Shown: positions 1 to 63,694 of the stretch, piece after piece | Layout of the letters: each line of letters begins with the position of its first letter | Position numbering within the stretch: the stretch's first letter is position 1 | NCBI GenBank assembly: GCA_029564595.1 | Contig: JAKQPS010000098.1 | Span: 1-63,694 of the forward strand | Direction: 5' to 3' | Source of the DNA: a bacterium | GTDB lineage: Bacteria; UBP15; UBA6099 | Length of the DNA stretch: 63,694 nucleotides | Program-made: the position numbers and the translations under genes | The notes under the pieces: generated by a model | What the model saw: the letters and a program-made list of their open reading frames with translations, nothing else | The model's database searches: none | Told to the model about the DNA's origin: nothing

Positions 1-627
1 GCGGGCGCGGAAGGATGTCTCGCGGCGGCGGGGGCGGCGACGGGGTTCAAAAAAGTCGAAACGCCTCTGCCCGGTGTAAGAGTTGAAGTGGTAGATGCCG
101 CCACGAAAATGGTTGTTAAATCCTCGCAGACAGACATGAGCGGCAACATACCTATCTTCAGAATGAGAACGGGGATATGCTCAGAATGCGTTGGCGCGTC
201 GGGCCAGTACATCATCCGGGCAGTGTTTCCAGAGGGGACATGGGATCCGGGAATGTCGGAGATGATGGGGTGCGCGGCGGATTCAGCGCCCGGCGAATGC
301 GCGGTGACGCTGAAGGCCGCGGGCAGTCTCAGCGCGACAACAGATACGACTGTGTCGCCAACCTCAATCCCCGTCGGAAATTCCGGCGGCGGCGGCGAGA
401 TCGGTAATCCCACTTGCCGCCCAACGGTGCATATGGCTAATCTTCAACCTCTTAAATATCGGTTCGGCGCGATTGCGGGCGACTCCCTGTATCACCCCGC
501 TGCCGACTTCAATATGGACGGAAAAGTTTCCATGCAGGACCTCGATGTTTTTAAAAAGAACTATGGCAAATCCGTCCCGGTTTCCGCAAACACGCTTCTC
601 TGCGACCCTCTGTACGACGCGAGATAA
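1..627 (+). CDS. Secreted dockerin-like protein, C-terminal fragment
   Basis: The reading frame is open to the left edge, so this is the 3' part of a longer gene. The stretch around nt 70-170 resembles a repeat of an Ig/SpaA- or carboxypeptidase-regulatory-like beta-sandwich (a V-x-V-x-D-A start followed by a T-D-x-x-G-N turn). The C-terminus carries one EF-hand-like calcium loop at nt 505-540 (DFNMDGKVSMQD), followed by a Y-G-K end as in dockerin type I halves; a second clear loop is not visible. Dockerins dock secreted proteins to cohesins, but no cohesin is seen in the window, so the role could instead be a general surface-protein tail. The gene is followed by about 630 bp of repeat-rich non-coding DNA. 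Confidence 0.7.
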   Translation, partial: AGAEGCLAAAGAATGFKKVETPLPGVRVEVVDAATKMVVKSSQTDMSGNIPIFRMRTGICSECVGASGQYIIRAVFPEGTWDPGMSEMMGCAADSAPGECAVTLKAAGSLSATTDTTVSPTSIPVGNSGGGGEIGNPTCRPTVHMANLQPLKYRFGAIAGDSLYHPAADFNMDGKVSMQDLDVFKKNYGKSVPVSANTLLCDPLYDAR

Positions 628-702
628 CGCGCCGCGCCAGCGTCGCGCGTTTGGGGAAAAGGATAGAAAAAGAAGAAAAAAGAGTAAGAGTAAGAGTTAG
701 AG

Positions 703-870
703 TTAAGGGAAAACTTTTGAAAAAGTTTTCCCTTAAAAACCCTTTCAAAACGTTTCAATGCGCGCGGCGAAGCTGGCGCGTTCGCGCCTTCGCTCCGCCG
801 CGCTCATGGGAAAAGATATTGGGAAAGAGTTTTTAGTGGAATCCTATTCTTAAATGATTTTACATGGGGC
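703..870. repeat. Structured intergenic repeat, copy 1
   Basis: It opens with a perfect 16-bp inverted repeat (703-718 with 721-736), then a shared segment (741-760), a GC-rich imperfect hairpin (about 761-806) and a conserved AT-rich tail ending near 860. Copy 2 at 990-1155 has the same order of parts. Segment 744-760 is also the exact inverted complement of 910-926, so the unit can pair with DNA downstream of it. Confidence 0.7.
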
Positions 871-932
871 GTCGGGAAAGAAGCGCGGCAGCGATTCGCT
901 CCCGACGCCCATTGAAACGTTTTGAAGAGAAT

Positions 933-966
933 CCAAAGAGAAACTTTTTCAAAAGTTTCTCTTTGG
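933..966. repeat. Perfect 16-bp hairpin between the two repeat copies
   Basis: Arms 933-948 and 951-966 are exact complements with a two-base centre. It has the same architecture as the opening hairpins of the flanking repeat copies (an A-rich arm ending in CTTTT) but a different sequence. Confidence 0.75.
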
Positions 967-989
967 CCGCCGGAGGCGCTTTAATGCGG

Positions 990-1155
990 TTAAGGGAAAA
1001 CTTTTAAAAAAGTTTTCCCTTAAAACCCTTTCAAAACATTTCATGCCAGCGCCAAAGTCAGAGCTTCGCTTCTGCCTTTGGCGCGTATCATGTGAAAAGT
1101 TGTTGGGAAAGGGATTTCATGAGGAATCTTGTTCATAAATGATTATCACAAGAAA
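990..1155. repeat. Structured intergenic repeat, copy 2
   Basis: Second copy of the unit at 703-870. The 16-bp arms are 990-1005 and 1008-1023. The middle hairpin differs in sequence from copy 1 (GCGCCAAAG pairing with CTTTGGCGC) but keeps its place and pairing, and the AT-rich tail is again recognisable. Confidence 0.7.
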
Positions 1156-1258
1156 AGAATTGTAGCGGCTACCCGGCGGGTCGCCCGGTTGGCAGAGCGG
1201 GCAAAAGGGACGATCGTTCAAAAGGAGAAATGTTTTAATATTTCCATAGCCGCAACCT

Positions 1259-2293
1259 TCAGGTAATATCCTGAATGACGTTTTTCACTTTGGGGTCTGC
1301 GGAGCGTCCGGCGAATTCCACGTGCGCAGCGTTCCGGCTCTCTATCGAGTCTATTTCAGACCAGCCGTCGAATATGTGTTTCCTTTTGAAGAATGTAAGA
1401 CGCGCGCTGGCGACTTCAGTGTTGTGGCAGTAGCTAGGCTCCCCGTCGGGGTCTGAGTAGTCCGCCCGTATCATGTCAGAGTCCCCGCAGGTTATCTGGC
1501 CTTTCACCATGCGGACGGCGTCCTTTGCCGAGAACGCCCAGCGGCCTGTTGTAAATTCCCCTTTGCATCCGACAATCGCGGACGCCAACTCGGTGAACCG
1601 GTACTCTTCGCCCGCATGTTTGAAATAAAGCACGGAGATAGGCGGCAGGGAGACGCCCGCTTTTTTCAGATGAACCGTCAGCCCCTCGAAGACGCTGTCA
1701 GGATGGCCGTCGAACGCGTTGCAGTGTCCCCACGCCCATCGCCGCGCGTGTTTGCGGCCCCAAAGATGCGTCTGACATCCGGGATCGTTTTTGAACTCGA
1801 ACCGCCTGCCGTTTGCCACGATAACCCCGGTGAACTTCGCCGCCAACGCTGGGCTTAACACCGTCGTGTCCGCGATATCCTTTTTGTAAAACATCTCCGG
1901 AAGGTGAAGGTGAGGCTTGGCGTTGACGGAGTATTCGAGATCCCATGACGCCTCTCGTCCGCTCCCTGACATTGATCCGCGCAACCTGCCATTTTCGAGC
2001 GAGCAGCCGCCGAGCGACAGTTTGAAAGGGGCGTCCGTTCGTTCGAGAGCGGCCGCGTCGAACTTCTTTTTGATCCCAAAGTTGTCGTCCGGCGACTTCG
2101 AGTCGAACATTGAGAACCACATCTGCGCATACGCCCCCCGCTCGTCGTCCAGCGGCGCGTTCATCGTGTGCCGTATCCAGAAGCCGCATCCGCTTTCAAG
2201 ATGGTTGAACGTCAGGTAGTAAACCTCATAGTGGCCTTTGCCTCCGCTCCACCTCATCCTGTTTGCATTGTCCAATTCAGTCGCCTGCGGCAT
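1259..2293 (-). CDS. Putative lipocalin-like protein (CrtC/AttH/DUF7064 type)
   Basis: A soluble 344-residue protein with no signal peptide and no membrane segment. An aromatic-rich N-terminal beta region (residues 14-60) and a central motif QTHLWG (174-179) followed by W-x-W-G-H-C recall the double-lipocalin fold of carotenoid hydratase CrtC, AttH and tocopherol cyclase-like proteins; proteins with W-G-H-C-N near the middle are usually annotated as DUF7064-type. The substrate would be a hydrophobic small molecule, but that is inference from the fold. Start chosen at ATG because GGAGG lies eight bases upstream. It stands alone, with no carotenoid gene nearby. Confidence 0.5.
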   Translation of the reverse strand: MPQATELDNANRMRWSGGKGHYEVYYLTFNHLESGCGFWIRHTMNAPLDDERGAYAQMWFSMFDSKSPDDNFGIKKKFDAAALERTDAPFKLSLGGCSLENGRLRGSMSGSGREASWDLEYSVNAKPHLHLPEMFYKKDIADTTVLSPALAAKFTGVIVANGRRFEFKNDPGCQTHLWGRKHARRWAWGHCNAFDGHPDSVFEGLTVHLKKAGVSLPPISVLYFKHAGEEYRFTELASAIVGCKGEFTTGRWAFSAKDAVRMVKGQITCGDSDMIRADYSDPDGEPSYCHNTEVASARLTFFKRKHIFDGWSEIDSIESRNAAHVEFAGRSADPKVKNVIQDIT

Positions 2294-2792
2294 AGCGGTT
2301 CCTCCGAATAATCTGCGCGCGACACAGCGCCGCGCTCATATCATTGCGGTTTCATTATACCATGCATTAGTTGCCGCGCGCATCGCCCGGAACCGTTTAA
2401 CCGCGATTGTCGCTGAAGTGCTCATGATCCTTTTGTGGATTAGTTTTCAATAACAATGTATCTGAACCCAAAATGAGGAAATATTGTCATAGTTGTGAAA
2501 TATCTTATTGCGCAAAACACAATGCGCGATTATTAACATGCCGCTGCTCACATAACTTTGGGATGTTAAAAATTATGTTTGTTATCTCGGAGACCGGGTA
2601 ATTGGACATACGGGCCGGGGGTTTTTAGACAAAAAAAAAGGAGCCCTTTCTATTATTTGAGTTGAAGTCAGGGCTCAAGCAACACCAAAGAGAACATAAA
2701 CCAGTCGATATCAGTGTACGCCTTTATAGCAACCATGTCAATCCGGCCTGAAAAATATTTATTTGTCAGGCAAAAGCCCTTTGTTAAAAGGG
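2294..2792. other. Gene-free stretch, AT-rich
   Basis: No gene seen. It contains a minus-strand terminator (2631-2676) and a weak hairpin CCCTTT/AAAGGG at 2777-2792 just beyond the endonuclease gene. The rest (2294-2630) has no recognisable feature. Confidence 0.6.
2631..2676 (-). terminator. Intrinsic terminator of the endonuclease operon
   Basis: On the minus strand GAGCCCT (2676-2670) pairs with AGGGCTC (2647-2641) and is followed by an uninterrupted run of nine T (2639-2631). The loop is long (22 bases). It lies about 115 bp past the stop of the minus-strand gene ending at 2793. Confidence 0.6.
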
Positions 2793-3662
2793 TTATTTAG
2801 CCGACCGTGGGCCGATTCTGAGCGCGCGGTATTTTTTTTGAAACAGAAGGGCGTCGTCCTCAAGGGCCGGACTTTCACAAATGACCCTGCCGCGCGCGCC
2901 GCACGCTTTAAGAGCGCGAAGAGCAGCCGCGTAATCGAACGCCGATTCTTGCGCCGCAACATGCCGGGTTTCGCCCGCCGCAGAGTGTTCTATGCCTGAA
3001 AGATGGATGTGAAGGTCTTCCAGCGCGCCGCTGCCTAGGATGTCGCCGATCTCGTCGAGCAACCGCCGGAAATCGTCGAAACTGTTCGCCGCGCCCGCGT
3101 CCCTCGCGTAGAAATGAGACAGGTCCAAACAGGGGGCCACGCCCTCCACTTCGAGGCTCATTCGTATAAGCTCATGCGGGCTGCCGAACTGAGAGCGTTT
3201 CCCGGTGAGTTCCGGTCGAAGGGAGACCCCGCTGAGTTTTTCGGCATCGAGCGCGCGGCGAATGCGTTTCAACTGTTTTTTCACTGCTTTGAATGTGGAT
3301 TCCGGCGGGTCGCCGCCGAAAAACGCCGCGTGGAACACCACCCGGTCTCCGCCGCACGCCGCCGCCGCGCGCGCCGAATCCAGTATCCGTTTCACGCTCG
3401 CCTCCACCTTGTCAGGCTCTTTTGAATTGAGGTTGACGTAGTAGGGGGCGTGCGCGCTCAGGGCCAACCCGGTCTCCTGCGCCGCCTGCCGCGCCGCCTC
3501 CGCCGCTTCCGGCGTCGTCCTCACTCCGTAAACATGCTCGATCTCCATGCACCCCAGACCAAGCTCCGCGAGCCTCCTAATGCCTCCCGCCACACCGCTG
3601 CCTGACGCCGAACGCGGTATCCCTCCGGTTCCGAACAGCAACCCTCCGCCGCGCGCCGTCAC
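2793..3662 (-). CDS. Endonuclease IV-like AP endonuclease / TIM-barrel protein
   Basis: Xylose-isomerase-like TIM barrel of endonuclease IV (Nfo) size, 289 residues. Metal-ligand motifs known from Nfo can be followed in order: His71 (HAPYYVNL), His111, Glu151 (PELTG), Asp180 and His183 (CLDLSH), an H-I-H-L-S-G segment, and a late C-E-S-P glutamate. Nfo cleaves DNA at abasic sites with three zinc ions. I chose the GTG at 3662 because its GTGA overlaps the stop of the upstream gene by four bases, while the longer frame would run through that gene. Sequence is diverged from classical Nfo, so a sugar-isomerase-like role cannot be excluded. Confidence 0.75.
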   Translation of the reverse strand: MTARGGGLLFGTGGIPRSASGSGVAGGIRRLAELGLGCMEIEHVYGVRTTPEAAEAARQAAQETGLALSAHAPYYVNLNSKEPDKVEASVKRILDSARAAAACGGDRVVFHAAFFGGDPPESTFKAVKKQLKRIRRALDAEKLSGVSLRPELTGKRSQFGSPHELIRMSLEVEGVAPCLDLSHFYARDAGAANSFDDFRRLLDEIGDILGSGALEDLHIHLSGIEHSAAGETRHVAAQESAFDYAAALRALKACGARGRVICESPALEDDALLFQKKYRALRIGPRSAK

Positions 3663-3964
3663 GTCCTGATTTCTTTCCCGGCCTTGCGCCTGACGGACTC
3701 CACCTTGCCTTCGAGCCGCTTCTTGGCCCCCTTGCGGTCGTCGATGGTTATCGATGTCAGAACCCTCGGCGACCCTTTGCGGACCAGCGCGTGGCATTTG
3801 CCGATTAGCTCTATAACAGCCTTCCAGTCCCCCTCGACGATAGTCCCCATCGCCGTCAGCTTGTAGTCCAGCCCGCTCGCGTCCACCATCCTTATCACCT
3901 TCGCAACAGTCGGGCTTATGCTCTCTCCCTCCCCAATCGGAACAATCGTAAACGTCGCCAGCAT
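3659..3964 (-). CDS. MTH1187 family thiamine-binding protein (UPF0045)
   Basis: A 101-residue protein with the MTH1187/YkoF-type ferredoxin-like fold: an N-terminal strand ATFTIVPIGEGESISP, the L-T-A-M-G-T motif near residue 40, and the W-K-A-V helix. Members form tetramers and bind thiamine or related small molecules; the physiological role is not well defined. A clear AGGAGG precedes the ATG. It is translationally coupled to the endonuclease IV-like gene downstream through a GTGA overlap. Confidence 0.85.
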   Translation of the reverse strand: MLATFTIVPIGEGESISPTVAKVIRMVDASGLDYKLTAMGTIVEGDWKAVIELIGKCHALVRKGSPRVLTSITIDDRKGAKKRLEGKVESVRRKAGKEIRT

Positions 3965-4184
3965 AAAAACCTCCTATAAGAAAACATCAAGCATAAGTAT
4001 AAAAACCTTGCCGCTAATACAAAACTGCTCGCTCAAAAAATGCCATCCTCCCCGCGCCTTAATCAAAGCTGCGTCGGAAAGCCGCGCCGGGGATTTCAAG
4101 CTATAATGTGAACAGCGACAACGCGAGATTCGGGCGCAGGCGCGCGTCGGCGAAAAACGCGGAGCGTAAGGAGCGGTTATCATT

Positions 4185-5171
4185 ATGAAAGCATTGGTGA
4201 CGGGCGGCAGCGGTTTTCTCGGCTCCAACATCGTCAAACATCTCGCAGAGCAGGGACACGAAGCGCGCGTCCTGCTCCGGAACACGTCGTCCACAAAAGC
4301 CCTCGAAGGCCTTGATTACGAGAAGGCGTTCGGCGACATCACGGACGCGGAGTCGCTTGCTCCGGCGATGAAAGGCGTTGACTGGGTCTTCCACACCGCC
4401 GCCTCCGTAAGCATGTGGAAAGGGAGTTGGAAGCGGTCTCACGAAATCAACGCGGGCGGAACGCGGAACATGGTCGAAGCGGCGCTGAAGGCCGGCGTGA
4501 AGCGCTTCATCCACACAAGCTCGATATCCGCTCTGGGAATTCCCAAGGACGGGGAGGTCGGAGACGAAACGCTCGAATGGACGCTGCCGTTCGACTTCGC
4601 TTACAACCATTCCAAGCGGGAGGCGGAAAAAGAAGTCTTGAAAGGCGCGCGGCAGGGGCTTCAGGCGGTCATCCTCAATCCCGGCATGATCCTCGGAGAG
4701 CGGGACGTGAACCTCAACGGAGGAAGCATGCTGCTGGACATCCGCAACGGGAACATTCCAATCTGTCCGCCGGGCGGAAACGGAGTCTGCGACGCGGACT
4801 CGGTTGCGAAAGCGCACATCGCGGCGGCCGAGCGCGGGGCGGTGGGCGAGCGGCACATTGTCGCGGGCGTCAACGCCACTTTTAGGGATATTTTCGAAAC
4901 TGTCGCGGAAGTGGTCGGCGGCAGAGCTCCCTCGCTGCGCGCTCCAGCGGAACTGGCACATATCATCGGTAAAACATGCGACTTCTTCTCGACATTCACA
5001 AAGAAAGAGCCGGACATCACATTCGACAAAGCGTTCTGGAGTTCGTGCCGCAACTATTACTCAAGCAGAAAAGCGCAGGAACTGCTCGGATTCGAAATCA
5101 CGCCGATAAAAGTCTCAGTCGAAAAGTGTTACGACTGGTATCTCAAACAAGGCATCATGAAACCTGCATAG
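4185..5171 (+). CDS. NAD-dependent epimerase/dehydratase (extended SDR, HpnA-like)
   Basis: An extended short-chain dehydrogenase of 328 residues. The NAD(P) site is the glycine-rich GGSGFLGSN at residues 7-15; the catalytic triad is Ser near 112, Tyr140 and Lys144 (YNHSK). Full-length similarity in style is to dihydroflavonol-4-reductase/HpnA proteins that act on sugar or terpenoid substrates. No hopanoid genes are adjacent, so the substrate is open. AGGAG lies upstream of the ATG, and a TATAAT at 4102-4107 is a reasonable -10 element. It is transcribed alone and divergently from the thiamine-binding gene. Confidence 0.85.
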   Translation: MKALVTGGSGFLGSNIVKHLAEQGHEARVLLRNTSSTKALEGLDYEKAFGDITDAESLAPAMKGVDWVFHTAASVSMWKGSWKRSHEINAGGTRNMVEAALKAGVKRFIHTSSISALGIPKDGEVGDETLEWTLPFDFAYNHSKREAEKEVLKGARQGLQAVILNPGMILGERDVNLNGGSMLLDIRNGNIPICPPGGNGVCDADSVAKAHIAAAERGAVGERHIVAGVNATFRDIFETVAEVVGGRAPSLRAPAELAHIIGKTCDFFSTFTKKEPDITFDKAFWSSCRNYYSSRKAQELLGFEITPIKVSVEKCYDWYLKQGIMKPA

Positions 5172-5521
5172 CAAATAGCGCGCGACATTCTCGAATGGAA
5201 GTTGCGCAAAGTCGTTTTCGCACAATTGGCGTTTTCAAGGCAAAGAATCAGGCGATATACGCGCTAATAGCCTGTTCGATTCGGCGCGTTTGCGCCATGC
5301 TTATGCGCTTTATTTATCTCGAATTCGGAATTCGGATTCGAAAGCAAAGTTGTTCAGAGCGGAACGAAAGTCGCGTTTTTGCGGCTAATAGGACATAGGG
5401 TTCATGAGAAAAAGAGTGTCGCGCTAAAAATCGCTTTCAGGGTGTTGAAGCAGTTCGCCGCTGCGAACAATCGCCCCGGTTCGTCGGCTATATCGACGAA
5501 TCCGGATTTGTTCCGTATGGT
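5172..5521. other. Gene-free stretch
   Basis: Convergent intergenic region. Apart from the dispersed repeat copy at 5443-5505 and a palindromic GAATTCGGAATTC near 5323, I see nothing recognisable. Confidence 0.55.
5443..5505 (-). repeat. Dispersed intergenic repeat, family R1, inverted copy
   Basis: The reverse complement matches 10575-10636 over about 60 bp with few mismatches and the start of 60756-60810. It contains the inner inverted repeat ATTCGTCG/CGACGAA. Confidence 0.8.
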
Positions 5522-6805
5522 TTATTTTTCAATAGGGGCGGGGGGAGAGAATTCCATTGACAACGATTTTGCCATCAAACGCATCTTCTTAATATCTTTC
5601 TCGCTCAGTTCCATAACGCTGCGCAGTTCGTGAGGCGGCATCGGATCGGCGTCAATATTAAACTTTTCCTTTTTCTCGAAAAGATGAGTGTTGGGTATTA
5701 CGGCCAGATTGAACATCTGCAAATAAAGAGGGTCGAGTTTGGCTGCCTCGGCAATAGCGCGCGCCACTGTAAAAATGTTGTCTCCGGGAAGGCCGAGTAT
5801 AATCATTATGAAATACTGAAAACGCCACTTGGCCACAATATTCCTTACGCTTTCGATTTTTGTGACTCGGCGGTTAAGCTTAAGAGCCGCAGGGCAAAGG
5901 CTCTGAATTCCCAAGCCGAGCACGAACTTTGATTTGTCCGGCACGACCTCGTCGAGCAGCCCGAAAAATTCATCATCATCGTTGTTGGAGTCGATTGTGA
6001 GAATGTCTGATATTGTGATGTCGTGGCCCATATCGCGGTATTTTTTTATCAGTCGAAGAGTCTGGACGCCGAAATTTTTGAAGTTCAGGTAAGACCCCGC
6101 GAACAATCCTATGTCCGAGCGGTTCTCTATGCAGAACAGTATCTCCTCTTCTATTCTTTCGATTGACATGTGGCGGTATGGAGCTTTCGCCGCGACGCAA
6201 TAGCTGCAACTGTTTGTGCAACCCCGGCTGTATTCAATGTGCATTATGGGCGTCGCAGGGAGAATGCCTGTTTTGTATGGCGACGGTATGTCGTCGAGAT
6301 TCGCAAGCGGTTCTTGCGGAGGATTGACCACTATTCTGCCGCCGCGCCTGTATGCTATGCCTCGCGCGTTCTTCCATGTGTCTCCATTCAGCGCCGATTC
6401 AAGAATCTCTTTTAATATATACTCCCCTTCGCCTATGGCTATCGCGTCCATCTCGGCGGATAGTTCCAGCAAGCCGGGATGGGCTTCGGGGCCGCCTGTT
6501 ATTATTAGCGCGTCTTTTGCCGCATTCCTTATGTCAGGAAGCGCTTCAAGATAACTCTCAAGGTTCCACATGTAGCAGGAAAGGCCTATCACGCAAGGCT
6601 TGCTTTTCTTGATTTCCTGAAGAAGTTCCTCGCGATTGTATTCGTGGCAAACCGAAGTGAAAAGCGAAATATCGTAATTGCGGTTGATGCTTTCATGTTT
6701 ATCGCAATAAGCTTTGAGAAAAGCTGTGGAAAGGGGCGGATAGTTGCCAAGCTCATCCATCTGCCTGAGGATATTGACCAGAATTACTTTTTTTCTTCTA
6801 TTCAT
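5522..6805 (-). CDS. B12-binding-domain radical SAM protein (copy 2)
   Basis: 427 residues. The N-terminal Rossmann-like region (about 1-135) has the GGPEAHPG and I-G-E-G-E motifs of cobalamin-binding-domain radical SAM proteins (class B type, as in P-methylases, HpnP and BchE); the radical SAM barrel starts near 185 with CTNSCSYC (Cys196, 200, 203) binding the [4Fe-4S]-SAM cluster. Such enzymes usually methylate or cyclise unactivated carbons. It starts four bases after the stop of the small radical SAM gene and is a clear paralogue of the gene at 8138-9481. No precursor peptide is visible nearby. Product is unknown. Confidence 0.85.
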   Translation of the reverse strand: MNRRKKVILVNILRQMDELGNYPPLSTAFLKAYCDKHESINRNYDISLFTSVCHEYNREELLQEIKKSKPCVIGLSCYMWNLESYLEALPDIRNAAKDALIITGGPEAHPGLLELSAEMDAIAIGEGEYILKEILESALNGDTWKNARGIAYRRGGRIVVNPPQEPLANLDDIPSPYKTGILPATPIMHIEYSRGCTNSCSYCVAAKAPYRHMSIERIEEEILFCIENRSDIGLFAGSYLNFKNFGVQTLRLIKKYRDMGHDITISDILTIDSNNDDDEFFGLLDEVVPDKSKFVLGLGIQSLCPAALKLNRRVTKIESVRNIVAKWRFQYFIMIILGLPGDNIFTVARAIAEAAKLDPLYLQMFNLAVIPNTHLFEKKEKFNIDADPMPPHELRSVMELSEKDIKKMRLMAKSLSMEFSPPAPIEK

Positions 6806-6809
6806 ATCG

Positions 6810-7739
6810 TTAAAGCCGCGCCACAGGCATTATTGATGGTCGCTCTTCGGGGATGATCGAGTGAAAAAACATTATATGGTCTAGATTCTTTGGTTTGCTC
6901 TCAGAAGTAATAGGCGACCACCGCCTTTTGTCGGCAATCGTCTCCGGTATGCCTCCGCATACGGAGAACAAAACGCATCTGTCGCACACGCTAGGAATAA
7001 AAACATTTCCCGGAATATATCTTTCTAATCTGTAAGCGTCGCCGCAATGTTCTTCGAAATCTCTCATCGCGCATATCGGAAGGCCTTTAATAATCGCCCA
7101 TGTACCGTTCTCAACAGCCAAATCAACGCATTTGCGCGCGATAGATATGGCCTCGTCAGAGAGACAGTCCGAGTAATTGAAATTAATGATGAGTCTTGGA
7201 ATATCGCTCATTGTGATGAACGCGATTGTTTCTTCCAGCGTCGGCAGCGTCAGGGAATGCGCGAATGTGTCCACCGCAAAGAAATAATCACATCGCAAAG
7301 AATCCACGGATGGCGTATTCTTAGCGTTTTGCATGTTAGCGAGGTTCTCGAATCCTTTTATCGCATATTTGAGAGTATTGGTTCTTGTTATCGTCTCATG
7401 CGCACTGGGGTCGGTCGTGAAAAATTTCATATATATGATTTTTAAGCCGCTATTGAAAGCTGACTCGACAACGTTCCTGTAAGCAAAAATCGCTCCGTTC
7501 GTGTTGTATTTGACGCGTCTGAACCGGTTGCCGGCAAAATCGACAATTTCAAGCGCGTCTTTTCTGGCAAAAAACTCGCCGCCCGCAAATTCTATGCTTT
7601 CAGATTCCGGCATAGCGCCAAGCAGCGATTTTAATGCCTTTGTGTCCAAGTATTCGGAGGTCGTTTTTTTGCGTTCACAGAAAAGGCAATTGAAATTACA
7701 TGGCGTCCCCGTATCGACAGGCTTGTAATTTATGAACAC
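6810..7739 (-). CDS. Small radical SAM protein with C-terminal cysteine cluster (copy 2)
   Basis: 309 residues. The [4Fe-4S]-SAM motif CNFNCLFC is unusually near the N-terminus (Cys14, 18, 21), so there is no leader-binding RRE domain. G-G-E at about residue 53 is the SAM-binding motif. The C-terminal third has five cysteines spaced C-x8-C-x19-C-x2-C-x5-C, the same as in the paralogue at 9495-10403, suggesting an auxiliary Fe-S cluster of SPASM-like or shorter type. The start is GTG, preceded by GGTGAG. It is paired with the B12 radical SAM gene four bases downstream. Substrate unknown. Confidence 0.8.
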   Translation of the reverse strand: MFINYKPVDTGTPCNFNCLFCERKKTTSEYLDTKALKSLLGAMPESESIEFAGGEFFARKDALEIVDFAGNRFRRVKYNTNGAIFAYRNVVESAFNSGLKIIYMKFFTTDPSAHETITRTNTLKYAIKGFENLANMQNAKNTPSVDSLRCDYFFAVDTFAHSLTLPTLEETIAFITMSDIPRLIINFNYSDCLSDEAISIARKCVDLAVENGTWAIIKGLPICAMRDFEEHCGDAYRLERYIPGNVFIPSVCDRCVLFSVCGGIPETIADKRRWSPITSESKPKNLDHIMFFHSIIPEERPSIMPVARL

Positions 7740-8137
7740 TTTCTCACCCCGAACGAAGCTCTGGTTGATCGACGATGGAATGCCTTGACGTAAAAATCGA
7801 GAGCGAGACTCTTTAGAAAAGCGGTCGACATTCCGATTTGAATATTAAATGAAACAAATGCGTTTGTAAATGAAGGAAGATGTCGACAGCATGAGTTGAA
7901 TTGCCGCTTATCAAGCGCTTTTCGCGTCGATTGCCGAGTTGATAATCAAACAAAGAAGCGAAGCTCCGCCGAACGCTTTTGTGTTTTATGCGATGTCCGG
8001 CGCCTAATAAGAAAGCTCGCGATGCAGACGCTTCGCTGAAGCTTGCCGCGAGCCATATAGCGCGGGCAGCCCGGATAGCAACGCCAAGTACGCAACAGCC
8101 GACAATCGGTTGCGCTCGCATATATGCGACTTTGAAA
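7740..8137. other. Spacer between the two radical SAM modules
   Basis: About 400 bp without a convincing gene. A 102-codon minus-strand frame (7813-8121) exists but has no ribosome site, biased composition and no recognisable domain. No short precursor-like peptide with a good ribosome site was found by eye. Confidence 0.5.
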
Positions 8138-9481
8138 TCATTTGTATGATTGCAGATTTATGCCGTGTTTTTTCAGCAGTTGTTTCGAATCAGTAAGGCT
8201 TTCGGCGGCATGATATTCTAAAAGAAAGGATTCTGCCATCAGACATGTCGTTCTTAAATCATCCTTTTCAGAAAGTGTTGTTGAAAGCTGTTTGGCCGGG
8301 AAAGGGTCTTCCGGCTTTGAATCGTCATATTGGTCGATGAAGAGTCTCGTGTTAGGCAAGCGAATCAAAGGCAGACATTGAATTCTGTCAGGTTCGCAAT
8401 CGGCCATAGCGGCGATGGTTGCCGCGCTACGAAGCGTATTGTCTCCGGGAAGACCGAGTATGCACTGAACCATAGTTGAAAACGGCCGTCCGGAAACCAT
8501 TTTGCGAATGTTTTCGATGGAATTAAAGCATTTGTTGATATTTCTTGTCTCGGTATGGCAACACTGAAACCCTGAGGTTAAAATTATATCTTGTTTTTTG
8601 GACACAATGTCGTTCAACAAATTGTAAAAATCTTCGTCAAATTGGTTGCTATCGATGAAAACCGATCCTGTGATATCTATTTTTTCTCCGCAATCGATGT
8701 GTCTTTTTATCATTTTCAGAACTTGAACGCCAAAATCTTTATGGTTCAAATATGAGCCTATGAAAAAAGCGACTTTAAGGTTGTTTTTAGCGCAATATGC
8801 GATTTCAGACTCAATTCTTTCGATAGGAAAGAACCGCAACTGCTGCCCGGCATTAACGCAGAAACTGCAATTGTAGGCGCAGCCGCGGCTATACTCTATC
8901 TGCATCACCCTTTTGGGCTTCAGTATGCCGGCGAGATAAGGAGAAGGGATGTCGCAGAGATTCTCCAATGGGGGCCGAGGCTGGTTAATCCTTATCTTCG
9001 AACCTTCTCTGAACGCAGCGCCTTTTAAATCGTCGACAGGTTCGCCCTTCACAAGTCTTGATATCAAATCATGAAAAGTAGCTTCGCCTTCTCCTATTAC
9101 CGCTATGTCCAGTTCCGGAATATCGCGCAGTATGCCGGGATGAACATGCGGACCGCCCGCGATAAAAAGGGAGTTCTTCAGAGTTTTGCGAAGTTCGCGA
9201 AGCAACTCTGAATAGAAATCCACATTCCAGATGTAGCATGACACGCCCACGATTTGGGGCTGGAGGTCGATTATTTGAGCGCATTCTTCCATAAGGTTGA
9301 AGTCGGAAACTGAGGTTGCGCGCAACCTGATATCGACGCGCTCCTTAATGAGCGCGAACTGTTCCGAATAAGCCTTGAGGTCGGCAATGGCAATGGGATA
9401 GTGCTCATCGTCGTGGCTGTTTTCTCTGAGCGTCATGCCACAGAGCGCGACACGCATTTTTTCGCTCATTGCTTGCGTCAT
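8138..9481 (-). CDS. B12-binding-domain radical SAM protein (copy 1)
   Basis: 447 residues, paralogue of the gene at 5522-6805. The N-terminal cobalamin-type domain has GGPHVHPG and V-I-G-E-G-E (about 109-133); the radical SAM triad is CAYNCSFC (Cys201, 205, 208), followed by a G-L-P-G-D-N motif near residue 355 shared with copy 2. It lacks the C-terminal P-rich tail of copy 2. It lies 13 bp after the small radical SAM gene (copy 1). Predicted to catalyse a radical methylation or ring/carbon-skeleton change on an unknown substrate. Confidence 0.85.
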   Translation of the reverse strand: MTQAMSEKMRVALCGMTLRENSHDDEHYPIAIADLKAYSEQFALIKERVDIRLRATSVSDFNLMEECAQIIDLQPQIVGVSCYIWNVDFYSELLRELRKTLKNSLFIAGGPHVHPGILRDIPELDIAVIGEGEATFHDLISRLVKGEPVDDLKGAAFREGSKIRINQPRPPLENLCDIPSPYLAGILKPKRVMQIEYSRGCAYNCSFCVNAGQQLRFFPIERIESEIAYCAKNNLKVAFFIGSYLNHKDFGVQVLKMIKRHIDCGEKIDITGSVFIDSNQFDEDFYNLLNDIVSKKQDIILTSGFQCCHTETRNINKCFNSIENIRKMVSGRPFSTMVQCILGLPGDNTLRSAATIAAMADCEPDRIQCLPLIRLPNTRLFIDQYDDSKPEDPFPAKQLSTTLSEKDDLRTTCLMAESFLLEYHAAESLTDSKQLLKKHGINLQSYK

Positions 9482-9494
9482 TTAACCCGCCCGT

Positions 9495-10403
9495 TCAACA
9501 ATCTCGATTCCATCTCGCGCAATTGCGCAAAGAGACAACATCGCGCAATTTCCCACTATGATCGAGGTTGGTGATTGGTTTCAGATTGTTTGCCCCGGCG
9601 AAACCGGCCGGAACGCCCGCGCATTCGTCCGCAAGAACGCAGATATCGCAGGCGCCGGAGACGGCGGCGTATCCGGGAATTGTTTTATCAAGTCTGTATA
9701 TCTCTCCGCAATGTTCCTCAATGCCGCTCATAAGGCAAAGGGGAAGTCCGACAGTGAGCGTCCAAACGCTGTTAGCGATAGCCGCCTTGATGCTTCCGCG
9801 CACCGTCTCGATCACGCTTGGCGAGAATGAATCAGCATGTGATAAATCGATTATTATCCGCGCAAAACCCTTGGTTGAAAGGTGTTTCACAGTGTCTTCC
9901 AGAGAAGGCAATGACCGCGTGCTTGCAATGACTCGACCCGCCACGAAAATGTTGTCCCAATTATAGTCGTATAACAAGTCTGGAGATTTGTCGAGGAAGC
10001 GCGATATGTTGTCTATGCCTTTTGCGGCATACTCGAAAGTGTTCGTCCGGGTAATATAATTATGAATCTCCGGAATGACGGAAAAGAATTTAACTTCGAT
10101 GTTTTTCAGTCCCGCGTCAAGCGCCTTCCAGAGCTTGCTCTCGTAGTAAAAAGCCGAGCCGTTTGTGGTCAATTTTACGCGCTTGAATCTTTCTGAAGCC
10201 GCTTTTATTATGACATTCATGTCCTTTCTCAGGAAAGGCTCGCCTCCGATGAATTCCACATTCGATTGTTGCGGAATACCTTCCATAGCGGCGAGTATAT
10301 CTTCTGTTGTGGGAATGTTCGTGATGCTCTTAGGGTATCCGCAAACGCGGCAGTTAAAATTGCAAGGTCCGGCAATTTCAATCTTTCTATATCGAATAAA
10401 CAT
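9495..10403 (-). CDS. Small radical SAM protein with C-terminal cysteine cluster (copy 1)
   Basis: 302 residues. CNFNCRVC places the SAM-cluster cysteines at 14, 18 and 21, exactly as in copy 2, and GGEPF follows near residue 53. The C-terminus has C-x8-C-x19-C-x2-C-x5-C with conserved L-P-x-C, E-E-H-C-G and Y-R-L words. GAGG lies ten bases before the ATG. It is the first gene of module 1 and sits downstream of the PLP lyase gene (11174-12619) on the same strand, but the 770-bp gap makes co-transcription uncertain. Confidence 0.8.
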   Translation of the reverse strand: MFIRYRKIEIAGPCNFNCRVCGYPKSITNIPTTEDILAAMEGIPQQSNVEFIGGEPFLRKDMNVIIKAASERFKRVKLTTNGSAFYYESKLWKALDAGLKNIEVKFFSVIPEIHNYITRTNTFEYAAKGIDNISRFLDKSPDLLYDYNWDNIFVAGRVIASTRSLPSLEDTVKHLSTKGFARIIIDLSHADSFSPSVIETVRGSIKAAIANSVWTLTVGLPLCLMSGIEEHCGEIYRLDKTIPGYAAVSGACDICVLADECAGVPAGFAGANNLKPITNLDHSGKLRDVVSLRNCARWNRDC

Positions 10404-10574
10404 TCAACCAAGCCTCATAACCACTTAAAAATCGAGATATTCAATCGACGAGAGAAAAGACCCGATTGAAACATTGCGACCTTTCCTTCCGTTTCTAGGC
10501 TTTGCAATATTTGCAGCCGGTTCGCCACATCGCGATGAATCGTCAACCAAGCGCACAAACGCTGTGTCTGTTTA

Positions 10575-10636
10575 GCCGGATTCGTCGATAGATCCGACGA
10601 ACCGAGGCGATTTTCATAGCGGCGAGCTGCTTCAAC
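10575..10636 (+). repeat. Dispersed intergenic repeat, family R1, left part
   Basis: Matches 60756-60810 directly and 5443-5505 in inverted orientation. The inner inverted repeat is ATTCGTCG/CGACGAA around a short centre. Confidence 0.85.
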
Positions 10637-10723
10637 ACTGCCAAAGCGAGTTTGGGGGCGGCGCCCGTTTTTGTTCATGAAGCCTGTGTTCTATTCATTG
10701 CAAAAAGCGCCTTGCGTTCCACG

Positions 10724-10771
10724 TTTCATCCGCTCTGAACAATCGCTCCCGAATCCTAATGACGGATTCGG
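10724..10771 (+). repeat. Dispersed intergenic repeat, family R1, right part
   Basis: These 48 bp are identical to 60941-60988, 50 kb away, and the preceding GCGCCTTGCG is shared too. The end carries an inverted repeat CCGAATCC/GGATTCGG. Confidence 0.9.
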
Positions 10772-11173
10772 GGTAAGTCGGCTCATTGCTTAATTATATA
10801 ACGAAGTCTCAGTATTTCATCATGACGGCTTTATGTTTTAAGCCGCTTGAGCAGGCAACTCGTTAGTTTTCCAAATTTGATTTCGGGCCGGATTCGTCGG
10901 CGGGAGCTAGGAGCGTTTTTCTGTTTTTCGACGCGCTTTTTCTTGAGGGCATAGAACAATTGATGAAGCCACGCGCCTCGTTCTAGAAAGGCTTCATGCC
11001 ATAGGCAAGATCAGACAGTCGCTGTGGGTTTTGCTTAGACTGAAATCAATTATCCAATGGAGTCTAGAAATAGCGCTGATGCAGCGTGGAGATACAGACT
11101 GCCGGGGCAGCGCGGGTTTCCGGCTTTTTGCGAAGGTGAAGCGCACAGACCTGCGAAGCAGGCTTTTTTTCGG

Positions 11174-12619
11174 TCATGCGGGTTTTAGGATATTGTTAAT
11201 GTAAGAAGTAAGCATGTACTCCGTGAAATCTATCGGCAGCGATTCCAGTATAGTGTTCACCTCTTCTATACTGTCAGGGACTTTTTCGTTGGATACTCCC
11301 GCCATATTCAGAAGCATGTTTACTGTTTCCTCGTCCGCTTTGAGCTTGATGTTTTTCATGGCGAGAGCGAGGTTAGCCGTATTTGGCGTTTTTTCTTCTT
11401 TAAGGAGGCGCTCCGCAATGCCGCGCAGATCGTTAAGCATCGCCTCTGCTAAAGGAACATTCATGCTTGTCATGCCCATCTGAAGGTTTGATTCGGAGTT
11501 CTGCCGCGCGAATTGAGGCTGCGCGTGCCACCCCCCGACGCGCTTAAGTTCGTCGGCGATCCTATACACATTTAGCTTATCCGATGTGGACCGGAAAGAG
11601 AAAAGGCACATGTCCGGATCACCGAGGACTTCCAGTCCCTCTATGGCGTTGATTCCATCGATTAGAAGTTTCGTGGCTGCCATGACCTCTTTGACAATCT
11701 TCATGTAGCCGTCGTCGCCGAAATAGATTAGAACCGCCCATGCGGCGGCAAGGGGCCCGCAGGTCCTGCTGCTTCCGGCAGTCGCGTTCACTATTGTATA
11801 TCCCGGCCAGTTAGAGCAAGCGAACATCTGATAACGGCGGAGTTCTTTGTTTTTATACAGGATGACGGAAGCATTTTTCGCGGCGTACCCGTATTTATGG
11901 ATGTCCACAGACATGGAGGTCACGCCGGGGACCGAGAAATCGAATTCCGGGACTGTCATTCCCAGTTTTCTCATATATGGCAGGTGAATGCCGCCGACGC
12001 AGGCGTCCACATGGAACAATAAACCGCGCTCCAGCGCGATGCGGCCGATCTCTCGAATCGGGTCCACCACTCCGTGCGCCCATCCCGGAGCGGAGCCAAC
12101 CAGCATGATAGTGTTCTCCGTTATAGCTTCTCTCATAGCGTCCGCATCCGCTTTGAAAGACGAATCTTTTACGGGGATTGACACGACTTTAACGCCGAGA
12201 TAGTGCGCGGCTTTATGAAAACAGGCGTGCGCTGTGAACGGGATAACTATTTCCGGCTCCTTAATCTCCGGGCGCAGCGCGCGGGCCCGGTTGCGCGCCG
12301 CTAGAACCGCCATCATCACGCTTTCGGTTCCTCCGGACGTGAAGTTGCCCACTGTGTTTTCATCGCCGTTAACCAGACTCGATATCATGCCGATTATTTC
12401 GTTTTCGATTTTCAGAATGCTGGGGGTTGACGTCGGGTCCAGAGCGCTCTCTGTCAGATACATCGTATATGCCTCGTTTATCAATCCCATCGCGTCATCC
12501 CCGGGATAGTAAACGTAGCTTGTGATTTTTCCTGATTTCCAGTCGAGGTCGTCTTTCTTGTACTCTTGAAGAGTTTCAAGGATTTCCTTTTTTGACATGC
12601 CATTTTGCGGCATCAGCAT
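11174..12619 (-). CDS. PLP-dependent decarboxylase/lyase, sphingosine-1-phosphate lyase-like
   Basis: 481 residues of fold-type I PLP enzyme, group II decarboxylase superfamily. Visible sites: TSGGTES (94-100) for the phosphate group, His131 stacking on the ring, Asp205 (HVDACVGG) and the Schiff-base lysine Lys242 in DIHKYGYAAK, which is closest in style to sphingosine-1-phosphate lyase and MfnA-type enzymes. A C-terminal extension of about 90 residues follows. GGGAGG six bases upstream fixes the ATG. It may cleave a phosphorylated amino alcohol or decarboxylate an amino acid. Its position upstream of the two radical SAM modules, same strand, suggests a shared pathway, but this is inference. 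Confidence 0.8.
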   Translation of the reverse strand: MLMPQNGMSKKEILETLQEYKKDDLDWKSGKITSYVYYPGDDAMGLINEAYTMYLTESALDPTSTPSILKIENEIIGMISSLVNGDENTVGNFTSGGTESVMMAVLAARNRARALRPEIKEPEIVIPFTAHACFHKAAHYLGVKVVSIPVKDSSFKADADAMREAITENTIMLVGSAPGWAHGVVDPIREIGRIALERGLLFHVDACVGGIHLPYMRKLGMTVPEFDFSVPGVTSMSVDIHKYGYAAKNASVILYKNKELRRYQMFACSNWPGYTIVNATAGSSRTCGPLAAAWAVLIYFGDDGYMKIVKEVMAATKLLIDGINAIEGLEVLGDPDMCLFSFRSTSDKLNVYRIADELKRVGGWHAQPQFARQNSESNLQMGMTSMNVPLAEAMLNDLRGIAERLLKEEKTPNTANLALAMKNIKLKADEETVNMLLNMAGVSNEKVPDSIEEVNTILESLPIDFTEYMLTSYINNILKPA

Positions 12620-12994
12620 TTTACGCCTCCCTGTTCGATTATTCAGTCATATTATGTCTTAAAATCAACGCAGTATCATGAGTTAGCCCGGATTTTTCAC
12701 GAGAAAAATCCTAGAAGTCGAATAAAGCGCGATCTATGTCGTTGAATTATCGACTCGAACTGCCGTCACATACGAAAAAGCATGTTCCCTCGTTATTGCT
12801 CGATTCGCCTCGTATCTCATCCCTTTCTTCGATTTCAGCTTGCGTTGGTGAAAAATGCAGGCTAGCAACACATCTTTTACGGTCGCATGTGCTTTCTTTT
12901 CGCTGTGCTGTAAACCTAAAAAATGCAATATCAGAATATTCCTCATGATCATTTAGCTTTTCGCGCGTTCTGTTACCGTGTTTGAATAATTCAG
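12620..12994. other. Gene-free stretch
   Basis: AT-richer than the flanks. Short frames on both strands have no ribosome site or recognisable product. I see no repeat or terminator. Confidence 0.45.
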
Positions 12995-13894
12995 TCAGCG
13001 AGTGGCGGAAATAAGCGTGTCCGTTTCAATTGAATGAATAATATGTTTAGTGGTGTTGCCTAGCAATAGACCCTTTAGAGTCCTCTGATTCTTGCCGATA
13101 ACAATTAAATCCGATTTGAGTTGAGAGGCGGCTATTGATATGACTCTGTACGGCGGATTGGAAGGAGATGACGCGCGACGCAGAGACACTTGCGGCTGCT
13201 GGCCGCCTTTAGGAGTCCATTCCTCAATCAAGCGGGCTGTCGCTTTCGCCGCTTCTCGCTTCTCTGAGAGCCTGTACTGTTCTACGGTTTCCTGTTCCGC
13301 TCCGTTGCTTATAAGATTTTTCTCGAATAACGGGTCATAAACATGCAACACATTGACCGCAGCCGACCCTCTTACGGCTTGAGTGGATTTCAACACATAG
13401 CCCGACACCGGCCCTAGGGCCACGCAAGCCAGAATATGCTTGTAAACCGTCTTTGCCGGCGATGCGACTATCAGAACATCTCGCTTGCTTCTTTCAACAA
13501 GACTTTCAGCGGTTGCGCCTGCTCCAAAATTGCCGGAGGGGCCTTCTCCTCTAGCGCCGACCACGACGACATCCGCGTCCACGCGCATCGCTGCTTTTGC
13601 GAGAACCACGGCGGCGGCGCCGTTCTCAACCGCGCACGTAACCTTTGCTCCCAATGAGAGAGCCATCTTTTCCGCATCGCAAAGACCCCGCTTTATGAAT
13701 GGGTCCGGCTCCAATCCGATCGAGTTTTCGAAATCGAGTCTTTCAAGCGACGCTTTGCTTAGTGGGGGAGCCACATGGATTATTAGAAGCTCCGCCCCAT
13801 GCTCGGCGGCAAGGAGCGCCGCTCTCGCCACAGCGTTCGCCGCCGCTCGGGAAAAATCCGTGCCCGCTATGATTTTTTTGATTCCTTTATTCAT
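12995..13894 (-). CDS. Tandem-domain universal stress protein
   Basis: Two UspA domains in one chain of about 299 residues. The first begins K-K-I-I-A-G-T-D-F-S and ends with the ATP-binding G-A-R-G-x2-G-x9-G-x-T-A-E-S pattern; the second ends I-V-I-G-K-N-x4-K-G-L-L-L-G-N-T-T-K-H-I, a more diverged version. Cytoplasmic, no membrane segment. Two start sites lie further upstream (TTG 13942, ATG 13906), but the ATG at 13894 has GAGAG at good spacing. It is the second gene after the MgtE-like channel, 65 bp away, and the two may form a stress/magnesium operon. Confidence 0.85.
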   Translation of the reverse strand: MNKGIKKIIAGTDFSRAAANAVARAALLAAEHGAELLIIHVAPPLSKASLERLDFENSIGLEPDPFIKRGLCDAEKMALSLGAKVTCAVENGAAAVVLAKAAMRVDADVVVVGARGEGPSGNFGAGATAESLVERSKRDVLIVASPAKTVYKHILACVALGPVSGYVLKSTQAVRGSAAVNVLHVYDPLFEKNLISNGAEQETVEQYRLSEKREAAKATARLIEEWTPKGGQQPQVSLRRASSPSNPPYRVISIAASQLKSDLIVIGKNQRTLKGLLLGNTTKHIIHSIETDTLISATR

Positions 13895-13959
13895 GTTCGC
13901 TCTCATGATCGGTTGTGAAACGCCGCTGAAACCATTATTCAATCAGAGCCGTTCTTATT

Positions 13960-14943
13960 CTATAACAACCACGCCGCCACGCTGAAATAACACAGCAGCG
14001 TCGTGATGTCCGTCAGCGCCAGAGTGACTGGTCCGGCGGCGATTTTCAAGTCTAACTTCATTTTGTGAAGCAGCGATGGAACACTCAAGCCGTAAAAAGC
14101 GGCCATGCATAGTGTCATGACTATACTGACCGATATGATCTTCGTCACCGTCTCGGTTTTCAGCCACAAGAAAACGAACGCCCCCACGATCGCTCCGCAT
14201 GCGGCTCCTAGCAAAAAAACCGAACCGATCTCCCTTAGCAACTGTCTTAAGTACCATTTCAGAGTTGGATTCGCGGCGTGCAGAGACTGAATCGTCACAG
14301 TCATCGTCTGGATACTGACACTTTCCCCCAGACCGAGTATCAGTGTAAGGAAAAAAGCCAGAGCGAGGCTTTGCTCAAGCGTCGCCTCGAATACTCCGGC
14401 CAGCAGGGCGCATATTGTCCCTCCTGCGATTGTGGACAAAAGCCATGGGAACCGAAAACAAAACGCTTTCAGCGCTGACGCTTCTCTCAACTCCGATACT
14501 CTGAACCCTATAGCTTCAAACAACTCGTTCATGTGTTTCTGGTTGTTGATGTCCAACTCGGAGTTAGCGAAAGTGGACACATCCACCACGCCGACGATGC
14601 GTTTTTGCTCGTCCACCACCGGTATAGACAGGAATTTGTGAGCGGCAAAGAGTTCGCAAGCCTTTAAAGCGGCGGCGTCCTTGTCTATCGTCACAATGTT
14701 TTTGATCATGATTTTCGACAGGGGGCGCTCCAGCGGCTCTGTCAGCAACAGACGGGTGGGAATAACCCCCGACAGCGCGTCTTTTTCATCCACCACATAA
14801 AAGTAAGCGATTTGTTTCCCAAGCCCGCGCGCTCTTATAGAGTCAAGCGCTTGTCCTACCGTTTCATCATGGCGAAGCGTGCAGTAATCCTTATGCGCCA
14901 GCTCGACGATGCGTCGTTCGCTTTTTCTCGCGTCAGATTTCAA
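13960..14943 (-). CDS. Short MgtE-like divalent cation channel with CBS pair
   Basis: 327 residues. Residues 1-140 hold a CBS pair (C-T-L-R-H-D-E-T-V start, L-S-I-P-V-V-D-E near 115); residues about 165-327 hold the MgtE membrane domain with R-F-P-W-L-L, S-V-S-I-Q-T, a long GPVTLAL-T-D-I-T segment containing the pore-associated aspartate, and about five hydrophobic helices. Classical MgtE is about 450 residues and has an N-terminal MgtE_N superhelical gating domain, which is missing here. The only start in frame before the CBS pair is TTG with no strong ribosome site, so N-terminal truncation or an unusual start is possible. Confidence 0.8.
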   Translation of the reverse strand: MKSDARKSERRIVELAHKDYCTLRHDETVGQALDSIRARGLGKQIAYFYVVDEKDALSGVIPTRLLLTEPLERPLSKIMIKNIVTIDKDAAALKACELFAAHKFLSIPVVDEQKRIVGVVDVSTFANSELDINNQKHMNELFEAIGFRVSELREASALKAFCFRFPWLLSTIAGGTICALLAGVFEATLEQSLALAFFLTLILGLGESVSIQTMTVTIQSLHAANPTLKWYLRQLLREIGSVFLLGAACGAIVGAFVFLWLKTETVTKIISVSIVMTLCMAAFYGLSVPSLLHKMKLDLKIAAGPVTLALTDITTLLCYFSVAAWLL

Positions 14944-15149
14944 ATGTTAAGTCCGTTCTCTGAATAACCGTGTTGTTTGATATCAACCATGCGACATGAA
15001 TTATAAAAAAAACGCGCTTCCAGCACAACCCGGCCACGCTGACAGGACCGCGAATCAGCGCGTTTTTCACTGCGCTTATAAATTTGTTTTCTATCGTTGC
15101 CAAGGCTTCCTTGCCAACGATGAGTAATCAAATCACGCAAAGATACGCT

Positions 15150-15208
15150 TTTCATCCGCTCTAAACAATCGCCTCGGTTCGCCAGATATATCAGCGAATC
15201 CGGGTTCA
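15150..15208 (+). repeat. Dispersed intergenic repeat, family R1, diverged copy
   Basis: Begins with TTCATCCGCTCT and AACAATCGC like the right part at 10724 and 60941, then continues with a region resembling the inverted left part (TCGGTTCGCC, CAGCGAATCCGG) seen at 5443-5505. It appears to be a composite of both halves. Confidence 0.7.
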
Positions 15209-15302
15209 AATAATGAGTCGTAAAATGACTCAAATCTAATGTTAAAAGTGAAGTGAAGAAGCAAGACATAGAAATTATTCTGTGGATTTTGATTAAATTG
15301 AA

Positions 15303-15330
15303 CCAACGCCGCTAGCAATGGCGGCGTTGG
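15303..15330 (-). terminator. Terminator hairpin of the small conserved gene
   Basis: CCAACGCCGC (15303-15312) pairs perfectly with GCGGCGTTGG (15321-15330). On the minus strand it is followed by TTCAATTTAAT, a moderate T-rich tail, 28 bp past the stop of the small gene. Confidence 0.55.
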
Positions 15331-15357
15331 ATAATAGCTGTGATTTGCCCTTGCTGC

Positions 15358-15555
15358 CTATTCGAGCGATTCGCGCGGCGGGTACTTGTAAACGTTGGCG
15401 CCGATGCGGATGTTCGGATGGTTCGGAACGGGCATATTGCCTTCCGTTGTGGCTACCACGTTTGTTTTGCCTGACTTGGAAGCTCCGAAATCCTTTGAGA
15501 TGTCAATCTCTAGTTTGAGGATATCGCCGTCAAGCGTCATTTTGATGTTTTTCAT
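15358..15555 (-). CDS. Small conserved protein of unknown function
   Basis: 65 residues. I recognise the style of a small family seen in several anaerobic bacteria (an M-x-N-I-K-M start, L-x-I-D-I-S-K-x-F-G, S-K-S-G-K-T, T-E-G-N near residue 40) but know no function. It has no signal peptide, membrane segment or cysteine; the composition suggests a small beta-rich cytoplasmic protein. A GGGGATTGAG ribosome site precedes the ATG and a terminator hairpin follows, so it is probably transcribed on its own. Confidence 0.65.
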   Translation of the reverse strand: MKNIKMTLDGDILKLEIDISKDFGASKSGKTNVVATTEGNMPVPNHPNIRIGANVYKYPPRESLE

Positions 15556-15714
15556 CTCAATCCCCCGAATATTTCTATATATATTGCCAATTTAATATTA
15601 TAAATAGTGAATAATGTCAATAGAGAATAAGAAATTCACAAAAACAGTGCCGCGCTCCGCCAAGAGCTTATCCGGCGCTGCCTGTATGTTTCAGGGGTTG
15701 ATAAAGTAGCGGTT

Positions 15715-15957
15715 TCAGCCTGCCGGCTCAGAGGGCGAAGATGTGGATTCGGTTGCGGCGGGCGGTTCGATTTTCTTCGTTTCCACCGAGGCGGTCTGCT
15801 CGGGTTTGTTCTCTGCCGGAGCAGAGATGCCTTTTTTGAATTCAGTGATCGCGCTGCCGATGGCCTTGCCCATTTCGGGCAGTTTCTTCGGCCCGAATAT
15901 AAGCAGCGCCACGACGACCACCACCACTATTTCCATCGGTCCCGGCGTGAATGCCAT
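15715..15957 (-). CDS. tatA: Sec-independent translocase subunit TatA/E
   Basis: 80 residues. A single N-terminal membrane helix (about 7-21, G-P-M-E-I then V/L/I-rich), the F-G-P-K-K-L-P hinge at 21-27, and an amphipathic helix G-K-A-I-G-S-A-I-x-E-F-K-K match TatA. The tail is acidic and Pro/Thr-rich as usual. TatA forms the pore through which folded, twin-arginine proteins cross the membrane. TatC is not in the window, so the gene is an orphan here. Start supported by GGAG upstream. Confidence 0.93.
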   Translation of the reverse strand: MAFTPGPMEIVVVVVVALLIFGPKKLPEMGKAIGSAITEFKKGISAPAENKPEQTASVETKKIEPPAATESTSSPSEPAG

Positions 15958-16033
15958 ATTAGTTTCATCTCCAAATCAATTTGTCCTAATTATAAACAGT
16001 CAATAAAATAAATCAATCGCAAGAAAAATGTGC

Positions 16034-16900
16034 TTAACTGTCCATTTCAGCCTGATAGGAACTTCTGACGTTCGGGCCGGATTTGACCCATGTGAAGCCG
16101 AGCGAGCGGGCGAGGCGCTCCCAGTCCCGGAACTCTTCCGGTGTCACATAACGGGCGGGAGGGGGAAGAGCGCGGGATGGTCGCAGGTACTGTCCGAGTG
16201 ACACGCGGTCTACGCCCGCGCAACGAAGCGAGGCGAGCGCCGCTTCCGCCTGCGCGTCCGTCTCGCCGAGTCCGAGCATTATGCCCGATTTGGTTAGTTG
16301 TCCGGGCCGGATGGATTTTGCCGCTTCCAGAATTTTCAGCGACCTTGAGAAATCTCCCTGCGGCCTCATCTCAGGAAACAAGGCTTCGACTGTTTCCATG
16401 TTGTGGCCGAACACATAAGGAGATGATTGCAGGACGGCGGAGACGCCGCCGGTGTCGCCCTTGAAGTCGGGCGCGAGGACTTCCACGCGGCAATTCGGGG
16501 AAGAGCGGCGGATTTCAGAGACGGCCAGCGCGAAATGCGCCGCGCCGCCGTCCGGCAAGTCGTCTCTGGTTACGGAGGTGACGACGACGTATTTGAGGCC
16601 GAGGGCGGCAACGGCTTCTGCCACCGACGAAGGTTCCGCCGGGTCGAGCGGGGAGGGCAATCCTGAGCCGACTCCGCAATACACGCAGGAGCGCGAGCAC
16701 ACCGGCCCCATCAGCAGGAAAGTGGCCGAGCCTGCGCTCCAGCATTCGCCTCTGTTCGGGCATTTAGCTTCGTCGCAAATAGTGTTAAGGCCCCTCGACG
16801 AGAGGATGTTTTTCAGATTGACGAACTGTTCTCCGTTTGGGAGTTTCGCCTTGAACCACGATGGGAGGCGCAGGTTGTTTCCGTGTTTGGAGCCGCTCAT
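16034..16900 (-). CDS. lipA: Lipoyl synthase
   Basis: 288 residues. It inserts two sulfurs into protein-bound octanoate. The auxiliary-cluster cysteines are 42, 47 and 53 (C-x4-C-x5-C, CDEAKCPNRGEC) and the SAM-cluster cysteines 68, 72 and 75 (CSRSCVYC). The C-terminal R-S-S-Y motif that ligates the auxiliary cluster is present (NVRSSYQAE). The frame extends further upstream, but the ATG at 16900 overlaps the previous gene's stop as ATGA and gives the usual LipA length, so I chose it. It is the last gene of the gcvT-gcvH-oxidoreductase-lipA operon, whose GcvH is the likely substrate. Confidence 0.96.
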   Translation of the reverse strand: MSGSKHGNNLRLPSWFKAKLPNGEQFVNLKNILSSRGLNTICDEAKCPNRGECWSAGSATFLLMGPVCSRSCVYCGVGSGLPSPLDPAEPSSVAEAVAALGLKYVVVTSVTRDDLPDGGAAHFALAVSEIRRSSPNCRVEVLAPDFKGDTGGVSAVLQSSPYVFGHNMETVEALFPEMRPQGDFSRSLKILEAAKSIRPGQLTKSGIMLGLGETDAQAEAALASLRCAGVDRVSLGQYLRPSRALPPPARYVTPEEFRDWERLARSLGFTWVKSGPNVRSSYQAEMDS

Positions 16901-18237
16901 TTGATTTTTCTTATAGCGAGGTCGGCCGCTTTGGTGAGGCAGTCGTAAGTTTGCGACACGGGAGGGCAGTAGGCGAGTTCGACGTCGCTCAACTGTTCCA
17001 GCGTCATACCGGAGCTGATGGCGGCGGAGACGACATTGACGCGCCATGCGGCGCCTGAGCCGACGGCCTGCGCTCCGAGAACTTTCCGGGTGGCCTTGTC
17101 GGCTATAACCTTTACGGTGATCTCGCGTCCGTTCGGATACCAGTCGGGTCTGGTGAGGTCTTTGAGCTTGCCGATGACGGGGTCGAACCCGGCGTCGGCG
17201 GCGGCCTGAGAGGTGAGTCCGACGGCGGCAATTTCCATCTCGCCGACTTTGGAGACGAAAGCGCCGACGACGCCTTTGAAGGTTTCGTCCGCGCCCGCCG
17301 CGTTGGCGCCCGCGATTGTTCCCTGCCTGTAGGCGATGGTCGAAAGCGGCATCCAGCAGCGTTGTTTCCGGATGAGGTCGAAAGTTTCCGCACAGTCGCC
17401 GACGGCGTAAACCGAGGGGTCGCTGGAAAGCATTTTTTTGTCAGTGACGACGCCGAAGCGAGAGACGTTCAGCCCGGCGTCCGCCGCGAGGGCCGAGTTG
17501 GGCCTGACGCCGGCGCCTACCACGACTATGGAGCAGGGGACGGCCTCGCCGTCCACAACCGCTTCCTCCACCTGCGTTGAGCCGCGAACGGCCTGCACGG
17601 AAGAGCCGAGTCGAAGCGCGATTTTTTTCTCTTCAAGGTACTGTTGGAGGATGACGGCCATGTCGGGGTCGAGCGCGCGGGGGAAGACGCCGCCTAGAGT
17701 CTCGACGACGGTTGTTTCGCAACCCATGTCCGAGAGCGCTGAAGCGGTTTCCAGCCCGATGGCGCCCGCGCCGATTACGAGGGCCTTGCCTATCGCGCGG
17801 GCGGCGGCGCGCAGCCGGGCCGCGTCTTCCGGCGTCGCCACCGTGAACGCCCCTTTGCCCAGCAGCGCTTCAAGTCCTTCAACTGGCGGGACAAGCGGGG
17901 TAGAGCCGGTGGAAACAATCAGTTTGTCGTAAGCGAAAAATTCCTCGTCGCCGCTGAACGCGCTATGTGCGCGGACGGTTTTCTCGGCGAGGTTTATATT
18001 GTCCGCGATGTAGTTTTTGTAGTGGGCCACCCGCATGGCTTTCATGTTGAGGTCGTGTTTGAGGCTGTCAATGCTGCCGATGGCCCCTTCCACGGCGTAG
18101 GGAATGCCGCATGGGTGCATGAGGTCGTAGTCCTTGCGGTCTATCACTACGATTTCGGCGTTGCGGTCGGTTTTTCTGGCCGCCAGAATAGCGGCGAAAC
18201 CTCCGGCTCCGAGTCCAACGATGACAATCTTCGCCAT
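16897..18237 (-). CDS. CoA-disulfide reductase/NADH oxidase-like flavoprotein
   Basis: 446 residues of the pyridine-nucleotide-disulfide oxidoreductase superfamily. FAD-binding GLGAGGFAA at 8-16, NAD-binding GAGAIGLETA near 159. The single redox cysteine Cys43 sits in HPCGIPY, the signature of CoA-disulfide reductases and NADH:sulfur oxidoreductases, instead of the C-x4-C of dihydrolipoamide dehydrogenase. The C-terminal domain has the A-Y-C-P-P dimer motif. It replaces the expected Lpd in a gcvT-gcvH-lipA operon, so it may serve lipoyl, CoA or polysulfide chemistry; the operon link is the only hint. ATGA overlap with lipA. Confidence 0.88.
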   Translation of the reverse strand: MAKIVIVGLGAGGFAAILAARKTDRNAEIVVIDRKDYDLMHPCGIPYAVEGAIGSIDSLKHDLNMKAMRVAHYKNYIADNINLAEKTVRAHSAFSGDEEFFAYDKLIVSTGSTPLVPPVEGLEALLGKGAFTVATPEDAARLRAAARAIGKALVIGAGAIGLETASALSDMGCETTVVETLGGVFPRALDPDMAVILQQYLEEKKIALRLGSSVQAVRGSTQVEEAVVDGEAVPCSIVVVGAGVRPNSALAADAGLNVSRFGVVTDKKMLSSDPSVYAVGDCAETFDLIRKQRCWMPLSTIAYRQGTIAGANAAGADETFKGVVGAFVSKVGEMEIAAVGLTSQAAADAGFDPVIGKLKDLTRPDWYPNGREITVKVIADKATRKVLGAQAVGSGAAWRVNVVSAAISSGMTLEQLSDVELAYCPPVSQTYDCLTKAADLAIRKIK

Positions 18238-18271
18238 AACGGATCAGCCTTTCTTGGGGAGCGAGTCCGCG

Positions 18272-18661
18272 TCAGTGGCTTTCAGAGGCGGCGTGCTCTT
18301 TGTACTGCTCGGCGTTCATGAGGGCGTCGGCGGCGGAAGGGTCGCTCATCTTCAGCTTGAAAATCCAGCCTTCGCCGTATGGGTCTGTGTTTATCAGTTC
18401 CGGGGCGTCCCGGAGGGCGTCGTTGACTTCGATGACTTCGCCGGAAACGGGGGCGTAGACGTCTGAGACGGCTTTGACGGATTCGACGGCGGCGATGGGC
18501 TTGCCGGCTTCCGCCGAGGCGCCGACTTCGGGCAGCTCGACGAATACGACGTCGGTGAGTTGATGCTGGGCGAAATCAGTGATGCCGACGGCGGCGACGC
18601 CGCCTTCCGCTTTCACCCATTCGTGGTCTTTGGAATACTTCAGTTCGTCAGGCGCGTTCAT
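18272..18661 (-). CDS. gcvH: Glycine cleavage system H protein (lipoyl carrier)
   Basis: 129 residues, normal GcvH length. The lipoylation lysine is Lys63 in VESVKAVSD, followed by Y-A-P-V-S-G-E-V-I-E-V-N; the S-K-D-H-E-W-V start is typical. It shuttles aminomethyl groups between GcvP, GcvT and a dihydrolipoyl oxidase. The ATG overlaps the gcvT stop (ATGA). GcvP is absent from the window, so whether it belongs to a full glycine cleavage system depends on genes elsewhere; lipoate-binding H-like proteins in other pathways are the alternative. Confidence 0.94.
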   Translation of the reverse strand: MNAPDELKYSKDHEWVKAEGGVAAVGITDFAQHQLTDVVFVELPEVGASAEAGKPIAAVESVKAVSDVYAPVSGEVIEVNDALRDAPELINTDPYGEGWIFKLKMSDPSAADALMNAEQYKEHAASESH

Positions 18662-19749
18662 TTAGAACCTCCACGGTATGCTATAAAGGGCCGCGCGACA
18701 ATCTCGGCGGCGTATGGCCTGTTGCGGATTATAACAGAAACGGAGCCGCCGATGGAAGCGGCGGGGGAATTCAGGAGGGCGAGTCCGATGCCTTTTTTGA
18801 GGGTGGGGGAGAATGTGCCGCTGGTGACGCGCCCGACGGGGGAGCCGCTGGAAACGACCTCGCAGCCGTCTCGCGGGACGCCACGCTCGACAAGCGCGAA
18901 GGCGACGGACTGCCTCGGCGCGCCGTCCGCAAGTTGCTTTTTGATGACACCCGAGCCGGTGTAGTCTTTTGCCGCCGAGACGGCGAACCTCAATCCGGCC
19001 TCTACCGGCGAGATGTCGTCGGAAAGCTCGTGCCCGTAGAGGGAATAGGCGGCTTCGAGGCGGAGGGTGTCCCGCGCGCCAAGCCCGCACGGGAGCAGGC
19101 CGAGGGGCGTTCCCGCTTCGATAACCGCGCGCCACAGGGCGACCGCGCTCCCGGATTCGCAGTACAGCTCAAATCCGTCTTCGCCTGTGTATCCTGTCCG
19201 GGAGACCAGCGTTTTCACCCCCGCGACGTCAGAGGAAATGAACCCGAATCGCGAGGGAAGTTCGGAGGAGCAGAGCGCGCGCATTATCGCGGCCGATTGC
19301 GGGCCTTGCAGGTCGAGTTTTGCGGTGTCCGCGCTGCGGTCGGATAGAGAGACGCCGCGCCCTTGCGCGGCAGATTCCAGCCAGTCGAAATCTTTCTTTA
19401 TGTTCGCCGCGTTTACCACCAGCATGAAATTTTCTGGTTCTTTCATATAGACGAACAGGTCGTCCACGCAGCCGCCGCGCTCGTTGAGCATGGTGGAGTA
19501 CATGCAGCGGCCGGGTTTGAGAGGGGAAAGGTCGCGGGAAAGGGCGCTCTGCAGGAACTCGAAAGCGTTGTTTCCCGTCACATCGAACTCTCCCATGTGG
19601 CAGATGTCGAACAGGCCCGCGCGTTCCCGCGTCGCCTCGTGTTCCTCGATTAGCCTTGTGTACTGGACGGGCAGTTCCCATCCGGCGAAATCGACTATTG
19701 TTCCATTAAGCTTTACATGTTCCTCGTATAGCGGAGTCCTGTTCGGCAT
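18658..19749 (-). CDS. gcvT: Glycine cleavage system T protein, aminomethyltransferase
   Basis: 363 residues. N-terminal folate-binding domain with T-P-L-Y-E-E-H, F-A-G-W-E-L-P-V-Q-Y, and D-I-C-H-M-G-E; central T-G-Y-T-G-E-D-G-F-E; C-terminal barrel with R-V-T-S-G-T-F-S-P. It transfers the methylene group from GcvH to tetrahydrofolate, releasing ammonia. The upstream frame is longer, but GGAGGAAG eight bases before the ATG at 19749 and the family N-terminus decide the start. First gene of the lipoyl operon. I looked for a glycine riboswitch in the 300 bp upstream and did not see one. Confidence 0.95.
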   Translation of the reverse strand: MPNRTPLYEEHVKLNGTIVDFAGWELPVQYTRLIEEHEATRERAGLFDICHMGEFDVTGNNAFEFLQSALSRDLSPLKPGRCMYSTMLNERGGCVDDLFVYMKEPENFMLVVNAANIKKDFDWLESAAQGRGVSLSDRSADTAKLDLQGPQSAAIMRALCSSELPSRFGFISSDVAGVKTLVSRTGYTGEDGFELYCESGSAVALWRAVIEAGTPLGLLPCGLGARDTLRLEAAYSLYGHELSDDISPVEAGLRFAVSAAKDYTGSGVIKKQLADGAPRQSVAFALVERGVPRDGCEVVSSGSPVGRVTSGTFSPTLKKGIGLALLNSPAASIGGSVSVIIRNRPYAAEIVARPFIAYRGGSK

Positions 19750-20095
19750 GGCTTCCTCCGGGGCGGCGTGGAATTGCTGCGCGGCCGTGACTTTAAATAT
19801 TACAACCGTCTGTTCGGACAATAAATAATAATCGTAAAAATGAGAAAAACCAACCATGTCGCAAATCGCTGATGGAGCAAGAAAGGGAGGCGTAGAAAAG
19901 CGGGCGCAGCCAGCGGAAAAAGCGCGTTTACACTCCTTGTTTTTCGAGCGCTAATGTTGATGTTTTAAGCATGCCCGCTTCTATGTCGCAGACCTGTGAA
20001 AAGGGCGCGGGACGATGTTGGTATAGCGATATCTTTTTGTCTTTTAATTACTTATATCCATATATGTGGTAAAATTCATCTGAACGGAGTGATTT
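19750..20095. other. Divergent promoter region of gcvT and the giant protein gene
   Basis: No gene. For the plus strand there is an extended -10 (20067-20075). The minus-strand gcvT leader shows no riboswitch I can recognise. Confidence 0.5.
20067..20075 (+). promoter_or_regulatory. Extended -10 promoter of the giant surface-protein gene
   Basis: TGGTAAAAT has the TGn-TAnAAT form, 20 bp before the start codon, with a GGAG ribosome site between them. No convincing -35 is seen. Confidence 0.4.
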
Positions 20096-23000
20096 ATGCG
20101 CGCACCGCATCGCATGGCATTTGCTGTAGCGACAGCTATAGCGGTGGCGTATGCGTGCGCGACGGCGCGAGCGGCGACGACATGGACGTTCGAGAAGGGC
20201 TGGAGGCTGGTGTCGTTGCCGGTGGCGATGGAAGGCCGCAATCTGTGCGATTATCTTCCGGGGTTGTCAGTCTCGAAGATAAACGGCGGCGGATACGCGA
20301 ACTGTATCGACGGGGCGTCGGCGACGGTCGAAACGGGCAAGGGATACTGGGTTTATTTTCCTGAAAAAACACAAGTTATATTCCCGTCCGCGATAAGGAC
20401 AGGCGGGACCTATAAGGCTGCTCTGAAAAGAGGATGGAACATAATAGGGTCTCCGGTAGGCGTGACGATGCCGTGGAACGGCGAGATTCTGGTCAATGGC
20501 GTCGCGGTCACTATGTCGCCGAAGACCGGGCGTGTGATTTACAGATACGACCCGAACCAGAAGAAATACGCGCCTGCGGAATCTATGGAGCCATGGACAG
20601 GCTACGCGATTTACGCGGTGGAGGATTGCGAGTTGCAGTTTCCGGTTTCGCAGGGCGAGGGGATAACGCAGGGCGGAACGGAGGAAGTGGAGACGCTGCC
20701 GGGCGGGGAGAGGGTGGTAGCGAGGCAGTTGATCGTCGCAAAAGCGACCGGAACGACGGAGGCTTTTTTTGAGGTAGAGGTTGCGCGGTACGGCATAGCT
20801 ATTCTGGGTAAGAACTCATCTGCGGGATTGTATCAGATACAGCTTCCGGTGGACGTAGATATCGAGACAGCGGCTGAGACGCTCAAGAAGATGGGGGTGG
20901 CCGAGGCCGCCGCCCCGCATTATGTGTTTGGAATCTCGGAACATATTCCATTTGACCCGCCGTACGCGCCGGGGGTCGACCCCGCGCAGAGTTGGGCGTT
21001 CAAGAAAATCCGCGCCCCCGGTGTCTGGACTGCGTATCATTCAGGCTCGGCCCCGACTCTGGCGTTCGTTGACACCGGGGTTGACAGCGCGCATATGGAT
21101 TTTACAGGAAAGCTGGTTCCGGGAGCGGATTTCATCGGGGATGGGAACGGGACGCAGGACGGACATGGGCACGGCACGCATGCGGCGGGGCTTGCGGCGG
21201 CGGCGGGGGACAATGGTTACGGTGTCGCAGGGGTATGCTGGGGCTGCCGCGTGATGCCGGTGAAGGTGTGCGACTCGAAGGGAGACTGTCCTTTCTTCGC
21301 GGTTATGAACGGAATAACGTTCGCGGCGAATGCGGGCGCGGACGTGATAAATCTGAGCGTGCAGGGAAAAGTCGAGCAAGGCTCGGACGCATGGAAAATA
21401 TTCCAGACGGTGATAGACCATGCCGTCGGAACAGGCGCGACGGTGGTCGCGGCGGCTGGCAACAGCGCTTCGGACGCCTTCTCTTTCGTTCCGGCGGGTC
21501 TTGAAGGAGTAATAACAGTCGGAGCGACGGACGAGGGCGACGCGTTGACCGCGTTCAGCAACTTCGGCGCGGCGTTGGACATCGCCGCGCCCGGCGTCCG
21601 CGTTTATTCGCTCGAACCGGGCGGCTGGATGGAATACCGGGACGGAACGTCGTCGGCGGCCGCGTTGGTTTCCGGAGCGGCGGGCTTGATAATCGGCGCT
21701 CGCCCGACTGCTTCAAATGATGAAGTGGCGGCGTTCCTGAGGGAAACCGCCGACCCGGCGGCGGGGGCCTACCCGCCGCTCGGCAGGCTCAATCTGGAAA
21801 GGCTGATGGCTGCGGCGTCTCCGCCGAACGCGGCTCCGCAGATTCACGCGATATACGCGATTCCGGACTCGGTTTCGCCGGGCGCGACGATAGATGTCTC
21901 GGCGCAGGTTTACGACTCTGACGGGGACGCGCTGACGTATAAGTGGGAATCGAATTTCGGCGCGGCGGCGCCGGGGTCTGGAGCGACGGCGAAGTGGACG
22001 GCCCCGGCAACGAGAGGCGCGTACGCCGTCAGGCTGACGGTCTCCGACGGCCGGGGCGGGAACGCGTCCGCGAAGGCATACGTCGGCGTCGGACTCGACG
22101 GTCTGTTCATGATAAGGATGGGCGGGATACCTGCGTTCATGCGGGTGGGCGAAACGTTTGAGTTCAAAGCGTACGGGCAGTTCGCGGACGGCGAAATATA
22201 TCCAATGAACATTGAATGGGAACTGGCGAGTCCGCACGGAGTGATAAGCGCGGACGGGAAGTTCACGGCGCTGCTTGAAGGCGAGGCGATGCTGACGGCG
22301 CGGGCAGGGGAAATGCGCCGGGACGCCGTCGTGACGATACTGGCTCCCGGAGAAACTCCGCCGCCGCTGACGGTGTCAGGTTTCGCCGCGCCTGCGGGCG
22401 GCGACGTCGTGTTGACCGGCGACTATGGCTATGACCGTCTCGTTGTCGGCGACATCACAGGCGACGGGGTGAACGACTTGATAGTCGGAGGGGTGGACGG
22501 TCTGTTGCCTTTCAAGGCGTACCGGGGCGCTGGGGACGGCTCTTTCTTTCTCATCTCCACATTCGGCCCTAACGGTTGCAACACTAATCACATGGCGCTA
22601 GCCGACATCGACGGGGACGGCGACCTCGACCTCGGCGCCGCTTGTCTTTCTGGCGGCGGTTTCAAGATATATAAAAACAACGGCGCCGGCTCTTTCTCAA
22701 TCAGTCAGCAACTCTGCTCTCCCGGATGCAACGGCACGTCGATTGTCTTCGCGGATATGTCCCGGAACATGAGGATGGACGTTTTCGGGAGCGATACCAT
22801 CACCACCAACCGCAATAGAATCTTTTACTATGACGAAGCGCAGCACGCTCTCGGAAATCCCGGAATGTTCCAGACCTCCGGGGTTGAAGCGGGGTCTCAG
22901 GCGAACACGCAGAAAGTGGATGTGGCGTACTTCAACAGGACTTCCGGCGGCTCGGAAGATCATTATCTGGATTTCGCCGAAGCTAATTACAACACTCAGA

Positions 23001-26000
23001 CAAGGATATATCTTTACAATACGGCGACGGGCGCGTACGACATGTCGTCCCAATTCGGCGCCGCCAGTTCCAACACTCTCATTGTGGCGGAAGTGACGGG
23101 CGGCGGAGCGCCGTGCGACGGCGACTGGGATGTTATCGTTGCCGAAAACAGCGCAATCGAAGGCATAAATATTTTCAGGGGAAACGGCTCCGGAGGAGTA
23201 TCATCGAACACGCCCCTCGCCACCACGCCGGCCACGGAGTTTTATTCGCTGACTCTGGCTGAAACCGAAAACAACATAATGCCCGAAATAGTCGCCGGAA
23301 CACTGGACAACAAAAAGGCGCGGCTGTTCACCAGCACCGGAGATTCCGAGGCTTGCGCGCTATCCTATAAACTGGAGACGATGGATCTGCCGGAATACTC
23401 GATGGATGTGTCGTTCGGGGATTTCACTGGAAACAGGAATCCAGACTTGGCGATAGCGGGCGGCAACTACATAACAAACGAAGTATGGATAAACGACACG
23501 GCGGGAAGCAATACGGCTCCCGGAGCGCCCGCGTCCGCCGGTTGCTCGGTGATTGAGAGCGCGGGGGCCGGGGTTCTTCGCTTGAATTGGGAAAAGGGAA
23601 CGGACGCGGAAGCGGGGCTTAATAAGAACCTGCTGACATACGATTTGAGGTTGACAGAGCACAATGCCGCCGCGCCGTCTGCGGCGCAGCCGGACAGGTG
23701 GTCGGGAGCGGCGGCGTTCCGGATGGGCAACTATCTGCGCTCTCGCTCGCTCGGCGGCGGGAACACTTATCAAATGGATTTCTCGCTTGGCGACGATACC
23801 GCTTTGAATGTGCCGTACGGCAGTTACTATTTCAACGTGAGGACGGTGGACGCTGCGAACGCCCGTTCGGCGTGGTTCGCGCCCGGCCTGCCTGTCAAAT
23901 GCGACAACTTTGTTCCCGAAATTACATCAGCCGCTGTTTTTAACCCGCCGTTCATCCTCAATAACGGATTCAGCTTGACCGCCTTGTCGGTCACGGTGAA
24001 AGACTATAACGGGATTGCGGACATAACGGCCGCAAGCGTGAACCTGACAAATATTAATGGAACCGCCGCGTTGGCGCTGACTCATGAGAGCGGAGGCGCT
24101 GAGGCGATGAAGTTCGCGGCAAGCGCGATAAACTCGACGTCGGGGCTTGCGCCGGGAACCAAGACGGCGACTGTGAGTGTACAGGACGCCGCAGGGGCTG
24201 TCCCCATCGGTTATCCCGCCTCCGTTTCGCTGGATGTGGAACAGTGGCCGGAGATGACGGTTTGCGGCGATGACTGGCCGATGTTCAACTGCGACGAGCG
24301 ACGCCGCTCGGTTTCTGGCGTCGATTCGCTGTGGTTCGTGCCGTTCGAGCAGAAATGGAGCAAATCGCTTGCGCAGACGACGACGGCGGCTCCGGTAGTG
24401 AAAGACAGTGTCGTAATGATCGGACTGTCCGACGGGACGCTGGCGGCGTACGCGACGTCGGACGGATCGCCCGAATGGTCCGCCGCGGCGGGAGCCGGGC
24501 CGGTCGCGGCCGCCGGAGCTGTAGCTTCTTCAGGCGGCGTGGACGCGCTGTACACTGTGTCCGGCTCAAAGGTCTACGCGCATCGAGTCTCCGACGGTTC
24601 GGCGTTCTGGGCCGCGCCTAACGAGTCCGCCACAGCTTCGATAACCCTGCCGCCCATAGCCATGCTCAGCCCGGTTGCGGCGACTTATGATTTACTGTTT
24701 TTCGTGGATGTGAACGGAATCGTCCATGCCGTCAATAAGTCCGACGGCGCGCTGCGGTGGAAAGTCAAAGGGACGGGGAGCGCCGCTGTAGCCGCTCCTA
24801 TCGCAGTGGGAAACGGCGTTCTGTTCGTCGGGGACACGGCCGGCAACATTTTCGCGTTCGACACTATGACAGGGACGCAGGCGGCGTCGGCCACATTGCC
24901 GGGCGGCCCGGAAATAAAATCAATAATCGTCGCGTCGAACCGCCTGATAATATTGACGCCGCAGACGATATACGCGCTCTCAATGAGCGGCGCTCCAGTT
25001 TGGAACAGACCGAACCCGAACGGGGAAAACTTCACCGGGTCCGCCGCGTGGGTGGAATCGGAATCGACTCTTTACGCTGCGGACGACGGCGGATGGGTGT
25101 ACAAGATAAACGCCGCCGGAACGATAGCTGAAAGCGGCCAGTTGCCCGGCGGGCCTGCAGTGGACGCGCCTCTCGTTTATGTGTCGGGCGTGGTTTACGC
25201 GGGAGCGCAGGACGGAAAAATATACGGGATAAACACGGACGGGATGGGAGTCACGTCGAGCGTGTCCGCATGCCCCGGCTCAGGGGTCACGGGCGGGTTG
25301 GCGGTAGCGGACGAGACGCTGTTTGCGGTGTGCGGAGGCGCGGCTTCTAAGACTCTGTTCGCATACAAAAAGGCGGATGGACTTGGCCCGCAGGCGGACA
25401 CCTGCCCCCAAGTCTCCGACTCTACGGACGGAGCGGGGCTGGGCACCCTGCGGGACTGCATAACGAAGGCGAACGCCACCCCCGTCACACACGGGAACAT
25501 AACGTTTGCGGGGGCGCTCTCCGGCGCGACCATCGCCATAGGCCCGAACCCGCTTCCTGCTATTACCGCCGACGGCGTTTCCATAGACGGAGCCGCTCTA
25601 AGCATAACGATTGACGGCTCCGGCTGCACCGCGACGAACTGCCACGGGTTTAAGATAACCGAGGCAAACGCGACGATTAAAAATCTTACGATAGTCAATT
25701 TTTCAAAGGATACTTGCGACGATCTGCAAGGCGCATCGGCGCCTTTCGTCACCGGATGCGCGGCGATCGCGGTGGACGGCAATGCGTCCGGCCAAGTCAC
25801 GATTACAGGCAACACAATCGGAATTAAGACTAACGGCGATATGGCGGGGAACTATCACGGGATTCATGTGGGAGGATGTCCCGGCGGGGTGTGCGCGGCG
25901 ATGAATGTGGACATAGGCGGAAACGCGGCGCAATACAGAAACGTCATCTCAGGCAGCCTAGGAAAGGGCATTGCGCTGAACGAGAACGCGGAAGGCGTGT

Positions 26001-29000
26001 CGATAAAGGGCAATTATATCGGGACTGCCAGAGACGGACGCAGTTGTTCGAGCGGGGGCAATTCCACAAGCAACCTCGGCGGCGGCATATACATGATTAG
26101 GGCGATGGACAACTCGATAGGGGTTGAGCCGGGGGGCGCGGCGGGCGAGTCCAACGTCATTTCCTGCAACGGCAATCAAGCCACGCCCTCGGCAAATACC
26201 GGCGGAATATATGTCGACAGATCGGTTTCCGTAGGAACTCACATCGCAGGCAATTGCATAGGGCTTTGCCTGAGCGCGGCAAACCGTTGCGAGCAGGACT
26301 GCGGGGGCAACCACGGTCCCGGAATTGTCTTTTCGGACGTTTATGCCTCCGCCGGAAACAAGGCTGAATTAGGCTACGACGGAGACGATAAATACACCAA
26401 TGTGATTTCCGGCAACAAGCTTCAGGGCATCTACATGTACAACGCCCAGCATGTCAATATCAGGAACGCGCGCATAGGGCTGCCTCAAAAGAACACCGCC
26501 GTCGAGGACTACACGGACAGAGGAAACACGAACGACGGGATAATGATGACCGGGTCGTCCAGATATAACACGATAGTAAACAATGCCGCGTATCCCGTCA
26601 GGATTGCATACAACGATGCGAGCGGAATACTCATTGAGGACGTCGGAGCGAGCAACAACAAATTTACAGGCGTGTTGATTTATGAAAACGACAATCCGGA
26701 TAACGAGCCTGTCGAACTGAGCAACGGGGCCAACCAGAACGTCCTGAGGCCGGTAATCGGCTCGATACTTACCAGCGGGGCGAACTTCAACATAACAGTT
26801 AACCCTGTGATCGTTTGCACCGGTTGCGAGGTCGCTCTATATCAGGCAACCGATTCGCTTCTGGGCATTGCCGAGGACGGAACGGGGTACGGCGAAGGGC
26901 CTTATCTGCTGGGGACGGCGACGACGGACGGCACGGGAGCCGCGACATTCACAAACGTCGCGGTGGCTCAAGGCGAATTTGTGACCGCCATCTTTACGGA
27001 TGGCAACAGCAACTCGTCAATGTTCGCGCTGAATAAGGAAGTCCAGCCCGAAGACTGCGTGAAGGTGACCAGCACGGCGGATTCCGGATTGGGCACTCTG
27101 CGCCACTGCATCAATTATGCCAACAGCAATCCCGGATTCGCCATAATGTTCGACGCCGCGCTGTCTGGCCAGACCATTACGCCGCTGACTCAGCTTCCGA
27201 CGGTGACCGCCAACGGAACGAGCATAGATGGAGACATCAACAGCGACGGAACGCCCGACATCACGATATCGGGCGCTTCCTGCGGGGTCTGCGACGGCCT
27301 TGTATGGAAGGCGGGCAACGGGACTATTAAGGGGTTGAAAGTGATAAGGTTCAGTGGGGCCACTAAAGCTGGCATAAGGCTGGAAACCGCCGCCGCGATG
27401 AACAATACAATCACAGGCAATTATATAGGCAACACCGGAGCCGCCGCGTTCGCCAACAGATACGGCGTCTACATCCTGACGAACGCCAACGGCAACATAA
27501 TCGGGCCGAACAACGTCATATCCGGCAACACCGAACACGGCATTTATATTTATGCGACCAACAGCCACACGATAAAAGGCAACGCCATCGGCTCCAACGC
27601 CGCGATGACGAGCGGAATTCCAAACAACAGAGGCGTCTACATTTTCAGTGGCTCAAGCAACACCATCGGCGGCTCCGGCGCGAACGAGGCGAATCTTATC
27701 GCTTATAACACGAACAACGGCATTAACACGCAACTCGGCACGGAAGCTGATTACAACAAGTATTCCCGCAACCGCGTTTTCAGCAACGGCGGACCCGAGA
27801 CCGCGGGTATCCTTAATGCCGATGGCGTGAATAAAAACATCAAGCCTCCGATCATAAACTCCATCGTCGCAAACGGCGCCAATTACGACATCGGAATGAC
27901 CATTCAGTCGCCGATAACAAGCGGCTGCACTCTTGCGTTGCCTTGCGTGGTGGAAGTGTTCAGCGTGGATAACCCGCCCGGAGTGTGGCCTGACACGACA
28001 GCCGGAGAGGCGTACATGTTTGCCGCCGCGCAGAACGTGACGACGTGCGCGGCGTTCCCCTGCAACATTTCGTTCTCCATCCCGCAGGCGTCTGTCTGGG
28101 GCGCGGCGACACGATTGACCGCAACCGTGACTTCCGCGAACAACAACACTTCGATGTTCGCGAATAATAGGACATTGAACCAGCCTCCATCCGTGACGGA
28201 TTGCGCGTTTGATCCGATTAGCGGCGCTCCCGGTTTCACCCCAGTGAGACTTTCCTGCACGGTGACGGACCCGAACGGGCACGGCGACATTGACAGCGTG
28301 ACGGCTCCTGACGCGGACGGGGTGTTCGGGGGAGCGGATTTGATTCTCGTAAGAGACGGGCTCACAGACACATACAAAATCGAAGGACTTACAGTGGCGG
28401 GAGCGCTGCCGGATCCGTATAGCTTCACAGTTACAGCGGAAGACGACACAGGGGCGACAGACGACGGCGCCGCGACGTTTACAGTGACGAACGCCGCGCC
28501 GACTGTATCCGGGTGCGCGTTCACACCACCGAGCGGCGCTCCCGGATTCACCCCAGTGAGACTTTCCTGCACGGTGACGGACCCGAATGGTCACGACGAC
28601 ATCGTAAGCGTGAAGGCCCCCGATGCGGACGGAGTGTTCGGAGGAGCGGAATTGGTTCTCGTGAGAGACGGACTCACAGATACATACAAAACAGGCGATT
28701 TAACGGTGGCGGGAGCGCTGCCGGACCCGTATAGCTTCACAGTTGCAGCGGAAGACGACACAGGGGCGACAGACGACGGCGCCGCGACGTTTACAGTGGA
28801 GAATGTCGCGCCGACTGTATCCGGGTGCGCGTTCACACCACCGAGCGGCGCTCCCGGATTCACTCCGGTGAAACTCTCCTGCACGGTGACGGACCCGAAC
28901 GGGCATGCGGACATCAAATCGGTGACGGCTCCCGACACGGACGGAGTGTTCGGGGGAGCGGAATTGGTTCTCGTGAGAGACGGATCCACAGACATATACG

Positions 29001-32000
29001 AAATCGAAGGACTTACAGTGGCGGGAGCGCTGCCGGACCCGTATAGCTTCACAGTTACAGCGGAAGACGACACAGGGGCGACAGACGACGGCGCCGCGAC
29101 GTTTACAGTGACGAACGTCGCGCCTTCGGTCTCTGACTGCGCGTTTGATCCCGCAAGCGGAATTCCCGGATTCACTCCGGTGAAACTCTCCTGCACGGTG
29201 ACGGACCCGAACGGGCACGACGACATCGTAAGCGTGAAGGCCCCCGATGCGGACGGAGTGTTCGGGGGAGCGGATTTGGTTCTCGCGAGAGACGGACTCA
29301 CAGACACATACAAAATCGAAGGACTTACAGTGGCGGGAGCGCTGCCGGACCCGTATAGCTTCACAGTTACAGCGGAAGACGACACAGGGGCGACAGACGA
29401 CGGCGCCGCGACGTTCACAGTGACGAACGTCGCGCCTTCGGTCTCAGACTGCGCGTTTGATCCCGCAAGCGGAACTCCCGGTTTCAGTCCGGTGAGACTT
29501 TCCTGCACGGTGACGGACCCGAACGGGCATGGCGACATTGACAGCGTAACGGCTCCCGACGCGGATGGTGTGTTCGGGGGAGCGGATTTGGTTCTCGTGA
29601 GAGACGGACTCACAGACACATACAAAACAGGCGATTTGACGGTGGCGGGAGCGCTGCCGGACCCGTATAGTTTCACAGTTACAGCGGAAGACGACACAGG
29701 GGCGACAGACGACGGCTCCGCGACGTTTACAGTGACGAATGCGGATCCGTCAGTGACGGATTGCGGGTTTGTTCCTGCAAGCGGGGCGCCGGGCGCGAGC
29801 GTCGTTCTCTCCTGCACAGTGACGGATCCGAACGGGCACGGCGACATCGTAAGCGTGAAGGCTCCCGACACGGACGGAGTGTTCGGTGGAGCGGAATTGG
29901 TTCTCGTGAGAGACGGACTCACAGACACATACAAAACAGGCGATTTAACGGTGGCGGGAGCGTTGCCGGACCCGTATAGTTTCACAGTTACAGCGGAAGA
30001 CGACACAGGCGCGACAGACGACGGCTCCGCGACATTTACAGTGACAGGCTCGCCTCCTTCCGTGACGGATTGCGCGTTTGATCCGATTAGCGGAGTTCCC
30101 GGTTTAACTCCGGTTAGGCTGTCCTGCACAGTGACAGACCCGAACGGGCATGACGACATTGACAGCGTGACGGCTCCCGACACGGACAGCGTGTTCGGGG
30201 GAGCGGATTTGGTTCTCGTAAGAGACGGACTCACAGATACATACAAAACAGGCGATTTAATGGTGGCGGGAGCGCTGCCGGATCCGTATAGCTTCACAGT
30301 CACGGCGGAAGACGACACAGGGGCGACAGACGACGGCGCCGCGACGTTTACAGTGACGAACGTCGCGCCTTCGGTCTCTGACTGCGCGTTTGATCCTGCA
30401 ATCGGCGCTCCCGGATTCACCCCGGTGAGACTTTCCTGCACGGTGACGGACCCGAATGGTCACGACGACATCGTAAGCGTGAAGACTCCCGACACGGACG
30501 GAGTGTTCGGGGGAGCGGAATTGGTTCTCGTGAGAGACGGACTCACAGACACATACAAAACAGGCGATTTAACGGTGGCGGGAGCGCTGCCGGACCCGTA
30601 CAGCTTCACAGTTACAGCGGAAGATGACACAGGCGCGACAGACGACGGCGCCGCGACGTTTACAGTGACGAACGTCGCGCCATCGGTCTCCGACTGCGCG
30701 TTTGATCCCGCAAGCGGCGCTCCCGGATTCACTCCGGTGAAACTCTCCTGCACGGTGACGGACCCGAACGGGCATGGCGACATTGACAGCGTAACGGCTC
30801 CCGACGCGGATGGTGTGTTCGGGGGAGCGGATTTGGTTCTCGTGAGAGACGGACTCACAGACACATACAAAACAGGCGATTTAATGGTGGCGGGAGCGCT
30901 GCCGGACCCGTATAGTTTCACAGTTACAGCGGAAGACGACACAGGCGCGACAGACGACGGCGCCGCGACGTTTACAGTGACGAATATCGCGCCAGCGATA
31001 TCCGCTTGCGCGTTCACTCCACCGAGCGGCGCTCCCGGATTCACCCCGGTGAGACTTTCCTGCACGGTGACGGACCCGAATGGTCACGCGGACATCAAAT
31101 CGGTTGCGGCGCCAGACCCGGACGGCGTGTTCGGCGCGGCTCCTATCGCATTGACGAGAGTGGGCGCGACGGATGTTTATCAGTCCGCCGCGCTGACTGT
31201 TCAGGCTGTCGCTCAACTGCCTTATGTTTTCACCGCGACGGCGACCGATTTCAGCGACGCGGCGTCCAGCCAGTCCAACATGCAGTTCACGGTAACGGGT
31301 CTTGTTTTCCCCGGCGCGCCTGTTATTACAAACGCGCAGGGCGCGAACGGCGAGATAACCGTCACGCTTGTCGCCCCGACGATGAACAACGACGGGCTTC
31401 CTCTGACTAATCTTGTGCAGCATTCGTTGTTCGTGTCGCCGACGCCCGGAGGCCCGTACGCGGCGGCGGGGTCGGTTGTTTCCGCAGTCCCCGGAGCTAC
31501 ATACCAGTTCGTGCACAACGGCCCGTTCACATGGTATGACAGTTATTGCTATGTGGCGAGAGCGATCGACTCCGACGGCGGAGAAAGCGTGTATTCCAAC
31601 GAGATGTGCGCGGTGGCTCAGCCACCGGCGTACAGCCCCGGAAAGACATGCGCCCAGTTGCCCGGCGATGTCTACATCGCCCCGGACACCCCCGGCTACG
31701 TGAACCGGCCCACAGGAGTGTCAATCGGCGCGCCGTCCCCGAGCGGCTTCAACTATGTGTACATCGCTGACAATCACAACAACCGCGTGTCCGTATTTGA
31801 CGAGGACTGCAACTTCTACGAGACTTGGGGAGAATATGGAAACGAACCCGGAAACTTCATCATACCCAATGACGTTCTCTACCACGACGGGTTCGTATAT
31901 GTGAGCGACGCGATATCGAGGATACAGAAATTTGACGCGGCCACCGGGGACTACGTGGCGCACGGCACGGTAACGGGGCCATGGATGATGGCCATGTTGC

Positions 32001-32488
32001 CCTCCGGCTCGATGCTTGTGGCGACGCATTATAAAAAACTCGCAGTGTTCGACCCCGTCGCGCTTGTCGAGAACACGGCGGCGGCTATGACCGTCCCTGA
32101 TTCTAACGGAGTGGTTTACAACCCCTCGAACGGGCTGGTATATATCTCGGACAAGGAGAATAACGTTGTGATGGCCTACACGACAGGCGGAACGCCGCAG
32201 CCTGCGAACAATCTAGGTTACGGCCCCGGCAGCGGGTTCGGGCAGCTTGACACGCCCGCCGGACTGGCCGTTGACAGTTCAGGCAACATATATGTGGCAG
32301 ACAGCGGAAACGACAGGATTCAGGTGTTCAGTCCGTCCAACCAACTGATAAACACTATCGGCTCGAAAGGCGCGGGGCCGGGGCAGTTGAGGTCTCCATA
32401 CGGAATAGCGATATCATCCACAACCGGGCTGGTCTGGGTTGCCGACCACCTGAACCAGCGGTTCACAGGATACGCCCCTCCGCCCTGA
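20096..32488 (+). CDS. Giant secreted subtilisin / beta-helix / tandem-repeat surface protein
   Basis: 4,130 residues. A signal peptide (about 1-26, A-R-A cleavage) leads into a two-unit domain with W-R-L-V-S-L-P-V (28-205) and a fervidolysin-like prodomain (about 215-300). The subtilisin domain has Asp326 (DTGVD), His359 (HGTHAAG), Asn456 (AGNS) and Ser519 (GTSSAA). Then follow a PKD-like domain (577-665), a BIG2-like domain (to 745), FG-GAP repeats (760-1140, D-x-D-G-D-x-D-L loops), two sandwich domains, a PQQ-like propeller (1391-1757), two right-handed beta-helix regions each opened by a CSLREA-like G-T-L-R-x-C-I motif (1772-2315, 2321-2696), ten 104-residue sandwich repeats (2697-3736), an Fn3-like domain, and a C-terminal NHL propeller (3852-4130). 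No LPXTG or membrane anchor is seen. Probably cell-surface or extracellular; function unknown. Confidence 0.9.
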   Translation: MRAPHRMAFAVATAIAVAYACATARAATTWTFEKGWRLVSLPVAMEGRNLCDYLPGLSVSKINGGGYANCIDGASATVETGKGYWVYFPEKTQVIFPSAIRTGGTYKAALKRGWNIIGSPVGVTMPWNGEILVNGVAVTMSPKTGRVIYRYDPNQKKYAPAESMEPWTGYAIYAVEDCELQFPVSQGEGITQGGTEEVETLPGGERVVARQLIVAKATGTTEAFFEVEVARYGIAILGKNSSAGLYQIQLPVDVDIETAAETLKKMGVAEAAAPHYVFGISEHIPFDPPYAPGVDPAQSWAFKKIRAPGVWTAYHSGSAPTLAFVDTGVDSAHMDFTGKLVPGADFIGDGNGTQDGHGHGTHAAGLAAAAGDNGYGVAGVCWGCRVMPVKVCDSKGDCPFFAVMNGITFAANAGADVINLSVQGKVEQGSDAWKIFQTVIDHAVGTGATVVAAAGNSASDAFSFVPAGLEGVITVGATDEGDALTAFSNFGAALDIAAPGVRVYSLEPGGWMEYRDGTSSAAALVSGAAGLIIGARPTASNDEVAAFLRETADPAAGAYPPLGRLNLERLMAAASPPNAAPQIHAIYAIPDSVSPGATIDVSAQVYDSDGDALTYKWESNFGAAAPGSGATAKWTAPATRGAYAVRLTVSDGRGGNASAKAYVGVGLDGLFMIRMGGIPAFMRVGETFEFKAYGQFADGEIYPMNIEWELASPHGVISADGKFTALLEGEAMLTARAGEMRRDAVVTILAPGETPPPLTVSGFAAPAGGDVVLTGDYGYDRLVVGDITGDGVNDLIVGGVDGLLPFKAYRGAGDGSFFLISTFGPNGCNTNHMALADIDGDGDLDLGAACLSGGGFKIYKNNGAGSFSISQQLCSPGCNGTSIVFADMSRNMRMDVFGSDTITTNRNRIFYYDEAQHALGNPGMFQTSGVEAGSQANTQKVDVAYFNRTSGGSEDHYLDFAEANYNTQTRIYLYNTATGAYDMSSQFGAASSNTLIVAEVTGGGAPCDGDWDVIVAENSAIEGINIFRGNGSGGVSSNTPLATTPATEFYSLTLAETENNIMPEIVAGTLDNKKARLFTSTGDSEACALSYKLETMDLPEYSMDVSFGDFTGNRNPDLAIAGGNYITNEVWINDTAGSNTAPGAPASAGCSVIESAGAGVLRLNWEKGTDAEAGLNKNLLTYDLRLTEHNAAAPSAAQPDRWSGAAAFRMGNYLRSRSLGGGNTYQMDFSLGDDTALNVPYGSYYFNVRTVDAANARSAWFAPGLPVKCDNFVPEITSAAVFNPPFILNNGFSLTALSVTVKDYNGIADITAASVNLTNINGTAALALTHESGGAEAMKFAASAINSTSGLAPGTKTATVSVQDAAGAVPIGYPASVSLDVEQWPEMTVCGDDWPMFNCDERRRSVSGVDSLWFVPFEQKWSKSLAQTTTAAPVVKDSVVMIGLSDGTLAAYATSDGSPEWSAAAGAGPVAAAGAVASSGGVDALYTVSGSKVYAHRVSDGSAFWAAPNESATASITLPPIAMLSPVAATYDLLFFVDVNGIVHAVNKSDGALRWKVKGTGSAAVAAPIAVGNGVLFVGDTAGNIFAFDTMTGTQAASATLPGGPEIKSIIVASNRLIILTPQTIYALSMSGAPVWNRPNPNGENFTGSAAWVESESTLYAADDGGWVYKINAAGTIAESGQLPGGPAVDAPLVYVSGVVYAGAQDGKIYGINTDGMGVTSSVSACPGSGVTGGLAVADETLFAVCGGAASKTLFAYKKADGLGPQADTCPQVSDSTDGAGLGTLRDCITKANATPVTHGNITFAGALSGATIAIGPNPLPAITADGVSIDGAALSITIDGSGCTATNCHGFKITEANATIKNLTIVNFSKDTCDDLQGASAPFVTGCAAIAVDGNASGQVTITGNTIGIKTNGDMAGNYHGIHVGGCPGGVCAAMNVDIGGNAAQYRNVISGSLGKGIALNENAEGVSIKGNYIGTARDGRSCSSGGNSTSNLGGGIYMIRAMDNSIGVEPGGAAGESNVISCNGNQATPSANTGGIYVDRSVSVGTHIAGNCIGLCLSAANRCEQDCGGNHGPGIVFSDVYASAGNKAELGYDGDDKYTNVISGNKLQGIYMYNAQHVNIRNARIGLPQKNTAVEDYTDRGNTNDGIMMTGSSRYNTIVNNAAYPVRIAYNDASGILIEDVGASNNKFTGVLIYENDNPDNEPVELSNGANQNVLRPVIGSILTSGANFNITVNPVIVCTGCEVALYQATDSLLGIAEDGTGYGEGPYLLGTATTDGTGAATFTNVAVAQGEFVTAIFTDGNSNSSMFALNKEVQPEDCVKVTSTADSGLGTLRHCINYANSNPGFAIMFDAALSGQTITPLTQLPTVTANGTSIDGDINSDGTPDITISGASCGVCDGLVWKAGNGTIKGLKVIRFSGATKAGIRLETAAAMNNTITGNYIGNTGAAAFANRYGVYILTNANGNIIGPNNVISGNTEHGIYIYATNSHTIKGNAIGSNAAMTSGIPNNRGVYIFSGSSNTIGGSGANEANLIAYNTNNGINTQLGTEADYNKYSRNRVFSNGGPETAGILNADGVNKNIKPPIINSIVANGANYDIGMTIQSPITSGCTLALPCVVEVFSVDNPPGVWPDTTAGEAYMFAAAQNVTTCAAFPCNISFSIPQASVWGAATRLTATVTSANNNTSMFANNRTLNQPPSVTDCAFDPISGAPGFTPVRLSCTVTDPNGHGDIDSVTAPDADGVFGGADLILVRDGLTDTYKIEGLTVAGALPDPYSFTVTAEDDTGATDDGAATFTVTNAAPTVSGCAFTPPSGAPGFTPVRLSCTVTDPNGHDDIVSVKAPDADGVFGGAELVLVRDGLTDTYKTGDLTVAGALPDPYSFTVAAEDDTGATDDGAATFTVENVAPTVSGCAFTPPSGAPGFTPVKLSCTVTDPNGHADIKSVTAPDTDGVFGGAELVLVRDGSTDIYEIEGLTVAGALPDPYSFTVTAEDDTGATDDGAATFTVTNVAPSVSDCAFDPASGIPGFTPVKLSCTVTDPNGHDDIVSVKAPDADGVFGGADLVLARDGLTDTYKIEGLTVAGALPDPYSFTVTAEDDTGATDDGAATFTVTNVAPSVSDCAFDPASGTPGFSPVRLSCTVTDPNGHGDIDSVTAPDADGVFGGADLVLVRDGLTDTYKTGDLTVAGALPDPYSFTVTAEDDTGATDDGSATFTVTNADPSVTDCGFVPASGAPGASVVLSCTVTDPNGHGDIVSVKAPDTDGVFGGAELVLVRDGLTDTYKTGDLTVAGALPDPYSFTVTAEDDTGATDDGSATFTVTGSPPSVTDCAFDPISGVPGLTPVRLSCTVTDPNGHDDIDSVTAPDTDSVFGGADLVLVRDGLTDTYKTGDLMVAGALPDPYSFTVTAEDDTGATDDGAATFTVTNVAPSVSDCAFDPAIGAPGFTPVRLSCTVTDPNGHDDIVSVKTPDTDGVFGGAELVLVRDGLTDTYKTGDLTVAGALPDPYSFTVTAEDDTGATDDGAATFTVTNVAPSVSDCAFDPASGAPGFTPVKLSCTVTDPNGHGDIDSVTAPDADGVFGGADLVLVRDGLTDTYKTGDLMVAGALPDPYSFTVTAEDDTGATDDGAATFTVTNIAPAISACAFTPPSGAPGFTPVRLSCTVTDPNGHADIKSVAAPDPDGVFGAAPIALTRVGATDVYQSAALTVQAVAQLPYVFTATATDFSDAASSQSNMQFTVTGLVFPGAPVITNAQGANGEITVTLVAPTMNNDGLPLTNLVQHSLFVSPTPGGPYAAAGSVVSAVPGATYQFVHNGPFTWYDSYCYVARAIDSDGGESVYSNEMCAVAQPPAYSPGKTCAQLPGDVYIAPDTPGYVNRPTGVSIGAPSPSGFNYVYIADNHNNRVSVFDEDCNFYETWGEYGNEPGNFIIPNDVLYHDGFVYVSDAISRIQKFDAATGDYVAHGTVTGPWMMAMLPSGSMLVATHYKKLAVFDPVALVENTAAAMTVPDSNGVVYNPSNGLVYISDKENNVVMAYTTGGTPQPANNLGYGPGSGFGQLDTPAGLAVDSSGNIYVADSGNDRIQVFSPSNQLINTIGSKGAGPGQLRSPYGIAISSTTGLVWVADHLNQRFTGYAPPP
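28187..31303 (+). repeat. Ten tandem 312-bp repeats within the giant gene
   Basis: Each unit encodes 104 residues with C-A-F-x-P, L-S-C-T-V-T-D-P-N-G-H, V-F-G-G-A and A-E-D-D-T-G-A-T-D-D-G. Units 1-9 are nearly identical at DNA level; unit 10 is diverged after its midpoint. Two residue variants alternate (DIDSVT with GGADL, DIVSVK with GGAEL), most regularly in units 5-9. Confidence 0.95.
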
Positions 32489-32559
32489 TAGAGCGCTGCG
32501 CGCGCGCCTCTGTTCAATGTCGCTCGTTTTCGGGCATGCGAGGCGCATGCTCGACTGCA

Positions 32560-32588
32560 TTGCCGCTTCATATTCCGGGCGGTATAAT
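32560..32588 (+). promoter_or_regulatory. Promoter of the hicBA operon
   Basis: TTGCCG (32560-32565) and a perfect TATAAT (32583-32588) are 17 bp apart, 30 bp before the hicB start. A perfect inverted repeat GCATGCG/CGCATGC (32534-32550) lies just upstream. Confidence 0.65.
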
Positions 32589-32617
32589 TAGATAAGAAGA
32601 AAGAGGGAGTTGAAGGA

Positions 32618-32827
32618 ATGAAGTATAGGGTGATAATCGAACAGGATGAGGACGGCGTTTTTGTGGCAGAATGCCCGTCTTTTCCGGGATGCGTGTCGCA
32701 GGGCGCAACGCGGGCGGAAGCCGAGGAAAATATTAAGGACGCCATCAAGGGCTATATAGAAAGTCTGATGAAACACAACGAGGCCGCCCCGCCGTCCATA
32801 TATGAGTCATACGTCGAGGTCGGGTGA
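32618..32827 (+). CDS. hicB: HicB-like antitoxin
   Basis: 69 residues with the partial RNase H-like fold of HicB: Y-R-V-I-I-E-Q-D-E-D-G-V-F-V-A-E-C-P, then F-P-G-C-V-S-Q-G-A-T-x-A-E-A. This short form lacks a C-terminal DNA-binding helix-turn-helix, so it probably neutralises the toxin without being a full repressor. GAAGGA precedes the ATG; the stop abuts the toxin start (TGAATG). Antitoxin-first order is common in HicB-HicA variants of this size. Confidence 0.9.
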   Translation: MKYRVIIEQDEDGVFVAECPSFPGCVSQGATRAEAEENIKDAIKGYIESLMKHNEAAPPSIYESYVEVG

Positions 32828-33055
32828 ATGACCCGGCTGCCGGTAGTGTCAGATCAGGAAACTATAGCGGCTTTCAGAAAATGCGGATATGAAATAGACC
32901 ACCAGACGGGCGGCCACATAATACTGAGGAACTCGAAACAGCCTCATCGCCGATTGACAATTCCAAATCATAAGGATATCGCAAAAGGAACACTGCGTTC
33001 TTTAATACGACAAGCCGGTTTGACTGTGGAAGAATTTGCGCGGCTACTGAGTTGA
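32828..33055 (+). CDS. hicA: HicA-like mRNA interferase toxin
   Basis: 75 residues, dsRNA-binding-like fold. The catalytic histidine is in G-G-H-I-I-L-R (about residue 30), preceded by the F-R-K-C-G-Y-E-I-D-H-Q-T motif and followed by L-T-I-P-N-H-K-D-I-A-K-G-T-L-R. HicA cleaves mRNA in a ribosome-independent way. It starts one base after the antitoxin stop. A convergent gene begins only 24 bp downstream on the other strand. Confidence 0.92.
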   Translation: MTRLPVVSDQETIAAFRKCGYEIDHQTGGHIILRNSKQPHRRLTIPNHKDIAKGTLRSLIRQAGLTVEEFARLLS

Positions 33056-33078
33056 ACCCGGATACCGACGGCGGGCGG

Positions 33079-33465
33079 TCAGCTTTTTTTCGAGGCATGC
33101 CGTTTTGCGGCGGGCTTTTTCTTCTGCCACCGTTTCGCCACGAAGGCTTCCACCTGAGCAGGCTCCTCGAAGAGGATCTTCGAGTCTTTGCCTCTGCGGT
33201 TCTGCGTGCAGGTGTCCGGCTCGTATTCCCGGCAGATGTAAGGCCTGTTCTCGTAATCCGAGCAGCGGTTGTCTTTAAGGAATTTGCACGGAGACTCGAA
33301 TTCGAGCACCCAGTCGTCCTCTAAGTCTTTATAGACCGCCACGTTGTGATGCGAAACCAGCCAGCGGATATCCTCGAAATCCGATTTCGAATTCGGGGCG
33401 TCGATTACTATAGCGGCGTATCGGCAGCAGCTCGCGTTGCATTTGTCCGGAACACACTTCTTCAT
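33079..33465 (-). CDS. YkgJ-family cysteine-cluster protein
   Basis: 128 residues. Cysteines C-x4-C-x3-C-C at the N-terminus (CVPDKCNASCC), then C-K-F-L-x4-C-x-D-Y-x2-R-P-x-I-C-R-E-Y near residues 63-81 define the YkgJ/CxxCxxCC family, thought to bind zinc or an Fe-S cluster; biochemical role unknown. The lysine/alanine-rich tail is unlike the core. AGGAGA precedes the ATG. Monocistronic. Confidence 0.85.
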   Translation of the reverse strand: MKKCVPDKCNASCCRYAAIVIDAPNSKSDFEDIRWLVSHHNVAVYKDLEDDWVLEFESPCKFLKDNRCSDYENRPYICREYEPDTCTQNRRGKDSKILFEEPAQVEAFVAKRWQKKKPAAKRHASKKS

Positions 33466-33588
33466 GGTCGTTATGCCTCTCCTGATTGTTCGCGTCTGGA
33501 TGTTGAGAATCGCGAAAAAACCAAAGACATTATAGCGGACGCCCGCTCAGGGTAAAGAGGGATTTTAAAACGTCCGGCGGAGCTTGAA

Positions 33589-34086
33589 TCAGAGTTTCGA
33601 GCCGGAGTAAAGCACCGATTTGTCCAGCGGTATGTAGAACGTGGCCGCGATCTTCAAGTCCTCGGCGGTGTTGTTAGGGAACGACACCACTTCGGTGACC
33701 ACGCCTTTTGCTTTCAACATGTGTATCAGGTCGCAGAAATCCCCGTCGCCGGACACGAGGACGACGGCGTCGAGCCGTTCTGCCATAGCGATAGTGTCGA
33801 TGGCGATGCCCATGTCCCAGTCGCCCTTCGCCGTGCCGTCCGGCCTGACTCGCAGGTCCTTGGATTTGATTTCGTAGCCGATGCCCGTGAGGATGTTGAT
33901 AAAGCCGGACTGGTCGATGTCGGGCGTCTGCACGATGTATGCGATGGCCCTGATAAGTTGTCTGTCGTTCAGGCAGATGTTGAGAAGCTTTGTAAAGTCC
34001 ACTTTCGCGTGATGTTGATATTTCGCGGAATAAAACAGGTTTTGGACATCCACGAAGATGCCCACTCTTTGAGCTTTCAGCGACAT
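33589..34086 (-). CDS. NYN/LabA-like PIN-fold protein (DUF88)
   Basis: 165 residues. The NYN nuclease acidic residues can be placed: Asp in FVDVQNLFYS (near residue 13), G-D-W-D-M-G-I-A-I-D (about 88-97) and V-S-G-D-G-D-F (about 111-117). These proteins are RNA-processing nucleases of the PIN fold with a single metal. Cytoplasmic. GGAGG precedes the ATG. The gene lies 59 bp from recR on the same strand and may be co-transcribed with the recombination operon. Confidence 0.88.
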   Translation of the reverse strand: MSLKAQRVGIFVDVQNLFYSAKYQHHAKVDFTKLLNICLNDRQLIRAIAYIVQTPDIDQSGFINILTGIGYEIKSKDLRVRPDGTAKGDWDMGIAIDTIAMAERLDAVVLVSGDGDFCDLIHMLKAKGVVTEVVSFPNNTAEDLKIAATFYIPLDKSVLYSGSKL

Positions 34087-34144
34087 TTAATAGCGCCTCC
34101 GGTGAGTTCGATGTAGTTTTTTAGCGAGATTGCGGTTGTGATAT

Positions 34145-34762
34145 TCATTGTTCGTCGTTAAGGAAAAAAGCCTCCTGACGCTCTTTGTGAGCGATGGAAA
34201 TTGTTTCGCTGTCGAGGAAATCGATGTCGGCTCCTCTGGGGAGGCCGCGCGCGGGCCTCGTCAGCTTTATGCCTGCGTTCTTCAGCCTTTTAACGATGTA
34301 CGCCGCCGTGGATTCCCCTTCAAGAGTGGGATTGGTGGCGATGAGAACCTCCTTTATGCCGCCTGCGCCTGCCCGGCTGAACAGAGAGGCGAGATTCAGT
34401 TTTTCAGGCCCCGATCCGCGCGTGTAGTTTATCGTGCCGCCGAGCACGTGGTAAACGCCCTCGTGGCTGCCTGAGCTTTCGAAAGCTATGACGTCTTCGG
34501 CGCTCTCCACGACGCAGACGAAAGAGCGGTCGCGAGTTTCGTCCGAGCAAATTTCGCAAGGGTCCTGCTCGGTGTCTATGCCGCAGACGGAGCATGGGCG
34601 GATGGCTTTCTTCGCCCTTACGATGGCGCGGCCTATCTCCCGCGCCTCCTCGTAGTCCATTGCGAGCACGGCTTCCGCCATGCGCCGCGCCGACCTTGGC
34701 CCGACTCCGGGCAGTTTGCGGAGCGCGTCTATGAGCTTTTGCAACGAAAGGGGTCTTTTCAT
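34145..34762 (-). CDS. recR: Recombination mediator RecR
   Basis: 205 residues, typical length. Helix-hairpin-helix L-P-G-V-G-P-R-S-A (about 17-25), the zinc finger C-S-V-C-x8-D-P-C-x-I-C (57-72), and the Toprim domain with V-V-E-S-A-E-D and A-T-N-P-T-L-E-G-E. RecR works with RecF/RecO to load RecA at gaps. Third gene in the conserved dnaX-ybaB-recR order, 22 bp after ybaB. Confidence 0.97.
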   Translation of the reverse strand: MKRPLSLQKLIDALRKLPGVGPRSARRMAEAVLAMDYEEAREIGRAIVRAKKAIRPCSVCGIDTEQDPCEICSDETRDRSFVCVVESAEDVIAFESSGSHEGVYHVLGGTINYTRGSGPEKLNLASLFSRAGAGGIKEVLIATNPTLEGESTAAYIVKRLKNAGIKLTRPARGLPRGADIDFLDSETISIAHKERQEAFFLNDEQ

Positions 34763-34784
34763 CCGTAAGAGCGCCGTTCGGACG

Positions 34785-35114
34785 TCACATCGGCGGAAAT
34801 TGCAGTCCGGGGATCTTCGGCAGCATGTTCGCCATCGCTCCCATCTTCGACTGCGAGAACTCCTCCGCTTTTTTCATGGCGTCTCTGACCGCGAACAGCA
34901 CGAGGTCTTCGAGCATCTCCACGTCCGAGGGGTCGACCGCCGACGGGTCTATCTTCACCTCGAGGATGTCCCTCGTTCCGTTCACCTTGCAGGTCACTTT
35001 GCCGCCGGGGGCGCTGCCCGTGATGCGGGCCTCGTCCAGTTCGGCCTGTATTCGCGCCATGTCCTCCTGCATCTTTTTCAGGAGGCCTCCAATATTTCCC
35101 ATATCGAACGACAT
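34785..35114 (-). CDS. YbaB/EbfC family nucleoid-associated protein
   Basis: 109 residues. M-x-N-I-G-G-L-L-K-K-M-Q-E-D-M-A-R-I-Q-A-E-L start, then G-G-K-V-T-C-K-V-N-G and the V-E-M-L-E-D-L-V helix. Small dimeric DNA-binding protein, usually encoded between dnaX and recR as here. The frame continues upstream as low-complexity arginine/proline text that overlaps dnaX, so the internal ATG at 35114 is the start. 16 bp from dnaX. Confidence 0.93.
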   Translation of the reverse strand: MSFDMGNIGGLLKKMQEDMARIQAELDEARITGSAPGGKVTCKVNGTRDILEVKIDPSAVDPSDVEMLEDLVLFAVRDAMKKAEEFSQSKMGAMANMLPKIPGLQFPPM

Positions 35115-35130
35115 GAGTTTTCTCCAGTTG

Positions 35131-36936
35131 TTATATTTCCCGGCCTTCGGGAAAAACCTCTTCAAAAGTGTCAAAGAGAGAAAGTTCCCTCGACTTGGCG
35201 GGTTGCGTCGTAAGGAAGTCGTCAGGGTCGGCGGGGGCGGGGGATTCCGCCGGCTTGGCCTCGGGAGCCTGCGCGCGCGGCGCGGCAGCCTTCTGCGGCG
35301 CGGTCGCCTCTTTTTTTGCGGACGCTGACGGCTTGGCGGAATCGTCCGCCTCAATTTTCACGCTGTATGCCGCGCCGCCGGCTTTCTTTATTGCCGCCTC
35401 GATTATGTCGATATTTTTTTTCTCAGACAACATTTCAGCGCTTAACGCGTTCTCCGCGCCGAAGCGCACGCTCAGGACGCCGCCGTCGATATTGTGCGGC
35501 GCGCCTTTGGCGAGCATGAAATACACCGGCATGTAAGTTTCCCGAACTGACTTAAGCACGGCGGGCCAAGCGGCCTGAAGCGATTTCAGGGCCGGGTCGT
35601 CCGTCTGAGGCATGGGGGGCGGCTGCACATCCGACCTTAGCTCTGTTTTAGCCTGAGCCGAAGGGCGAGAAGGCGGAGACGTTTTCGCCTCGGCGTGCGG
35701 GGCAGGGCGCGGCGGCGCGGGGGGAGGTTGCTTTTCAGACACACTCGAAGCCTCTTTCTCAAGAGACTCCTCCGCCGGTTCGGGGGCCGGTTTCGTCGCC
35801 GCTCTTGCGGGAGCGGACGCGGACGGCGAGTCTTCGAGAAGCTTCGGGCCGCCTATCATGTTCGCCATCTTCACCAGCAGTATCTCAAGCACTATCCTCG
35901 GATACGTTTCCCACCTTATCCTGTCCTCGACGCGCGATATCTCCGTCAGCAACTCGACTATTGTCTCCCGCGAAACCGTCTTGGCGTGCCTGCCCAGCGT
36001 CTTCAGATCCTCGTCCGACAGAGCGTCCGACAGCGGCTTGATTCTCTGTTTGACAAGATAGATGTCCCGCATGTGCTCCATGATGAGGCGGATGAAAAGG
36101 TTGAAACTTTTTCCGGCGTCGAAGAACTTGCCGAACACGTCGAACGCGGCGGACACGTCGCCTTCGAAGATGGCGTTTATGAAACCCGCTATCTCCTGCC
36201 GTTCCGGCATGCCGAACACTTTGGATACGTCGTCGAGAGAAATGGAGCCTTCGCTGAACGAAACCAGTTGGTCGAGTATGCTGATGGCGTCGCGCATCGA
36301 GCCGTCGGCGGTTTTGACCACAACGCGCAACGCGCCGTCGTCAATGCCGCAGTTTTCCTTTTTCGCGATGGAGCGTATGTGGTCCATAATCTCGATATCG
36401 GTGAGCCGCCTGAACTCGAAGCGCTGGCAGCGGGAAAGGATGGTGGCCGGAAGCTTCTGAGGCTCGGTGGTGGCCATGACGAACATGACGTGGGCCGGCG
36501 GCTCTTCGAGAGTTTTAAGTAGGGCGTTGAACGCCTCTTTGGTGAGCATGTGAACTTCGTCGATGATATAGACTTTGAAGCGGGCCTGAATGGGGGGGAT
36601 GCGCACTTTTTCGCGCAAGTCGCGGATGTCGTCGATGCCCCTGTTTGAGGCGGCGTCTATCTCGATGACGTCGAAGAGGCTGTCTTTGGCTACCGCGAGG
36701 CAGACGTCGCACGCGTTGCAAGGAGTGGCCGAAGGGCCTTTTTCGCAGTTAAGGGATTTTGCAAGGATGCGGGCGGCGCTTGTTTTTCCGGTTCCGCGCG
36801 GCCCGCTGAAAAGATAGGCGTGCGCCAGCCGGTTGCGCTCAATCGCGTTCTTAAGCGTGGTTGTGATGTGTTCCTGCCCGACGAGGTCGTCGAACGTTTG
36901 CGACCTGTACTTGCGGTAGAGTGATATGTACCCCAT
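35131..36936 (-). CDS. dnaX: DNA polymerase III subunit gamma/tau
   Basis: 601 residues. AAA+ clamp-loader ATPase: Walker A GPRGTGKTSA (about 45-54), zinc module C-x8-C-x2-C-x2-C (about 64-79), Walker B I-D-E-V-H-M-L, sensor 1 A-T-T-E-P-Q-K-L and the SRC arginine finger. Residues 370-460 are a Pro/Ala-rich linker, then a tau-like C-terminal domain follows. I did not find an obvious A6-type frameshift site for making gamma. AGGAG five bases before the ATG. Lies just downstream of the SRP RNA gene. Confidence 0.97.
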   Translation of the reverse strand: MGYISLYRKYRSQTFDDLVGQEHITTTLKNAIERNRLAHAYLFSGPRGTGKTSAARILAKSLNCEKGPSATPCNACDVCLAVAKDSLFDVIEIDAASNRGIDDIRDLREKVRIPPIQARFKVYIIDEVHMLTKEAFNALLKTLEEPPAHVMFVMATTEPQKLPATILSRCQRFEFRRLTDIEIMDHIRSIAKKENCGIDDGALRVVVKTADGSMRDAISILDQLVSFSEGSISLDDVSKVFGMPERQEIAGFINAIFEGDVSAAFDVFGKFFDAGKSFNLFIRLIMEHMRDIYLVKQRIKPLSDALSDEDLKTLGRHAKTVSRETIVELLTEISRVEDRIRWETYPRIVLEILLVKMANMIGGPKLLEDSPSASAPARAATKPAPEPAEESLEKEASSVSEKQPPPAPPRPAPHAEAKTSPPSRPSAQAKTELRSDVQPPPMPQTDDPALKSLQAAWPAVLKSVRETYMPVYFMLAKGAPHNIDGGVLSVRFGAENALSAEMLSEKKNIDIIEAAIKKAGGAAYSVKIEADDSAKPSASAKKEATAPQKAAAPRAQAPEAKPAESPAPADPDDFLTTQPAKSRELSLFDTFEEVFPEGREI

Positions 36937-36978
36937 GTCGCTCCTGACTTTTTAGAACGGAAGGCCGAGAGGAGAAAG

Positions 36979-37250
36979 AGACCGTGCACCGGATTCCGAC
37001 AACTTCCCACCCGCGCTATCCTCGACAGTTGACTCAGACCAAGTTTGTCCGCGGCACAGAAGCGTGTCCGCTTACCGCTGCTACCTTCCGGTCCTGACGG
37101 GGTTCACAGTCGCCCCTTGCGCGGGACCCGGTCCTCAACGCCACTTATCGAGGGCGGACCGGACGGAACAGCGCCTCGACCCGGGATTCAACCCCGCTAT
37201 AGCGGGTTGCGGGCTACAGGGTACCGCTAACACCCCGTCTAGCACGGTCC
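36979..37250 (-). ncRNA. ffs: Signal recognition particle RNA, bacterial long type
   Basis: About 272 nt on the minus strand. The conserved domain IV reads GTCAGGACCGGAAGGTAGCA (around 37115-37095), the hallmark Ffh-binding loop. The 5' Alu-like part (37249-37180) has GTGCTAGACGGGG, AGCGGT, CCCGCAACCCGCTATAGC as in long SRP RNAs with a 5' Alu domain. The outer ends CCGTGC and GCACGG pair to close the molecule. SRP RNA beside dnaX is common in bacteria. Ends are estimated from pairing. Confidence 0.93.
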
Positions 37251-37412
37251 GTTCCTCTTCTCCGCCTCTTATCGGCTTTGTCTGCGCCGCTTTTCCACGC
37301 GGCTCCGCTTCCTCGCTCCGCTTTTCTTTTTGCCGGGCAATCAATTATATTATACGCGCCGCCCGCGTTCAACACTATATCAACCTTATATGGGACGGCT
37401 GGAACAAAAAGA

Positions 37413-38348
37413 ATGAGAATAGGCGTCATCGACATCGGAACGCACACTTCCCGGCTGGCGCTTTTTGAAGCGGCCGCCCACGACGCGCAGTTGCCCGCTC
37501 CGTTTGCGGAGTTCAACTTCATCACGCGGCTCGGCGAGGGGCTGTCGGCTTCGGGCATACTCTCCGAGAGCGCGATGACGCGAACGCTGGACGCGCTGAC
37601 TGTTTTCAGAGGAGAATGCGACGCCGCGCGCGCGGACATCGTGGCGGCGGTCGGCACGGCAGCCCTGCGTTCGGCGGCCAACTCCGGGGATTTCATCAGC
37701 CGCGCTCTCGACGCCGGAATCGCCGTTGACGCGATATCGGGCGAGGCTGAGGGCGCGCTTTCATTTGCGGGCGTTGCGGCGGGCTTTGACGTTCCTCCCT
37801 CGCGGTTGCTCGTGATAGACGTTGGCGGGGGAAGCACGGAGTTCACCTTCGGGGCGGGGAGCGAGCGCGCCGCGGGAGTCAGCCTTGATATCGGCGCGGT
37901 ATCTCTAAAAGAGCGGCATATCGCGTCCGACCCGGCGACACCGTTGGAACGAGAGTCGATACACAGGCGCGTCACGGCGGAAATAGAGGCAAGAGTGTTG
38001 CCGATAAGCGACCTTGACGCGGTCTGCGCGGGAGTCGCCGGATGCGTCACCACACTCGCGATGATGGACCTCGGGCTAAAGAAATACGACGCGGCGAAAG
38101 TTCACGGCCATGTCTTGACCGCAGAGGGCGCGCGACTCCAGACGGACAGGTTATTCTCGCTTGATCTGGCGGGCAGGAGGGCGGTTCCGGGGATGGAGCC
38201 GATGCGCGCGGACGTCATTCACGCGGGCGCGGAACTTGTGTGCGCCGCAATGGAAACTCTCGGAGTCAGAGCGATGCGCGTCTCGGAGACCGACATCAGG
38301 CACGGGCTGGCCTTGCGCGAACTGCGCCACGCGGGGTTTTATAAATGA
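37413..38348 (+). CDS. Ppx/GppA family phosphatase
   Basis: 311 residues, the length of single-core exopolyphosphatase/guanosine pentaphosphatase proteins without the C-terminal HD domain. N-terminal ASKHA motif I-D-I-G-T-H-T-S-R-L, then V-G-T-A-A-L-R, G-E-A-E-G and the second phosphate motif V-I-D-V-G-G-G-S-T-E-F. It hydrolyses polyphosphate or pppGpp. The frame runs upstream into the SRP RNA region; the ATG at 37413 gives the family N-terminus M-R-I-G-V-I-D-I-G. Divergent from SRP RNA/dnaX. Confidence 0.9.
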   Translation: MRIGVIDIGTHTSRLALFEAAAHDAQLPAPFAEFNFITRLGEGLSASGILSESAMTRTLDALTVFRGECDAARADIVAAVGTAALRSAANSGDFISRALDAGIAVDAISGEAEGALSFAGVAAGFDVPPSRLLVIDVGGGSTEFTFGAGSERAAGVSLDIGAVSLKERHIASDPATPLERESIHRRVTAEIEARVLPISDLDAVCAGVAGCVTTLAMMDLGLKKYDAAKVHGHVLTAEGARLQTDRLFSLDLAGRRAVPGMEPMRADVIHAGAELVCAAMETLGVRAMRVSETDIRHGLALRELRHAGFYK

Positions 38349-38413
38349 AGTCCGGAGTATAAAATAGATAAAGAGCAGCCGCACGGGAGCAGCCCTAAAA
38401 AAGGAGAATTGAC

Positions 38414-38884
38414 GTGAGCGCAATTGAACGTCCGTCATGGGACGACTATTTTATGAAAATAACGCACGATGTCGCCACGCGATCGACATGCGTGAGGCGA
38501 AGCGTCGGCGCGATTATCGTCAAGGATAAAAGAATGCTCGCGACGGGATACAACGGGGCGCCGTCAGGGTTGGAACATTGCGAGACGCGCGGCTGCCTGC
38601 GCAATTCGATGAACATACCATCCGGGGAGCGTCAGGAAGTGTGCCGGGGCCTTCACGCCGAACAGAACGCAATCATACAAGCCTCGCAATACGGCTTCTC
38701 CATCAACGGCTCAACTATGTACTGCACGAACAAGCCGTGCATCACCTGCGCGAAGATGATAATCAACGCCGGAATACTGAAAGTGGTGTTCGAGGGAGAC
38801 TATCCGGATCAGTTGTCCATCGAGATGCTGGAGGAGGCGGGCGTGCGGATGGTCAAATATCCCGGAGCAGAGAGCAAGCCATGA
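38414..38884 (+). CDS. dCMP deaminase family protein (ComEB-like)
   Basis: 156 residues. Zinc deaminase motifs: His81 and catalytic Glu83 (GLHAEQNAI), Cys109 and Cys112 ([10 protein letters not shown]). An additional C-x-T-R-G-C near residues 56-61 with upstream histidine matches the second zinc site of dCMP deaminases. It makes dUMP for thymidylate synthesis. GTG start with AAGGAG upstream. Overlaps the VanZ gene as ATGA. Confidence 0.93.
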
Positions 38885-39273
38885 GGACGCAGCGCGCGCG
38901 TCGCGCCGCCCTGTTTCTATATTGTTGCGCCATATTCGCTCTTTCCTCGCGTCACGGATATCCTGAAATCGAAAGACATTTTCCCTTGTGGATGCCCGAT
39001 CCCGGGATACTAGCGCATTTCATGATTTACTTCGGCCTCGGTCTTGTCGCATGGAATACGTTCAAACATGAAAAAGCGGCATGGCTGAGCAGGCGGGCCG
39101 CAATGGCCGCTTTCATTTTTACCGCTCTTTACGGAGTCACGGACGAAATCCATCAGTTGTTTGTTCCGGGGCGCAATATGCAGGCGCGCGACTTTATTAT
39201 GAACACCCTTGCCGCGGCTGCGGCGGCATACTGCGCGACTCGACGCGCCGCGGCGACAGAAAAAAATAAATAA
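38881..39273 (+). CDS. VanZ-family membrane protein
   Basis: 130 residues with about four hydrophobic helices. The signature motifs are present: S-S-R-H-G near residue 22, H-F-M-I-Y-F-G-L-G (loop to helix 2), and [15 protein letters not shown] at about 84-98, conserved in VanZ/teicoplanin-resistance-like proteins of unknown mechanism. Start fixed by ATGA overlap with the deaminase gene, so the two are translationally coupled. Confidence 0.9.
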
Positions 39274-39321
39274 TAGTTTTTCGCTCGGAAACAAAGAGGG
39301 AAATCACCTAAAACAAATAGG

Positions 39322-39759
39322 TCAGCCGTGTTTGGGCATCCATGCGCCCACGTTTTCATCAAACTCTCTGGAAAGGTCGTCGAACCGGGTTTCGAACAGA
39401 ACGGCTTCGAGAAGGATGTGAGCTTTGCCTCCTTCGCGAAGGCATCCGACCAGAGTGTCGCCGCCGCGCCCGGCGACGACGTGAAGATGGGTTTTCGGAG
39501 CGTCGTCTTTCCAAGAAACGCTGCCGAAAGCCACAACCTCTCGCCCGTCCGCGAAATCGCCCCACATCGGCGCTGTGGGCAGGCTCATATCCTGCGGTCC
39601 CGTGACCACTCGTCCGCTTCCCAGCGCGCCGAGAATAAAAATGTACCCGTTGCGGATGTTTTCCTTCCGGGCAAGCTCCGCCAGTTGTTCTACCGCCGAT
39701 TCTCCATGCTCTATCGTTATTGCGAATACGCGCTCCATTTTTCCCGTCGAATATTTCAT
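39322..39759 (-). CDS. PPC-domain (DUF296) DNA-binding protein
   Basis: 145 residues. A single PPC domain: G-A-L-G-S-G-R-V, then H-L-H-V-V-A-G-R-G-G near residue 91 with metal-binding histidines, G-G-x-A-H-I-L-L-E-A. Bacterial members form trimers and may bind metal or DNA; the function is not settled. AGGAG precedes ATG 39759; an internal ATG (39738) would also fit. Convergent with vanZ, no obvious partners. Confidence 0.9.
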   Translation of the reverse strand: MKYSTGKMERVFAITIEHGESAVEQLAELARKENIRNGYIFILGALGSGRVVTGPQDMSLPTAPMWGDFADGREVVAFGSVSWKDDAPKTHLHVVAGRGGDTLVGCLREGGKAHILLEAVLFETRFDDLSREFDENVGAWMPKHG

Positions 39760-39870
39760 GTTCGCTCCTCTAGGTTATATTTATCGCTTGCGAACCACCA
39801 TAGTATATCAGCATGATGTGAAAACAACACGGATAAGAAGCGGCTCGGAGTCGTCGAAACTCGCCCATAA

Positions 39871-39902
39871 ACAGAAAACCCGCGTCTTGCAGACGCGGGT
39901 TT
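39871..39902 (-). terminator. Strong intrinsic terminator
   Basis: Perfect 12-bp arms AAACCCGCGTCT and AGACGCGGGTTT around a three-base loop. On the minus strand the stem is followed by TTTTCTGTTT. It ends the transcript that would carry the 24-codon gene at 39927-40001. Confidence 0.85.
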
Positions 39903-39926
39903 GCCGTGTTCTCTTTTGAGGGCAGT

Positions 39927-40001
39927 TTATCGTCTTGCCCGGGACCGTCTACGACAACCCTCTTTGCAGTGCGCCACAGCGCGCAGTGTCCACTTCTTCA
40001 T
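39927..40001 (-). CDS. Possible miniprotein, 24 residues
   Basis: A short frame M-K-K-W-T-L-R-A-V-A-H-C-K-E-G-C then an Arg-rich end. AAAGGGGGTG lies seven bases before the ATG, a better ribosome site than most in the window, and a strong terminator begins 25 bp after the stop, so transcript and frame fit each other. It has two cysteines spaced C-x3-C and 7 arginines. I know no family for it. The alternative is a non-coding small RNA whose leader happens to include an ATG. Confidence 0.4.
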   Translation of the reverse strand: MKKWTLRAVAHCKEGCRRRSRARR

Positions 40002-40156
40002 GTTTAACACCCCCTTTATCCCTATTATTATGTTTATGATAACTATTTCCGCCTTTAGTGTAAATCCCGCCGGGTTCAAGCCTAGCCTAATCCGCAGCGT
40101 TCAAAATATTAAAACTCCGGCGTCGGCAAAAAGGTTCCTATGTTAGAAAAATAAAA

Positions 40157-40885
40157 TCACATCGGGTTCATCCCGCTGAAAGCCCGCAGGGATATGTCCC
40201 AGAACGCATGGAAAAGGGCGATTCCGAACACGTTGCCCGACATGCGGAAAAGAATGCCCGCGCCGCAACCCCAGATAATGAATGTGAAGACGAGGTAAAC
40301 GGCGAGGGCGGCAGGCTCAAACATACCCCATGCGGAAGGCAGATGGAACACTGTATAAGCGGCTGCGGCAATAAGAATGCCCGCCGCCGGGCCTCTCGCC
40401 GCTTCGATCCGCGTCTGAATGTAACCCCGAAAAAAAAGTTCGAGAGCAAAGGCCGTTATGAAGACCGACGGCTTTGCGGCGGCGGCGAACAGCGCCATAT
40501 TCAAGTCTCCGCGCGGAGGGAACGCAAGTCCCGCCGCCGGGACGGCGAATATAAGAATGGTTTGCGCCCCTCGAAGGGAAATGCCGAGCGTGGCCGGGGA
40601 GTCTTTCATCGAGGATGCGGCGGCGAGGGTCAGAGCGATGACGAAAGCGGAAAAAAGGATGTCCGCGCGGTCTGCGTCGAAGCGCCCGGCGGCAAGCCAG
40701 CTTGCGCCGGCGGCGGCAGCCGTCGCCGCGATGAAAAGCGCGAGCGCCACATGCTGCTGAGCGCGCGGGTTTTTCAGCTTCGGGGCCTTTATCCCCTGCG
40801 CCCGCCGGGTGGCGCGCATCAGCACCCAGCACAGAACCATCGACGCCCACAGGTAAGCGTGTATTCCCGCCCCTTCCAAATTCAT
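40157..40885 (-). CDS. CPBP/CAAX-protease-like membrane protein, degenerate first motif
   Basis: 242 residues, about seven hydrophobic helices. The Abi/CPBP motifs are recognisable: motif 1 reads A-L-E-L-F-F-R-G-Y, where the usual E-E-x3-R has its first glutamate replaced by Leu; motif 2 is T-V-F-H-L-P; motif 3 is A-L-F-H-A-F-W-D. In characterised CAAX-type proteases the first glutamate is catalytic, so this copy may be inactive or binding-only. GGAG precedes the ATG. No sortable tail (MYXO/PEP-type) substrates are seen nearby. Confidence 0.8.
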   Translation of the reverse strand: MNLEGAGIHAYLWASMVLCWVLMRATRRAQGIKAPKLKNPRAQQHVALALFIAATAAAAGASWLAAGRFDADRADILFSAFVIALTLAAASSMKDSPATLGISLRGAQTILIFAVPAAGLAFPPRGDLNMALFAAAAKPSVFITAFALELFFRGYIQTRIEAARGPAAGILIAAAAYTVFHLPSAWGMFEPAALAVYLVFTFIIWGCGAGILFRMSGNVFGIALFHAFWDISLRAFSGMNPM

Positions 40886-40991
40886 GCTACAAGCTCCGCT
40901 CGCGCCCAGAATTCTGTTTTTCGTGTTTTAGGTTGAGTATCGCCATATTTATTATGGAGAAATCGAGATTGCTCGTAATTAAGCCTGCGCG

Positions 40992-41873
40992 TCACTCAGC
41001 CGGTTCGGCGTCGCAGCGTACGCCAAGCTTGTCCAGCCATTTCAGAGGCGCGACCCTTTCTATGACGGACGTGAGCGACACGGCTTCGCACAGCATGTGG
41101 AAGCCAATCAGAAGCCCGAGCGCCACCCATCTCATTGTGGCGGACAGCTCCCACACGACCAGCAGTCCGAGAACCGCGCCTATGACGTTCGATCCGGCGT
41201 CCCCTAGCATTCCTCGGCATCTAAAATCGATCGAGGCCATGTTGATGGACCATGCGATGAAGGGGCCGATGAGGAACCAAGTTATCGGCAGAATGGAAGC
41301 GCGCCCGCCTAACGCCCCTCCTATGAGGGAGCCTGCGAGAATAAAAACGGCGGCCGCCGCGAATCCTTTTATAGCGCGCCCCGGCCTTACGTCCAGCATG
41401 TTCACCGCGTTCGCGCACAGGGCGATTATCAGCGCGTCCACCGCTATCATGGCCGGGCCTGTCGCGCGCCTGAAAATTATGTTCGCCCCAAGAGCCAGCG
41501 CCAGACCGAAGAACGCTTTGATGAGCGCCGTGGATATCTCTCCGGTCGCTCCCGCCCGCGCCAGATGCCCCCTGAACCCGCCGCGCTCGCGCCCCTCAAG
41601 CAGGTCGTCCACCAGCCCAAGCAGCGAAAAGCCGATGACAATCAGCGCCAGCAGCCCGGCATAGTTCGAGATGTCTCCCAGAACAAGGGACGCCGCAGCG
41701 ACCATAAGCATCGTCAGCAGCGCGTAGCCCACTCCGACGCTCGTCGGGATGCTTCTCGCCATGAAGTTTAACCTGACGTGTCCCGCCTTGAAGATGACGC
41801 GGGTCATCAGCCGGAACACTCCCGCGCCCGCCGCGAACCACACTAAATGCCATAATATCAGTTTCATTGTCAT
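40992..41873 (-). CDS. Glycosyltransferase family 4 (MraY/WecA-like)
   Basis: 293 residues with about ten membrane helices. Polyprenyl-phosphate HexNAc-1-phosphate transferase motifs: R-S-I-P-T-S-V-G, L-V-D-D-L-L (the DD pair near residue 85), N-A-V-N-M-L-D-V-R-P-G (about 153-163), and L-G-D-A-G-S-N-V-I-G-A. It transfers a sugar phosphate to undecaprenyl phosphate. It lacks the C-terminal H-H-x-E of MraY, so it is closer to WecA-like or TagO-like members. ATG chosen past the upstream RNase Z stop; an ATG two codons later is equally possible. No other glycan genes are adjacent. Confidence 0.85.
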   Translation of the reverse strand: MTMKLILWHLVWFAAGAGVFRLMTRVIFKAGHVRLNFMARSIPTSVGVGYALLTMLMVAAASLVLGDISNYAGLLALIVIGFSLLGLVDDLLEGRERGGFRGHLARAGATGEISTALIKAFFGLALALGANIIFRRATGPAMIAVDALIIALCANAVNMLDVRPGRAIKGFAAAAVFILAGSLIGGALGGRASILPITWFLIGPFIAWSINMASIDFRCRGMLGDAGSNVIGAVLGLLVVWELSATMRWVALGLLIGFHMLCEAVSLTSVIERVAPLKWLDKLGVRCDAEPAE

Positions 41874-41931
41874 GCGATAATAATACTCCAAGGCGCCCGC
41901 GAAATAAACCCTGAAAAACATTCGAGGACAG

Positions 41932-42843
41932 TCAGTCGATGTAAGGGATTTCGATTTCCATGAGGTCGCGGGCGACGGAGGTTTCGGGAAACACGGCGCG
42001 CGCCTGTTCCTGAATATCCGACGTGTCGAGATAGCGGGCGCTGATGTGAGTGAGAGCAAGGCGGCGGACTCCGGCGGCGCGGGCGATTCCGGCGGCTTCG
42101 GCGGCGGTCGAGTGCTTGCGCATCCTCGCCTCGTCCTTCATGTCTTCGGCGAACATCGATTCGTGTATCAGCAGGTCGGCATCCCGGCAGAAGGGGATTA
42201 TCGGAGGGTGATAGACGGTGTCCGTGCAGTAAACGACGCGGCGGCCCTTGCGCGGCGGCCCAAGAACATCTGATGGCGACACTGTTGCGCCGTCCGGCAG
42301 CGAGACTGTCTCGCCTTTTTGAAGAGAGCCGAAAAGCGGGCCTTCTGGCACGCCCAATTCGCGCGCGCGTTCGAGATCGAACTTGCCCGGACGCACGCTT
42401 TCCTGCACCGCGAACGCGAGGCAGGGCACGGAATGGTTCACGGGAGCCGCCTCCACGTGGAATCCGTCGCATCTGACGACCATGCCCGGAGCCGCGACAT
42501 GGATGGAATATGGGAAACGCGCTCGCAACTTTATGTCGCGTTCGAGAGAACCGAAGAACTCCGCCAGTCCGGGCGGGCCGTAAACTTCAAGCGGAGCTTC
42601 CCGCTCAAGCATTGTTAGCGTCATGAACAGTCCCATGAGGCCGGAAAGGTGGTCGCCGTGGATGTGCGTGATGAATATCTTGGTGAGTCTTCCGAAGCCG
42701 ATGCCTTTGCGCATGAACTGGGTCTGCGCGCCTTCGCCGCAGTCGAACAGCATTATCTCGCCCTCGTGCATGAGGGCCACTGCGGGGAGGGATCTGCGGG
42801 GCGTGGGTATGCCTCCGCTTGTGCCGAGGAATATCGCTCTCAA
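41932..42843 (-). CDS. rnz: Ribonuclease Z
   Basis: 303 residues, the usual long bacterial form. Metallo-beta-lactamase fold with F-L-G-T-S-G-G-I-P-T at the N-terminus, H-I-H-G-D-H (60-65, zinc ligands), the exosite arm (about 150-200), Y-C-T-D-T, and S-T-A-x-E-A-A and L-T-H-I-S-A-R-Y. It trims tRNA 3' ends. A longer frame begins at ATG 42927 but overlaps the deacetylase gene by 59 bp; the TTG at 42843 gives the exact family start, so I chose it, although its ribosome site is weak. Confidence 0.93.
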   Translation of the reverse strand: MRAIFLGTSGGIPTPRRSLPAVALMHEGEIMLFDCGEGAQTQFMRKGIGFGRLTKIFITHIHGDHLSGLMGLFMTLTMLEREAPLEVYGPPGLAEFFGSLERDIKLRARFPYSIHVAAPGMVVRCDGFHVEAAPVNHSVPCLAFAVQESVRPGKFDLERARELGVPEGPLFGSLQKGETVSLPDGATVSPSDVLGPPRKGRRVVYCTDTVYHPPIIPFCRDADLLIHESMFAEDMKDEARMRKHSTAAEAAGIARAAGVRRLALTHISARYLDTSDIQEQARAVFPETSVARDLMEIEIPYID

Positions 42844-42868
42844 GGCTTGGCGGTCTCCGAAGAGTCGG

Positions 42869-43912
42869 TTATTTGTGATTCCATGAGTCTTTAAGGCAGG
42901 GGTGTTGCTCCCGCATGAACGCCGCAAGGTCTACCGAACCTCTGCCCGGCGATTTTGCCAGCGATATGTATGACGGCTGTTCAATGTTTACGAAAACTCC
43001 CGTCACAGCCGCCGACGAAGAGGCGAGCGACTCGTAGTTGTAGCCGCCTTCGAGAACAATGCCGACCGGGCATCGGGCCGCTTCCCGCGCGTACTCGAAT
43101 ATGGCCGCAAACCCTCCGTCGTCCAGAAGAGCGCCGCCCAGAGGGTCGCTGCGGTGTCCGTCGAATCCGGCGGATATAAGTAGCAGTTCCGGCTCGAAGC
43201 GTCTGATCGCCGGCCCGACGCACTCCTCCATAAGATACATATAGTCGTCATTGCCGCTGCCCGGTCTCATGGGCAGGTTCAGCGTGTATCCGAATCCGTC
43301 GTCGATTCCCATCTCCGTCCGCCCGCCTGTCCCCGGATAGTGGGGGCTTTGGTGGAACGAGCAGAAAAAAACGGACGGGTCTTTGTCAAAAGAATGCTGT
43401 GTGCCGTTTCCGTGGTGAATGTCCCAGTCGAGAATGAACACGCGCCCGACGTTGTGGTTTTCCTGAGCGTAACGCGCGCCGATGGCAATGTTGTTGAACA
43501 GGCAGAACCCGTGAGATTCGTCCGCCTCGGCGTGGTGGCCGGGAGGCCGAACGAGGGCGAAGAAGCCGTCCACTTCCTTTGCGAACAGCCTGTCGATTCC
43601 TTCCATCACTCCGCCCGCCGCCAACAGCGCCACTTCATAACTCTCCGGGCAGATAGCAGTGTCCGGATTCAGGTAGCTTATGCCCCGCGTGTATTCGCAC
43701 TCTTTTTTGATATATTCGACATAAGAGCGGTCGTGGATCATCGCGATGTCCTGAGGAGAAGCCGCGCGGGGGGCCAGCCATTGTAGCCTGTCCGTCCAAG
43801 AGGCGGCAAGCAGTTCTTCTCGTATAGCCGCCACTCGACCCGGATTCTCCACATGAGCGCCTGTCTCGTGCTCCAGATACCGGTCAGAGTAAACTATTCC
43901 AATTGTGCTCAT
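42869..43912 (-). CDS. Histone deacetylase-family protein (class II-like amidohydrolase)
   Basis: 347 residues. Zinc-amidohydrolase motifs: R-P-P-G-H-H-A (His126, His127), D-W-D-I-H-H-G-N-G-T (Asp164 and His166 as zinc ligands), S-A-G-F-D-G-H-x-x-D-P-L-G-G near 251, and L-E-G-G-Y-N. Bacterial members act on acetylated polyamines, lysine or acetoin-related substrates; there are no acuABC genes here, so the substrate is unknown. The frame runs far upstream antisense to moaA; the start M-S-T-I-G-I-V-Y-S fits the family. First of a three-gene set with rnz and the GT4 gene. Confidence 0.9.
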   Translation of the reverse strand: MSTIGIVYSDRYLEHETGAHVENPGRVAAIREELLAASWTDRLQWLAPRAASPQDIAMIHDRSYVEYIKKECEYTRGISYLNPDTAICPESYEVALLAAGGVMEGIDRLFAKEVDGFFALVRPPGHHAEADESHGFCLFNNIAIGARYAQENHNVGRVFILDWDIHHGNGTQHSFDKDPSVFFCSFHQSPHYPGTGGRTEMGIDDGFGYTLNLPMRPGSGNDDYMYLMEECVGPAIRRFEPELLLISAGFDGHRSDPLGGALLDDGGFAAIFEYAREAARCPVGIVLEGGYNYESLASSSAAVTGVFVNIEQPSYISLAKSPGRGSVDLAAFMREQHPCLKDSWNHK

Positions 43913-44134
43913 CGCGTGTCGCGTCTCCATGTGCCCGGCGGGGATTTCCACGGTGGTGGGATTGTCCGATACCGGCCATAACTTTTCTATTATATAATCG
44001 GCGGGCGGGAATTTAAAGACCGCGATTGTTTGCGCGCGCGCTACGAGTCGTCGGCGCAAACTCGGTTGAAACCGGGCGCGCTCAAGGATTCGTGAGCGAT
44101 TGAAAAAAACTTCATCTGAACTAATAATAAACAA

Positions 44135-45127
44135 ATGAGCGATGGCAAGGAAGCGCGCGGAGGCGCTCTGCGCGACAATTACGACAGGAACATCACCTAT
44201 CTGCGAGTCTCGGTGACCGACCGTTGCAACATGCGGTGCGTTTATTGCATCCCCGAAGGCGCCGAGTTTATTCCGCACGAAGAGATTCTCACGTACGACG
44301 AGATAGAGAGGATTGTGAAGATTGGCGCGGGCGCGGGCATTAGGAAAGTCCGCCTCACCGGCGGCGAACCGTTGGCCAGAAAGAATGTGGAGCGTCTTGT
44401 GGCCCAGCTCTCGCGGATCGATTCTCTGGAAGACCTCTCCCTGACCACAAACGGGCTGCTGCTGGCGGAGAAAGCCGAGGCGCTCGCCGCGGCGGGGCTG
44501 AAGCGCGTCAACGTAAGCCTCGACACTCTCGACCCGGCTAAGTTCAGCGAGATTTGCAGGCGGGGAGACATCGGCGCGGTCATCGGGGGGATACGATCGG
44601 CGGGCGCGGCGGGGCTGCGTCCCGTTAAGGTTAACGTGGTGGTGATGCGCGGTCGCAACGAACACGAGGCCGCCGACTTCATCAGGTTTGCTCTCGACGA
44701 GGGCGTGGTCGTCAGGTTCATCGAGTACATGCCTTTCAACCGCGACGAGGAATGGCGCGCCAGATACGTTTCGCGCGACGAAACCATCGCCTCTCTCGGC
44801 TCCCTGATAGACGCTTCCGACGGGGGAAGAACCGACCCTAGCGCGCCGGCGAGATATTTCAAAATCAAAGGTTCCGACGCCTCGGTGGGTTTTATCAGCC
44901 CGATATCGCACGGGTTCTGCAACATGTGCAACAGGATGAGGCTCACCCCCGGAGGCCAGTTGCTTGCCTGCCTGTTGTCTCCTTCCGGAGTGGACCTGAA
45001 GTCGATAATTCGCGCCGGGGGCTCAGACGACGAGATACGCGACGCGTTCAGGCTGGCGGCGGAATCAAAGGGGCCGAGGGGCAATTTTCCGGACGCCTCG
45101 CGCCCAATGCACACCGTCGGCGGATGA
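44135..45127 (+). CDS. moaA: GTP 3',8-cyclase MoaA
   Basis: 330 residues. It starts molybdopterin synthesis by cyclising GTP. The radical SAM cluster is C-N-M-R-C-V-Y-C (Cys31, 35, 38); L-T-G-G-E-P-L is the SAM motif; the GTP-cluster cysteines are C-N-M-C-N-R-M-R-L-T-P-G-G-x-L-L-A-C near 264-281; the conserved C-terminal Gly-Gly tail is present. No strong ribosome site is visible before the ATG. Followed 43 bp later by a MOSC gene, so the pair belongs to molybdenum or tungsten cofactor use. Confidence 0.96.
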   Translation: MSDGKEARGGALRDNYDRNITYLRVSVTDRCNMRCVYCIPEGAEFIPHEEILTYDEIERIVKIGAGAGIRKVRLTGGEPLARKNVERLVAQLSRIDSLEDLSLTTNGLLLAEKAEALAAAGLKRVNVSLDTLDPAKFSEICRRGDIGAVIGGIRSAGAAGLRPVKVNVVVMRGRNEHEAADFIRFALDEGVVVRFIEYMPFNRDEEWRARYVSRDETIASLGSLIDASDGGRTDPSAPARYFKIKGSDASVGFISPISHGFCNMCNRMRLTPGGQLLACLLSPSGVDLKSIIRAGGSDDEIRDAFRLAAESKGPRGNFPDASRPMHTVGG

Positions 45128-45170
45128 GACGCAGGCGGTCGGGCGTTCGCAAATTTTAAGGAGAGTAGTT

Positions 45171-45608
45171 ATGACAGGAGAGATAGTTTCGGTGAACGTG
45201 AGCGCGGGCAAGGGCGAGCGAAAGAAACCCGTCGAATCCGTCGAGTTGCGAATCGGACACGGCATTGAGGGAGACGGGCACGCCGGCCCCGATCCGGTCA
45301 GGCAGGTGAGCATGCTCGCGCTCGAAAGCATAGATAAAATGCGCGCCAAAGGTTTGGACGTCAATCCCGGCGACTTCGCTGAAAATATCACCACCAAGGG
45401 ACTGAATCTCTGCGGGTTGCCCATAGGGACCCGTCTGCGCAGCGGAGCCGTCGAATTGGAAGTCACCCAGATAGGAAAGGAATGCCACGACCGATGCGCG
45501 ATATATTATCAGGCGGGCGACTGCGTCATGCCTCGCGAGGGCATTTTCGTGAAAACAATAACTCCCGGATTTCTCCGCGCGGGCGACGCCATTTCGATTG
45601 TCGAATAA
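45171..45608 (+). CDS. MOSC domain-containing protein
   Basis: 145 residues, a single MOSC domain: G-I-E-G-D-G-H-A-G, R-Q-V-S-M-L-A, F-A-E-N-I-T, and the conserved cysteine in G-K-E-C-H-D-R-C (about 104-111), which may carry sulfur for the molybdenum cofactor. Many anaerobes carry this short form beside moaA or mogA. AAGGAG before the ATG. Operon with moaA is likely. Confidence 0.93.
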   Translation: MTGEIVSVNVSAGKGERKKPVESVELRIGHGIEGDGHAGPDPVRQVSMLALESIDKMRAKGLDVNPGDFAENITTKGLNLCGLPIGTRLRSGAVELEVTQIGKECHDRCAIYYQAGDCVMPREGIFVKTITPGFLRAGDAISIVE

Positions 45609-45642
45609 TGACCGGATTGATTGCGTCGTCAGGAATTGAATA

Positions 45643-45666
45643 AAAAAGCGTTTGCGTTTTTGTGAA
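45643..45666. terminator. Weak hairpin between convergent genes
   Basis: AAAAAAGCG and CGTTTTT flank TTTG, with AT-rich runs on both sides. It could end transcription from either side but the stem is mostly A-T. Confidence 0.35.
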
Positions 45667-45682
45667 AAAATTCCGTCGCGAT

Positions 45683-48388
45683 TCAGAAACTCATAGTCAC
45701 GTTTATTCCCGTTTCCATCACGCGGTCCTGTTCCGGTTGTTTCAGTTGAATTGTGTTGTTTCTCGGATATGTCGTTCTATACCAGAGGTCCACTCTTGAA
45801 ATGTCAGTCAATCTGTATCTGTATGAAAAGTTCGACTTATACTTTCTGCCCTGCGGAACTAGGCCGGCTATGGTGGTGTTCACTTCGTCAGCGTTCGTGA
45901 TGACGTTCAGCCTGATGTCGTCGAACCCGAAGATATACGTCAAGTCGGATTTTTTCGATGTTCTCCAAGACATTTCATACTCCTGAGTTTTCATGCCGAA
46001 TCTTAGCATTATGAAAAGGTCCTTAGAGTCGTATGTGGGCGAATCGGGATCGCAATCTGTGATGCCGTTGCCGATGAATATGTCAACTTTATTGCCTTGA
46101 TCGTCTAAGAGTTCCGTTATGTTGCCGTCGATGCAGGTCGGGCCGAGGCCGGCTTTGACTATGCTGTATTTGCCGGACAAGGTTATCTTGTCGGTAAGGT
46201 AATAAGTAAGCTTGTTGTCGAAGTAAGAAAGCTTAAGAAGCGCGTCCGGGTCTCTGTTGTTAAGCCGCTCGAACAGGTTGAAGTTGACGAGGATAGCCAT
46301 GTCCCCGTTGTCGACAACCGCTCCGGTGTCGAAATACATCGGTTTCCATTCGCCGCCTGTAACATACAGTATGTCGTTCTGGAATTTCTTTTCAGGTTTT
46401 TTGAAAGTCCCGCGCGCAAGATAGACTTCGAGACTCTGCAGGTTTATCGGCAGGATGTCTATTCCGAAGCTTGACATGTCGAAACCCGGCAACCCGAAGT
46501 ATCTGGAAACGAATTTTTCTCCCAGCCGCATATATCCGAGGGGGAATATCTGCACCGGGCCTTTCGCATAGTCGAACAACAGATAATACGCGTCGTCCTG
46601 CGCGGTCTGGCTGGGAAGCTCCAACCATGTCTTATATTTGTTTTCCAGCAGGAAGTCGGAGCCGGTTATAGGAGAGAACGCGAGTTTGTATCCGTCTTTT
46701 TTATACGTGCTGTGACCGTATTCGGCGGTGACCTGCAAGCCCGGCACGAATGACAGTGGATACCTCAGGAATATGCTGTTGACGGAGTTTTTCATCGGCG
46801 GCTTAAAAAACTTGTGGTCGCCTACTTCCAGATCCCCTCCGATATCTTTATTGGTCTGATACCAGTTTCCATACCATGACGGAGTTATATCGTTGTGGTA
46901 GTCTTCCCATGTGGCGATCCGCGTGAAAAGCAGAAGCGAGCCGGGGTTTCCGAATATGCTTGTCTGAAGGCTGTGCGCCTGTATGTATTCCCGGTTGAAA
47001 TAGGAGTCCGTCTGCCATTGGGACAATGTTACGCCTTGGCTGGCTCCGGTTTTAATGTAGTTCTTGCTGAACGAGGTTTCCCTGATTTTCCCAAAATTTG
47101 ATTTGATGGAGTAATCGTTAAGAGAGAATTCCATGCTTATGCCGTCGTATTTTACGCCCATGCCTGTTAGGAACCAAGCGCCGAAAGCGACTTCTCCAGC
47201 GGAGAAATTCCTTAAGGAAAAGTTCCTCTGACTGCTCGATGTAAGGTTCTGATATTGAATAAGAAATCCGTCGCTGGCGGATGTTAGCTTCGACCTAAGA
47301 GTCATGTCGTCGTTTTTCCGGGGCTTGCTGTAAAGGTCCAGAGTCAAGCCCTTGCTTGATAGAGCGTATGAGTCATGGTCGTCGTCGCCGTCGTCTGAAA
47401 CATCCGTGACGTGTCTGGACGAGTATCCCGCGCTGGCGCTGCCTGTGACCTTAAAACGTTGCTGGTCGTCCTTGAGCCTGTCTATTTCTCTCTTATTCGT
47501 CAGCACCTGTTTCCTGACATCCGCGATGTCTTTTTTAATGTTCTTTTCAAACTCTTTAACCACATCCTTTTCGACGTAGTCAATAAGGGCTTTGAGAATA
47601 TCGACGTCTTTTTCAGTCAGTTCGACCGACTTGGCTAAGTTTTCAAACTGTTTGGGAGGCTTGACGGGTTTTTTTTCGGGTTCAGGCTTAGGAGTTTCCG
47701 CCTGTTGCGGGGTAGCGGCGGGCGCGGCGGGAGTTTCCACTGGAGTTTGCGCCGGGGCGGCTTTTTCCAGAATAATCTGCATCTCTGCCGGGCCTCTGCG
47801 CTGGAATCTGACGTCCGGTTGTTCTCCGCGAGGGTCTCGCCAGACGATTTCGCCGGTTTTTGGAGGTCGTGGCTGTGCGGAGACGGGAACGGCGGGCGCG
47901 GTGGAGGGTTGTGCGGGCGCTTCCACAATCATCGCCCCGGCGGACGGCGTTATCAACGCGCCCCGCGCGTCCGGCGCTATCGCCGCCGGGGAGGCCGCCG
48001 GGATTGTTGTGAACTTCCCTTCCGCCACATACCTGTTATAGTTGCTTACCAGTTTTGCGATTATTACAGACAACTCGTAGCGGGTGACGGGCCGGTCGCC
48101 TCTGAAATAACCGTCCGCCTGTCCGTCCATCAGCCCGATATCGATAAGATACTCCACCGCCTGATACGCCCAATGGTCCCTCGGCACGTCGTCAAACGCG
48201 CCCGGCGCGGACGCTGCCACAGGAGCGACCTGCCACAGCGGTTTAAGATTGGGCGATGTTTTTTCGTTTTCGAGGAAATCCAGCGTAAAAGGGTCTTCCG
48301 CCCATGCGGCTGAAGACACCGGCGCGCAGACAGCCAGAACCGCCGTTGCCAGAGTCGCGACAATTGCAGATATAACAGAAAATCTCAT
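45683..48388 (-). CDS. SLH-domain outer-membrane beta-barrel protein
   Basis: 901 residues. Signal peptide (about 1-30). One SLH domain at 63-117 (F-D-D-V-P-x-D-H-W-A-Y, F-R-G-D-R-P-V-T-R-Y-E-L), an Ala/Pro-rich linker (135-250), a coiled coil (about 250-310, E-K-D-V-x-I-L-x-A-L), then a long alternating aromatic beta region ending in M-S-F, the C-terminal aromatic residue typical of outer-membrane barrels. SLH plus coiled coil plus barrel is the plan of OmpM/SlpA-type proteins that tether outer membrane to peptidoglycan in cyanobacteria, Negativicutes, Deinococcota and Thermotogota. It is probably an abundant porin or tether. Confidence 0.88.
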   Translation of the reverse strand: MRFSVISAIVATLATAVLAVCAPVSSAAWAEDPFTLDFLENEKTSPNLKPLWQVAPVAASAPGAFDDVPRDHWAYQAVEYLIDIGLMDGQADGYFRGDRPVTRYELSVIIAKLVSNYNRYVAEGKFTTIPAASPAAIAPDARGALITPSAGAMIVEAPAQPSTAPAVPVSAQPRPPKTGEIVWRDPRGEQPDVRFQRRGPAEMQIILEKAAPAQTPVETPAAPAATPQQAETPKPEPEKKPVKPPKQFENLAKSVELTEKDVDILKALIDYVEKDVVKEFEKNIKKDIADVRKQVLTNKREIDRLKDDQQRFKVTGSASAGYSSRHVTDVSDDGDDDHDSYALSSKGLTLDLYSKPRKNDDMTLRSKLTSASDGFLIQYQNLTSSSQRNFSLRNFSAGEVAFGAWFLTGMGVKYDGISMEFSLNDYSIKSNFGKIRETSFSKNYIKTGASQGVTLSQWQTDSYFNREYIQAHSLQTSIFGNPGSLLLFTRIATWEDYHNDITPSWYGNWYQTNKDIGGDLEVGDHKFFKPPMKNSVNSIFLRYPLSFVPGLQVTAEYGHSTYKKDGYKLAFSPITGSDFLLENKYKTWLELPSQTAQDDAYYLLFDYAKGPVQIFPLGYMRLGEKFVSRYFGLPGFDMSSFGIDILPINLQSLEVYLARGTFKKPEKKFQNDILYVTGGEWKPMYFDTGAVVDNGDMAILVNFNLFERLNNRDPDALLKLSYFDNKLTYYLTDKITLSGKYSIVKAGLGPTCIDGNITELLDDQGNKVDIFIGNGITDCDPDSPTYDSKDLFIMLRFGMKTQEYEMSWRTSKKSDLTYIFGFDDIRLNVITNADEVNTTIAGLVPQGRKYKSNFSYRYRLTDISRVDLWYRTTYPRNNTIQLKQPEQDRVMETGINVTMSF

Positions 48389-48707
48389 TTTCAGCGTTAC
48401 AGCCGATTCTCTATATTGTTGTAACTTGCCCGCCCGCGCTCAACACAAAAGCGTCGCAACCGTGATTCAGTATTGTATATAACATTACTTATTAAAACAA
48501 TATAGAAATGTCTTCTAAGTCCATTTTTTTAGGTAATTGCTTGGTTACTAAAAAAACATCCAGATTCATTATTAATCGAGTCAATTAATTATTGAAGCGA
48601 GCAAGAAATGCTTAAAGCGATGAAAATGGATTCCCTCGTTCGAGGGAATGACGGCGATGGAAAGTTATTCCGCTCCCGGTAAAAAACGAGTCTGTTTTGA
48701 ATGGTTT
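48389..48707. other. Gene-free stretch with a short palindrome
   Basis: The first part is the promoter region of the SLH gene; 48480-48600 is AT-rich with no gene. Near the end lies a REP-like palindrome (listed). Confidence 0.5.
48630..48649. repeat. REP-like palindrome
   Basis: ATTCCCTCG and CGAGGGAAT around TT, followed by GACGG. This G-G-A-T-T-C-C-C / G-G-G-A-A-T-G-A-C shape recurs between genes in many unrelated bacteria (recalled, not searched). A related word, GGATTCCCTCC, lies at the right window edge near 63662. Confidence 0.5.
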
Positions 48708-49196
48708 TTATTGACTGTAAACCCGCCTGTAGTCAGTCATTCCTCCGATGAGGTTGTAGACATTCTTGAATCCGGCCTTTACAAGGAAATCGGCGGCTGC
48801 CGCGCTGCGTCTCCCGGTTCGGCAGACGACCGCGATATCTTTATCTCTCGGCAGTTCAACGTATCTTTGCGAAAGCTCAGCCACAGGGATGTTCAAGGCG
48901 TTTTTAATCGGAGCCGGGCCGGAGACAAGTTCTTCCGGATTCCTCACATCGAGAATCACTATGTCTTTTCCGGCGGCCATCATCTCGTTAAGCTGCTGGG
49001 AGTTTATGTTCGTCCAGCCGGTTGCGGCGGGCGGAATCGCTTCAGACTCTGTCGAGGGGGCCGCCGCAGGCTGGGCCGGCCCGGCTGTCTCAGTCTCCGG
49101 CGCGTTCCCTTTGTTCTTGTTCGTTCCCGAACATCCTGCCGCAATCGGGACAATCAGGCAAATCGCGGCCACCATGCCGATTATTCGTTTTTTCAT
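48708..49196 (-). CDS. Rhodanese-domain lipoprotein
   Basis: 162 residues. N-terminal lipoprotein signal with lipobox I-A-A-G-C (Cys22), then a Thr/Ala/Pro-rich spacer (23-58) and a rhodanese domain with D-V-R-N-P-E-E and the active-site loop C-R-T-G-R-R-S. Such proteins carry sulfur as persulfide outside the cytoplasm, or bind anions. Good ribosome site AAGGAG. Divergent from the gamma-carbonic anhydrase gene. Confidence 0.9.
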   Translation of the reverse strand: MKKRIIGMVAAICLIVPIAAGCSGTNKNKGNAPETETAGPAQPAAAPSTESEAIPPAATGWTNINSQQLNEMMAAGKDIVILDVRNPEELVSGPAPIKNALNIPVAELSQRYVELPRDKDIAVVCRTGRRSAAAADFLVKAGFKNVYNLIGGMTDYRRVYSQ

Positions 49197-49424
49197 GAGG
49201 TTCTCCTTTTAGGTCGGATATATTTTGATGAAACACCATAGTTGCCCCGAACGTTTCTTTTTAACTGACCATATTCTACATCTCTCAGGGGTGGTCTTGA
49301 ACAGAGGCGGAATAATTTCGAAGGGTAGAGAGCCGAAAGAGAGTGTTTACATGGATGCCTGTTCGGATAAGAATATACGCGCCGGACGAAAAGCCGTCTT
49401 GTGGCGGGAAACGGAGATTGGGTG

Positions 49425-49949
49425 ATGCCTATTTATAGTTTCGAGGGACGACGACCGAAAATTGACGCGAGCGCGTGGGTTTTCCCGAATGCGGTGATAA
49501 TCGGCGACGTGACTCTCGGACGCGAAGTTTACGTGGGAGCCGGGGCGATTCTCCGGGGGGATTACGGCTCAATCGAAGTGGGAGACGGGAGCGCGATAGA
49601 AGAAGGAGTGATAATACACGCCCGGCCGGAAGACAGGACGTCTATCGGCAGAAACGCGATGCTGGGGCACGGCGCGATGGTTCACAACGCCGTCATTGAA
49701 GACGACGCGGTAATCGGGATGCGGGCTGTGGTTAGCGATTATTCGAGAGTCGGCGAATGGGCCATAATCGGGGAGGGCGGGCTGGTGAGAAACAACCAGA
49801 TTGTTCCTCCGAGAACGGTCGCCTTGGGCGTCCCGGTCAAGGTTGTAGGCGATATCAAGGAGAATCATATTCAGATGTGGACATGGGCGAAAGAGTTGTA
49901 CAGGGGGCTGGCGCGCAGGTATCCCGCTGGTCTTGAAAGAATCGATTGA
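49425..49949 (+). CDS. Gamma-carbonic anhydrase family protein
   Basis: 174 residues, left-handed beta-helix of hexapeptide repeats. The metal histidines are at 65 (I-I-H-A-R), 82 and 87 (L-G-H-G-A-M-V-H-N-A), in the order of gamma-CA (Cam/YrdA). An additional upstream start exists at 49401, but M-P-I-Y-S-F with GGAG nine bases upstream is the family start. It may act as carbonic anhydrase or as a CoA-linked acyltransferase relative. Confidence 0.93.
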   Translation: MPIYSFEGRRPKIDASAWVFPNAVIIGDVTLGREVYVGAGAILRGDYGSIEVGDGSAIEEGVIIHARPEDRTSIGRNAMLGHGAMVHNAVIEDDAVIGMRAVVSDYSRVGEWAIIGEGGLVRNNQIVPPRTVALGVPVKVVGDIKENHIQMWTWAKELYRGLARRYPAGLERID

Positions 49950-49982
49950 GGCCGGTTTTTCCTCAATAGTCTCTGTTTCGAG

Positions 49983-51380
49983 TTATTCTTCTCTGCCGCC
50001 GACGACGAGGCGTTTGACCCGGATGTGAGGGCCGCCGTTGTCCACAGGCGCGCCCTGTCCGTTCTTTCCGCACGTGCCGGGGGATCTCAGATGGAAATCC
50101 CCGCTAACGGCGTCCACGTTTTCCAGCGCTTCAAGCACCATGCCGGACACCGCGACGTCCCTCAGCCTTTCGTGGAGCGCTCCGTTGCGGATCAGCCAAC
50201 CCTCCGCCGCCCTGCACGTGAACTGCCCGGTCTCTGTGGACACGTAGCCGCTGAGCGCCCCCTTCAGCAGGATTCCCCGGTCCAGCGCGGACACCATTTC
50301 ATCGAGGGTGGAATCGCCGGGCGCGATGAACGTATTGCTCATTCGCACTATCGGCCTGTTGGCCGCGCTTTCCGCCCGCGCGCTCCCGTTCGGCTCCGCC
50401 CCGAATTTGGCGGCCGTCTCCAGCGAATGCAGAAACTCTTTTACGATTCCTTTCTCCACCAGAACGCGCTTGCGCCCGGCAACCCCTTCGGAGTCATACG
50501 CGTAAGAACCCCACGCGCCGGGCAGCGTCGAATCGTCCACTATTGTGACGAGTTCGGAGCCTATTCTTTTTCCCATCCTGTCGGCGATTATCGATTCGCC
50601 TGACCACACGAGGTCGGCCTCGGCGTTGTGGCCGAACGCCTCGTGAACGAACAGTCCGGTGATGCTGTGGTCGAAGATGACGGGGTATTCTCCGGGAGGG
50701 GCGGGGGAGGCCGACAGCAGGTCGACCGCTCGCCGCGCCGCTTTTATCCCGAACTCTCCCGGCTCAAGAGCTTCCACTATCTCGTATCCGGCCAACCTGC
50801 CGACGCTCTCGTATCCAGTCTGCCGCAGTTCGCCGGAGCGCGCCACCACGTTTACCGCCGCGCGCGCCCGCGACGTTTCCATCTCAACGTATGTTCCGTA
50901 TGTGTTTGCCACTCTGACAAAAGAAATCCCGTCGAAATAGGTGAGCCGGGTGTTCTCGATTCTCGAATCGAACTCGCGCGCCGAGCGCTCGTGCGCGAAC
51001 ATGTCCTTCACTTTTTCTGACACCGGAACAGAGTCCGGACGCCTTTCGGCGGAGGCGGGGACGGACGCCCTCGACGGCGCGACGCGGGCCACGGAGGCGG
51101 GTTCGGCGACGTGCGGAGCGGCTGCTTGCGCGGCTTCGAGCGCCTCTTTCAGGCATCTCCTTGCCGCAGCCTCGTCGTCGTCGTTCGTGGCGGAGAATCC
51201 CCATGCGCCTCCCACCAGCGTTCTAACGCCTATGCTTCGCCCTCGCGACGAATGCACTTTTTCCGTCCGCCCGTCCTGTATCTGTATCATCGTCGAGCGC
51301 CCTTCGCCTCTTCTTGCGTCGGCGAATTCAGCTCCAGCCGCTATTGCTTCATCCATCAGGTTCGAGAGCAATTTTTCCAT
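49983..51380 (-). CDS. tldD: TldD/PmbA family metalloprotease, TldD type
   Basis: 465 residues. The TldD zinc motif is H-E-A-F-G-H (His246, Glu247, His251) and the C-terminal ligand region T-C-G-K-N-G-Q-G is conserved. TldD with its partner TldE degrades unfolded peptides and trims some modified peptides. No tldE is seen in the window. GGAGG before ATG. The neighbours (gamma-CA, cytochrome) are on other strands or after a terminator, so it is likely monocistronic. Confidence 0.94.
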   Translation of the reverse strand: MEKLLSNLMDEAIAAGAEFADARRGEGRSTMIQIQDGRTEKVHSSRGRSIGVRTLVGGAWGFSATNDDDEAAARRCLKEALEAAQAAAPHVAEPASVARVAPSRASVPASAERRPDSVPVSEKVKDMFAHERSAREFDSRIENTRLTYFDGISFVRVANTYGTYVEMETSRARAAVNVVARSGELRQTGYESVGRLAGYEIVEALEPGEFGIKAARRAVDLLSASPAPPGEYPVIFDHSITGLFVHEAFGHNAEADLVWSGESIIADRMGKRIGSELVTIVDDSTLPGAWGSYAYDSEGVAGRKRVLVEKGIVKEFLHSLETAAKFGAEPNGSARAESAANRPIVRMSNTFIAPGDSTLDEMVSALDRGILLKGALSGYVSTETGQFTCRAAEGWLIRNGALHERLRDVAVSGMVLEALENVDAVSGDFHLRSPGTCGKNGQGAPVDNGGPHIRVKRLVVGGREE

Positions 51381-51422
51381 TTTTCAACCTCCGCTGCCCG
51401 CCGCCGGGGCGCCGGGAATAAA

Positions 51423-51453
51423 AAAGGGCGGGAGTGATTTCCCCCGCCCTTTG
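51423..51453 (-). terminator. Intrinsic terminator of the cytochrome gene
   Basis: On the minus strand AAAGGGCGGG pairs with CCCGCCCTTT and is followed by TTTATT. It lies 22 bp past the cytochrome stop. Confidence 0.85.
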
Positions 51454-51474
51454 TTCATCCATTTACAACTGTTT

Positions 51475-52452
51475 TCACTGGTCCTTTATCGTCATTTTCA
51501 TCTTCGTCATCTGTTTGGCGTCAAGCGCCGTTCCGCCGCCGATAACCTGAATGACCGTGTCGGCGCCGAAATCGAGAACTGCCGGGTCGAACGGGAGCAC
51601 GCCTTTGGCGCTCGCGACCGCGATTTTCTTGCCTTCTTTTACCGCAATCATGTTTGCGCTGCCGTGGCAGGCGCTGCAGTTGAGGGCTTTCTTCGTCACG
51701 TTGTGCGTGTAGTACGGCTCGACGGACACGAAGGTTTTTCCGCCGTCAAGCTTGATGGTCTTCACGCGGCCGGTCGTGATTTTTCCGTCTGCGTTTATGA
51801 GCATCGTCCAGTCCATCTTCGGAGTGAACACGCCTTTGTAACCGGACTTCGCGAAATCCGCAAACTTGCCGTCGAACATGGAGATGGAGGCTTCGACATG
51901 GCAGGACTGGCAGGCCAGTTTGCCTTTGTGAACTTTGTGGGCTTTGATTTCCTGATTCTCTTTGTGGCAGTTGAGGCAGGAGGCCTTGATTGCTCCGGCG
52001 TCGCTCTTCGTATTGAAGCTGCCTTCGTTGCCGTGGATATCGTCGAAGCCCTCGCCGATATGGCAGTCGTTGCAGATCATCTTGCCTTCATGGATGTCCA
52101 GTTTGCCCGCCGCCTTGCTCAAATCGAAAGAAGCGGCAATGCTCTGGTGGCAGCCGAGGCAGGTCTTCGGGTCGCGCGTGTCGGCGGCCTTCATGCTCGT
52201 CACGTGGCAGGCTTTGCAAGTGGTTGTGTGGCAGCTTTTGCAACCGAGCGTGTCGTATTCTGCCTTGGTCAGGCTCTTCAGCCCGCCGGCGGCATCGTAC
52301 CAATGCTTCAACCCCGCGCCCGTCTTGTGAAGGCTCTTCGTGTGGAACTTCGTGTTAGCTTTCGCCGCGTATGCCGCTGACACGAAAGCCGCGAGCGCAA
52401 GCGCAACCATTGCGGACATCGCGATAGCTTTTGTTGTTTTCGACTTTTTCAT
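51475..52452 (-). CDS. Periplasmic or extracellular heptahaem cytochrome c
   Basis: 325 residues. Signal peptide (about 1-29, A-Y-A cleavage) followed by seven C-x-x-C-H haem sites: CKSCH, CKACH, CLGCH, CNDCH, CLNCH, CQSCH in the first two thirds and CSACH late, separated by a haem-free stretch of about 85 residues. Histidines for bis-His ligation are plentiful. It probably carries electrons in anaerobic respiration. I chose the ATG at 52452; a GTG three codons earlier has a similar ribosome site. A strong terminator follows. No dedicated reductase or biogenesis gene is adjacent. Confidence 0.92.
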   Translation of the reverse strand: MKKSKTTKAIAMSAMVALALAAFVSAAYAAKANTKFHTKSLHKTGAGLKHWYDAAGGLKSLTKAEYDTLGCKSCHTTTCKACHVTSMKAADTRDPKTCLGCHQSIAASFDLSKAAGKLDIHEGKMICNDCHIGEGFDDIHGNEGSFNTKSDAGAIKASCLNCHKENQEIKAHKVHKGKLACQSCHVEASISMFDGKFADFAKSGYKGVFTPKMDWTMLINADGKITTGRVKTIKLDGGKTFVSVEPYYTHNVTKKALNCSACHGSANMIAVKEGKKIAVASAKGVLPFDPAVLDFGADTVIQVIGGGTALDAKQMTKMKMTIKDQ

Positions 52453-52922
52453 CTCTCGCACCTCACCCTTTCCGTTTGTCGCTCTTCTATGTATATGAGC
52501 GGCTGTTTTCTTACATCTATCTTAAAAAAAGCGCGCGAACGACCAAATTCCCGCTCCGCACAGAGGCTAATAATATTACAGAATCGCTCCGGTTGTCAAT
52601 TCTACTTTAAAAACCAGCGGCGTCTTTCCCGCGGCCCCGAAAAAACCTCTTTTCACGCCGGTTTTTGTGCCTGATGTGTTTTTTTAGAGCGCTTTTTCGT
52701 CGGACGCATGCCCAATCAGCCGGGGCGTGTTGAATATATATGATGTTTCTTAACAGTAGAACGATGGGATAACGAAGGATAAAATGTGCGGCAGTTTCGG
52801 TTCTGGCGGCGTTTGCGGTTGAGCTAGCATCGGTCGGCGCGCGGTCGGGTTCGGGTTGAATAAAGGGGAGGGGGCAATTACAATATCGGCGGTTGTGATA
52901 GAGAAAGGAAGTTCGAGCGGCG
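52453..52922. other. Divergent intergenic region
   Basis: No gene recognised. It contains the promoter of the por operon (listed). The centre (52560-52800) has no clear feature. Confidence 0.5.
52856..52884 (+). promoter_or_regulatory. Promoter of the por operon
   Basis: TTGAAT (52856-52861) and TACAAT (52879-52884) with 17-bp spacing, 38 bp before the first ATG. Confidence 0.6.
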
Positions 52923-53480
52923 ATGCCGGAGATAAGGCTTCATGGCAGGGGCGGACAGGGCGCGGCGCTGGCGTCGAGGCTTCTTGCGGAGGCGGCGTTC
53001 ATAGAGGGGCGGCACGCCCAGTCGTTTCCGGCGTTCGGGCTGGAGAGGCGGGGCGCGCCGGTGACGGCGTACACGCGGATACAGGATACTCCAATACTTA
53101 ATCATAGCAAGATATACGCGCCCGACGCGGCGGTGGTTCTGGACGCGACGTTGCTGAAGCTGGCGAACGTTGCGGAGGGGCTGAAGCCCGGCGGGCTAGT
53201 GGTGATAAACACGGACAAGGGGCCGGGCGAACTGGGGCTGCCCTCCGGGCTGAGGGTGGCGGCGGTGAACGCGGGCGCGATAGCGGCCGAGCGCGGGCTG
53301 GGGTCAAGATTGGCGCCGATTGTCAACACGGCGATTCTGGGGGCGTTCGCGGCGGTTTCCGGCGCGGTCTCTCTCGAAAGCGTTCTGGAGGCGATACGCA
53401 GGAACGTGGCGTTCAGGACTGAGGACAACGCGGCGGCGTGCGAACGGGCCGCGATAGAAGTGGAAACGGCGCTTTTATGA
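52923..53480 (+). CDS. porC: 2-oxoacid:acceptor oxidoreductase, gamma subunit
   Basis: 185 residues. The gamma (POR/IORB-type) domain: R-L-H-G-R-G-G-Q-G-A-A, F-P-A-F-G-L-E-R-R-G-A-P-V-x-A-Y-T-R and V-V-L-D-A-T-L. It binds CoA together with the alpha and beta subunits in pyruvate:ferredoxin oxidoreductase. It is the first gene of a four-gene operon (gamma, delta-like fusion, alpha, beta) in which each stop overlaps the next start as ATGA. Confidence 0.9.
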   Translation: MPEIRLHGRGGQGAALASRLLAEAAFIEGRHAQSFPAFGLERRGAPVTAYTRIQDTPILNHSKIYAPDAAVVLDATLLKLANVAEGLKPGGLVVINTDKGPGELGLPSGLRVAAVNAGAIAAERGLGSRLAPIVNTAILGAFAAVSGAVSLESVLEAIRRNVAFRTEDNAAACERAAIEVETALL

Positions 53481-55216
53481 TGGAACATCTCTATTACGAC
53501 GCGGCGGCGATGGACCTGCTGAGGACGACGCGGAACACGTTGTCGAACCGGACGGGGTCGTGGAGGCACATGAGGCCGGAGTTCGGGCTGAAGGCGGCGG
53601 CGTGCGCGGCGGCGTGTCCGGCGGGCAATCCGATAGCTAGGTTCATGGCGGCGGCGTCGGACGGCAGGTTTGAGGAAGCGCTGAGGGAGTTGAAAAAGGA
53701 GAACCCGCTGCCGGGTGTGTGCGGGCGGGTGTGTCCGAGGCCGTGCGAGGCGGCGTGCAACCGGGCGGAGTTCGACGAGGCGGTAGGAACGCGCGCGGTG
53801 GAAAGGCTGCTTGGGGACATGGGGGCGGAGTTTGGGTTGTGCCTGCCCGCGACGATGGGGAAGACTGGCAAGAGGGTGGCGGTGGCCGGGTCAGGCCCTG
53901 CGGGTTTGAGTTGCGCGTATCATCTGGCGCTTTCGGGACACGACGCGACGGTGTTCGAAGCGGGGGGCGAGCCGGGCGGGTTGTTGCGTTTCGGCATACC
54001 GGCTTACAGGCTCCCGCGCGAGGCTCTGGACAGGGAGCTTGGGTTCATCGACGCGCTCGGAATAAATATGAAAACTGGATGCCGGGCGGACGCGGCGCTC
54101 GCGGCGCGGCTGCTGGACGAGTTCGACGCGGTGGTCGCGGCCACGGGAGCGCTTGTTTCTCCGGGTCTGGGCATCGAGGGCGAGGGCCTTGCGGGGTATT
54201 TCAAAGGGCTGGAGTTCCTCGCGGCGGCGAACGCGGGGGAGGCGTCCGGAATCGGCAAATCGGTCATAGTGATCGGCGGGGGAAACACGGCGGTGGACGC
54301 GGCGAGATGCGCGTTGAGGCTGGGAGCGGAAGACGTCACGGTGATGTACCGCCGGGGCCGTGAGGATATGCCGGCGTCGGACGAAGAGGTTGCCGAGGCG
54401 CAGGAAGAGGGAGTGAAGTTCGTGTTTCACGCGGCTCCGGCGAAACTCGTGGGCGAAGGCGGGCGGCTGCGCGGCGTGGCGCTGATGAGAATGAAGCCCG
54501 GCGAACCGGACGAGAGCGGGCGGCGGAAGCCTGAGCCGGTGGCGGGAAGCGAGCGGGAGGCGCACGCGGACGCCGTGATAGAGGCTGCGGGAGGTCGCGC
54601 GGACAACCCGTTCGGGCGGGCGCTGGAAGTGGACGAGTGGGGCGCGACGGATAATGAAAAACTGTTTGTGTGCGGAGACGCGGCTCCCGGGGCTAGGACG
54701 GTGGCGAGCGCTATCGGCGGAGGCAAACGAGCGGCGATAATGGCGGATGTGTTCCTCCGCGAGCTGGATATAAAGGAAGTGAAAAGGAAAGTTCTTGTCG
54801 GCGGGAACGGGGCGGCGAGCGCGGCGGCGCACAGGGAGGGCGAAGCGGCCCCCGGCGCGGACGGCTCGGTCGTCAGGTTCAAAAACGTCAACACCGCTTA
54901 TTTCAGCAGGGCAGCGCGGGCGGCGAAGCTTGAGAGGCTGTCGCCGGAGGCGCGTGTCGCCGGGTTCGACGAGGTGTCGGCTGTGTGCGGGAGCGCGGCG
55001 GAGACCGCGCGGGCGGAGGCGTCGAGGTGTTTCCGCTGCGGCGAGTGCGACGACTGCGGAAACTGTCTTGTGTTCTGCCCGGACATGTCGATAATCGGAA
55101 AAGCGGCGGCGGTTGGGGCCGCTCCGGGGTTCGACGGCGATTATTGCAAAGGATGCGGCATCTGCGCGAGGGAATGCCCGCGCGGCGTGATAAGGATGAT
55201 TGAGGAAGAACGATGA
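53477..55216 (+). CDS. GltD-like NAD(P)H oxidoreductase fused to PorD ferredoxin
   Basis: 579 residues. N-terminal Fe-S segment with C-A-A-A-C-P and C-G-R-V-C-P-R-P-C-E-x2-C (about 33-96) as in GltD; FAD-binding G-S-G-P-A-G-L near 137-143 and NAD(P)-binding G-G-G-N-T-A-V-D near 270; C-terminal dicluster ferredoxin with C-x2-C-x2-C-x2-C-x3-C-P and C-K-G-C-G-I-C-x3-C-P. It replaces the small PorD subunit, so electrons from 2-oxoacid oxidation may pass to NAD(P) inside the complex. The first cluster has an extra cysteine (C-x2-C-x2-C-x2-C). Start by ATGA overlap with porC, although the frame is open upstream. Confidence 0.9.
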   Translation: MMEHLYYDAAAMDLLRTTRNTLSNRTGSWRHMRPEFGLKAAACAAACPAGNPIARFMAAASDGRFEEALRELKKENPLPGVCGRVCPRPCEAACNRAEFDEAVGTRAVERLLGDMGAEFGLCLPATMGKTGKRVAVAGSGPAGLSCAYHLALSGHDATVFEAGGEPGGLLRFGIPAYRLPREALDRELGFIDALGINMKTGCRADAALAARLLDEFDAVVAATGALVSPGLGIEGEGLAGYFKGLEFLAAANAGEASGIGKSVIVIGGGNTAVDAARCALRLGAEDVTVMYRRGREDMPASDEEVAEAQEEGVKFVFHAAPAKLVGEGGRLRGVALMRMKPGEPDESGRRKPEPVAGSEREAHADAVIEAAGGRADNPFGRALEVDEWGATDNEKLFVCGDAAPGARTVASAIGGGKRAAIMADVFLRELDIKEVKRKVLVGGNGAASAAAHREGEAAPGADGSVVRFKNVNTAYFSRAARAAKLERLSPEARVAGFDEVSAVCGSAAETARAEASRCFRCGECDDCGNCLVFCPDMSIIGKAAAVGAAPGFDGDYCKGCGICARECPRGVIRMIEEER

Positions 55217-56364
55217 AGGAAGTAATGATGGGGGATGTCGCGGTGGCGCGCGGGGTGAAACTCGCGCGGGTGGAAGTTATCGCCGCGTATCCGATAACGC
55301 CGCAGACGATAATAGTGGAAGAGTTGTCCGAGATATGCGGCCGGGGAGAGCTTAAGGCGAGGTTCATCAAGGTTGAGTCGGAGCATTCGGCGCTGGCGTG
55401 CTGCATGGGGGCGTCGATGGCGGGGGCGAGGACATTCACGGCGTCGGCGTCTCAGGGCCTGTTGCTGATGCACGAAATGTTGCACTGGTCGGCAGGGGCG
55501 CGGACTCCGATTGTGATGGCGAATGTGAACCGCGCGATAGCTCCGCCGTGGAACCTGTGGTCGGATCAGACGGACAGCCTCTCCCAGCGCGACACGTCGT
55601 GGATTCAACTCTACTGCGAAAATAATCAGGAAGTGATAGACACGGTGATACAGGCGTACAGGATAGCCGAGACGGTGTATCTACCCGTGATGGTTGTGCT
55701 GGACGCGTTTATCCTGTCTCACACGTCGGAAGTTGTGGCCGTGCCGGAGCAGGAGGACGTCGACCGGTATCTGCCGCCGTTCAAAGCGGCGCTGACGCTC
55801 GACACGAACGACCCGCGCGCGTTCGGAAGCATTTCCGGGCCGATAGAGTATCAGAAATTGAAGATGGCGCGGCACGAGGACATGATGGGAGCGGTCGAAG
55901 TCGCGCGGCGGGCGGACATCGAGTTCGGCGAGATATTCGGAAGAAAATACGGGATAGCGGAGCGGTACAGGTGCGAGGACGCGGAGCTGATACTGCTGAC
56001 TTCGGGCGCGCTCGGAGGCACGGCGAAGATAGCGGTGGACGCGCTGAGGGAATCCGGCGCGGCGGTCGGGGCGCTGAGAGTCAGGCTGTTCAGGCCGTTC
56101 CCGGCGGACGACATAGCGGACGCGATAGGCGGAGCGCCGAAGGTGGCCGTAATCGACCGCAACCTCTCGGTGGGCGCGGGAGGAATTTTCGCGCAGGAAC
56201 TGAAGGCGGCTCTGTATGACAGGGAGCGCAGGCCGGCCGTGTTCGGGTTCACAGGCGGTTACGGCGGCGGAGATTTCACGCCTGAGGTGGTCGAGAAGAT
56301 AGCGCGGCGCGCCCTTGAGATGGACAAACCTGATTCTCCGACGCTGTGGGAGGCGATCCCATGA
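55213..56364 (+). CDS. porA: 2-oxoacid:ferredoxin oxidoreductase, alpha subunit
   Basis: 383 residues. Pyruvate-type PorA: A-Y-P-I-T-P-Q-T, V-E-S-E-H-S-A-L-A-C-C-M-G-A-S-M-A-G-A-R-T, N-R-A-I-A-P-P-W-N-L-W-S-D-Q-T-D, and a C-terminal domain with V-I-D-R-N-L-S-V-G-A-G-G. These are the usual pyruvate/2-ketoisovalerate signatures; exact substrate cannot be settled from sequence. ATGA overlap with the upstream fusion gene and with porB downstream. Confidence 0.93.
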   Translation: MKEVMMGDVAVARGVKLARVEVIAAYPITPQTIIVEELSEICGRGELKARFIKVESEHSALACCMGASMAGARTFTASASQGLLLMHEMLHWSAGARTPIVMANVNRAIAPPWNLWSDQTDSLSQRDTSWIQLYCENNQEVIDTVIQAYRIAETVYLPVMVVLDAFILSHTSEVVAVPEQEDVDRYLPPFKAALTLDTNDPRAFGSISGPIEYQKLKMARHEDMMGAVEVARRADIEFGEIFGRKYGIAERYRCEDAELILLTSGALGGTAKIAVDALRESGAAVGALRVRLFRPFPADDIADAIGGAPKVAVIDRNLSVGAGGIFAQELKAALYDRERRPAVFGFTGGYGGGDFTPEVVEKIARRALEMDKPDSPTLWEAIP

Positions 56365-57248
56365 AGCGCGCGCGGATGGAAAACGAACTGGTGAGCAAAG
56401 GGCATGTGGCGTGTCCGGGTTGCGGCGCGGCTCTGGCCATGCGCTACGTCCTGAGCGTTCTGGGACCGAAAACGATTATCGTGCTGCCCGCCTGTTGCTG
56501 GTCGGTGATAACGAACCGGCATCCCGAATGCTGCCTCGAAGTCCCGGTGTTCCACACCGCTTTCGAGACGGCGGCGTGCGTGGCGTCGGGGGTGCGCGCC
56601 GCGCTCGAAGTCAAAGGCGACAACGACACCAACGTGCTCGCGTGGGCGGGAGACGGGGGCACGTTCGACATCGGGCTTCAAGCGCTGTCCGGCGCGGCGG
56701 AACGCAATGACGACATAATTTACGTCTGCTACGACAATGAGGCGTACATGAACACCGGAGTGCAGCGCAGTTCCGCCACCCCGTGGGGCGCATGGACGAC
56801 CACCACACCGGCGACCCACTTCAAAGGGCAGGAAAAGAAAAATATCATGGAGATAATGGCGGCTCACAGGATTCCCTACGCCGCCACCGCGTCGATATCT
56901 ATGCCGGAAGACCTGATGGCGAAGGTCGAGCGGGCGAGGGACACGCGGGGAACGAGGTTCCTGCACATATTCTGTCCGTGCCCGACGGGGTGGCGCTCGT
57001 CGCCGGACCTGACGATAGAGCTTGCGCGCGCGGCTGTGGAAAGCCGGGCGTTCCCGCTGTATGAAATCTTCGATGGCGCGAAGAGAAGGCTTTCTCTCGA
57101 CCCCGCGCCGCCCGCGCCTGTGGCCGACTACATCCGCCCGCAGGGAAGGTTCAGACATCTCGACTCCGAGCAGATAGAAGCCATCCAGAACCGGGTGGAC
57201 GAAGAATGGCTCAGCCTCCTCCGGCTCATCGAAAACAACCCCGCTTGA
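56361..57248 (+). CDS. porB: 2-oxoacid:ferredoxin oxidoreductase, beta subunit
   Basis: 295 residues. Binds thiamine diphosphate and a [4Fe-4S] cluster: C-P-G-C-G-A-A-L near residue 18, a C-C-W pair near 46, the ThDP motif G-D-G-G-T-F-D-I-G with Y-D-N-E-A-Y-M-N-T-G, and a late cysteine in F-C-P-C-P-T-G-W. Together with porA it forms the catalytic core. The ATG at 56361 overlaps the porA stop; an earlier start exists but would overlap more. Last gene of the operon. Confidence 0.93.
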   Translation: MKRARMENELVSKGHVACPGCGAALAMRYVLSVLGPKTIIVLPACCWSVITNRHPECCLEVPVFHTAFETAACVASGVRAALEVKGDNDTNVLAWAGDGGTFDIGLQALSGAAERNDDIIYVCYDNEAYMNTGVQRSSATPWGAWTTTTPATHFKGQEKKNIMEIMAAHRIPYAATASISMPEDLMAKVERARDTRGTRFLHIFCPCPTGWRSSPDLTIELARAAVESRAFPLYEIFDGAKRRLSLDPAPPAPVADYIRPQGRFRHLDSEQIEAIQNRVDEEWLSLLRLIENNPA

Positions 57249-57454
57249 TTGCGGGACGCTAATGCTTAAATGAATTCGTTCGCAAGTTTGCGGCGCAACC
57301 GTTTTTTGCAAAAATCGGTTTCCCCGCGCCCCTTCCGAAAAACTCCTAATCAGCCGATTTTGTTGAACTTCGTTCAATGCAAAATCGGCGTTATCGGCGA
57401 ATCCGGGTTCAACTCTGTCGGGTCGGCACGGGATTCATTCAAAGACAGTTTCTG
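57249..57454. other. Short intergenic region with hairpin
   Basis: No gene. Contains a near-perfect hairpin (57353-57388) and a piece resembling the end of repeat R1 (GGCGAATCCGGGTTCAA near 57396). Confidence 0.5.
57353..57388. repeat. Near-perfect hairpin past the por operon
   Basis: CCGATTTTG-TTGAAC pairs with GTTCAA-GCAAAATCGG with one-base bulges; the loop is TTC. A related word, GCAAAAATCGG, is at 57308-57318. It may be the por operon terminator, but there is no T-run. Confidence 0.6.
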
Positions 57455-57820
57455 TTATTGCTGATTTTGATATTCGCGGATTCTGTTTTTCTCGACAATC
57501 CAGAGTTTGCCTTCCAACGAACGCTCTTTTAAGGTCGATAAGAACATTTCAACCATCTCGCGGATGTCGGAAATGGCAAGTTTTGACGGCAATCTGAAAA
57601 AAACAATCCCATGGCTTGTGAGCGGCGAAAAATTGATAATGTTGGAAAAGTCTTTGTCCATCGTGACAAGACAACGTTTTTCCGACTGGCAGATTTCAAA
57701 CAACGCGGCGTCGGTCGCGGCGCACAGACCTTCCTCCAGCACGGTGGTTGTCTGATGTCCGTATGCGTTAAATACGGCGACAAACTTAGGACTGAAGTTC
57801 TCATCCAATTTGAATCTCAT
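57455..57820 (-). CDS. DUF5615 PIN-like protein (probable toxin)
   Basis: 121 residues. The start M-R-F-K-L-D-E-N-F-S-P, then G-H-x-x-x-T-V-x-E-E-G-L, T-M-D-K-D-F-S and G-I-V-F-F-R-L-P match the DUF5615 PIN-like family; acidic residues at D6, D54 and D56 are in place for a metal-dependent RNase. It overlaps the upstream DUF433 gene by ATGA. This pair is a predicted toxin-antitoxin module; evidence for toxicity is limited in the literature I recall. A longer frame upstream runs through the partner gene and was rejected. Confidence 0.88.
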   Translation of the reverse strand: MRFKLDENFSPKFVAVFNAYGHQTTTVLEEGLCAATDAALFEICQSEKRCLVTMDKDFSNIINFSPLTSHGIVFFRLPSKLAISDIREMVEMFLSTLKERSLEGKLWIVEKNRIREYQNQQ

Positions 57821-58068
57821 ACGGCTGTCGTTTCCATTGATATATCGACGTATCTTTCGCGGGACATCTCCGCGCCATAAGCTATGCAAGCGAGAATATC
57901 TTCGCGCGCTAGTTGCGGATATTCCGCGAGAATATCTTCTGCTGTGGCTCCGGAAGCCAGCAGATCAAGAATCATGGAAACCCATATTCTATGACCTTTG
58001 ACGCAAGGTTTGCCGAAGCATGTGTCGGGATTGATTGAAATCCTGTTTAGTAGAGCCTGCTTTTCCAT
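57817..58068 (-). CDS. DUF433 antitoxin-like protein
   Basis: 83 residues, DUF433: N-P-D-T-C-F-G-K-P-C-V-K-G-H-R-I-W-V, then L-L-A-S-G-A-T-A-E-D-I-L-A-E-Y-P-Q-L, a winged-helix-like DNA-binding fold. It is probably antitoxin and repressor for the DUF5615 partner. Of two starts, ATG 58068 has GGAGG eight bases away, while the ATG two codons earlier (58074) has only two, so I chose the later one. Confidence 0.9.
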   Translation of the reverse strand: MEKQALLNRISINPDTCFGKPCVKGHRIWVSMILDLLASGATAEDILAEYPQLAREDILACIAYGAEMSRERYVDISMETTAV

Positions 58069-58256
58069 TAACATCGCCTCCGATCGCGCCTCATTGCCAG
58101 ATTGTAGGCATTTCGACTTTCTTCAAACGATTGGCGGGTTGGCGCGCTCATTGATTCTCGTCAAGTTCATCCCCGCATGCGTCGTTTTGCCATTCTCGAA
58201 CTATATTGTAATTGTAACACAAGAAACAGCCAGAAGAAACGATTAAACAACCCCGC

Positions 58257-58284
58257 TTGACGGCTGGGCAAAACCCATTATAAT
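58257..58284 (+). promoter_or_regulatory. Promoter of the metal-sensor operon
   Basis: TTGACG (58257-58262) and a perfect TATAAT (58279-58284) with a 16-bp spacer, 31 bp before the arsR start. The operator at 58285-58298 abuts the -10. Confidence 0.75.
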
Positions 58285-58298
58285 TGAACAAATATTCA
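58285..58298 (+). promoter_or_regulatory. ArsR/SmtB-type operator 1
   Basis: TGAACAAATATTCA, an imperfect palindrome with the TGAA-N6-TTCA core known for SmtB/CadC-family operators, right behind the -10 element where binding would block initiation. Confidence 0.7.
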
Positions 58299-58315
58299 TA
58301 TATGCGGGAGGCGGA

Positions 58316-58675
58316 ATGAAAAAGGATTCTACCGTCTGCGAAGAGTTCCGCGTCCATCGCGGAACCGTCGCCAAGGTCAAGAAGATGCTCGGCGACGACG
58401 CCCTGTTCGCGAGGCTGGCCGAGTTCTACAAAGCTCTCGGCGATCCGACGCGCGCGAAGATTCTGTACGCGTTGTCGGTGTCCGAGCTTTGCGTTTGCGA
58501 CATAGCGGAAATAATCGGGATGAGCGATTCGGTGGTGAGCCATCAGTTGAGAATATTGCGCAACATGCGGCTGGTGAAGTTCCGGAAGGAAGGCCGCTCG
58601 GCTTTTTATTCGCTCGACGACAGGCACATCGAGGTCCTTCTCATGCAGGGGATGGAACACGCGAAAGAGCGCTGA
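58316..58675 (+). CDS. ArsR/SmtB-family metal sensor repressor
   Basis: 119 residues, winged helix. Two metal-site signatures are present. The helix alpha3 pattern is E-L-C-V-C-D (Cys59, Cys61) with an N-terminal Cys8, as in CadC/CmtR lead and cadmium sensors; the helix alpha5 pattern is D-R-H-x10-H-x2-E (Asp102, His104, His115, Glu118), the SmtB zinc site. DNA-recognition helix S-D-S-V-V-S-H-Q-L-R-I-L. It should repress its own operon and the metal ATPase that follows. GGGAGG ribosome site. Confidence 0.93.
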   Translation: MKKDSTVCEEFRVHRGTVAKVKKMLGDDALFARLAEFYKALGDPTRAKILYALSVSELCVCDIAEIIGMSDSVVSHQLRILRNMRLVKFRKEGRSAFYSLDDRHIEVLLMQGMEHAKER

Positions 58676-58693
58676 TTTTTTTTGATGAAAATA

Positions 58694-58707
58694 TGAATAG
58701 TTGTTCA
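58694..58707 (+). promoter_or_regulatory. ArsR/SmtB-type operator 2
   Basis: TGAATAGTTGTTCA with flanking ATA/TAT symmetry, between the sensor gene and the metal ATPase gene. Same TGAA-N6-TTCA core as operator 1. Confidence 0.7.
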
Positions 58708-58732
58708 AATATAACACATCGGAGCGCGGGCG

Positions 58733-60772
58733 ATGTCGATTGCGGATAATGTCGCGAATGATGGAAAACGGAAGGCCGGGGCGGACTGTCCGGCGTGCGC
58801 GGCGGCTATGTCCGGCGGGCCGGATAAGAACGGCGCGGCGCTCATTTCATGGCCGCGCAAACGCAACGCTCTCAGGACTGCCGCTGCGGGAGCGTTGTTC
58901 GCTGCGGGCGCGGCGGTGGAGAACTTAACTTCCGCGCCGAGGCTCATGAGCGTGGCAATATACGCCGCAACGCTCATTGTGGCCGGCGCGCCTGTGTTTA
59001 TCGGAGGGGCGAAGTCCATTCGCGCGCGCTCGCTGGACATGAACGCGCTGATGAGCATCTCCATTACGGGAGCCGTCCTTATCGGGGCTTGGGAAGAGGG
59101 CGCGATGGTCGTCCTCCTGTTTTCAATTGCCGAGATGATAGAGGAATACACTGTGTCGAAAGCGAACAAGTCCGTCGAGGCAATGCTTGAGTTGACGCCT
59201 GAGACCGCGCTGATAAAGACACCCGGCGGCGAGCGCGAGACGCCTGTGTCGGAGATAAGGCCGGGCGACGTTGCTATTGTCAGGCCCGGAGATAGGATTC
59301 CGGTGGACGGCGTGGTGGTTTACGGCGGCACGACTGTCGATCAATCGGCGGTGACAGGCGAATCTATGCCGGTCGCGAAGACGGCGGGCGACATGGTGTT
59401 CGCGGGAACCATCAACGTTGACGGAGCGGTGGAGATAGAGGCGACCAAGGAGTCCGGGGAAACGATGATAGCGCGTATCAGAAAGATGGTCGAAGAGGCG
59501 AGACAGAGGAAAGCGCCCGCGCAGGCGCTGATAGACAGGTTCGCGAGGGTTTACACGCCTGCGGCGGTGGCGGCGGCGGCGGTTGTGGCGGTCGCGCCCG
59601 TCGCGTTTTTCGGAGAGCCGTTTGAGAAATGGTTTTACCGGGCTTTGGTGATGCTGGTGATAGCGTGTCCTTGCGCGTTAGTGATATCGACGCCGGTGGC
59701 GATAGTGGCGGCGTTGGGGGCGGCGGCGCGCGGCGGAGTCCTTGTCAGAGGCGGCGCGCATCTGGAGGCAATCGGCCGCGCTCGCGCCTTCGCTTTCGAC
59801 AAAACAGGCACGCTCACTCGCGGAGAGCTTCGCGTTTCAGCAGTCTCTCCTCTCGGCGGTCATTCCGAAAGCGAGACAGTTCGCGCCGCCGCCGCTCTCA
59901 ACCGCCGTTCGGAGCATCATATCGCGTCCGCCATCTTGGAAAAAGCGCGCGACTCCGGCCTTGCGCCGCTCGAAGCCAGCGACTTCAAATCCGTCAGGGG
60001 CCGGGGCGTCTCAGGCATGATTGGCGGAGAGCTTTTCTTCGCGGGCAACCTCGCTTTCATCGCTGAAAACGGCGTTCCGCTCGCCGGACTCGAACGAGCG
60101 GTTGAAGATTTGGAATCCGGAGGAGCGACGGTAATCGCGGTGGCGTCAGCTTCGGAGGCCATAGGTTTAATCGCGATAGAGGACGAGCCGCGCGCGGAAG
60201 CCGCAGCCGCGTTGCGGGAGATTAGGCGGGCGGGCGCGCACGAGATTGTTATGCTCACCGGCGACAACCTTTCGGCGGCGCGCCGCGTCGCGGACGCGGT
60301 CGGCGTCGATAGCTTCGAGGCCGGTCTGCTGCCGGACGAAAAACTCGAAGCCGTAAGGCGATTGATGAAGAAACACGGCATTGTGGCGATGGTGGGCGAC
60401 GGTGTGAACGACGCGCCCGCGCTCGCGGAGGCTGCGGTCGGCATAGCTATGGGTGCGGCAGGCTCGGACGCGGCTATCGAAACAGCGGACGTCGCCCTCG
60501 TGTCCGACGACATCGCGCGCATACCGTTCCTGATGCGTCTGGGCGCGGCGACCCTTTCCGTCATAAAACAGAACATAGCATTCTCCATAGCGCTGAAGGC
60601 GGCGTTTCTGGCTGCGGCGGCGTTCGGGTCTGCCACCCTCTGGATGGCGGTGTTCGCGGACACAGGCGCTTCTATTATCGTCGTCCTGAACAGCGTCAGG
60701 CTGGCGCGCGCCGGAGTTGTAGCCCGCAAGCGCGCCACCACCCGCACGTCCTTAACCCGGATTCGTCGATAG
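58733..60772 (+). CDS. P1B-type heavy-metal ATPase (Zn/Cd/Pb exporter)
   Basis: 679 residues. C-P-C at 312-314 in the metal-transport helix, phosphorylation site D356 (DKTGTLT), T-G-E-S at 208-211, S-E-H-H-I-A in the nucleotide domain, G-D-G-V-N-D-A-P hinge, and A-D-T-G-A-S in the last helix, which marks the Zn/Cd/Pb subgroup. There is no full HMA domain at the N-terminus, only a short C-P-A-C (19-22). The last six residues (L-T-R-I-R-R) and the stop are encoded by an R1 repeat, so the original C-terminus has been replaced. Operon with the ArsR sensor, which likely controls it. Confidence 0.95.
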   Translation: MSIADNVANDGKRKAGADCPACAAAMSGGPDKNGAALISWPRKRNALRTAAAGALFAAGAAVENLTSAPRLMSVAIYAATLIVAGAPVFIGGAKSIRARSLDMNALMSISITGAVLIGAWEEGAMVVLLFSIAEMIEEYTVSKANKSVEAMLELTPETALIKTPGGERETPVSEIRPGDVAIVRPGDRIPVDGVVVYGGTTVDQSAVTGESMPVAKTAGDMVFAGTINVDGAVEIEATKESGETMIARIRKMVEEARQRKAPAQALIDRFARVYTPAAVAAAAVVAVAPVAFFGEPFEKWFYRALVMLVIACPCALVISTPVAIVAALGAAARGGVLVRGGAHLEAIGRARAFAFDKTGTLTRGELRVSAVSPLGGHSESETVRAAAALNRRSEHHIASAILEKARDSGLAPLEASDFKSVRGRGVSGMIGGELFFAGNLAFIAENGVPLAGLERAVEDLESGGATVIAVASASEAIGLIAIEDEPRAEAAAALREIRRAGAHEIVMLTGDNLSAARRVADAVGVDSFEAGLLPDEKLEAVRRLMKKHGIVAMVGDGVNDAPALAEAAVGIAMGAAGSDAAIETADVALVSDDIARIPFLMRLGAATLSVIKQNIAFSIALKAAFLAAAAFGSATLWMAVFADTGASIIVVLNSVRLARAGVVARKRATTRTSLTRIRR

Positions 60773-60988
60773 AGCCGACGAATCGGGGCGATTTTCATAG
60801 CGGCGAACTCACGCACAAAGCAAGTTTGTGCGTGCCACCCAACATTTTACCGTAGGGGCGGGGCTTGCCCCCGACCTGTCTCTGTTATCGGGCGGTGGCA
60901 AGCCCCGCCCCTACCGCAAAAACGCGCCTTGCGCCTCGCATTTCATCCGCTCTGAACAATCGCTCCCGAATCCTAATGACGGATTCGG
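60756..60988 (+). repeat. Dispersed intergenic repeat, family R1, composite copy
   Basis: The left part (60756-60810) matches 10575-10636; the right part (60941-60988) is identical to 10724-10771. Between them lie a hairpin (60811-60833, ACGCACAAA/TTTGTGCGT) and an 18-bp inverted repeat (60852-60869 with 60897-60914) that are absent from the 10.6-kb copy. Confidence 0.9.
60852..60914. repeat. 18-bp inverted repeat of widespread GTAGGGGC type
   Basis: GTAGGGGCGGGGCTTGCC (60852-60869) is exactly complementary to 60897-60914. Repeats starting GTAGGGGC with CTTGCC are common between genes in many environmental bacteria (recalled). It sits inside the R1 composite. Confidence 0.85.
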
Positions 60989-61077
60989 CCTTAACCATGT
61001 CGGTTTCCTAAGAAAAATATATAATACGTGGAACAACAGACCTACCGCCTCTGTCAAATCAGATGAGGCGGGAACAC

Positions 61078-61731
61078 ATGTCAAGGCTAGCGATGGAAGC
61101 CGGACCTGCGCCGAAGGAAAATTACGCCGTCATGACGGACGAGGATATTGTCGCGCGCGCTCAAACGGGCGACACCGAGGCTTTCGACGCTCTGGTTCTG
61201 CGCTATCAGGACAGGGTGTATTCATACGCCCGGCGGATGCTTCGCGACCCGGAGACCGCCGCTGAAACGGCGCAGGACTGTTTTCTCAGGGCCTACCGCT
61301 ACATCGGCGGGTTCAAGGGCGACTCGAAGTTCAGCACTTGGTTTTATACTGTGGTGACGAGCACCTGCCGGAACGCGGCGGCGTATCACGGCCTGAGGGA
61401 CAGGCGGCGGGAATCCCCGGCTCCGTCGGGAGAGAACGATTTTTCGCCCGACCCGCTGGACCGCGCGCCGGACTCTTCTTTTGCCCCTCACGCGCTGGTA
61501 GAGCGCGGAGACCTGCGCGCCTCCATCGTCCGAGCCATCGAATCTCTGCCGGAACAGCACAGGCAGATAATCGTGCTCAAAGACATCAACGAGTTTTCTT
61601 ACGAACAGATAGCCGGGATACTGAAATGCAGGCTCGGCACAGTGAAATCCAGAATCGCCCGCGCGCGCGCGGCGTTGCGCGAAAAACTTGAGGCCGCGGG
61701 CGTGACCGGACCGGAGTGTGATGAACGATGA
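61078..61731 (+). CDS. RNA polymerase ECF sigma factor
   Basis: 217 residues. Region 2 (about 25-90): Y-Q-D-R-V-Y-S-Y-A-R-R-M-L, A-E-T-A-Q-D-C-F-L-R-A-Y-R, F-K-G-D-S-K-F-S-T-W-F-Y. Region 4: L-P-E-Q-H-R-Q-I-I-V-L-K-D-I-N-E-F-S-Y and L-K-C-R-L-G-T-V-K-S-R-I-A-R-A-R. RpoE/SigW-like. The ATG at 61078 has GAGG nine bases upstream; an earlier ATG (61063) and a later one (61132) are also possible. Stop overlaps the anti-sigma start (ATGA). A TATAAT at 61020-61025 may be the promoter -10. Confidence 0.94.
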   Translation: MSRLAMEAGPAPKENYAVMTDEDIVARAQTGDTEAFDALVLRYQDRVYSYARRMLRDPETAAETAQDCFLRAYRYIGGFKGDSKFSTWFYTVVTSTCRNAAAYHGLRDRRRESPAPSGENDFSPDPLDRAPDSSFAPHALVERGDLRASIVRAIESLPEQHRQIIVLKDINEFSYEQIAGILKCRLGTVKSRIARARAALREKLEAAGVTGPECDER

Positions 61732-63110
61732 ACTGTGAGAGAATTGCCGCGCTGATGGACGCGCTTGTCGACGGAGAGTTGTCCGCCGCCGAAGCGATCG
61801 AGGCAGCGGAACACCTGTCGAAATGCGCAAGCTGCCGGGCGGCGGAGAGAGCGCGCGCGGAATCGGTCAGGCTCGTCCGCGAGCACGGCGCGGAGCGCGC
61901 GCCAGACGGGTTTGCCGAATCTGTGAAAAGAAAACTCGCCGTTCAGCCCGTCCCCGCGATGTCTGTCCGGACTCCGAGCCGGAAACGGTTTGTTTTCTCG
62001 CCTCCCGCGTGGGCCTCTCTCGCGGCTTCCTTCGTGTTGCTTCTCGCTTCGGGTTTCCTAATCCGCTCTTTCGTTGTCTCTCCTTCGGGAAACATCGCGA
62101 CGACGGATAAATCAATATCAGTATTAAGCGAAGCTCCCGATCCGAGATTTTCCGCGCCCGCGCCTGAAGTTCAAACTCCGCCGGAACCGGGATTCGCTCG
62201 CGAAGATTCCGCGGCGAACGCCTCCGACGGCGGATCGGCTCTTGCCGACGAAGATTTACGGGCCGCCGCGCCTGAGGCCGCAGCGCCTGCGGACGCGTCC
62301 GCGCCGCCAGCCGCGCCGGTCGAGGAAATCGTTCTCCTTGCGGCGTCCGCAAGGGCAGGGGCAGGGGCGGTCGTTCTAGGGCCGTCCGAGGGAGCGCGCA
62401 TGGCCGCGGCGGCTATCGCCGAAAGGCAAATCGCCTCGCCGCCCCCCCAGCCCGCGCCTCAACCTGAAGCCATTCGCCGCCGCTCTTCAGACGACATGCC
62501 GGCTCAACCCGAAGCAGTTTCGTCCGGCAGAGCGCCTGCGCCTCGAATGTCCGACCCCCGCCCAACCTCCCGGCCCGCCTCGCCCGCGTCAGCTTTTTCT
62601 TCCGAGCCGTTCACCCTTGTCGCCGCCAAGCAGTTGCGCGGCGAACTTTCCCCCCGCTCAACTTTTGACTCCTTTTCAGCTATGGCGTCGGACCCGGCGT
62701 CTAGTCTTTATGAAATTGAGATGCCGGACGGCGGCAAAGTCGTTTACAGGTTCGCGCCTCCGGCGGGCGAGGAGTCTCAGCCTCATTTCGACCACAAGGC
62801 CGCTAGAGCTTCGGACGCCTACACCGCCGACAACCCCGTCGCCGCTGCGGTCGAATGCGAAAAAATCGTCTCCTCCGCCCTCTCCCGCAAACCCGGCGAG
62901 CAGAACCAGTGGCAGAGAACCGAATCGAGGATAATCGTAAAAGGCTCATTCGAGACCCTGAGGCGGTTGCGGCTGGAAATCATGAAGAAATTCGAGCCTG
63001 CTCAGGCCGCCGAATATTCGGCCCGCGAGGAAAAAGAACTGGCCGCCTCCCGCGAATTCTCTCCCGACATGCGCGCCGTCCTCGAAATCCGCTTCATCGG
63101 CAAAAGATAA
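61728..63110 (+). CDS. Zinc-finger anti-sigma factor with long periplasmic domain
   Basis: 460 residues. The ZAS zinc motif is C3 plus H29-x3-C33-x2-C36. One membrane helix lies near residues 95-112. The region 120-300 is Ala/Pro/Glu-rich, without a recognised domain; the last about 150 residues form a folded-looking alpha/beta part. This is a typical architecture for an ECF anti-sigma factor that holds the sigma at the membrane and responds to envelope stress. Coupled to the sigma gene by an ATGA overlap. Confidence 0.9.
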   Translation: MNCERIAALMDALVDGELSAAEAIEAAEHLSKCASCRAAERARAESVRLVREHGAERAPDGFAESVKRKLAVQPVPAMSVRTPSRKRFVFSPPAWASLAASFVLLLASGFLIRSFVVSPSGNIATTDKSISVLSEAPDPRFSAPAPEVQTPPEPGFAREDSAANASDGGSALADEDLRAAAPEAAAPADASAPPAAPVEEIVLLAASARAGAGAVVLGPSEGARMAAAAIAERQIASPPPQPAPQPEAIRRRSSDDMPAQPEAVSSGRAPAPRMSDPRPTSRPASPASAFSSEPFTLVAAKQLRGELSPRSTFDSFSAMASDPASSLYEIEMPDGGKVVYRFAPPAGEESQPHFDHKAARASDAYTADNPVAAAVECEKIVSSALSRKPGEQNQWQRTESRIIVKGSFETLRRLRLEIMKKFEPAQAAEYSAREEKELAASREFSPDMRAVLEIRFIGKR

Positions 63111-63198
63111 CCTGCGCCGGGCGCGCCGATGTATATGGTCGCTATCGTTCCGGGATCGGATTGTTGTGAATCCGTTTGTGGAAGCCGCAGCGCGAAGT

Positions 63199-63553
63199 TC
63201 AACGAAACCTATATCCGTTTGGCGCAAACTTGATAGCAATACAATATTTATCACATACTTCAGACAGATGCTTATTATCGTCGTCGGCGTTGGTAACTAG
63301 GCTTTCGCGGGCGCACGTTGACATCTGTAGATTGTTTATGTCGTCGTGATCGAGCATTTGAAAATATATATGTTGAATGATTAATATTATGATCAAGTTA
63401 AAAATGAAAGATGCTATCTCCCAAATAGCTGACAACATCAATATTATGCCAGCAACCGGATCGCTAATGTTATTTAGTGGTGACCATATATAATCAATAA
63501 ATTTCAGCAAAAAGTATGCGTTGGCTATAGAGATGATAATACCTAAATAGTAA
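63199..63553 (-). pseudogene. Membrane-protein fragment cut at its 5' end
   Basis: The minus-strand frame encodes two likely membrane helices (Y-Y-L-G-I-I-I-S-I-A near 63540 and I-I-L-M-L-S-A-I-W near 63440) and a hydrophilic tail. It has no ATG; an in-frame TAG is at 63558-63556, inside the inverted-repeat-like sequence at 63554. AT-rich and unlike the neighbours. Probably the 3' part of a gene broken by an insertion at 63554; a foreign gene with a TTG start at 63510 is the alternative. Confidence 0.4.
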
Positions 63554-63694
63554 CACTACTGTCCGGTTAAGAAAATCGGAACAAAGAAATAGTAGCATAG
63601 AATAAGGAATAATTCACAAAAATGGAATTTTTCGATTTCAGACGGAAAATTCATTATTCAGAGGATTCCCTCCTAAGATTAGGGAGGGAGGGAA
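63554..63694 (+). mobile_element. Possible insertion-sequence left end, cut by the window edge
   Basis: CACTACTGTCCGGTTAAG at 63554-63571 has the look of an insertion-sequence terminal inverted repeat (I recall similar ends on IS4-group elements; not verified). A frame starting at ATG 63622 (M-E-F-F-D-F-R-R-K-I) is open to the edge and could be the first codons of a transposase, but the last 35 bases are a purine-rich palindrome. Confidence 0.35.

Follow-up and report, generated by a model that had tools for sequence, protein, structure and literature searches.

The long open reading frame at positions 20096-32488 (+) of the window (the whole stretch of 63,694 nucleotides analysed here, the entire 63.7-kb contig of a 4.4-Mb MAG in 203 contigs) is, judged from its sequence, a real and intact gene, and its product is a secreted modular subtilisin predicted to be active. 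The preferred reading, with a probability of roughly 0.6, is that of an exported, self-processing subtilisin on a long modular binding stalk, where export, processing and binding are all predicted. What looked like an odd frame of 12.4 kb proves to represent a protein family conserved in a small phylum that has no cultured members, and its processing scheme can be tested. Named relatives assign the genome to candidate phylum UBP15: those in the same genus are UBP15_UBA6099 and ADurb.Bin236, further relatives being MAGs of the order; genomes are designated below by number (G000 for the present one), and a literature search on UBP15 returned nothing useful.

The frame comprises 4,130 codons from an ATG start to a TGA, internal stops are absent, and a GGAG lies a few bases 5′ of the ATG. 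All its modules are encoded on the + strand; residue numbers in the home-made profile run one higher than those given here, since that frame was taken from stop to stop. The signal peptide (20096-20173, residues 1-26, MRAPHRM...ATARA), read from the sequence, has its hydrophobic peak at residues 6-27, with no lipobox within the first 45 residues. It is followed by the W domain (20177-20659, residues 28-188), a tandem of GW-x-(L/I)-(V/I)-x-x-P / G-x-GYW half-repeats supported by HMM matches and an AF2 model, by a predicted subtilisin/fervidolysin-type prodomain (20711-20932, residues ~206-279) and by the Peptidase_S8 domain (21044-21757, residues 317-554). The latter scores 156.3 bits against a Pfam cut-off of 21.8, which places the protein in S8, an assignment sustained by PDB matches to thermitase and subtilisins and by conservation. 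The catalytic triad D326 (VDTGVD), H359 (GHGTH) and S519 (GTSSAAA), together with the oxyanion residue N456, is invariant across five aligned homologues, and the triad numbering in the first-pass annotation was exact. More specific assignments fail among the S8 equivalogs of NCBIfam, including the mycosin model TIGR03921 (153 of 278.75 bits). Four extra conserved Cys (381, 384, 392 and 398) lie inside the protease domain, out of 68 Cys in the whole protein; these four, or the propellers, could have other roles.

Behind the protease come a K319L-like PKD domain (21878-22087, residues 595-664; Pfam 44 bits), a weak Big_2-like domain (22142-22333; Pfam E 0.05, under the cut-off, in a segment kept in homologues) and an FG-GAP propeller (22391-23545, residues ~766-1150), for which FG-GAP_3 gives 72 bits on the segment in five stretches and which is conserved in G002, G004 and G006. 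An Ig/fn3-like linker leads to a BamB/PQQ-like propeller (24332-25465, residues ~1413-1790), present in G002 and not in G004, which passes only the broad PQQ_2 model (78 bits) and falls far below the BamB equivalogs (58 of 285.2 bits for TIGR03300, 49 of 423 for NF008351). Two beta-helices follow, the first at 25421-27028 (residues ~1776-2311) and the second at 27065-28165 (residues ~2324-2690), both delineated with the home-made profile. Neither stretch has a Pfam match above cut-off in the giant subtilase (NosD 18 bits, in the second), and the first is homologous to the G006 protein, which scores 91 bits for Beta_helix and 64 bits for NosD and aligns over residues 1765-3152 at 32% identity. 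Then come an Ig-like array (28187-31306, residues 2698-~3735) of 10 units, ~104 aa long and with two Cys apiece at a fixed spacing of 17-18 residues, an fn3-like linker (31313-31615; named by eye, no Pfam match, conserved in G002 and G004) and, up to the stop, a C-terminal NHL propeller (31616-32485, residues ~3841-4130; Pfam 48 bits), recovered in G002, G004, G005 (by profile) and G006 (by Pfam). The description of a secreted subtilisin with FG-GAP, PQQ-like and NHL modules is thus borne out by the signal peptide and the Pfam matches, and the reported tandem-sandwich module corresponds to the Cys-paired Ig-like units. A beta-helix fold is probable, from the G006 homologue, for the two stretches that had been called CSLREA-like; the ‘CSLREA’ label itself was given by eye only, and the NCBIfam CSLREA model has no match in the protein. 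The listed modules stand, and the list had missed the predicted inhibitory prodomain (~206-279) and the PKD/Big_2 modules after the protease.

The prodomain is recognized mainly through its homologues and its predicted fold. The giant subtilase itself does not match PF22148, for which the G005 homologue scores 25.9 bits (cut-off 21) and that of G004 20.7. A structure predicted for residues 26-600 has a pLDDT of 80.9, with values of ~85-91 in the prodomain, which is modelled as beta-alpha-beta-beta-alpha-beta, with a poorly ordered linker (~283-293) between it and the protease. In the PDB the model is matched best by unautoprocessed pro-subtilisin E (3WHI; E 2.8e-25, TM 0.86-0.87 on target). 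Given this arrangement of prodomain and linker and the match to pro-subtilisin E, self-cleavage behind the prodomain is most likely the activation step.

Relatives extend the evidence over the full length of the gene. The same-order search proposed in the first-pass annotation found an orthologue of identical module order in G002 (UBP15_UBA6099), in one frame of 4,268 residues with flanks matching on both sides; identity is 87% across the N-terminal 770 residues and 89% in the protease. In G001 the giant gene is covered by two contigs; the only relative in G003, also a member of the genus, is 33% identical and interrupted by a contig end. Between G000 and G002, dN/dS is 0.10-0.25 in each single-copy segment, and such purifying selection in all of them indicates that the entire length is in use. 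More distant homologues keep only the ends of this order: that of G004 (3,233 residues; 42% identity in the N-terminal and 35% in the C-terminal part) is without the BamB-like propeller, that of G005 (2,941 residues) is without FG-GAP and beta-helices, and that of G006 (at least 4,512 residues, the 5′ end missing) has more beta-helix. All three retain the start, with protease and PKD, as well as the NHL end. Within the order, shared ends (W pair, prodomain, S8 and PKD on one side and C-terminal NHL on the other) therefore flank differing middles, so that lineages can exchange the central part.

An identity of 80-86% in the gene, against 97% downstream, had suggested accelerated evolution of the whole gene. 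This was rejected: dS in the flanks runs from 0.06 on the downstream side up to 0.67 on the upstream side, and identity at other loci is 87-95%, so that the gene simply belongs to the more diverged portion of a genus with mosaic divergence. Over 15880-36075 of the window, dS against G002 is about 0.06-0.28 downstream and 0.41-0.67 upstream, where the sequence is closer to G001 (0.16-0.24); this mosaic divergence at the locus suggests recombination between lineages. A viral origin was also considered and set aside, as an NHL query against viral contigs gave just two weak propeller matches.

The Ig array is the exception to the otherwise ordinary divergence of the gene. At the nucleotide level it consists of 10 units of ~312 nt (28202-31306) that are 62-93% identical; the nine inner units of G000 are mutually 79-93% identical and the units of G002 72-97%. 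Between the two species the units share only about 50-60% identity, as against 82-90% for the array flanks. In a tree of units, the inner ones cluster by species, in clades with a support of 99-100% (the bootstrap not being fully settled), and the sole orthologous pair is formed by the last units (r10 of G000 and r11 of G002). Given species-specific inner clades and a single orthologous unit at the end, the array was re-expanded or homogenized separately after the split, apparently from seed units that differed between the two species. The numbers of units, 10 in G000 and 11 in G002, are subject to possible miscounting in MAG assembly. An array rebuilt from different seeds in close species offers a tractable case of length and sequence turnover in a surface protein. 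An antisense ORF (28591-30441, −, 616 aa) runs across the array and is most likely the shadow of a repeated codon pattern and no gene.

The host organism is a diderm, with Omp85 in all seven UBP15 genomes and 2-4 secretins per genome. The earlier remark that no anchoring signal is visible held up: the seven genomes contain no sortase and no T9SS tail (Por_Secre_tail / CHU_C) above cut-off, and the giant subtilase, which finishes in its NHL propeller and not in a sortase (LPXTG) signal, matches neither these tails nor the NCBIfam PEP-CTERM tails, its last 60 residues having no hydrophobic segment. Anchoring by sortase, T9SS or PEP-CTERM accordingly found no support. Among the secretin loci, one adjoins PilM/N/O (T4P pilMNO cluster) and another lies within a Tad-like cluster. 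In the own genome a gspE-like gene scores 629.4 bits against a cut-off of 630.25 and a gspD-like gene is under its cut-off; among the relatives, gspE is above cut-off in G004-G006 and gspD in G006, and by these scores a T2SS is likely present in relatives. Secretin-dependent export of the folded protein is the best guess. The own genome also has candidate genes for VKOR and a DsbA-like (thioredoxin-like) oxidase. Around the gene, the upstream neighbours are lipoyl-synthase-like, a pyridine-nucleotide oxidoreductase and GCV_T, and the downstream ones HicBA, a CxxCxxCC protein, NYN, RecR, YbaB and DnaX; these are housekeeping genes in the opposite orientation, which leaves the giant gene as a stand-alone unit with no dedicated partner alongside. 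The HicB-HicA toxin-antitoxin-like pair (32618-33055, +; Pfam 42 and 63 bits) immediately after it has no counterpart at the G002 locus, where the conserved flank begins at 33061. Elsewhere in the window, an ORF at 42872-44911 (−, 680 aa) has a histone-deacetylase-type domain (301 bits) in its C-terminal half, preceded by ~350 residues without a Pfam match.

The N-terminal W pair (‘WRLVSLPV’), a double domain that the first-pass annotation could not name, indeed has no Pfam or NCBIfam family, as is also the case for the nine or ten relatives checked, and a literature search found no paper containing its motif strings; yet it turns out to be widespread in exported proteins. Its AF2 model, built on an alignment of 45 sequences, is all-beta and of high confidence (pLDDT 90.1, pTM 0.85). 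Compared with the PDB, the model has no match at E ≤ 0.001, only poor cupin/cNMP-like ones (TM about 0.2); by sequence, the only PDB hint is RemZ, not significant at E 0.056. The W domain HMM matches in 54 loci and, at E ≤ 1e-6, in 23 of 98 sampled genomes, with a maximum of 24 matches per genome; in a pattern-selected sample, the taxa with matches comprise Bacteroidota, Ignavibacteria, Armatimonadetes, Cloacimonetes, Poribacteria, Thermoplasmata, Altiarchaeales and others. Among 58 distinct W proteins whose frames close at a true stop, some of them orthologues within UBP15, 34 stop at most 13 residues past the domain and 17 stop 223-261 residues past it; eight of these 17 were inspected, and at least five carry a T9SS sorting tail at or above cut-off. 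The present genome has 10 W matches, and its exported proteins C138, C88, C78, C80 and C41 (L111-L114 and L008) end in a W domain. In the UBP15 giant subtilases the W domain comes first, whereas elsewhere it is usually C-terminal on exported proteins or placed before a T9SS tail; outside UBP15, one archaeal S8 protein (L073) likewise carries a W half before its S8 domain, and in the other proteins that combine S8 and W the latter lies behind. Tentatively, and with the odds still against it, W may be an undescribed family, perhaps of an unsolved fold, that provides exported bacterial and archaeal proteins with a general module for surface binding or sorting and was moved ahead of the inhibitory prodomain in the UBP15 giant subtilases. 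If so, self-activation of the protease would also release or re-place the W domain. As a widespread exported-protein domain absent from present family libraries, W is the part most worth following.

These elements can be arranged into a scheme for the self-processing subtilisin. The signal peptide seen in the sequence would direct Sec export, and the protein would fold in an oxidizing compartment, where its Cys pairs may form disulfides with the help of the VKOR/DsbA-like gene products. The prodomain would fold onto the active site and be cut at the linker (~283-293), freeing prodomain and W domain together. The mature protein would then cross the outer membrane or be displayed on it, perhaps via a genome-encoded secretin. 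There, the PKD/Ig modules, beta-helices and Ig array would act as a spacer, and the FG-GAP, BamB-like and NHL propellers would bind substrate or matrix, keeping the protease near the proteins digested for nutrients.

Alternatively, the product could be a surface adhesin or fibre, its protease being chiefly a maturase that cuts its own N-terminus or stalk, with external proteolysis secondary. About 85% of the length consists of binding-type and stalk modules, and the array turns over in length and sequence between species while the protease holds its 89% identity; the triad and prodomain nevertheless resemble those of ordinary digestive subtilisins, which leaves this reading at perhaps one chance in five. 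Somewhat less probable still is a protease that stays in the envelope, periplasmic or associated with the outer membrane, and docks to envelope partners through its BamB-like and NHL propellers. Consistent with it, neither an outer-membrane export signal nor an anchor was found, and one propeller scores as BamB family; however, that score belongs to the broad PQQ_2 model, far from the curated BamB equivalogs, and in other proteins, ones leaving the cell, the W domain stands in front of T9SS export tails. The suspicion of a one-off frame or of an assembly chimera of several fused genes, which a MAG in 203 contigs and a repeat array where assemblers can err might invite, is very improbable and was rejected for the module order, since the complete order recurs within a single frame of G002, an independent MAG, and across two contigs of G001, the genes on either flank correspond, codon structure and dN/dS (0.10-0.25) are uniform, and the same ends recur in family and order.

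Compared with known systems, the exported subtilisin described here is of S8 subtilisin/thermitase type (PF00082, with an I9/fervidolysin-type prodomain), sharing the triad, the oxyanion Asn and the order and predicted fold of the prodomain; its closest S8 relatives in the PDB are thermitase by sequence (E 1e-46) and unprocessed pro-subtilisin E by fold. To this type it adds the W domain ahead of the prodomain, Cys 381/384/392/398 and a stalk of ~3,500 residues behind. With ScyF (NF035926), a secreted NHL-propeller protein, it shares NHL repeats, but it reaches only 103 of 350 bits, far under the equivalog cut-off, and is without a PEP-CTERM tail. The exported proteins with a C-terminal W (own genome, Thermoplasmata, Altiarchaeales, Bacteroidota and others) contain the same paired module of ~160 residues; there W is the last module or is followed by a T9SS tail, whereas in the giant subtilase it comes first. 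Giant subtilases also occur in unrelated lineages (G048:C4, 3,191 aa, and G035:C26, 4,101 aa), with S8 near the N-terminus, PKD/Ig modules and propellers, the former with the same prodomain model and the latter also with a beta-helix; they differ in their Kelch and PD40 propellers, in module order and in that no W was found before S8, and homology was detected only within S8. Since subtilases of 3,200-4,100 residues exist in unrelated lineages, the general type of giant modular subtilase is already known, and the combination earlier termed unusual is so for its exact module order and not for its general kind. What is new are the UBP15-specific ends, the N-terminal W domain and an array that two species have each rebuilt independently.
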